Part shown: in pieces, positions 1 to 22,743 of the stretch | How positions within the stretch are numbered: position 1 is the first letter of the stretch | How the letters are laid out: each line of letters starts with the position of its first letter | IMG/VR virus record: IMGVR_UViG_3300035070_003083 | Span: 1-22,743 of that record | Source: a virus | DNA: 22,743 bases | Reading direction: 5' to 3' (one strand) | The notes under the pieces: model-generated | Seen by the model: the letters and a program-made list of their open reading frames with translations, nothing else | The model's database searches: none | Told to the model about the DNA's origin: nothing | Program-made: the position numbers and the translations under genes

Positions 1-14
1 TGATAACGAGTATA

Positions 15-299
15 TCAAGTTGTATACAAAAACATTACATGCGTAATTTTAGTATTAATTTTATTATTTGTAAAAAACCAATCCATAAACCCCTCAACAG
101 ATCGCACAAGCGCATGTTTATGCCTATATATGTTTCCATGAAGAAATATGACATTAGTTACTTTTCTTCCGAACCAGTTAATTCTTTCTTTTTCAATCTG
201 CAACGGATATTTCTCAAAGTTCTCACGATGTATGCGTGCGTTTTCAATATTTATCCAACCTGTATATTCAACCCATAAATCTAATGTTTCTTTTTGCAT
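15..299 (-). CDS. Hypothetical protein, 94 aa
   Basis: I do not recognise this protein. It is basic and rich in aromatic residues (several W, F, Y), with no signal peptide or obvious membrane helix. It starts at an ATG 4 nt downstream of the stop of the small membrane gene 304-480 and is the last gene of the left-most minus-strand operon visible here, so it is probably co-transcribed from the promoter at 966-993. No Shine-Dalgarno sequence precedes it, as is usual in this window. The plus-strand ORF inside it looks like a shadow. Confidence 0.7.
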   Translation of the reverse strand: MQKETLDLWVEYTGWINIENARIHRENFEKYPLQIEKERINWFGRKVTNVIFLHGNIYRHKHALVRSVEGFMDWFFTNNKINTKITHVMFLYTT

Positions 300-303
300 T
301 GTC

Positions 304-480
304 CTATTTTTTTAATTTAATATCTAAGTAATCGAGTAGCATTACAATTAGTGGAGAATGACATATCCATCTAATAATGGTTGGTACAGTGTACCCCATT
401 GTTTCCTGTAGTGTTTCAGGAGTTACAAACGCCACTGTAATAATCCATACTATGAGAATGTGTTTTATAAGTTTGAGCAT
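304..480 (-). CDS. Small membrane protein, 58 aa
   Basis: Reading ATG (478-480) to TAG (304-306) gives a 58-residue protein. A hydrophobic stretch at about residues 4-20 (LIKHILIVWIITVAFVT) and a second, weaker one near residues 40-52 suggest one or two membrane helices, with a lysine-rich C-terminus. Its start overlaps the end of the upstream gene (465-710) by 16 nt, and its stop is 4 nt before the next gene, so it fits a tightly packed operon. Function unknown; one of several small TM proteins in the early region. Confidence 0.65.
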   Translation of the reverse strand: MLKLIKHILIVWIITVAFVTPETLQETMGYTVPTIIRWICHSPLIVMLLDYLDIKLKK

Positions 481-710
481 GTTATTTGTTTTAAATATTT
501 TTTTAATGTATCTCTAGCTTCAAATCTATCTTTAGCTTTACCTTTTGATACGTTGAAACCATATGCACACTCACATACGTTTCCAAAATAATCAGAGTAT
601 CCAGCAATTCGTTTATTTATTACAAGATAAAAATGTTTCTTGAATGAATAAACACCATTTTTTTTAGATTCTGCTTTTTCTTTTATTTTTTCAAATATAT
701 CTATATTCAT
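465..710 (-). CDS. Hypothetical protein, 81 aa
   Basis: Unrecognised. The protein is basic, with two cysteines close together (NVCECAYGF, about residues 44-52) and a lysine-rich C-terminal helix. The upstream gene ends 1 nt before its ATG, and its 3' end overlaps the start of 304-480, so it is a middle gene of the operon led by promoter 966-993. The C-x-C pair could bind metal or form a disulphide, but there are too few cysteines for a full zinc site. Confidence 0.7.
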   Translation of the reverse strand: MNIDIFEKIKEKAESKKNGVYSFKKHFYLVINKRIAGYSDYFGNVCECAYGFNVSKGKAKDRFEARDTLKKYLKQITCSNL

Positions 711-711
711 A

Positions 712-933
712 CTATTTCATAAGATAAGCTAATAATGTATCAGTCAGATAGTCTGCAAGAGGGAAGATGATGAATTGAATTACTTGTAAGATAATCATAC
801 CTGTAATTGCTCCTCCGATGAATGTTTTTGTATGTGTTCTGTTTCGTTTAAGGTCTACTCTATCATTATGTTCATTTATAATACTTGTTATTCCTGATCC
901 TGAAAATGTTTTTGTTTTCATAATTTTTTTCAT
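712..933 (-). CDS. Small membrane protein, about 73 aa; start corrected
   Basis: The open frame extends to a TTG at 993, but that codon lies inside the -35 box and the -10 box (966-971) lies inside the extension, so those codons would not be transcribed. I place the start at ATG 931-933 (MKKIMKTKTF); ATG 919-921 is an alternative. One clear TM helix lies near the C-terminus (GGAITGMIILQVIQFIIF), followed by an amphipathic tail; the N-terminal half is basic and soluble. The topology resembles small phage superinfection or lysis-accessory proteins, but no family is recognised. First gene of its operon. Confidence 0.65.
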   Translation of the reverse strand: MKKIMKTKTFSGSGITSIINEHNDRVDLKRNRTHTKTFIGGAITGMIILQVIQFIIFPLADYLTDTLLAYLMK

Positions 934-965
934 ATAAGCTGTTATTGGTAATGGCTTACTCTTTA

Positions 966-993
966 ATAGTAGCATAAGTGAGTGTATATGCAA
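966..993 (-). promoter_or_regulatory. Early promoter, copy A
   Basis: On the minus strand TTGCAT (988-993), 16-nt spacer, then TACTAT (966-971), preceded by TGC (extended -10). The start region reads TTAAAGAGTA. The same arrangement recurs at 2810-2838, 5023-5051 and 6864-6893. It would drive 712-933 and the three genes beyond, with a leader of about 27 nt. It also shows that the TTG-started reading of the first gene is wrong. Confidence 0.8.
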
Positions 994-1007
994 GGGGTGT
1001 GGATAAG

Positions 1008-1283
1008 TTACTTCTTCTTTCCAAATAGTTTATTAAAGTCTGGTCTAGGTACTTTTTTTACAGGTGATACAGCCCACATTTCATGTATATAACAATCAGC
1101 ACCATATTTGCTACCTATTTTTCCATCTGCATCAGGATTGTTTATCTCTTCTTCTGTAAAATTAAATATAGTATCCTCTAACCATTCTTTTTTAGTCATG
1201 GCATGAAATCGTGGAAAATATAATGGTTTAATGTCTCTCAGTTTTTTTAAGTTTTCTATTATTATTTCAGGTGTTATTTTCAT
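1008..1283 (-). CDS. Hypothetical protein, 91 aa
   Basis: Unrecognised. Basic N- and C-termini flank an acidic middle (TEEEINNPDADGK, about residues 43-55); the C-terminal GKKK is typical of small nucleic-acid-associated phage proteins but not diagnostic. Its ATG follows the stop of the HTH gene 1285-1446 by 1 nt (TAATATG), so the two are almost certainly translated from one message. Last gene of the three-gene operon that follows the structured region 1640-2040. Confidence 0.7.
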   Translation of the reverse strand: MKITPEIIIENLKKLRDIKPLYFPRFHAMTKKEWLEDTIFNFTEEEINNPDADGKIGSKYGADCYIHEMWAVSPVKKVPRPDFNKLFGKKK

Positions 1284-1284
1284 A

Positions 1285-1446
1285 TTACTTCTTCACATTT
1301 ACCCTTAAATGATAATTCACTGCATGACGAGTGGTGTTGATCTTACGTGCTACCTCGCATATGTTCATCTTGATACCAAGTTTCTTATGTAGGTTATATT
1401 GCTCTTGTATCTTCTTTATGAGTGGTGTGTTTTTGTGGTTGGACAT
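1285..1446 (-). CDS. Small helix-turn-helix protein, 53 aa
   Basis: ATG 1444-1446 to TAA 1285-1287. The protein is basic, and its C-terminal half (NICEVARKINTTRHAVNYHL, about residues 28-47) reads as a helix-turn-helix: a helix with alanine at the turn, a short turn, then a recognition-type helix. A DNA-binding role is inferred from this only. It sits between 1448-1612 and 1008-1283 with 1-nt gaps on both sides, so all three genes form one operon. It could be a regulator of early transcription. Confidence 0.65.
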   Translation of the reverse strand: MSNHKNTPLIKKIQEQYNLHKKLGIKMNICEVARKINTTRHAVNYHLRVNVKK

Positions 1447-1447
1447 A

Positions 1448-1612
1448 TTAGTCTGTATCTTTGGCTATCTTTATAAGTCTATCTAATGTAGCAAATGGTG
1501 TTATTGTTTTTTCTCCATTCACTTCTTTCATAGAATTGTATAGACCTACTGTAACAACGTCTTTTACAACATCTACAGGAAGTTTTATTATATTTTTGAT
1601 TATGTTAAACAT
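1448..1612 (-). CDS. Hypothetical protein, 54 aa
   Basis: ATG 1610-1612 to TAA 1448-1450. Valine/isoleucine-rich N-terminal amphipathic segment (KLPVDVVKDVVTVGLYNS) then a charged C-terminus. The style is reminiscent of short phage proteins of unknown function that are often annotated near lysis or replication genes; I cannot assign a role. It is the first gene after the gene-free region 1613-2051, separated from the base of a 20-bp RNA helix by about 30 AT-rich nt. Confidence 0.6.
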   Translation of the reverse strand: MFNIIKNIIKLPVDVVKDVVTVGLYNSMKEVNGEKTITPFATLDRLIKIAKDTD

Positions 1613-1639
1613 ATATATTTATTTTATTATTTGTTAATT

Positions 1640-2040
1640 ACGGACATAGTACAGAGGGTAAGAAATTAAGGTTACTCACTAGCGACTGCATACACGCATA
1701 AGTCCTAGCCTTTCTGTTGTGTATGTCTGTCTATGTTACTTACACCTCTGTACCATATCCATAATGTATTAAATGTAGGCAACACCACACGCGTTCCTCA
1801 CTATTTGAACATACACGTTATGATGGTGTACTTAGTGGTCGAGTGTTCAGGCTCAATATCTATATTCCCCCGACAATACTTAATAATGTTAATGTGCAAT
1901 TATGTGCAAACGCCGAGCCAGCAACAATGGTGAGATATATTTGTACTTGGTATATCTATCTTTGATAAGTTGCATATTCGGTGTCTACACACAATCCCAG
2001 TTCTTCACTGGATAAGAAAGGCAATATGCTTGCCTGTCCT
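1640..2040 (-). ncRNA. Candidate large structured RNA / leader R1
   Basis: Gene-free stretch, visibly richer in G+C than its neighbours. A helix of about 20 bp joins 1642-1661 with 1740-1760 (6 + 1 + 9 + 4 bp, one bulge at 1744). At 1645/1758 and 1648/1754 the minus-strand RNA has G-U pairs where the plus strand would have mismatches, so the RNA is probably minus-sense. Inside, stem 1679-1687/1701-1708 has a 13-nt loop whose 1689-1695 can pair with 1719-1725 (7 bp), a likely pseudoknot. More hairpins: 1799-1803/1833-1837 with inner 1812-1816/1826-1830; 1933-1939/1951-1957; 1997-2001/2007-2011; 2019-2024/2030-2035. No known RNA family is recognised. It heads the operon 1008-1612. Confidence 0.5.
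1881..1909 (-). promoter_or_regulatory. Possible early promoter, copy E (weak)
   Basis: Two tandem TTGCAC hexamers (1904-1909 and 1894-1899) match the -35 box of copies A-D. From the first, a 17-nt spacer leads to TTATTA (1881-1886), a poor -10. If active it would start an RNA containing the 20-bp helix and pseudoknot, then the genes from 1612 down. The hexamers may instead be part of R1. Confidence 0.3.
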
Positions 2041-2051
2041 GACAATTAAAA

Positions 2052-2351
2052 CTATTCTCCATGCTGTTTTTTGTAATCAGTTTCTAGAAAATCAAGTAAG
2101 TCTTGTTTTATATTATTGTTCCCAAATCTAGCAAATAAGGATGAAAGTATTGCTATCTCTGTTCCTTTCTGTTCAATAAATAACCCTTTTGCATGTGATA
2201 CTCCTCTACCATAATGGTCGTGGTGTTTAGAGTTATAATGAATTTTGATAGATTCCTCTAATCCTCTTTTCGCACTGTATAACATTGATTCAAATGCACC
2301 TGTATCATCTTCACTCAATGTTATTTCCAGTCTTTGTGTTTTTATGTACAT
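2052..2351 (-). CDS. Hypothetical protein, 99 aa
   Basis: Unrecognised small soluble protein. It begins with a beta-like segment (MYIKTQRLEITLSEDD), then helical stretches and a histidine-rich centre (NSKHHDHYGRG, about residues 41-51) that could bind metal. It follows the small TM gene 2357-2482 by 5 nt, and its stop is the last codon before the foldable region R1. Probably transcribed from promoter copy B. Confidence 0.7.
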   Translation of the reverse strand: MYIKTQRLEITLSEDDTGAFESMLYSAKRGLEESIKIHYNSKHHDHYGRGVSHAKGLFIEQKGTEIAILSSLFARFGNNNIKQDLLDFLETDYKKQHGE

Positions 2352-2356
2352 ATATT

Positions 2357-2482
2357 TTATTTCTTATTACGTTTATAATGTTCCTCCTGTGCTTTGAAGC
2401 TTGTACGGGTGATGTCTTTGGCGAGCCATGTAGTTATGATACTTGCGATGAGTAGGATTATTAGTGTGTAGAGTATGAGCAT
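2357..2482 (-). CDS. Small single-TM protein, 41 aa
   Basis: ATG 2480-2482 to TAA 2357-2359. An N-terminal hydrophobic helix (LILYTLIILLIASIITTWL, residues 2-20) is followed by a charged tail (KRNKK at the end). It sits 4 nt after the coiled-coil-like gene 2487-2762 and 5 nt before 2052-2351, which supports a real gene. Its topology is typical of small phage membrane proteins; function unknown. Confidence 0.65.
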   Translation of the reverse strand: MLILYTLIILLIASIITTWLAKDITRTSFKAQEEHYKRNKK

Positions 2483-2486
2483 ATAT

Positions 2487-2762
2487 TTATCTTTGTGAGT
2501 TATCTAAGTCGTTCATGGTATCTCGTTGCATTTCTGATGCTTCTTCGTTCAGTCTAAACTGATCTTGTAGGTCTGCTATCTTCATATCTATAATTCCTTT
2601 AAGTGATTCAAACTTTAGCTCTACTGAAAATCTTTCAAAGTCTTCTTCTCCTAGATATTCTAGTAAGTCATCTTTGTAACCCTCTAGTCTATCGTTCATA
2701 ATGTCGAGGTTGTTTTCTAGTCTTAGTAGTTCATCGTGATCAAGTTGTTGTAAGTTTTGCAT
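2487..2762 (-). CDS. Hypothetical acidic helical protein, 91 aa
   Basis: Leu/Glu/Asp-rich, predicted almost entirely helical (for example DELLRLENNLDIMNDRLEGY), probably a coiled-coil dimer. No enzyme motif. First gene after promoter copy B (2810-2838), with a leader of about 40 nt ending in AAAACG before ATG, a start context shared with 4837-4977 and 5697-6200. Function unknown. Confidence 0.7.
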   Translation of the reverse strand: MQNLQQLDHDELLRLENNLDIMNDRLEGYKDDLLEYLGEEDFERFSVELKFESLKGIIDMKIADLQDQFRLNEEASEMQRDTMNDLDNSQR

Positions 2763-2809
2763 CGTTTTATTTTATGTGAGCTGTTAGTTGTTAATTGCTC
2801 TACTCTTTA

Positions 2810-2838
2810 ATAGTAGCAGATATGCTAGTATAGTGCAA
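2810..2838 (-). promoter_or_regulatory. Early promoter, copy B
   Basis: Minus strand TTGCAC (2833-2838), 17 nt, TACTAT (2810-2815) with TGC before it. The plus-strand string TACTCTTTAATAGTAGCA (2801-2818) is identical to the copy at 957-974, and the spacer (TATACTAGCA) is shared with copy C. Drives 2487-2762 and downstream genes. Confidence 0.85.
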
Positions 2839-2853
2839 GTAATTGTCCACATG

Positions 2854-3081
2854 TTACCAAAACTTCCACCACTTAGGTTTATAGTTTTCTAACTGTTTAA
2901 TGAACAAATCTTGTTTATATTTTTCAACAGCTCCTTTCTTTTCTGATTCAAGATATTCTTGAAACTTATTTTGCCAAAACTTCTCATCTAATCCTATCTT
3001 ATTGTATTCTTTCAATGGTATATTCATTGTAAAATTGTATTCAAAGAAGAATCCTAAGTGTATGTTTTTTGTTTTTATCAT
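2854..3081 (-). CDS. Hypothetical protein, 75 aa
   Basis: Unrecognised. A short N-terminal beta-like part is followed by a lysine/glutamate-rich helix and a tryptophan-rich end (KPKWWKFW). Its ATG overlaps the stop of 3078-3407 by 4 nt, so translation is coupled. It is the last gene of the recombination operon, lying just before promoter copy B. Confidence 0.65.
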   Translation of the reverse strand: MIKTKNIHLGFFFEYNFTMNIPLKEYNKIGLDEKFWQNKFQEYLESEKKGAVEKYKQDLFIKQLENYKPKWWKFW

Positions 3082-3407
3082 ATGTTTGTGTAATGTTTTA
3101 TAAACTCATCTTCCTCTAGGCTAGGAAATCCTATTAGTATTCCTTGTTCTAAGAATATCTTATCTACCTCCTTGCAAGCATTAGTAAGTTCTACTGTAGT
3201 TGCATCGGCTGTGCTATCTTTTTTGTACATTGCTTTTAAGACTGCTCTGATGATCCCTTTGACTGCTTCAGGTGTCCAGTCAACCTCCATGTTCTGTACT
3301 ACTGCCTTATAAGATACACCTTTGTGTGAACATTCTCTTGCAAGTTCATCACACCATTTATGGAGTGCCTTGTTTTGTTGATTTGTACGTTGTTTTTCTA
3401 TTTTCAT
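3078..3407 (-). CDS. TNQQNKALH-type phage protein, recombination-associated (109 aa)
   Basis: The opening (EKQRTNQQNKALHKW, residues 3-17), a middle WTPEAVKGIIR and a later STADATTVEL block match a pattern I know from small phage proteins found beside recombination genes and sometimes annotated NinB-like. The pattern match is from memory and the biochemical role is not established. Here it lies just downstream of the YqaJ exonuclease and annealing-protein candidates, which supports a role in recombination or replication. ATG start; overlaps the next gene by 4 nt. Confidence 0.5.
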   Translation of the reverse strand: MKIEKQRTNQQNKALHKWCDELARECSHKGVSYKAVVQNMEVDWTPEAVKGIIRAVLKAMYKKDSTADATTVELTNACKEVDKIFLEQGILIGFPSLEEDEFIKHYTNI

Positions 3408-3477
3408 ATGTTTTTAAATATCCTGATAACTGATAGATATGGTTATGACCGAGAATAAAACTAATTATAATCGCCAT
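3358..3477 (-). CDS. Possible small ORF, 39 aa (doubtful)
   Basis: ATG 3475-3477 to TAA 3358-3360, starting MAIIISFILGHNHIY and ending within the 5' part of 3078-3407 in another frame (50-nt overlap). It would fill most of the 101-nt gap 3408-3508. A short hydrophobic start is the only feature. The overlap and lack of a recognisable start signal make it weak; the gap may simply be untranslated. Confidence 0.25.
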   Translation of the reverse strand: MAIIISFILGHNHIYQLSGYLKTYENRKTTYKSTKQGTP

Positions 3478-3508
3478 AGCTACCAGATAACAAAAGGTTT
3501 ATGTTTTG

Positions 3509-4114
3509 TTAAAATGCCATAAGCTGATTTTTGTATTCTTCTATCTTTGCTAATTTACCCAACTGATAGTTTTTATAATACTCTACATCTTCTTCATCAC
3601 GTTCTACCTCTATAAAGAAGAAAGGTTTTGATACAATTCTCGGATCATAGAAACAAAAGTATAGTTTCTCTAGTTTTTCATTTACGATAAAGTATTGTAA
3701 TACTTGGTACTTGTATTCACTAGGTATCTTCTGTGTAAAGTAGGCTTCTAGGTGTCGTGATGCTGATAGACACTTAACCTCTACTGCTTCTGTTTTTCCT
3801 ATAACTCCGTCAGGTGAACATGCTATGTTTTCATTTTCATCACTGATCCACATACCTGTAGTTTTAACCTTTTTACCTGTAATCTTTTCAAACTCTTGTA
3901 TAGCGTTAGGCTCAAACTCGTGTCCTCTTTCTCTAGGGTTTTCTGATTCTGATTCATCTTCTATAGACAGACTATCTGCAAGTAGTTGCCAAAATCCTAT
4001 CTTTTCATTTGTGCCTTTTTCTACTACTATGTTTTTAAGTTTTGAACCAGTTATCTTACCTTTTCGAGCAAGTAACCATTCATCGGAGTTTTGTTCTATG
4101 TCTAGGATTTTCAT
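3509..4114 (-). CDS. YqaJ-like (lambda exonuclease family) recombinase nuclease, 201 aa
   Basis: Expected role: 5'-3' degradation of linear duplex DNA to make 3' single strands for an annealing partner. The N-terminus (QNSDEWLLARKGKITGSKL, residues 8-26) is the classic W..R...ITGS entry of the YqaJ domain; E66 lies in RGHEFEPNA, and the PD-(D/E)XK core is SPDGVIG (D102) followed by EVK (E112, K114). A glutamine-rich-helix equivalent (YQVLQYF) follows. Length is typical. ATG sits at the last base of the upstream annealing-protein gene, giving coupling. Together they form a two-gene phage recombination system. Confidence 0.85.
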   Translation of the reverse strand: MKILDIEQNSDEWLLARKGKITGSKLKNIVVEKGTNEKIGFWQLLADSLSIEDESESENPRERGHEFEPNAIQEFEKITGKKVKTTGMWISDENENIACSPDGVIGKTEAVEVKCLSASRHLEAYFTQKIPSEYKYQVLQYFIVNEKLEKLYFCFYDPRIVSKPFFFIEVERDEEDVEYYKNYQLGKLAKIEEYKNQLMAF

Positions 4115-4611
4115 TATTTTAGTTTAGATTTTAGTTGGTCTTTAATTTTTACTATTTCTACATCTCCTTTGATAGCTCCAATTGACTCGAAGTTATCTTT
4201 TAACTCTTGAAGAGTAGTTGAGCTTTCTAACAACTCAATGGCTTCTTGCTTCATCTCCCTGTTTTTTTCTTTCTTATAATCCTCAAAATCATCCATTTCT
4301 TCTGATGATGCAATATCACCACTTGCCATAAATCCAAGTATTGCTAATGCTCTACCGATAGATATAGTTTCAAGTTTTTCAAATGCCTTATCTCCTTTAT
4401 TTGCACCAATAGCATGACCTGTAGCAGATGCAGAGTTTATATCTGATTTGTCTTTAAGTATGTATGCTTCAAAGAGTATTTGACCTCCATCCATGATAGT
4501 AGGTTTTGTTTTTATTTCACCTCGTGGGCATGCTTCACGAAACTCTTTTATACGAGCTGGTACTGTTGCGTATGCTTTTCCTTTAAGGTCTATTGTTTGA
4601 GTTTTTTTCAT
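4114..4611 (-). CDS. Probable phage ssDNA-annealing protein (Rad52/ERF-like), 165 aa
   Basis: The segment LETISIGRALAILGFMASGDIAS (about residues 80-102) resembles a motif of the form ETSAIGRALA..G....SIASADEV that I associate with phage and plasmid annealing/recombination proteins. Upstream it has beta-rich text ending in a glycine-rich ATGHAIGANKG, and downstream a charged helical tail. The family name is from memory of the motif, not from a search. Position immediately upstream of a YqaJ nuclease is the strongest support, as these two usually work together. Overlaps 3509-4114 by one base. Confidence 0.6.
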   Translation of the reverse strand: MKKTQTIDLKGKAYATVPARIKEFREACPRGEIKTKPTIMDGGQILFEAYILKDKSDINSASATGHAIGANKGDKAFEKLETISIGRALAILGFMASGDIASSEEMDDFEDYKKEKNREMKQEAIELLESSTTLQELKDNFESIGAIKGDVEIVKIKDQLKSKLK

Positions 4612-4612
4612 A

Positions 4613-4831
4613 TTATTTATTGGCTTTTACTAGTTTGTAATTATATATCTTACTTTGTCCTCCGTCTGCGTTCGGTAAGTATTCACCCTCTATTTTTAAT
4701 CCTTGCTCTCGGAGTAGGAGGATCACGTGTGATAATCTCCAAATGCCTTGGTTAATGGCGTATAAGTTGTTTATCTGTCCGTATCTATTTAACCTGTTTT
4801 CTACAATTTGTAGTTGTGTTGGTTTTTTCAT
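4613..4831 (-). CDS. Winged-helix DNA-binding protein, 72 aa
   Basis: QLQIVENRLNRYGQINNLYAI (residues 7-27) then WRLSHVILLLREQGLKIEGEY reads as helix, helix, recognition helix (RLSHVILLLREQG) and beta wing, the pattern of the small phage helix-turn-helix family resembling Pfam HTH_39 (family name from memory). It likely binds DNA; whether it regulates transcription or aids replication is unknown. One base separates it from the annealing-protein gene; it is second in the operon from promoter copy C. Confidence 0.65.
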   Translation of the reverse strand: MKKPTQLQIVENRLNRYGQINNLYAINQGIWRLSHVILLLREQGLKIEGEYLPNADGGQSKIYNYKLVKANK

Positions 4832-4836
4832 ATAGA

Positions 4837-4977
4837 TTATTTTAAAAGTTTTTTAATACTTTCTATAAGCATATGTGCATTATATATTGTTCCTCCTCTA
4901 AACTCTTCTTTTGATGCTTCTAACCACTCTACTATTTCTTGCAACTTTTGTTTATATATTTGTTCTTGTGTTTTCAT
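4837..4977 (-). CDS. Small helical protein, 46 aa
   Basis: ATG 4975-4977 to TAA 4837-4839. Two amphipathic helices (EQIYKQKLQEIVEWLEASKEE and AHMLIESIKKLL) separated by FRGGTIYN. First gene behind promoter copy C, with about 40 nt of leader ending AAAACAAAACG before ATG, the same start context as 5697-6200. Small helical hairpin proteins like this are common in phage early operons; function unknown. Confidence 0.6.
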   Translation of the reverse strand: MKTQEQIYKQKLQEIVEWLEASKEEFRGGTIYNAHMLIESIKKLLK

Positions 4978-5022
4978 CGTTTTGTTTTATGTAAACATTA
5001 TTGATAATGTGTTTACTATTTA

Positions 5023-5051
5023 ATAGTAGCATAAGTGCTAGTATAGTGCAA
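5023..5051 (-). promoter_or_regulatory. Early promoter, copy C
   Basis: Minus strand TTGCAC (5046-5051), 17 nt, TACTAT (5023-5028), TGC extension. In this copy the -10 and start region form a perfect inverted repeat on the plus strand, TACTATT-T-AATAGTA (5014-5028), which could be an operator. Drives the recombination operon 4977 to 2854. Confidence 0.85.
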
Positions 5052-5057
5052 GTAGTG

Positions 5058-5693
5058 TTAGTATGAGATTGTGGATAAAGTCAAAACCTCTAAACATAGT
5101 TCTTGTGGAATCTGTGATCGATTGTATGCACCTTTTAAACCTTGTGTTCCTGTCTTACTTCCTCTAGGAGCTGATACATGACACTTATCTCCATTCTTAC
5201 ACATATGTTTTGGTTTCCAATGTAAATTATTAGTCCATATATCTGTTGGTTTCATTCTCATATCTCCATATTGACAATAGGTAACTGTGTTCTTGTGTAG
5301 GTCTTTTACTATATCTAATTTCCTCAATATACCTCTAGGGTTTTCCATGTACCATATTAAGTTAGGATTTATAGATTTATAGTGTTCTATTATCTCTAAT
5401 GTCTTTTGAACAAGTTTGATACCCAATCTTGCTGTTTCTGTTTTTGGTTCATATGCTCTGTAACCACCACCCCAATGATGTCCGAGTGATGCAACAGAGA
5501 ATCCTGTACAAGGTGGTGATGCCCAGATTACATCAGGTACAAAAGGAACTTTATCATAATCAAAGTTTAGTATATCTGTAACATAATCTATCCCTCCAAA
5601 TTGTTCTATATCAGAAGAAAAAACAGCATGACCTAGTTTTTCACCAGCTTTTCCTATTGATCTACTACCTGCAAATAGTTCGAGTATTTTCAT
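5058..5693 (-). CDS. C5-cytosine DNA methyltransferase-like protein, 211 aa
   Basis: Transfers a methyl group from SAM to C5 of cytosine in DNA, if active. Motif I is ILELFAGSRSIG (residues 3-14), motif IV is SPPCTGFS with the catalytic-type C62, motif VI is ENPRG (residues 117-121), and NRSQIPQEL near residue 191 resembles the closing motif of phage Dcm-like proteins. At 211 residues it is about half the length of standard enzymes such as HhaI and has little room for a target-recognition domain, so it belongs to a short phage class. No restriction partner is nearby, so host-mimicking protection of phage DNA is the likely role. Last gene of the operon from promoter copy D. Confidence 0.75.
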   Translation of the reverse strand: MKILELFAGSRSIGKAGEKLGHAVFSSDIEQFGGIDYVTDILNFDYDKVPFVPDVIWASPPCTGFSVASLGHHWGGGYRAYEPKTETARLGIKLVQKTLEIIEHYKSINPNLIWYMENPRGILRKLDIVKDLHKNTVTYCQYGDMRMKPTDIWTNNLHWKPKHMCKNGDKCHVSAPRGSKTGTQGLKGAYNRSQIPQELCLEVLTLSTISY

Positions 5694-5696
5694 ATA

Positions 5697-6200
5697 TTAA
5701 AATCCTTTAATTATTTGTTTCATTTTCTCATTACGTTCCTTTCTCATGCGTTCCTTTTCCTCTAAAGTATAACTGTCTTGTAGTTTCTTTAACTCTTGTG
5801 CTTCTTCAATTTCTTTCTTTCTCATTTCTTCCTTTTGAAGTTGATAGTTAAGTTCTCTGTCAAACTTTCTTTTTGCGTCTATCAGATCCTGTATAAAAGA
5901 TAAGAGTTGGGTTGGTTTTATAATCTTGCCATATCCTGTCTTTGAAGTGATACCTTTGTTGTAGGTTGGTATGAACTTGATCATGTTTATCAATTTATCC
6001 TTTCCATACTTGTTATGAAGATATAGAGCTTTTTCTCTTTCAGGTTTTCTTCCATAGAGAGCTTGTACACCCTCGTTGATGTCTTTGAATAAACAGATTG
6101 TTTCTTCGATTATTAAATCTTTTTCGCTTTTTGTTTTTTTAATAGTTGTTAACTGTCCGTCAACTATTTGCATTCCGTTTGGTTTTATTTTTGTTTTCAT
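5697..6200 (-). CDS. Replication-protein C-terminal-domain-like protein, 167 aa
   Basis: The central part (VQALYGRKPEREKALYLHNKY, about residues 45-65, then KLINMIKFIP and IKPTQLLSFIQDLI) resembles the C-terminal domain of phage replisome organiser (lambda O/DnaT-like) proteins, where an R.A...L...G...L...I pattern is followed by ..TP.QL. The usual N-terminal winged-helix is absent, so this may be a stand-alone domain that binds a helicase loader or primase. The remaining 60 residues are a charged Lys/Glu coiled coil. Start context AAAACAAAACG-ATG. The assignment rests on pattern memory only. Confidence 0.4.
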   Translation of the reverse strand: MKTKIKPNGMQIVDGQLTTIKKTKSEKDLIIEETICLFKDINEGVQALYGRKPEREKALYLHNKYGKDKLINMIKFIPTYNKGITSKTGYGKIIKPTQLLSFIQDLIDAKRKFDRELNYQLQKEEMRKKEIEEAQELKKLQDSYTLEEKERMRKERNEKMKQIIKGF

Positions 6201-6211
6201 CGTTTTGTTTT

Positions 6212-6547
6212 TTATAATTTTATAATTTGTACAGGGCTTCTTAAGATAATATATCTTTCATCAACGTCTAATTGATTGAGTTTAAATACTGACTTCTTTC
6301 TAGGTGATTGTCTATCAATTTCTATACCTAGTATTTTACCATTATTATCAGTAAATACTACATCTACTTTTCCGATCCTTCCATCTCCTCTGTCTTTAAC
6401 TTTGACTTCCTTTTTTATGTTGTATTCTCCCTCGTTATCCATTACCATTAAATCACATACATAATCAGAAAACTGTTTTGCTTTCCAATTTCCAAAATCT
6501 TCTTTTCTTTCTTCTAATTGTTTTATACTTTTGAATATCTTATTCAT
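6212..6547 (-). CDS. Small PD-(D/E)XK-like nuclease-fold candidate, 111 aa
   Basis: The middle reads GKVDVVFTDNNGKILGIEIDR (residues 59-79): a beta strand ending in D62, then a second strand with E76 and D78, followed by KKSVFKL (K84-K89). This is the layout of PD-(D/E)XK folds in which the last lysine is replaced or displaced, seen in several phage hypothetical proteins. Nuclease activity is an inference. It is the first protein gene after the structured region 6565-6857 and promoter copy D, and 11 nt upstream of 5697-6200. Confidence 0.45.
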   Translation of the reverse strand: MNKIFKSIKQLEERKEDFGNWKAKQFSDYVCDLMVMDNEGEYNIKKEVKVKDRGDGRIGKVDVVFTDNNGKILGIEIDRQSPRKKSVFKLNQLDVDERYIILRSPVQIIKL

Positions 6548-6564
6548 ACTGTTTGTATTAGTTT

Positions 6565-6857
6565 TTTTGTTTTCCTAGATTTCATTGTTACAGCCCCCCT
6601 TACCCAAGTAACTCTTTTAAGAGATTACAAGTGTAAGAAGAATTGTAGCGAAATCTGGAAAGTATTTTCCTGAGTTTCAGTGTCAGTTTTAGGCGACACA
6701 CCACAACGGTTACAGGCGTATTAAAGTCGTCCTGTTAAACCCCCCACGACTATAGAAAAAACCTTTCACAGTAGCAGGATAAAGTTTTAGCTCTATCCCA
6801 AACCACCATGAAAAGTTTCTTTGGTGGTGGCTTACTGTGGCAATCATTTCTGATTAC
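6565..6857 (-). ncRNA. Candidate structured RNA / long leader R2
   Basis: Lies directly behind promoter copy D, with transcription expected to start near 6857. Minus-sense helices: hairpin 6842-6846/6851-6855 with a GAAA tetraloop; a three-way junction with P1 6833-6839/6767-6773 (7 bp), P2 6822-6827/6803-6808 plus an inner 4-bp helix, and P3 6791-6798/6777-6784 (8 bp, one G-U that is a mismatch on the plus strand); then a U6 run (6755-6760); hairpins 6746-6751/6725-6730, 6666-6670/6657-6661, and a two-part hairpin 6633-6637/6599-6603 with 6619-6628/6608-6616; long-range 6650-6656/6577-6583. No known riboswitch or ribozyme class recognised. Confidence 0.5.
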
Positions 6858-6863
6858 TCTTTA

Positions 6864-6893
6864 AGTATACTCCACCAATTATTTTATATGCAA
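6864..6893 (-). promoter_or_regulatory. Early promoter, copy D
   Basis: Minus strand TTGCAT (6888-6893), 18 nt, TATACT (6864-6869), followed by TAAAGAGTAA as in copies A and B. It would transcribe the structured region R2, then the nuclease-like, replication-like and methyltransferase genes. It diverges from the plus-strand promoter at 6993-7021. Confidence 0.7.
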
Positions 6894-6943
6894 CTGTTTT
6901 TTCAACACAAAACATTTTTCAAACTTTATCAACTCTATCTCAC

Positions 6944-6981
6944 CAACAGGAAACAAAACGATGAGGAGTTACGACCTGTTG
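6944..6981. repeat. Inverted repeat CAACAGG/CCTGTTG
   Basis: A 7-bp perfect inverted repeat, 6944-6950 and 6975-6981, with 24 nt between the arms. It lies between the divergent promoters at 6864-6893 and 6993-7021, so it could be an operator for a switch protein. The spacer carries a short ACAAAACGATG string with no usable ORF behind the ATG (9 codons). Confidence 0.35.
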
Positions 6982-6992
6982 ACAAGATAGAA

Positions 6993-7021
6993 TAGACAAA
7001 TGTGCTGACCTAGAATATAAT
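6993..7021 (+). promoter_or_regulatory. Plus-strand promoter of the 7029-8316 operon
   Basis: TAGACA (6993-6998), 17-nt spacer, TATAAT (7016-7021), a near-consensus sigma70-type promoter. The -10 ends 7 nt before the first ATG at 7029, so the mRNA start would fall at or next to the start codon and the message would be leaderless. Confidence 0.75.
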
Positions 7022-7028
7022 ATACAGT

Positions 7029-7187
7029 ATGCAAGCAAAAAAAGCAACAAAACGATGCAAAGGTGATTTAATGTTACAACTCATGTTTTTAGATAAACTC
7101 GATGAGGTGGTAAGAAAGTTTGAAGAGAAACATAAGTGTAATATTAAGTACAATATTGAAAATCTAATGATCAAGAAAACAAAATGA
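7029..7187 (+). CDS. Small basic protein, 52 aa
   Basis: ATG 7029 to TGA 7185-7187. The N-terminus is strongly basic (MQAKKATKRCKGD), followed by one long helix (LMLQLMFLDKLDEVVRKFEEKH). Basic start plus helix suggests nucleic-acid or phage-protein binding, but no family is recognised. First gene of the only plus-strand operon, right behind its promoter, and its stop overlaps the start of 7184-7354 (ATGA). Confidence 0.65.
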   Translation: MQAKKATKRCKGDLMLQLMFLDKLDEVVRKFEEKHKCNIKYNIENLMIKKTK

Positions 7188-7354
7188 ATATATCACAATG
7201 GGTGTATCGTATAGATAAAACACCAAAATACAATTATGGTAAAGTAAAGAAGATAATAGTCATGACTAATGGTAAAAAAGACATAAGAGTCGATAGTCTT
7301 TATACGGACAAGAAACTAGGTATCAATAAGCGTAAGGGATATAAAAGAAGATAA
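7184..7354 (+). CDS. Small basic protein, 56 aa
   Basis: ATG 7184 overlaps the upstream stop by 4 nt (ATGA), and TAA 7352-7354 is followed after one base by the next ATG, so translation is coupled on both sides. The protein is lysine/arginine-rich with a highly basic tail (NKRKGYKRR) and a beta-like middle (KVKKIIVMTNGKKDIRVDSL). It may bind nucleic acid. Not recognised. Confidence 0.65.
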   Translation: MNISQWVYRIDKTPKYNYGKVKKIIVMTNGKKDIRVDSLYTDKKLGINKRKGYKRR

Positions 7355-7355
7355 T

Positions 7356-8225
7356 ATGCGACAACTACCAAACCAATGTTATGAACAACAAACAGGAGGT
7401 GAACAAGTAGCCAGTGAGGGTCAAGTATTTTATCTAACTGAAAAAGTAGAAGTAAATGACAATGGGATCTTCCAGTGGCTTAAAGGTGCTGAATACCCAC
7501 AAAAGGGTATGCCTCAAGCAGAAGCTATATTTGCTGTGAACGTGGCTAAAAGGCTATTTATTCACTCTCTACGCTTCGCAAGTGAGCTTTGGTATATCTT
7601 GCCTATCTTTATTACTAAACGCTCGTTAGAGGGCAAAATAGGGGCATTTAATGAGATATCTATAAAGATTATATCTCCGTATATCCTTATACCTCAATTA
7701 TTGACATCTTTGGCACGTGAGTTAGGTAAGTTCTGTACTACTTTTTTACTTAAGATAGGAATATCAGAAAATACATCTATAGACTTTGGGAAGATAATAG
7801 CTACCATGTTTGAGTATGATAATGCGTATAGATTTAGAGTACAGGATTTATTCACTGCAAGTTCAAAAGAACAGATACAAAGTGATCCATACAAAGAAAT
7901 ATGTAGATTACTAGACCTTGCGCAACAAAGAGATGATGCAGGTGTACATAAAAAGTTTAGATATATAAAACCTATCCTATGGATTGCTTTCAAAGTTCCT
8001 AGAATAAGAAAGTCGTTTATTAAGACATTTGATGTAATAGATTTTAGTAAATTACAGTTTGATGAGATAGATAATTATTGGATAGGCATGAGAACGGATT
8101 ATGATTTCTATGGATTAGAACCACAAGAAAGAGCTGATAGGTTCTTAACAGGAAAGAAATTACCAACACCAATGACACAACAAGATTATGAGAATTATAT
8201 TCGCACTATTAGTGACAGTAATTAG
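7356..8225 (+). CDS. Unknown protein, 289 aa (largest plus-strand gene)
   Basis: I do not recognise this protein. It appears in three parts: a hydrophilic start (residues 1-60) with glycines; a hydrophobic, aromatic-rich middle (about 75-145: RFASELWYILPIFITK, IIATMFEYDNAYRFRVQDLF) and a charged C-terminal part with a helical core (YKEICRLLDLAQQRDD) and a tyrosine-rich end. No catalytic motif, cysteine cluster or clear signal peptide. The middle is hydrophobic but interrupted by charges, so stable membrane insertion is uncertain. It starts 1 nt after 7184-7354 and overlaps the small TM gene 8188-8316. The most prominent unexplained gene in the window. Confidence 0.75.
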   Translation: MRQLPNQCYEQQTGGEQVASEGQVFYLTEKVEVNDNGIFQWLKGAEYPQKGMPQAEAIFAVNVAKRLFIHSLRFASELWYILPIFITKRSLEGKIGAFNEISIKIISPYILIPQLLTSLARELGKFCTTFLLKIGISENTSIDFGKIIATMFEYDNAYRFRVQDLFTASSKEQIQSDPYKEICRLLDLAQQRDDAGVHKKFRYIKPILWIAFKVPRIRKSFIKTFDVIDFSKLQFDEIDNYWIGMRTDYDFYGLEPQERADRFLTGKKLPTPMTQQDYENYIRTISDSN

Positions 8226-8316
8226 TTTATATTTTGTACACAAGGCATGGATATCGTTATGGTCTTCATTTACTAAGGAGGAAAAAGAAGACATATTATA
8301 TAATTTATATAAGTGA
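8188..8316 (+). CDS. Small single-TM protein, 42 aa
   Basis: ATG 8188-8190 to TGA 8314-8316, overlapping the end of 7356-8225 by 38 nt in another frame. Residues 2-19 (RIIFALLVTVISLYFVHK) form a clear membrane helix, followed by a charged amphipathic tail (TKEEKEDILYNLYK). Last gene of the plus-strand operon before the hairpin at 8353-8389. Its fixed pairing with the 289-aa protein suggests the two may act together at the membrane. Confidence 0.6.
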   Translation: MRIIFALLVTVISLYFVHKAWISLWSSFTKEEKEDILYNLYK

Positions 8317-8352
8317 TTCTAGTGTGATATACTTCACATGTTGAGTCATCGC

Positions 8353-8389
8353 AAAAGCCACCAATCTCGTCAAAGTGTTAGTGGCTTTT
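8353..8389. terminator. Bidirectional hairpin terminator between convergent operons
   Basis: AAAAGCCAC (8353-8361) pairs perfectly with GTGGCTTTT (8381-8389) across a 19-nt loop, giving A and U tracts at the two ends. It lies between the plus-strand operon (stop at 8316) and the convergent minus-strand rusA (stop at 8470), where a two-way terminator is expected. 8390-8469 holds nothing else I can recognise. Confidence 0.65.
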
Positions 8390-8469
8390 ATAGTTTTAAT
8401 ACGTTCTTACGCTTTACCCAATAAATTGAGATGTATGTGTATACACTATTGATAACGATAGCACTCTAG

Positions 8470-8829
8470 TTACATTACGTCAATATCAATTTCAATTCGC
8501 CCTTTGTTTTTATCATAGAACTTCTCTATAAACATTTTCTGTATTTGACTATCATCTTTCCAAACAATACCTGTCATACTATCTAACAGTAACTTATTAA
8601 AATTATCTATATCGCATTTCCTCTTTGTTCCAAAGTACAGCCTAATATGTATTGAAACATCTTCTGTAACAGGCTTACTTTGCCACTGTAAACGTGTCTG
8701 TTGTATATATGAACTCTTTACATCTTTACCCTCTTTAGATACATAATATGTTCCAAATCTTCCCCTGCAAGTGATTTTATATATAGCACCTGTACTCTTA
8801 GGCTCTCCATGTAATATAATAGTTTTCAT
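8470..8829 (-). CDS. rusA: RusA-family Holliday junction resolvase, 119 aa
   Basis: Cuts four-way DNA junctions during phage replication and recombination or before packaging. The catalytic region is KCDIDNFNKLLLDSM (residues 71-85), with D73 and D75, the conserved N76 and K79, then WKDDSQI with D92/D93: these match the D70, D72, K76 and D91 spacing of E. coli RusA. Length is typical. ATG start overlaps the end of 8826-9143 by 4 nt. It lies at the end of the tail-gene operon rather than with the early recombination genes, so it may act late, at packaging. Confidence 0.85.
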   Translation of the reverse strand: MKTIILHGEPKSTGAIYKITCRGRFGTYYVSKEGKDVKSSYIQQTRLQWQSKPVTEDVSIHIRLYFGTKRKCDIDNFNKLLLDSMTGIVWKDDSQIQKMFIEKFYDKNKGRIEIDIDVM

Positions 8830-9143
8830 TTATAGTATTCTGATATTGATGATACATATCCTCTACGTATAGCCTCAAAAGGACATACATCGTATGTGTT
8901 TAATTTCTTTGCTATAAATCTCCCCTTACAGTCTTGTATGTCACATGTACAGATTTGTATCTCTGACTTTGTTTTTCTACACGAGCTTACTTTCATTATA
9001 AAACCTCTCTTTTTATACATATGTATCTGATAATATACAGCCCATTTGGTAACACCAACTTTAGGTGCAATATCCAATATAGGTGTTTCTATATTATATA
9101 GATAGATTATCTGTTTGATTGCTTCTCGTGATAATCTTGACAT
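8826..9143 (-). CDS. HTH protein with cysteine-rich C-terminus, 105 aa
   Basis: The N-terminal 47 residues (SREAIKQIIYLYN, then DIAPKVGVTKWAVYYQIHMYKKRG) read as a helix-turn-helix. The rest contains CTCDIQDCKGRF (about residues 65-76), plus C55 and C87, which could hold a zinc ion. A sequence-specific DNA-binding role is inferred, perhaps late regulation. It lies 3 nt after the glycine-rich protein gene and is coupled to rusA. It could also be a small terminase-like DNA binder, but nothing specific supports this. Confidence 0.6.
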   Translation of the reverse strand: MSRLSREAIKQIIYLYNIETPILDIAPKVGVTKWAVYYQIHMYKKRGFIMKVSSCRKTKSEIQICTCDIQDCKGRFIAKKLNTYDVCPFEAIRRGYVSSISEYYK

Positions 9144-9146
9144 AGT

Positions 9147-10130
9147 TTATCCTCTTGTTATCTCTATAAGTGTTCCTGTGTTTCCGTTTGTTCCTGCAAG
9201 TGGTGCTGTTGAAAGTCCATTACTTGTACCAGGAGAACCTCCTGTACCTCCTGCAACAGTAAGAGTACCTGAACCTGTTTTATTATTATATACAGCAATC
9301 AATACTCCTCCACTTCCTCCACCTCCACCTCCCCCTCCACCTGCACCCTCACCCCCACCAAGTCCTCCTGATGCGTTACCACCATTACCACCATTACCAC
9401 CATTACATCTAATCGCACCTGCACCAGTTAAGTTTAATATTTTTGTTTCAATATAAACCCAACTTCCTGCTGCACCACTTCCTCCTCCACCTCCTGATGT
9501 ACCAGCAAGCCATCTATTACCTGCTCCACCTGAACCTGAACCTGCTGAAGATAGTATACGCTGTATTGCTGTGTTACTTGTAAAATCAAAAGGTAACATA
9601 GCTTGTACCAGTGAACGAGGCATATTTACTACAGTTCCAGTTTTAGAACCACCATTACCACCATCACCTGCTGTACCTCCTCCACTTCCAGGCCCTCCCC
9701 CTCTTCCTCCTGCAACTCCTGCAACTCCTGCTGATTTGTCTACGTTATCACCAGCTGTTCCGTCTGCTCCGTCTTGGCTTGTACTTCCTGTTGCACCAAC
9801 CTTTCCTACACTTCCTCCAGGCAGACTTCCTGCTGATAGGGCTGTACCTGCCGTACCAGCTGTTGCTCCTGATGCATTACCACCTGCTCCACCAACAACA
9901 CCAACGTATCCTGTAGTGTTTACTGTGATTGATACACTTGCAAACAATCTATAACCTGCCGTATTCAAAGTTGCTGTTCCTGTAACTGAAACAGTAGTGT
10001 AGTACATATCTCTTGTGAGAGTTGTTGTACCAGCCGATATTGATAATGCACCATCACTTCCATCTCCTCCTAGTGGTACGAGATTTAGTATATCTGATGC
10101 GAGTATTGTTGAGCCTGTTTGTATTGCCAT
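9147..10130 (-). CDS. Glycine-rich tail fibre/adhesin candidate, 327 aa
   Basis: Likely the receptor-binding tip of the tail. Residues 1-80 form a conventional beta-rich N-terminus (probably the tail-attachment part). Residues about 80-160 and 195-300 are very glycine-rich, with runs of G (GGGGGGGGG), GGNGG repeats and GxGG motifs, resembling the polyglycine-II helix bundles of T4-like gp38 adhesins, in which host-specific loops vary. The final 30 residues are non-glycine and probably a cap. Sequence of the repeats is G/A/S/T-rich with almost no charge. It follows the tail-tip gene 10144-10620 by 13 nt. Function is inferred from composition and position. Confidence 0.65.
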   Translation of the reverse strand: MAIQTGSTILASDILNLVPLGGDGSDGALSISAGTTTLTRDMYYTTVSVTGTATLNTAGYRLFASVSITVNTTGYVGVVGGAGGNASGATAGTAGTALSAGSLPGGSVGKVGATGSTSQDGADGTAGDNVDKSAGVAGVAGGRGGGPGSGGGTAGDGGNGGSKTGTVVNMPRSLVQAMLPFDFTSNTAIQRILSSAGSGSGGAGNRWLAGTSGGGGGSGAAGSWVYIETKILNLTGAGAIRCNGGNGGNGGNASGGLGGGEGAGGGGGGGGGSGGVLIAVYNNKTGSGTLTVAGGTGGSPGTSNGLSTAPLAGTNGNTGTLIEITRG

Positions 10131-10143
10131 GTGTTTATTTTTA

Positions 10144-10620
10144 TTATGCTAATGTATATTGCCAGTTAATTGTTGTATCTTCGTTAGTACCCTTTACATA
10201 GTTACTAGCGAATAATGCTCTTGAGAATATTTGGCCAGTTCCAAGACTAGAAGTTCCGTCTACAAAAGTTGCAACCTCTCTATATGTTCCGTTTGCAAGG
10301 TTTGCTGATGCAAAGAAGAACCCAAATGTAACCATGTTTCCTGATACAACTCCTGATGCTTTATCTGTACGTGCTACACCTGCAACAAGGTTTGTATCTG
10401 AAACTGCTGGTGCTGTACTAGATGTTCCTATATCAAGATAGGTAATGTTTGAAGTATATGTGTTATCTCCATTTAACTTATCAAGGATTAAATCACGCCC
10501 TGTGTTTGTACCAAGCATGATTAGATTATCTTGCCAGCCTGAATCATACAAAACTTTACCTGTTAGAGAACAGGTTTTTATTATTTGATATCTTCCTTTT
10601 AATCCTAATGTATCTTTCAT
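10144..10620 (-). CDS. Tail-tip/baseplate-like protein, 158 aa; start corrected
   Basis: The frame stays open to 10776, but the extension overlaps the tail-hub gene and includes a strong promoter (10628-10636). I place the start at ATG 10618-10620 (MKDTLGLKGRYQI), 7 nt after TATAAT. The protein is beta-rich with G/T/S repeats, no membrane helix, and a middle (YLDIGTSSTAPAVSDTNLV) of the style seen in phage tail fibre or assembly proteins that carry the fibre. Position between the hub and the adhesin gene fits a connector. Not assigned to a family. Confidence 0.65.
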   Translation of the reverse strand: MKDTLGLKGRYQIIKTCSLTGKVLYDSGWQDNLIMLGTNTGRDLILDKLNGDNTYTSNITYLDIGTSSTAPAVSDTNLVAGVARTDKASGVVSGNMVTFGFFFASANLANGTYREVATFVDGTSSLGTGQIFSRALFASNYVKGTNEDTTINWQYTLA

Positions 10621-10627
10621 TGTAATT

Positions 10628-10636
10628 ATTATATCA
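10628..10636 (-). promoter_or_regulatory. Extended -10 promoter for 10144-10620
   Basis: TGA-TATAAT on the minus strand (TATAAT at 10628-10633), embedded in TATGATATAAT, 7 nt before the ATG at 10620. The -35 is poor (CATACA at about 17 nt), as is common for extended -10 promoters. Transcription would start at or near the start codon. Confidence 0.65.
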
Positions 10637-10645
10637 TATTTATTT

Positions 10646-12055
10646 TTAACTGTATGTACTGAACCCGTATAGAGCTGTATCATACACATACGGGGCAGAT
10701 GTTTTTGTTGCTGTTGGTATACTATCTGTGATTGTAAGACTATCTGACATACCACGAATACGAGAGATATATTCATCTTCTGAAATATCTATTTGGTCTG
10801 ACTGATTTTTAACTAATAATCTTGTCCATATATCATTTATACCCAAGTCTTCATTGTTCACACAAGATATGTTAAATAACATTGTTGAACCTGTTGGTGT
10901 ACTGAAAGATTTTCTTATATTCTGTATCTTCAAATAAACATCAATGTTCCGTATATTTGATTGTATATTTATAGTTTGACCTGTGATAAGTCCTTTTGTG
11001 TATGTTGAAAATGTAGCTGTTTTCAATGGTTGTGAATATTGCAACAGTTCAACTGTCGCACGTAAGTTTGCTGTATCTAAATCTGTTATTGTTTTATCTA
11101 CAATGATACTTTGTGCTACACCATATGTAGATATACTAGACTCGTCTGATTTCTGTACAATAAGAGGGTATTTAGGATATTCTACTACAACTATATTTGC
11201 TGTACCTGATGCTGGAGCTGATGTAAACTTTAGGGATTTTTCGTTATAGTTCCATAGTAAATCAAAGCTAGACGGATCATCAAGAAAGTCTACACCTACA
11301 GTTTTTGAAACTGCATTCACTGTAACTGTTGGTAGTTTTGCAAACTTTGTAGCAAGAGCAAATATAGTTTTTGTACCATCTCCGTCAAGGTATTCTGTTC
11401 TAGGTGTTTCAGATGTAAGAAGTCCACCTCTAATAATCACATCATTTTTTAGCTGTGTTATATCTTCTTTATAAATCAAACTATTAAATACATAGTTACC
11501 TGATGTATCTGTTATATCAAATGCTGATGATTCTGTTGTGTTATTAAAGAAATGTATATCTTTCTCATAATCAACATACCAATCAAAGTTACCTACAATA
11601 CTTATAATCTTTTCTAATGCCTTTGAAACAGGGAGGTAATTAAAGTTAATACTTTCAATTAATGTATCACAATTTACATGTGTATCTGTAAATGTTCCAT
11701 CTGTAAAAGTTGTTAATATATCTGCTATAATATCGTTTACAGTTTCAGATAGGTATGTTTTTGATACAAGATATTTATCAAGACCATGTGTATAGTCTTT
11801 ACATACTATATCGAACACCTCTAACATACCTGATATCTTTTCGTTTATCTCTATGATATATCCTGCAAACTCTATTGTTCCATCAACAGTCAAAACAACC
11901 TCTTCACCAATAATAGGTTTATAGGTCTTTGATTCATACTTTTTAATATAGAATCTGCAAGTATTTGCTGATTTTGTAAGTATCTCATCAATAGATAATG
12001 ACTGCCATGATATTAGTGATGATTTATCTATTCCATTTATGGTAAGAGTTGTCAT
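10646..12055 (-). CDS. Tail hub/tail-tip protein (Dit/Tal-like), 469 aa
   Basis: Follows the tape measure gene by one base, where the tail-hub or tail-associated lysin protein is normally encoded. The N-terminus (TTLTINGIDKSSLISWQSLSI then FYIKKYESKTYKPIIGEEVVL and EFAGYIIEINEK) has the beta-barrel character of gp27/Gp44-like hub domains found in siphovirus tail tips (for example the Siphovirus ReqiPepy6 Gp37-like family). The middle (about residues 220-310) has an inserted beta domain, and the C-terminus ends in a Tyr/Ser-rich tail. No lysozyme or peptidase domain is seen. Assignment is by position and general character; exact family uncertain. Confidence 0.6.
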   Translation of the reverse strand: MTTLTINGIDKSSLISWQSLSIDEILTKSANTCRFYIKKYESKTYKPIIGEEVVLTVDGTIEFAGYIIEINEKISGMLEVFDIVCKDYTHGLDKYLVSKTYLSETVNDIIADILTTFTDGTFTDTHVNCDTLIESINFNYLPVSKALEKIISIVGNFDWYVDYEKDIHFFNNTTESSAFDITDTSGNYVFNSLIYKEDITQLKNDVIIRGGLLTSETPRTEYLDGDGTKTIFALATKFAKLPTVTVNAVSKTVGVDFLDDPSSFDLLWNYNEKSLKFTSAPASGTANIVVVEYPKYPLIVQKSDESSISTYGVAQSIIVDKTITDLDTANLRATVELLQYSQPLKTATFSTYTKGLITGQTINIQSNIRNIDVYLKIQNIRKSFSTPTGSTMLFNISCVNNEDLGINDIWTRLLVKNQSDQIDISEDEYISRIRGMSDSLTITDSIPTATKTSAPYVYDTALYGFSTYS

Positions 12056-12056
12056 A

Positions 12057-13592
12057 TTAGAACTTGATTACTTTTCTTAATGAACTTATCATCATATCTC
12101 CTATATCTTCTGCTACTGTTTCAGATAAGTATGTCCCACCATTCATGTTGATTGTAAGATTCATACCTCCTACACCTGCCATTTTGTAGTTAGGTGTAAT
12201 ACTACCATTAGATGCTGGTGTAAACATCTCTGGACCTTTCTCACCTACCATATATGACTGACCTGACTGTACTCCTCCACCTGTTGCACGACCACCTCCA
12301 AAGAATCCCATAACACTTTTAACTGCACCACCTCCTAACTCTTTCATTTTGTCTAGTAGTTTAACCACCCAATCATACGCACTCTTTACAGTGTCTACGA
12401 AAGGCTGAAAGAAACCAACTATAGCTGAACTTGTTTCTTTTACTATAATCTTTATACCCTCCCATGTATCTTTCCATGATGTCTTAAAACTCTCCCAGAA
12501 CTTCTTCATAAATGTTAAGAAATCTGTCCAATATGCTTTTATCCCAGCAATAACAAGACCGCTGTCATTCTGCCATATCTTCATACTTTCATTTAGTGTA
12601 TATATTACTACAGTTATACCTGCAATTATACCAATGATCGGCAATATGGTTGTTTGCATAACACCTATTGTTATACCTAAAGATGTAAACCCTGCAATTA
12701 AAGGAGGTAATGCTAATGCTAGTAAACTAAAACCAAATACAAGACCACTTATAGCACCAGTTATAATAACTATTGCTGTTGTGAGTTTAGGATTTTCTTG
12801 TACCCATTCTTTTATCCTTTCAAGAATAGGTGTGATTGTATGTATAAGGTCTTTTAATACAGGTAAAAATTGAGAACCAACAACAACAAGCGTCTGACTT
12901 ATATTGTCTTTTAAAGTAGACATAAGTCCATTGAAAGACTCTGATTGTGCCTGCATCATGTTTTCAAACTGACCACCATTAGAAGTCATATCTTGAAATG
13001 CTCTTTGTAGTTGTGGGAAGCCAATCTTTCCTTGTTCTACAAGTTTTTTAACTTCACTTTCTGCAACACCGAACTGTTTCGCAAGTTGACCTATAATTGG
13101 TATACCACGCCCTGTGAGTTGATTTATATCTTCTCCATATAGTCTGCCTTGTACTTTTGCCTTACCATATAGCTCTGCAATCTCACCAATAGGCGCTCCA
13201 ATACCTGATGCAATATCTCCTATACGTCTTAATTCATCTTGCATCTCTTTAGCTGGAACACCAAAAGAAAGCAATGACTTTGATGCTCTTGCTATTTCGT
13301 CAAACTCATAAGGTGTTTTCGCGGCGAAATCGTTCAACTCCTTTATCATTGTTTTAGCTCCCTCTGCTGATTTAAGCATGGTACTAAATGCAATCTCTAT
13401 ACTTTCCATTTCACCTGCTTTCTTAACTGCAAGACCAACACCTCCTGCAATAGCACCAAAAGTAAGACCACTTACAACAGATAGATTTCTAAAGTTCTGC
13501 TCATTTTTTTTCAATGATGAAGATAAACCATCTAAAGTCTTTGTGGCTTCGTCCTTAGCTTTTATGACAATCTGTAATATTTTATCTTGCAT
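12057..13592 (-). CDS. Tape measure protein, 511 aa
   Basis: Sets tail length and is ejected with the DNA. Residues about 60-240 match the tape-measure N-terminal domain (IEIAFSTMLKSAEGAKTMIKE, then YEFDEIARASKSLLSFGV and GRGIPIIGQLAKQFG). A coiled region precedes, and hydrophobic helices occupy about 265-335 (TTAIVIITGAISGLVFGFSL). The C-terminal part is glycine-rich and ends in a beta-like module (GEKGPEMFTPASNGSITP). At about 1.5 angstrom per residue the tail would be near 75 nm. Its ATG lies inside the last codons of the frameshifted tail chaperone (overlap 11 nt). Confidence 0.85.
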   Translation of the reverse strand: MQDKILQIVIKAKDEATKTLDGLSSSLKKNEQNFRNLSVVSGLTFGAIAGGVGLAVKKAGEMESIEIAFSTMLKSAEGAKTMIKELNDFAAKTPYEFDEIARASKSLLSFGVPAKEMQDELRRIGDIASGIGAPIGEIAELYGKAKVQGRLYGEDINQLTGRGIPIIGQLAKQFGVAESEVKKLVEQGKIGFPQLQRAFQDMTSNGGQFENMMQAQSESFNGLMSTLKDNISQTLVVVGSQFLPVLKDLIHTITPILERIKEWVQENPKLTTAIVIITGAISGLVFGFSLLALALPPLIAGFTSLGITIGVMQTTILPIIGIIAGITVVIYTLNESMKIWQNDSGLVIAGIKAYWTDFLTFMKKFWESFKTSWKDTWEGIKIIVKETSSAIVGFFQPFVDTVKSAYDWVVKLLDKMKELGGGAVKSVMGFFGGGRATGGGVQSGQSYMVGEKGPEMFTPASNGSITPNYKMAGVGGMNLTINMNGGTYLSETVAEDIGDMMISSLRKVIKF

Positions 13593-14114
13593 GTTGTTGT
13601 TTCTTTTGTTGTTCGTTTTCTATGCTCCACTTCATAAGTAGTGAGCTTATGAACCATTCAGGTTGTTCCATATATTGTGTATATGTCCAACTCATCTTTT
13701 CACATACAACTGCAATTTTTATTTCTTCAGGGAGGTTAGACTTATCTCCATTTAATAGAACTTTGTAAGCGTACTCTAACTCGCCTTTTCTCCTAAAAAA
13801 TCAGTTGTATTTGTGATTTTATTTATCTCTGCTATTAGATAGTCATAATCTGTAGATATTAAATCTTCTACAGTTTTCAATATGTTCTCTGTGTTTCCGT
13901 TGATTGACTTAATTAGAAAACTTAAAGCTAAATCATTCACTTCTGACACAACAGACATAGGTATATCTCCTTTAATTGATGATGTAGATGTATCTATTGA
14001 ACTGTTGCTCAATAATTTCTCATTCATCTTTCTCTTTTCACCTCCTGTGATGTAGTCATACACGACCACTTCTGTATTTGTTTTTGGTAATGTAATTGTT
14101 TTTGTTGTTCGCAT
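13582..14114 (-). CDS. Tail assembly chaperone GT, -1 frameshift product, about 177 aa
   Basis: At T TTT TTA (13794-13800) a -1 slip takes the ribosome from the end of the G frame (107 residues) into a second open frame: RRKGELEYAYKV ... then a helical, tryptophan-containing tail (SWTYTQYMEQPEWF ... SIENEQQKK), ending at TAA 13582-13584. That frame has a stop (TGA) just upstream of the slip and no good start, so frameshifting is the simplest explanation. Tail chaperones of phage lambda (G/GT) and many siphoviruses use the same trick. The T part binds major tail protein on the tape measure. Confidence 0.8.
13776..14114 (-). CDS. Tail assembly chaperone G, 112 aa
   Basis: Lies in the expected slot between the major tail protein and tape measure. 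Short, helical, and acidic after residue 60, with a basic N-terminal strand (TKTITLPKTNTEVVVYDYITGG). Its own frame ends in TTDFLGEKAS at a TAG (13776-13778), shortly after the slippery site. A leaderless-type promoter (TGA-TACAAT, 14121-14129) ends 6 nt before its ATG. The G:GT ratio set by frameshifting normally controls tail assembly. Confidence 0.75.
   Translation of the reverse strand: MRTTKTITLPKTNTEVVVYDYITGGEKRKMNEKLLSNSSIDTSTSSIKGDIPMSVVSEVNDLALSFLIKSINGNTENILKTVEDLISTDYDYLIAEINKITNTTDFLGEKAS
13794..13800 (-). other. Programmed -1 frameshift slippery heptamer T TTT TTA
   Basis: In the G frame the codons are GAT TTT TTA, giving the canonical X XXY YYZ heptamer (here T TTT TTA), the same sequence as HIV-1's slippery site. 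A purine-rich AGGAGA follows directly downstream. I see no strong downstream hairpin within about 40 nt. Confidence 0.8.
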
Positions 14115-14120
14115 ACAATT

Positions 14121-14129
14121 ATTGTATCA
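14121..14129 (-). promoter_or_regulatory. Extended -10 promoter for the tail chaperone
   Basis: TGA-TACAAT on the minus strand (TACAAT at 14121-14126), 6 nt before ATG 14112-14114. One base off the TATAAT consensus. It would give G/GT an independent, leaderless message, apart from the major tail gene. Confidence 0.5.
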
Positions 14130-14131
14130 CA

Positions 14132-15115
14132 TTAGTAACTAACCACACTATTTACTAAAGCTACATCGATCATCTTACTATCTGATGTTGAATAATATCC
14201 CTCAAAGTTTACTGTTTGCATTGTTATATCGTCTTTAGAGATGTTTTTAGCAACCTCTTGGAACTTAACCTTTGCAAGTTTAATAGTAATACTTGGATTT
14301 GTAGATGTTCCTATTGTTCTATCTGTGTTAGTAAACTTTATTTGCATAGCTCGTGTAAGGTTTGCAAGCATGAAAGTATCAATAAACTCTCTATCTGTAT
14401 ATACAAGCTCCATAGAACCTGTAACTGCAAATTGTTTGTTTAGTCTATCTGTAGCACTTGTTGAACCAATGTTATCATCATCTTCTAGGTTTTTTGAAGT
14501 GTTAAGAGATACTTTTCGTACTGTGTAAGTTGTACCTGTATCTAGGTTAGAGTATGTATCTGCAATACGTACTACACCCTGCTGTGGTTTGAAATTATAT
14601 GGAGCTGTATATGCAACTGTGGTAGTTGTAGCTGTTGTTACGTTAGCAACGAAAGCCATACTATATGTTGGATATGCACCTACCTCAAAGTTCATTTCAA
14701 GACTGTCTACCATTGCAAGAGGAAACTGCTTTGATGAAGATCCTGATGCGTTAGGCTCTGATACATTGATAGTAAGTGATTGATGTTGAGCATTTTGTCC
14801 TACTGAAAATGTGTGTGTATATGCACTGTCTGTTGGACCAGTAGTTGCTACAGTTCCAAATGTTGCGTTCAACACAAGTCCAATACTAGAGTCATCTATA
14901 ACTCCGTCTATTGTACCCTCTGCAAACTTCTTTGTAACATCTGCATCTATCATATTTTCAATAACACCATATGTATTATCGTATTTTACTTGATTTATTT
15001 TTTCGTCAATACTGATATCTGTAGTAGTAAGCCAATACGATGTAGCTTTTGGTGTACCTCGTGTTGTTTCTTTACCTATACCAACATTGAACAATCTTCC
15101 TATAAACTTTGTCAT
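14132..15115 (-). CDS. Major tail (tube) protein, 327 aa
   Basis: Forms the tail tube rings. It starts MTKFIGRLFNVGIGKETTRG and continues beta-rich, with Thr/Ser-heavy segments (SVGQNAQHQSLTINVSEPN, VEMNFEVG-like text), and no membrane helix; this pattern and the position before G/GT and the tape measure fit the phage tail-tube superfamily. At 327 aa it is longer than typical 200-250 aa tubes, so an extra domain is likely (residues about 180-330 may be an outward-facing addition). ATG follows the stop of 15117-15266 by 1 nt. Confidence 0.75.
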   Translation of the reverse strand: MTKFIGRLFNVGIGKETTRGTPKATSYWLTTTDISIDEKINQVKYDNTYGVIENMIDADVTKKFAEGTIDGVIDDSSIGLVLNATFGTVATTGPTDSAYTHTFSVGQNAQHQSLTINVSEPNASGSSSKQFPLAMVDSLEMNFEVGAYPTYSMAFVANVTTATTTTVAYTAPYNFKPQQGVVRIADTYSNLDTGTTYTVRKVSLNTSKNLEDDDNIGSTSATDRLNKQFAVTGSMELVYTDREFIDTFMLANLTRAMQIKFTNTDRTIGTSTNPSITIKLAKVKFQEVAKNISKDDITMQTVNFEGYYSTSDSKMIDVALVNSVVSY

Positions 15116-15116
15116 G

Positions 15117-15266
15117 TTATTTTGTTTTTACAATTATTGATAATTTTTGTTCTGCTTCTTCTATTGAAGTTGCCAAGATAACAATCCCATAAGCAGGGAA
15201 GTTGAAAGGTATCAAGACTTCTTCTATAGTTTCTACAGGCTTTGTGTTTTCTAATTTTGTCGCCAT
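15117..15266 (-). CDS. Small protein before the tail tube gene, 49 aa
   Basis: ATG 15264-15266 to TAA 15117-15119. Sequence begins MATKLENTKPVETIEEVLIP and ends in a helix (EEAEQKLSIIVKTK). The TATAAT of its promoter ends 6 nt before the ATG, and its stop is 1 nt from the major tail protein's ATG. Unrecognised; could be a small tail-completion or regulatory peptide coupled to tube translation. Confidence 0.6.
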   Translation of the reverse strand: MATKLENTKPVETIEEVLIPFNFPAYGIVILATSIEEAEQKLSIIVKTK

Positions 15267-15272
15267 GAAAAT

Positions 15273-15281
15273 ATTATACCA
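15273..15281 (-). promoter_or_regulatory. Extended -10 promoter before 15117-15266 and the major tail gene
   Basis: TGG-TATAAT on the minus strand (TATAAT at 15273-15278), 6 nt before ATG 15264-15266. This consensus extended -10 would boost the tail-tube message inside the head-tail operon. It lies in the short gap after the stop of 15285-15719. Confidence 0.7.
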
Positions 15282-15284
15282 CGC

Positions 15285-15719
15285 TTAATTTACAAACCCT
15301 GTAGCATTTACTGTTATATCTAACTGCTGTGAGTATACTTGTCCGTTAGGTGTTTCTATTTCACCTCTTGCACCTACCGCAGGTGTAACCCAATCTGCAT
15401 ATCCACCTAGAGTTAGGTTAGATTCCTTTCGTAGTTCTGTGATAAGAGTATCTGTTACATTATCAAGTGTGTCTTTTACTGTTTCAATGGTCCGACCCTC
15501 TATAGCAACAATTACATACGCTGTAAATACAATCTTGATAATATTTTCCTTGTTAGTAAAGAAAGCATCTGTATTGCTTGTGATATCAAATACAACTGCT
15601 GGATATGATGTTACGTTAGGCTCGTAGTAGTCATATACAACTGCAATAGTTGTTGATGTTACAAGGTTACTAATAACTGATTTCAGATTTGTACGTAGTG
15701 TTCCAATATTTAATGACAT
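15285..15719 (-). CDS. Tail terminator/minor tail protein, 144 aa
   Basis: Occupies the slot between the gp10-like protein and the tail tube, where tail-terminator (lambda gpU-like) genes lie. Text such as YDYYEPNVTSYPAVVFDI (about residues 29-46) and FTAYVIVAIEG, followed by a helix, fits this fold (an alpha-beta sandwich). It caps the tail tube and binds the head. Starts 4 nt after the stop of 15724-16182. Family assignment from position and motif style. Confidence 0.65.
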   Translation of the reverse strand: MSLNIGTLRTNLKSVISNLVTSTTIAVVYDYYEPNVTSYPAVVFDITSNTDAFFTNKENIIKIVFTAYVIVAIEGRTIETVKDTLDNVTDTLITELRKESNLTLGGYADWVTPAVGARGEIETPNGQVYSQQLDITVNATGFVN

Positions 15720-15723
15720 ATGT

Positions 15724-16182
15724 TTAGATTTCTTTAATTATATTTTCTAATGCTTCTCCGAATAGTCTATCAACTGTATTTCGTTGACTATCAATACTAT
15801 TCTTGAAAAATGGGTTAGCCTTAGTACCTTTCTTAGATATTGACTTAGCTACTGCATAAGGATTTAAACCACGTCTAGAAGCCCAAATAGATAGGTTAGA
15901 GCCTGATACGTAGTGAGGTTTAGTACCAAACTCTACTGATGTGCCATATGAAAAGTTTTTTTCTTTTGCTCCTGATGATAATGATCCCTCAAATCTTTTC
16001 ATGTTTACTTTCCAGTTATTACGCAAGTTTCCTGATGTACCAAATGGAGCGTTCTTTGTAGCTTCTCTTTGTATTCTCAATAGTGAATCTCTAATAGCCT
16101 TATTAACATGCTTTTCACTAATAGCAGGATATTTATCTACAGTATTTATGAGTTCTGAAAGACCATTGATAGTGATTTCCAT
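15724..16182 (-). CDS. HK97 gp10-like head-tail/tail-completion protein, 152 aa
   Basis: Contains the HK97-gp10 hallmark: a helical start (SELINTVDKYPAISEKHVNKAI), then RIQREATKNAPFGTSGNLRNN (the conserved ..A...P..TG.LR..) near residues 32-55, and VEFGTKPHYV (about 86-95). Length typical. One base after head closure gene 16184-16489 and 4 nt before the terminator gene. Confidence 0.8.
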   Translation of the reverse strand: MEITINGLSELINTVDKYPAISEKHVNKAIRDSLLRIQREATKNAPFGTSGNLRNNWKVNMKRFEGSLSSGAKEKNFSYGTSVEFGTKPHYVSGSNLSIWASRRGLNPYAVAKSISKKGTKANPFFKNSIDSQRNTVDRLFGEALENIIKEI

Positions 16183-16183
16183 A

Positions 16184-16489
16184 TTATTGAGGTTTTACTA
16201 TTAAAGCTCGTTTATAATCCAATAAATTGCCATGTTCAAAACTAGCAACTCCTTTTACTGTATACTCAATAGTATCTATTACTAGCTTGTCATTTTCCTT
16301 TACATCTACTCCAACCTCAAATATAGCGTTATAGCCAATACCAAACTGAAACCCATTGTTTGAGCTTTCAGTTTCTGATAATGGCTTTAAATAACAGTTA
16401 TCCGTTGATAATGTAGTTAGACTTGAAATGTTCCCTACATACACCTGACGTTTTATTGTTACTGACTTTTGCGATGTAAAGAAGTTCAT
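16184..16489 (-). CDS. Head closure/stopper protein, 101 aa
   Basis: Seals the head and joins the connector to the tail. SVTIKRQVYVGN, then YLKPLSE near residue 35 and KENDKLVIDTIEYTVKGVASF (about 63-83) match the small beta-barrel head-closure proteins (SPP1 gp16-like family). Follows the connector gene by 2 nt. Length typical. Confidence 0.7.
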   Translation of the reverse strand: MNFFTSQKSVTIKRQVYVGNISSLTTLSTDNCYLKPLSETESSNNGFQFGIGYNAIFEVGVDVKENDKLVIDTIEYTVKGVASFEHGNLLDYKRALIVKPQ

Positions 16490-16491
16490 GG

Positions 16492-17076
16492 CTATTTATA
16501 ATTTATATATCTTGCAAGTCTGTTTTGATAATCTTTTGTGATACTTTGTGTTGAAAATGTGATTGATTGTCCCTCTGTACTCATTGTATTGATACCTCCT
16601 GATGACCTTGTGTTGTATGTAGATGCAATAAGCTCGTTTACTATCTGTGTTAAGTCATAGGGAAGTGTGTGTGTAGCTGTACCCTCATTATCAAAGTCTA
16701 TAAGATACCCTCCAACATATACTATCTGTAGATATTTAGTGATTTTTGGCAATGTTCCTGCAAATGATAGTCTTCCTTGATCACCTGTTAGTAGATATCC
16801 TGATGCTGGGTATGTTGTCCAAGTTATGTTATCCCATGTACCTGTTTGATACTTAACTGATGTTAGTGATGATACAGGGTAGTTAGGTAGAAAGATTTTA
16901 GTTTCTCCGTCTGTATCGTAATACTCTGTATGTGTAGCACTACCAAACTCACGACCACAAAAAGATTCAATACCAGCTGATACAGCTGTTATGAGGCTAG
17001 ATAATAGGGTATCTTGTGTAGATCCTGATATTCCTAGATATGTCTTTACTTTTGTGAGAGTAGTTAAGTCTGCCAT
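16492..17076 (-). CDS. Head-tail connector (gp6/gp15-like), 194 aa
   Basis: ADLTTLTKVKTYLGISGSTQD, then LLSSLITAVSAGIESFCGREF (residues 24-44) is the helical entry of the gp6-like head-tail connector, which forms a ring under the portal. A beta-rich insert (about 45-130) and a C-terminal helix (IVNELIASTYN) follow. Its ATG shares a base with the previous stop (TAATG), giving coupling. No portal gene is nearby, so its usual neighbour is elsewhere. Confidence 0.75.
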   Translation of the reverse strand: MADLTTLTKVKTYLGISGSTQDTLLSSLITAVSAGIESFCGREFGSATHTEYYDTDGETKIFLPNYPVSSLTSVKYQTGTWDNITWTTYPASGYLLTGDQGRLSFAGTLPKITKYLQIVYVGGYLIDFDNEGTATHTLPYDLTQIVNELIASTYNTRSSGGINTMSTEGQSITFSTQSITKDYQNRLARYINYK

Positions 17077-17279
17077 TATTTTGTCTTCTTTGTTTTAACT
17101 GACACTTTAGTATCAGGGTTAGCTACTATCTTATTTTCAATAGTATCTGTAAATGTTTTTGGTTCTGCAATGTCTTCGAAGTCGTTTAAGTCTAGATGTG
17201 TTACCTCTTTATTAGAGTATACCTGACCTTTTACGTATTGTACTCCGTTACAGAATATGTTTGTTTTTGCTTTTTTCAT
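17076..17279 (-). CDS. Small hypothetical protein, 67 aa
   Basis: Lys/Thr-rich, beginning MKKAKTNIFCNGVQYVKGQVY and ending in a basic KVSVKTKKTK. The first half resembles small proteins that often precede connector genes in HK97-like head modules, but no function is known. It is preceded by two adjacent hairpins (17291-17305 and 17308-17329). Confidence 0.6.
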   Translation of the reverse strand: MKKAKTNIFCNGVQYVKGQVYSNKEVTHLDLNDFEDIAEPKTFTDTIENKIVANPDTKVSVKTKKTK

Positions 17280-17290
17280 AATTTTATTCG

Positions 17291-17329
17291 AGGATTTCCT
17301 CCTCTATAAGACACCCCGAAAGGTGTCCT
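17291..17329 (-). other. Two hairpins between decoration and connector genes
   Basis: Stem 17308-17315/17322-17329 has 8 bp (loop CCGAAA on the plus strand, one G-U on the minus strand). Stem GAGGA/TCCTC (17291-17295/17301-17305) follows. No U tract, so not a normal intrinsic terminator. Positioned after the highly expressed capsid genes, it might protect the capsid mRNA 3' end or reduce read-through into the connector genes. Confidence 0.45.
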
Positions 17330-17333
17330 AAGA

Positions 17334-17750
17334 TTAGGCAATAGTTGCTGAGTTTATTCCATCTTCTGCTGTTGTTGGTTTAACCAATAGGTTAACTCCG
17401 ATAACTGCTGATGTAGTATCTCCTGCTGTAACATCAACTTGCGCTCTAACGTATTTGTAGGCTGACCCCTCAATAGAAACTGGAATTGCTCCAACTTTGT
17501 ATGAGAAAGCTGTACCATTGAATACGTTGAAAGAAGCTAGAGTTGTATATGTACCTGATACTGCTGTTGATCCTTGTATGTTTACAACGAATGTAGCTGT
17601 TGTTGAAGTGATAACACCTGTATTAAGTATAGCTAGTGCATCATTTTCATATAACTCAAGATCAACACCTGTACCATTCAAATCTGCTGTAACTGTTGTA
17701 GAACCGATAAGGTTTATTACCTTATATTCTTGTGATAGTTTGAATGACAT
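17334..17750 (-). CDS. Head decoration-like protein, 138 aa
   Basis: Follows the major capsid gene, where decoration or stabilising proteins usually sit. Beta-strand-rich with alternating V/T/G (for example STTVTADLNGTGVDLELY, VNIQGSTAVSGTYTT), no cysteine, and a terminal ATIA. It could equally be an unusual head fibre. Starts 26 nt after the capsid gene stop. Function inferred from position and composition. Confidence 0.55.
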   Translation of the reverse strand: MSFKLSQEYKVINLIGSTTVTADLNGTGVDLELYENDALAILNTGVITSTTATFVVNIQGSTAVSGTYTTLASFNVFNGTAFSYKVGAIPVSIEGSAYKYVRAQVDVTAGDTTSAVIGVNLLVKPTTAEDGINSATIA

Positions 17751-17776
17751 ATGTTTGTTTAATTAACTAATAATTT

Positions 17777-18928
17777 TTAACTTGCTGATGTTTTTAGACA
17801 TGCAAATGCTGTTGGAAGTCCAACTGCTAGTGCATGACGAGCAATAACTCTAACACCTGACATGTTTTGATCAATTAGGTTTATTGAACCAACTGTACCA
17901 CTGTTGAATGTATCAACTGCTAGCTCTTGACGTACTCCGTAGAATACATGTTTCAAGTTACCGAAGATAACGAACTTTGTAGATACCGCTGTTGAAGTAG
18001 GCATTTTATCTGAAAGATAAACTGGATAACCCCATAGGAAACCTGCTGTTGCTGATGGAAATCCTTGTGTAGCTCCAACGATAACAGGGTTTGTAGATGC
18101 TCCGAAGAAATCTCCTGAGTTTGTACCACCTGTTCTTAGTTTCTGAATAATTGACCATACACTTCTGTGCATAATATAACCTGCTCCTTGTAACGCCCAA
18201 GGTTTGATTTGTGCAATCAAATCTCTAAGGTCTGCTAGTGTAACTGATGAGAAAGTAGATTGACCACTTGCCATAGTTACAATGTTTACAGATGCGTTAC
18301 CTAGAACACCTGTGAAAGGTGAACCTGTACCAACTAGAGCTTGTGAATCAACTTCACCTGCAATAGCTTCTGCAAATAGGTTAGCCAATAGATCAACTAC
18401 AGATACGTTAGCATCTGCAAGTAGCTCATTTGACATAGCTGTAAGTCCAATACATGTTTTAGCAAGTAGTTGTACTTGTGCTAGAACTGGTTGTGATTCT
18501 GTACCTGCTGAAGCTTCACCAGGATAACTGATAGAAACTGATGAAGATACTGTAGGTATGTTCATAGTATCAGAACCCATAGTGATACGAGTTGCCATTT
18601 TAGCAACTAGACCAAAGTCCTCAACGATTCGATATACTTCTGCTGTAAACTCCTCAGGAACAACGAAACCTCCTGCTGATCCAGTTCCCTCTGTCATAGA
18701 CTTTCGGAATGTAGATAGAACTTGATTATCTTTGTTGTAAAGAGCTTTGATAAATGTTGCCATTTTCTCCTTTCCTGATTGTTTATCAAGGTCTGTACTT
18801 GTAAACTTAGGAGCGAAGTTAGCAAACTTAGTTTCAACTGCTGTTGAAAGTTCAGTTTTTGTGAGAGCTGTTTCAGCTTTAACTGCATCTGCAATTAAAC
18901 CTTTCAACTCTTCTGCTGTAATATTCAT
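17777..18928 (-). CDS. HK97-fold major capsid protein, 383 aa
   Basis: Forms the head shell. Residues 1-85 are charged and helical (KGLIADAVKAETALTKTEL), the cleavable delta domain that replaces a scaffold in HK97-type phages. The mature fold begins near GSAGGFVVPEEFTAEVYRIV (residues 84-103), with the N-arm and E-loop text around YPGEASAGTESQPVLAQVQL (134-153) and the P-domain/A-domain behind (WSIIQKLRTGG, WGYPVYLSDKMP). Length typical. Prohead protease immediately upstream (40 nt gap), which makes the identification secure. Confidence 0.9.
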   Translation of the reverse strand: MNITAEELKGLIADAVKAETALTKTELSTAVETKFANFAPKFTSTDLDKQSGKEKMATFIKALYNKDNQVLSTFRKSMTEGTGSAGGFVVPEEFTAEVYRIVEDFGLVAKMATRITMGSDTMNIPTVSSSVSISYPGEASAGTESQPVLAQVQLLAKTCIGLTAMSNELLADANVSVVDLLANLFAEAIAGEVDSQALVGTGSPFTGVLGNASVNIVTMASGQSTFSSVTLADLRDLIAQIKPWALQGAGYIMHRSVWSIIQKLRTGGTNSGDFFGASTNPVIVGATQGFPSATAGFLWGYPVYLSDKMPTSTAVSTKFVIFGNLKHVFYGVRQELAVDTFNSGTVGSINLIDQNMSGVRVIARHALAVGLPTAFACLKTSAS

Positions 18929-18968
18929 AATGTGTGTAATGTTTAGTTACTAATAATACAAATACTTT

Positions 18969-19733
18969 TTATAGTATCTGTTTTAAAGTAGACAATACAT
19001 TTTCAGAACGCTTAACATCACCTCGTAATTCAAATTGAAGTTTTTCAATTTCACTTCTTGAGATAACAACGTACTTACTCTTAGTATCATCTGCTTCATC
19101 ATCAGGCGTAGCCACTTCCATCGCTAGAAGTTTCTCTATTTCTGATACAGATGTTTTGAAAGAGTTAAGTGCTGTTTCAAGTATCTTACGTGTTTTGTTA
19201 CTAATAACACGACCTGCTTTCTCTTCTGTTTCAATAACAGGAGTTTCTATAACAGGCGCATTATCAGTTGCAAGCACAGTTTCAACATCTTTTTTAATTA
19301 AATCACTAATCTCTTTCGAAAGGAGAATAGCATCTTGATTTGCTGGAACTGGCACGATTGATATTTCAAGTAGCTCTGCACGTGTAATTACATTACCATT
19401 ACGTTCTTTTGGAATAAATCCAACAGATACTGCATTTAGATTTCCGTCATCAACTAACTTCTGCACATCTTGTGCTTTTTGGTGGTCTGCGAATACAAAG
19501 TCTGCTTCTAGTCCATTCTTAGTTACCTCTGTATTTACTGATCTTCCTACTGGTAATTCGTCATATCTATGCGCCCATAGTACAACTGGATTATTTTTAT
19601 AGTTTTCTAATTCCCAACCTGACTGGTCTATACTATCACCTTGTCTATCCACTGAAGATGTAGAAGCTAAAAACTTATAAGTTTTTTCACCTGCCTTTTT
19701 GATTTGACCTTGTATGAAGATTTTGTTTGACAT
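18969..19733 (-). CDS. Prohead protease (HK97 type) with C-terminal extension, 254 aa; start corrected
   Basis: Serine protease of the herpesvirus-assemblin fold that cleaves the capsid delta domain. Catalytic-type residues: H55 in VVLWAHRYDELPVGR, S103 in NAVSVGFIPKE and acidic E123 in ELLEISIVPVPANQDA. The last about 100 residues (from VETVLATDN) are a charged Lys/Glu/Asp-rich helical tail ending KRSENVLSTLKQIL, possibly a built-in scaffold segment. The frame runs on to GTG 19751, but TATAAT (19740-19745) sits within that extension, so I start at ATG 19731-19733. Confidence 0.85.
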   Translation of the reverse strand: MSNKIFIQGQIKKAGEKTYKFLASTSSVDRQGDSIDQSGWELENYKNNPVVLWAHRYDELPVGRSVNTEVTKNGLEADFVFADHQKAQDVQKLVDDGNLNAVSVGFIPKERNGNVITRAELLEISIVPVPANQDAILLSKEISDLIKKDVETVLATDNAPVIETPVIETEEKAGRVISNKTRKILETALNSFKTSVSEIEKLLAMEVATPDDEADDTKSKYVVISRSEIEKLQFELRGDVKRSENVLSTLKQIL

Positions 19734-19739
19734 ACAAGT

Positions 19740-19745
19740 ATTATA
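19740..19745 (-). promoter_or_regulatory. -10 box for the prohead protease
   Basis: TATAAT on the minus strand, 6 nt before ATG 19731-19733, preceded by GTTG (TG is one base closer than in a standard extended -10). The spacing matches the other leaderless-type late promoters. No convincing -35. Confidence 0.5.
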
Positions 19746-19756
19746 CAACACTATTT

Positions 19757-20101
19757 TTACAATGAGGAAATAGCATCTTCAAGCGCAACAACGTATTTAG
19801 CTATAGTTGCATTAAACTTAGCTTTGTCATCTGAAAAACCATCTTTGATAAACTTAACTTCACTATCTTCAAGTTCTACTGAATATGTCTTATCTTCAAT
19901 AGCACTTTCAATTTTAGATTGAATAGTTGCATAGATTCTTCTAAATTGACTGCCTAGTCCATCTTTATATGATGCCGATATAGCATACTCAATATAATCT
20001 CTTGTAAGTTCTGCTTGTGCTAAAGATAATTTCTCAGGTGTTGGCTCTGATCCTACTGGGTATTTAAGTTTATAATCTATATTTAAATTAAATGTTTTCA
20101 T
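19757..20101 (-). CDS. Hypothetical protein before the prohead protease, 114 aa
   Basis: Unrecognised helical protein (EKLSLAQAELTRDYIEYAISA, then SDDKAKFNATIAKYVVALEDAI), acidic, no membrane helix. It occupies the slot where the portal protein usually lies in HK97-like modules but is far too small to be a portal. The helical nature would fit a head accessory or assembly factor. Promoter TGA-TATAAT (20131-20139) lies 29 nt upstream, with a leader ending AAACAAAAC before ATG. Ends just before the prohead protease promoter. Confidence 0.65.
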   Translation of the reverse strand: MKTFNLNIDYKLKYPVGSEPTPEKLSLAQAELTRDYIEYAISASYKDGLGSQFRRIYATIQSKIESAIEDKTYSVELEDSEVKFIKDGFSDDKAKFNATIAKYVVALEDAISSL

Positions 20102-20130
20102 GTTTTGTTTATTATTATTTATATGAAATT

Positions 20131-20139
20131 ATTATATCA
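20131..20139 (-). promoter_or_regulatory. Extended -10 promoter for 19757-20101
   Basis: TGA-TATAAT within TATGATATAAT (TATAAT at 20131-20136), starting 4 nt after the U run of the terminator at 20144-20176. Its consensus quality and position right behind a terminator suggest it is the main promoter of the head operon. Confidence 0.75.
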
Positions 20140-20143
20140 TAGT

Positions 20144-20176
20144 AAAAACCCACACACCATATTTCAGATGTGTGAG
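20144..20176 (-). terminator. Intrinsic terminator before the head operon
   Basis: Minus-strand stem CTCACACA/TGTGTGGG (8 bp with one G-U, 20169-20176 with 20149-20156), 12-nt loop, then U5 (20144-20148). It would stop transcription from 20210-20362 and the R3 RNA, followed immediately by the promoter at 20131-20139. Confidence 0.75.
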
Positions 20177-20209
20177 CATGTCCTAAGGAGCGAACTGTCG
20201 GACTTCCCA

Positions 20210-20362
20210 TTAGGGAGATTGTTTCCACCAAGCCTTGTCAGCTCTGAGCATGGTCTTGGGGATAGTAAATGTAGGAGTCGAAGAAAAGGTCGAAGAGGAG
20301 GAGTTGCATTTGAATGGTGGGTTAGGTTTCAATCGTGCAGTTCGTTTATATGTACGTTTCAT
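20210..20362 (-). CDS. Doubtful small ORF, 50 aa
   Basis: ATG 20360-20362 to TAA 20210-20212 gives a Lys/Arg- then Ser/Thr/Pro-rich protein with no recognisable domain. An extended -10 box (TGA-TATTAT, 20371-20379) is 8 nt upstream. Codons such as TCG, CCC and ACC are rarer in neighbouring genes, and the DNA is more GC-rich and folds (CCAAG/CTTGG around 20230-20265), so it may be a short RNA rather than a coding gene. Confidence 0.3.
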   Translation of the reverse strand: MKRTYKRTARLKPNPPFKCNSSSSTFSSTPTFTIPKTMLRADKAWWKQSP

Positions 20363-20370
20363 ACATTTTA

Positions 20371-20379
20371 ATAATATCA
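20371..20379 (-). promoter_or_regulatory. Extended -10 box before 20210-20362
   Basis: TGA-TATTAT on the minus strand (TATTAT at 20371-20376), 8 nt before ATG 20360-20362 and directly behind the terminator tail at 20379-20403. Same terminator-to-promoter layout as at 20844-20876. Confidence 0.5.
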
Positions 20380-20403
20380 AAACAAAAACACTATTGCTAG
20401 TGT
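20379..20403 (-). terminator. Intrinsic terminator, GCAA tetraloop, copy 1
   Basis: Minus-strand stem ACACTA/TAGTGT (6 bp) with a GCAA tetraloop, then UUUUUGUUUU. The same stem, loop and tail recur at 20852-20876. It ends the gene-free, foldable stretch R3. Confidence 0.75.
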
Positions 20404-20409
20404 CTTTGT

Positions 20410-20660
20410 GAAGTTAATTTAACCATACTTTAGAATACTCTATACATATCTAAAGCTTTCATCTAGTTCTCGGTTTTACAAAGGATTTACACCTTGTGTC
20501 GCTTATATATGCTCCTAGAATAACGCACATATGTAGCCTAGCCTTGTAACCTCCTGTATAGCAGGTGTTACGAGCAAGTTATAGGTATATAATATGTCAA
20601 ACCCCCTTCACTGTAAAGGGGGTCTGGCTATTTTATTTACCTATTTTGTAGGTAGTTATA
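20410..20660 (-). ncRNA. Candidate structured RNA R3
   Basis: Gene-free stretch after 20661-20837, ending at the terminator 20379-20403. Helices: 20638-20643/20649-20654 (6 bp); 20598-20608/20616-20626 (11 bp, including CCCCC/GGGGG, with one G-U on the minus strand that is a mismatch on the plus strand); 20546-20556/20562-20571 (GTAAC/GTTAC plus CCTG/CAGG); 20428-20433/20450-20455. The second could partly act as a terminator for 20661-20837, but its U tract is interrupted. The rest has no identifiable role and no recognised RNA family. Confidence 0.4.
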
Positions 20661-20837
20661 TTATACCTCATGATAACAATTGATACCACTTAATGGTGCT
20701 GTTCCATTTGGAGTTATCCAACCACTACCAGTTAGTCCACTTGTAGTGTAACTTTCTTTTACTAATGCTTTGATGAGTTCAACTTTCTTATCATCTGATA
20801 TATCAAACTCAAGTATTTTTTTGATTGTGTTTATCAT
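20661..20837 (-). CDS. Small hypothetical protein, 58 aa
   Basis: ATG 20835-20837 to TAA 20661-20663. The first half is one helix (IKKILEFDISDDKKVELIKALVKES) and the second a Gly/Ser/Thr-rich tail (TTSGLTGSGWITPNG) ending CYHEV. The -10 TAAAAT with TGG extension is 6 nt upstream. Not recognised; the helix plus flexible tail could be a structural accessory. Confidence 0.55.
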   Translation of the reverse strand: MINTIKKILEFDISDDKKVELIKALVKESYTTSGLTGSGWITPNGTAPLSGINCYHEV

Positions 20838-20843
20838 AGTTAT

Positions 20844-20852
20844 ATTTTACCA
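20844..20852 (-). promoter_or_regulatory. Extended -10 promoter for 20661-20837
   Basis: TGG-TAAAAT on the minus strand (TAAAAT at 20844-20849), 6 nt before the ATG. Its TG overlaps the tail of the terminator at 20852-20876, so the two are fused. Confidence 0.6.
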
Positions 20853-20876
20853 AAACAAAAACACTATTGCTAGTGT
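20852..20876 (-). terminator. Intrinsic terminator, GCAA tetraloop, copy 2
   Basis: Same stem as copy 1: ACACTA/TAGTGT (20871-20876 with 20861-20866), GCAA loop, then UUUUGUUUU. It ends transcription from 20961-21342 and runs into the promoter at 20844-20852. Confidence 0.75.
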
Positions 20877-20936
20877 CTTGTGTCCTACCATCGAAATAAT
20901 AGGAGGGATAGGTATATGATAACAATTATTTATTAA

Positions 20937-20950
20937 AATACCAAGTCAAG
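20937..20950. repeat. Inverted repeat arm (left), 14 bp
   Basis: AATACCAAGTCAAG at 20937-20950 is the exact reverse complement of CTTGACTTGGTATT at 21369-21382. The arms flank the two-gene block 20961-21342. Confidence 0.55.
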
Positions 20951-20960
20951 GGATTTATAA

Positions 20961-21104
20961 TTATTTATTTAATACCATTCTGATATCGATTATCACAGCT
21001 CTAAAGTATTCTGCTAATCCTTTTACATCATTCCTATCTACATACTGTGCTATGATATGTTTTTCAGGTAGGCATTCTTTTATTTCTTGTTTAAGTTCTT
21101 GCAT
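20961..21104 (-). CDS. Small hypothetical protein, 47 aa
   Basis: ATG 21102-21104 to TAA 20961-20963. Helical, charged (ELKQEIKECLPEKH, then VKGLAEYFRAVIIDIRMVL). It overlaps the end of 21091-21342 by 14 nt in another frame, a typical translational coupling. Not recognised. Confidence 0.6.
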   Translation of the reverse strand: MQELKQEIKECLPEKHIIAQYVDRNDVKGLAEYFRAVIIDIRMVLNK

Positions 21105-21342
21105 ACTCACTTCCTATATCATTTGCTGATAATACAACACCCTCAAGACCATTATCGGTAGTTATTTCTATCAAATAGTTTTGACGAGTGCTAAATCTAT
21201 TTTTAATAAGGTCTTTAACTGCTTTATTTTTATCTCCGTCAATAGATGCATCTATTATTGTTAATACTTCTCCAAGTAAATAGCTTAATTGAGCATTTAC
21301 TCCACTTACATACATTTTACCTTCGTGATTTGTTTGTTCCAT
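21091..21342 (-). CDS. Hypothetical protein, 83 aa
   Basis: Unrecognised soluble protein with a helix (LSYLLGEVLTIIDASIDGDKN) and a mixed C-terminus (YLIEITTDNGLEGVVLSAND). It lies behind the terminator-promoter at 21398-21437, with a leader of about 50 nt that contains the direct repeat 21358-21376. Coupled to 20961-21104. Confidence 0.65.
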   Translation of the reverse strand: MEQTNHEGKMYVSGVNAQLSYLLGEVLTIIDASIDGDKNKAVKDLIKNRFSTRQNYLIEITTDNGLEGVVLSANDIGSEYART

Positions 21343-21357
21343 ATATTTTTATATTGT

Positions 21358-21382
21358 ACTTGACTTAACTTGACTTGGTATT
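21358..21382. repeat. Direct repeat ACTTGACTT and inverted repeat arm (right)
   Basis: ACTTGACTT occurs at 21358-21366 and 21368-21376 (10-bp period, one helical turn), and the second copy is part of the 14-bp arm 21369-21382. Position just upstream of 21091-21342 fits an operator with two sites on one face of the DNA. Confidence 0.5.
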
Positions 21383-21397
21383 CCAAGAAACAATATG

Positions 21398-21406
21398 TAT
21401 ATATCA
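21398..21406 (-). promoter_or_regulatory. Extended -10 promoter behind the lysis-gene terminator
   Basis: TGA-TATATA on the minus strand (TATATA at 21398-21403), 4 nt after the U run of terminator 21411-21437. Sequence CTATGATATA matches the promoter at 20131-20139, which lies in the same place relative to its terminator. It would drive 21091-21342 and 20961-21104. Confidence 0.55.
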
Positions 21407-21410
21407 TAGC

Positions 21411-21437
21411 AAAAAACCTCCCATAAGGGAAGTTTTT
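21411..21437 (-). terminator. Intrinsic terminator after the endolysin operon
   Basis: Minus-strand AAAAACTTCCC/GGGAGGTTTTT, 11 bp with a 4-nt loop and a U6 end (21411-21416). One pair is G-U on the minus strand and would be a mismatch on the plus strand, so it works toward lower coordinates. 21438-21500 holds nothing recognisable. Confidence 0.75.
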
Positions 21438-21500
21438 GGAGATTCTACCATTACCGTAATAGAACGCTATATGAAAAATATTTGTAGTGTCTGATAACCA

Positions 21501-21647
21501 CTACCCCTCTATACTATCATGTCCGTCAAAGCCTGTAAAGTCATCTTCATCTATGTTTGTGGCACTATGCAAGGCATCTTTATATAGCCATAAGAATGCT
21601 CCTGCGAGGATTATAAGACCAAGTAATATGAATAGTAGTTTAGGCAT
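21501..21647 (-). CDS. Small single-TM protein next to the endolysin, 48 aa
   Basis: ATG 21645-21647 to TAG 21501-21503. Residues 3-20 (KLLFILLGLIILAGAFLW) form one membrane helix with a short N-terminus, and the rest is acidic (NIDEDDFTGFDG). It overlaps the last 8 nt of the endolysin-like gene, so coupled translation is likely. The location suggests a pinholin-like or spanin-like lysis accessory, but one TM and no lipobox give no family. Confidence 0.6.
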   Translation of the reverse strand: MPKLLFILLGLIILAGAFLWLYKDALHSATNIDEDDFTGFDGHDSIEG

Positions 21648-22689
21648 ATAGTTTTCTCATGTGTGCATTAGTTCGCCCTGCTACAATTCCAGTTCCTGAC
21701 TTCAATCCGATAGGTTTCAATATTTCGTTTGCATACTTTTCTTGATAGGCAACTATAGCTTTTCTACTTAGCCCACCCAGAAAGCCTGTAGGAGCTTTTA
21801 TCTTCAATAACCCTTCGTATATCAACACTGCCTGTAAACTCTTCACAGCTTCTCCTGTAGCCCCAACCTGTAGTGCCTTAGTGTTTGTATAGACTGGCTT
21901 TGTAATAGGATTAGGTTGTACCACCTCATTATCATCATCTATGGCGTATGAGGCTGAATATAATCGCTTTGTAACAAACTCCTCTGACACAAGTCGCAAG
22001 TTATTATCTATTCCAAGCCCTGAACCCACTCCTGCTGTATCTTGTACGACTAGATACTTTTTACCACCTTGAAGTATCGCATCTACCACAACAACCTGAT
22101 GGCGTGTTACACCTGCTTGTACGTTTGATACAAAGTTAAATTGTATCTCTGGGTATTCTCTCCACCACTCACGACCATTCTCATCAAAGTACCAAAAGGC
22201 TATAACAGGGGATATATGCAATACACTTGCAATATCGTCTATATTGTTTCCGATAGTAAAAGTACTTCTAACTTTATTCTCTCCTCGTGATTGTATGATA
22301 GCGTTCGTGATTGTGTATCTCTCATTCATCTTATTCTCACCTAGATTCTGACTAGGTACAAATTCCTCAACACATGCACCTGTTCGTATTTTCTCACACA
22401 CATCATGCATAGCCATACCACCCATAGGGTAGTTGTATCGTCTGTTGTAGATATCTTTTCGTGATATTACCTTGCCGTCATAGTGTTCAAGTACAACTGC
22501 TCCACCACCTGCTACACATGACAATGAACTTGATTGATTGTATGGATAGAAGTATTTCTGTTTATACGCTCGTTCTTCCCACTTGTAAGGTGTAATACCC
22601 ATTGCAAGTTCTTCATGCGAGAAGTCCTTGCTTTTCTCGTAAGCATCTCGGTTATCTAGTAGTACGCCTGTTTTTGATACTTGTTGCAT
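21640..22689 (-). CDS. Papain-like cysteine peptidase with peptidoglycan-binding domain, endolysin candidate, 349 aa
   Basis: Residues about 45-250 resemble a papain-like (C39/C70-type) peptidase: NQSSSLSCVAGGGA with Q52 and nucleophile-type C58, H197 in VTRHQVVVVDA and D217 in VVQDTAG. Residues about 272-349 match a peptidoglycan-binding domain (LQVGATGEAVKSLQAVLIYEG, then TGFLGGLSRKAIVAYQEKYA and GTGIVAGRTNAHMRKL). It would cut peptide links in the host wall for lysis, or act in the virion. No signal peptide. Followed by a one-TM protein and a terminator. A structural virion peptidase is the alternative. The peptidoglycan-binding style points to Patescibacteria. Confidence 0.7.
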   Translation of the reverse strand: MQQVSKTGVLLDNRDAYEKSKDFSHEELAMGITPYKWEERAYKQKYFYPYNQSSSLSCVAGGGAVVLEHYDGKVISRKDIYNRRYNYPMGGMAMHDVCEKIRTGACVEEFVPSQNLGENKMNERYTITNAIIQSRGENKVRSTFTIGNNIDDIASVLHISPVIAFWYFDENGREWWREYPEIQFNFVSNVQAGVTRHQVVVVDAILQGGKKYLVVQDTAGVGSGLGIDNNLRLVSEEFVTKRLYSASYAIDDDNEVVQPNPITKPVYTNTKALQVGATGEAVKSLQAVLIYEGLLKIKAPTGFLGGLSRKAIVAYQEKYANEILKPIGLKSGTGIVAGRTNAHMRKLYA

Positions 22690-22693
22690 ATGT

Positions 22694-22743
22694 TTAAAAT
22701 AAGTCTTTAATTGCTTTTAATCCGTCATGTATTCCTCCTGATA
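22694..22743 (-). CDS. C-terminal end of an upstream gene (partial)
   Basis: Only 15 codons (SGGIHDGLKAIKDLF then TAA at 22694-22696) fall in the window; the gene continues past 22743. The stop is 4 nt before the endolysin-like gene's ATG, which fits operon packing. Too short to identify. Confidence 0.5.
   Translation of the reverse strand, partial: SGGIHDGLKAIKDLF

Follow-up and report, generated by a model that had tools for sequence, protein, structure and literature searches.

What occupies the 439 nt that separate two minus-strand genes in the early module of this phage? We analysed an IMG/VR virus record, linear and 22,743 bp long (hereafter the window), in which the siphophage-like structural genes lie on the minus strand and the early module, followed by small genes, is found at the left. 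The locus at 1613-2051(-) exactly fills the gap between the stop codon of the gene at 2052-2351(-) and the ATG at 1612 of the gene at 1448-1612(-), and belongs to the same early module as the recombination genes at 3078..4611(-). The features were the following:

1448..1612, minus strand: downstream gene, 54-aa protein of no known family
1613..2051, minus strand: gene-free structured element, candidate noncoding RNA (ORF map; minus-strand MFE z -5.3; strand asymmetry, 0/150 shuffles)
1613..1637, minus strand: A/U-rich unpaired leader of the downstream gene, outside the stable helices (sequence and fold)
1638..1764, minus strand: predicted 3' domain, a 25-bp helix (1638-1662/1739-1764) around a 13-bp hairpin helix (1684-1698/1715-1731) (covariance model R1)
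1764..1898, minus strand: predicted middle domain, less well defined, with hairpin 1789-1818
1899..1995, minus strand: predicted 5' domain, a 17-bp helix (1978-1995/1899-1916) plus a 5-bp helix (1969-1973/1921-1925) (pair probabilities at least 0.96; covariance model R2)
1997..2038, minus strand: two predicted 5' hairpins, 2016-2038 and 1997-2011 (fold and terminator scoring)
2052..2351, minus strand: upstream gene, 99-aa protein of no known family
3078-3407, minus strand: NinB/Orf-like recombination gene
3509-4114, minus strand: YqaJ/RecE-like exonuclease
4114-4611, minus strand: partner protein, adjoining YqaJ in relatives

We found no convincing open reading frame on either strand of 1613-2051, in agreement with the sequence-only reading, which had described the region as gene-free. 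The longest ORFs under the standard code encoded 32 aa (minus strand) and 66 aa (plus strand), and neither was supported. A recoded gene was rejected, since no single minus-strand frame spanned the region even with both TAG and TGA recoded. The region is also richer in G+C than its neighbours, as had been pointed out (0.35-0.385 versus mostly 0.25-0.36 in the flanking windows).

The minus strand of the region reached a minimum free energy (MFE) of -127.2 kcal/mol (z -5.3), and none of 100 dinucleotide shuffles folded as well, whereas the plus strand reached -108.6 (z -2.3). The difference between the two strands, -18.6 kcal/mol, was not equalled in any of 150 shuffles (mean -1.7, sd 5.9), and the better-folding strand is the sense strand of the flanking genes. 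A scan of the record in sliding windows of 200 nt ranked 1601-1800 and 1901-2100 within the top four for minus-strand folding. The region is thus gene-free with a strand-specific fold above chance, which is what we look for in a structured noncoding RNA of a phage. Together, folding energy, strand asymmetry and position give good support to the minus-strand structured RNA that had been proposed here. Elsewhere in the window, the gap between divergent genes at 6548-7030, which is probably a control region, showed even stronger minus-strand local folding (200-nt z -5.6 at 6701-6900).

Two long helices dominate the predicted fold. The 20-bp helix reported earlier at 1642-1661/1740-1760 proved to be the core of a helix of 25 pairs (1638-1662/1739-1764), with 3 G-U pairs, one bulge and a pair probability of at least 0.92. 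A second long helix that had gone unmentioned (1899-1916/1978-1995) comprises 17 pairs, including 3 G-U, with one A-C mismatch and a probability of at least 0.96. The inner helix of the 3' domain had a pair probability of at least 0.81, and further hairpins extend up to 2040 as had been noted, e.g. 2016-2038, 1997-2011, 1921-1973, 1789-1818 and more.

The arms of the first helix were also recovered in a repeat search as an inverted repeat (1637-1657/1745-1765; 86% complementary, 87 nt apart), which raises the question of whether the signal belongs to DNA rather than RNA. A replication origin or a recombination or packaging site could carry such 21-nt arms as protein-binding sites, and the repeat is indeed gene-free and close to the recombination genes. 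The imperfect positions of the helices speak otherwise: on the minus strand the two long helices hold 6 G-U pairs against 1 A-C, and since G-U pairs read as A-C on the plus strand, this excess favours a minus-strand RNA, though the count is modest and not absolute. The earlier statement that the G-U pairs exist on the minus strand only holds for those pairs, and the one A-C mismatch of the second helix keeps the asymmetry from being complete. The strand difference in MFE, beyond that of all 150 shuffles, also argues against a DNA-level element, and we consider it improbable. Neither iterons nor a turn in GC skew were found at the locus, and packaging sites usually lie near the capsid genes, which are 16 kb away here; the specific proposals of a replication origin or a cos site, the latter expected beside packaging genes, were rejected on these grounds.

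The sequence-only reading had also drawn a pseudoknot inside the 3' domain. The complementarity on which it was based is present (1689-1695 with 1719-1725, 7 bp), but in the minimum-energy fold these 7 bp are nested within the 13-bp helix 1684-1698/1715-1731. The nested fold of this stretch is preferred over the alternative hairpin (-12.4 versus -10.2 kcal/mol), and the pseudoknot drawing leaves a cramped joining loop of about 1 nt between its two 3' strands. On this modelling the pseudoknot is unlikely. A possible pairing of 1913-1919 with 1850-1856 (-9.0) would make a more plausible tertiary contact, though one equally unproven.

We then compared the element with known RNA families. None of the families of Rfam 15, including GOLLD, ROOL, raiA, tmRNA, RNase P RNA and group I introns, matched at the gathering threshold or at E<=5, in line with the earlier impression that neither GOLLD nor ROOL could be recognised. 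ARAGORN detected no tRNA and no tmRNA anywhere in the window, and a full-text literature search for structured noncoding RNA in Patescibacteria phages returned no match. ROOL is a large structured RNA of phages and prophages, often near tRNA islands, and GOLLD is phage-encoded with extensive secondary structure, many of its members exceeding 800 nt; the function of both is unknown, and both form RNA-only cages (PMC12286853). The element resembles ROOL as a candidate large structured phage RNA, and differs from it in the missing Rfam match, the absence of a nearby tRNA and its shorter length. With GOLLD it shares a phage origin and extensive predicted secondary structure, but it is only about 440 nt long, lacks a match to the covariance model (which includes the universally conserved 3' region) and has no tRNA, whereas GOLLD members frequently contain tRNAs or lie close to them.

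No relative of the element was recovered in any of our searches. Only short chance matches were obtained by blastn against annotated phages and plasmids and by exact-pattern search of IMG/VR with one 20-mer and one 16-mer, and the neighbouring proteins (1008-1283 and 2052-2351) as queries yielded no relatives. Contigs found by shared genes (15 for YqaJ, 39 for the methylase-like protein, 19 for the capsid protein and 40 in a second YqaJ search) did not contain the RNA. We also built three single-sequence covariance models, one per domain (R1-R3); over the related-phage contigs these matched only the window itself, apart from one 12-bit chance match in contig L041. Among genomes of the candidate host order, the search by DNA (n=131) yielded nothing beyond short or chance matches, and the search by models (R2, n=384; R1, n=380) gave one match of 56 nt, too short for a relative.

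Among long contigs, the nearest relative by capsid was G015 (contig L041), whose structural genes are up to 77% identical to those of the window. It has no detectable homologue of the recombination module of the window, so the missing RNA there says little. For this reason, the absence of homologues reflects sparse sampling of the recombination module as much as non-conservation. The searches speak neither for nor against the suggested new family: no known family was matched, and with no second member there is as yet no family and no covariation to read. Two other observations were made in the comparison with G015. The 289-aa gene at 7356-8225 of the window runs counter to the rest of the genome, but in G015 the homologue is oriented like the structural genes; this segment is therefore inverted between the two. 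The window contains two copies of the hairpin CACTAGCAATAGTG, each with a T run behind it (20372-21090), and G015 carries the same hairpin at 15679-16711 with a matched stem change (GCCACTAGCAATAGTGGT), which makes it probably a conserved terminator.

How unusual is such a fold among these phages? We drew on the window and on related low-GC phages for a set of 53 gaps between co-directional genes, each 200-600 nt long (52 detected automatically, plus 1613-2051 itself). A sense-strand z of -5 or lower was observed in 4 of the 53 (about 8%), the element among them; strong intergenic folding in these phages is thus uncommon and not unique, which makes the element interesting rather than exceptional. 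This base rate, together with the lack of relatives, is what speaks for coincidence or decay, in which case the stretch would be an AT-rich spacer, or a dead gene, whose hairpins arose by chance. We regard that explanation as very improbable, given that dinucleotide shuffles never matched the fold, that two helices of 25 and 17 bp occur together with a marked strand asymmetry, and that no remnant of a reading frame was found in 1613-2051.

Folded gene-free gaps were also found downstream of the same recombination genes in two relatives (L151, 11866-12079; L155, 10863-11230). Neither matched the element by sequence or by the covariance models, so they offer a positional analogy at most. The L151 gap is about 200 nt long, gene-free, folded and sense-favoured, between co-directional genes downstream of NinB. 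The L155 gap lies about 300 nt downstream of YqaJ and folds with extreme stability on the sense strand (z -16.8). It carries a promoter-like TATAGT box as well as a hairpin with T6 behind it, and looks like a small RNA gene in its own right. In a bolder reading, the phages of Patescibacteria-like hosts would tend more generally to set unrelated structured RNAs next to their recombination genes, and the element would belong to a new trans-acting, multi-domain RNA family of about 430 nt; we hold this to be rather unlikely.

The probable host bears on how such an RNA might be processed. Capsid relatives (51%) were found in two metagenome-assembled genomes of 1.3-1.4 Mb, and the order to which these belong has small genomes, mostly of 0.6-1.4 Mb. 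Ribosomal protein uL30 was missing in all 57 order genomes tested and present in 13 of 14 controls, which we take to be as expected for Patescibacteria. No clear Shine-Dalgarno motif was seen at the 32 window genes examined, where A-rich stretches precede the starts. The phage probably infects Patescibacteria-like bacteria with tiny genomes, its link to that host being indirect. RNase III was found in all genomes examined from the candidate host order (57/57).

In phages such as T7, RNase III processing sites of early mRNAs are long helices between co-directional early genes. The element likewise has long helices in that position, but is much larger and multi-domain, and its processing is putative. 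It could be a cis-acting mRNA feature only, a region of processing, stability or attenuation that tunes the later small genes with no free RNA. Such a role would fit its place between co-directional genes, the lack of a standout promoter and of a terminator-like site after it, the stop of the fold just before the leader of the next gene and the 25-bp helix, a plausible RNase III target. To our knowledge, known phage RNase III sites need far less than 440 nt in three domains, and we consider a purely cis-acting feature possible but not probable.

With slightly better than even confidence, we favour a minus-strand structured RNA element of about 400-440 nt in the early operon, perhaps freed by host RNase III. 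The element would be transcribed within the operon, between the recombination genes and the run of small genes, as three domains of which the outer two are built on the 17- and 25-bp helices, with about 25 nt left between the end of the stable fold and the next start codon. In the most likely course, host RNase III would then cut the long helices and separate the upstream and downstream mRNAs, and this cutting would release a compact, stable RNA that may act in trans, as is supposed for ROOL and GOLLD, or the structure may serve only in cis. No promoter stands out at the element, and nothing terminator-like was found from its 3' end to the next gene, the latter favouring co-transcription; co-transcription with processing is the simplest model. 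The first 5' hairpin also scores as a weak terminator-like site (2019-2035), directly after the upstream stop codon, and could end upstream transcription.

The element is a credible, single-copy candidate for a structured RNA, assigned to no family and represented by one unreplicated sequence. Large structured phage RNAs are few and unexplained and, if transcribed, this element would be a compact candidate in which to test them.
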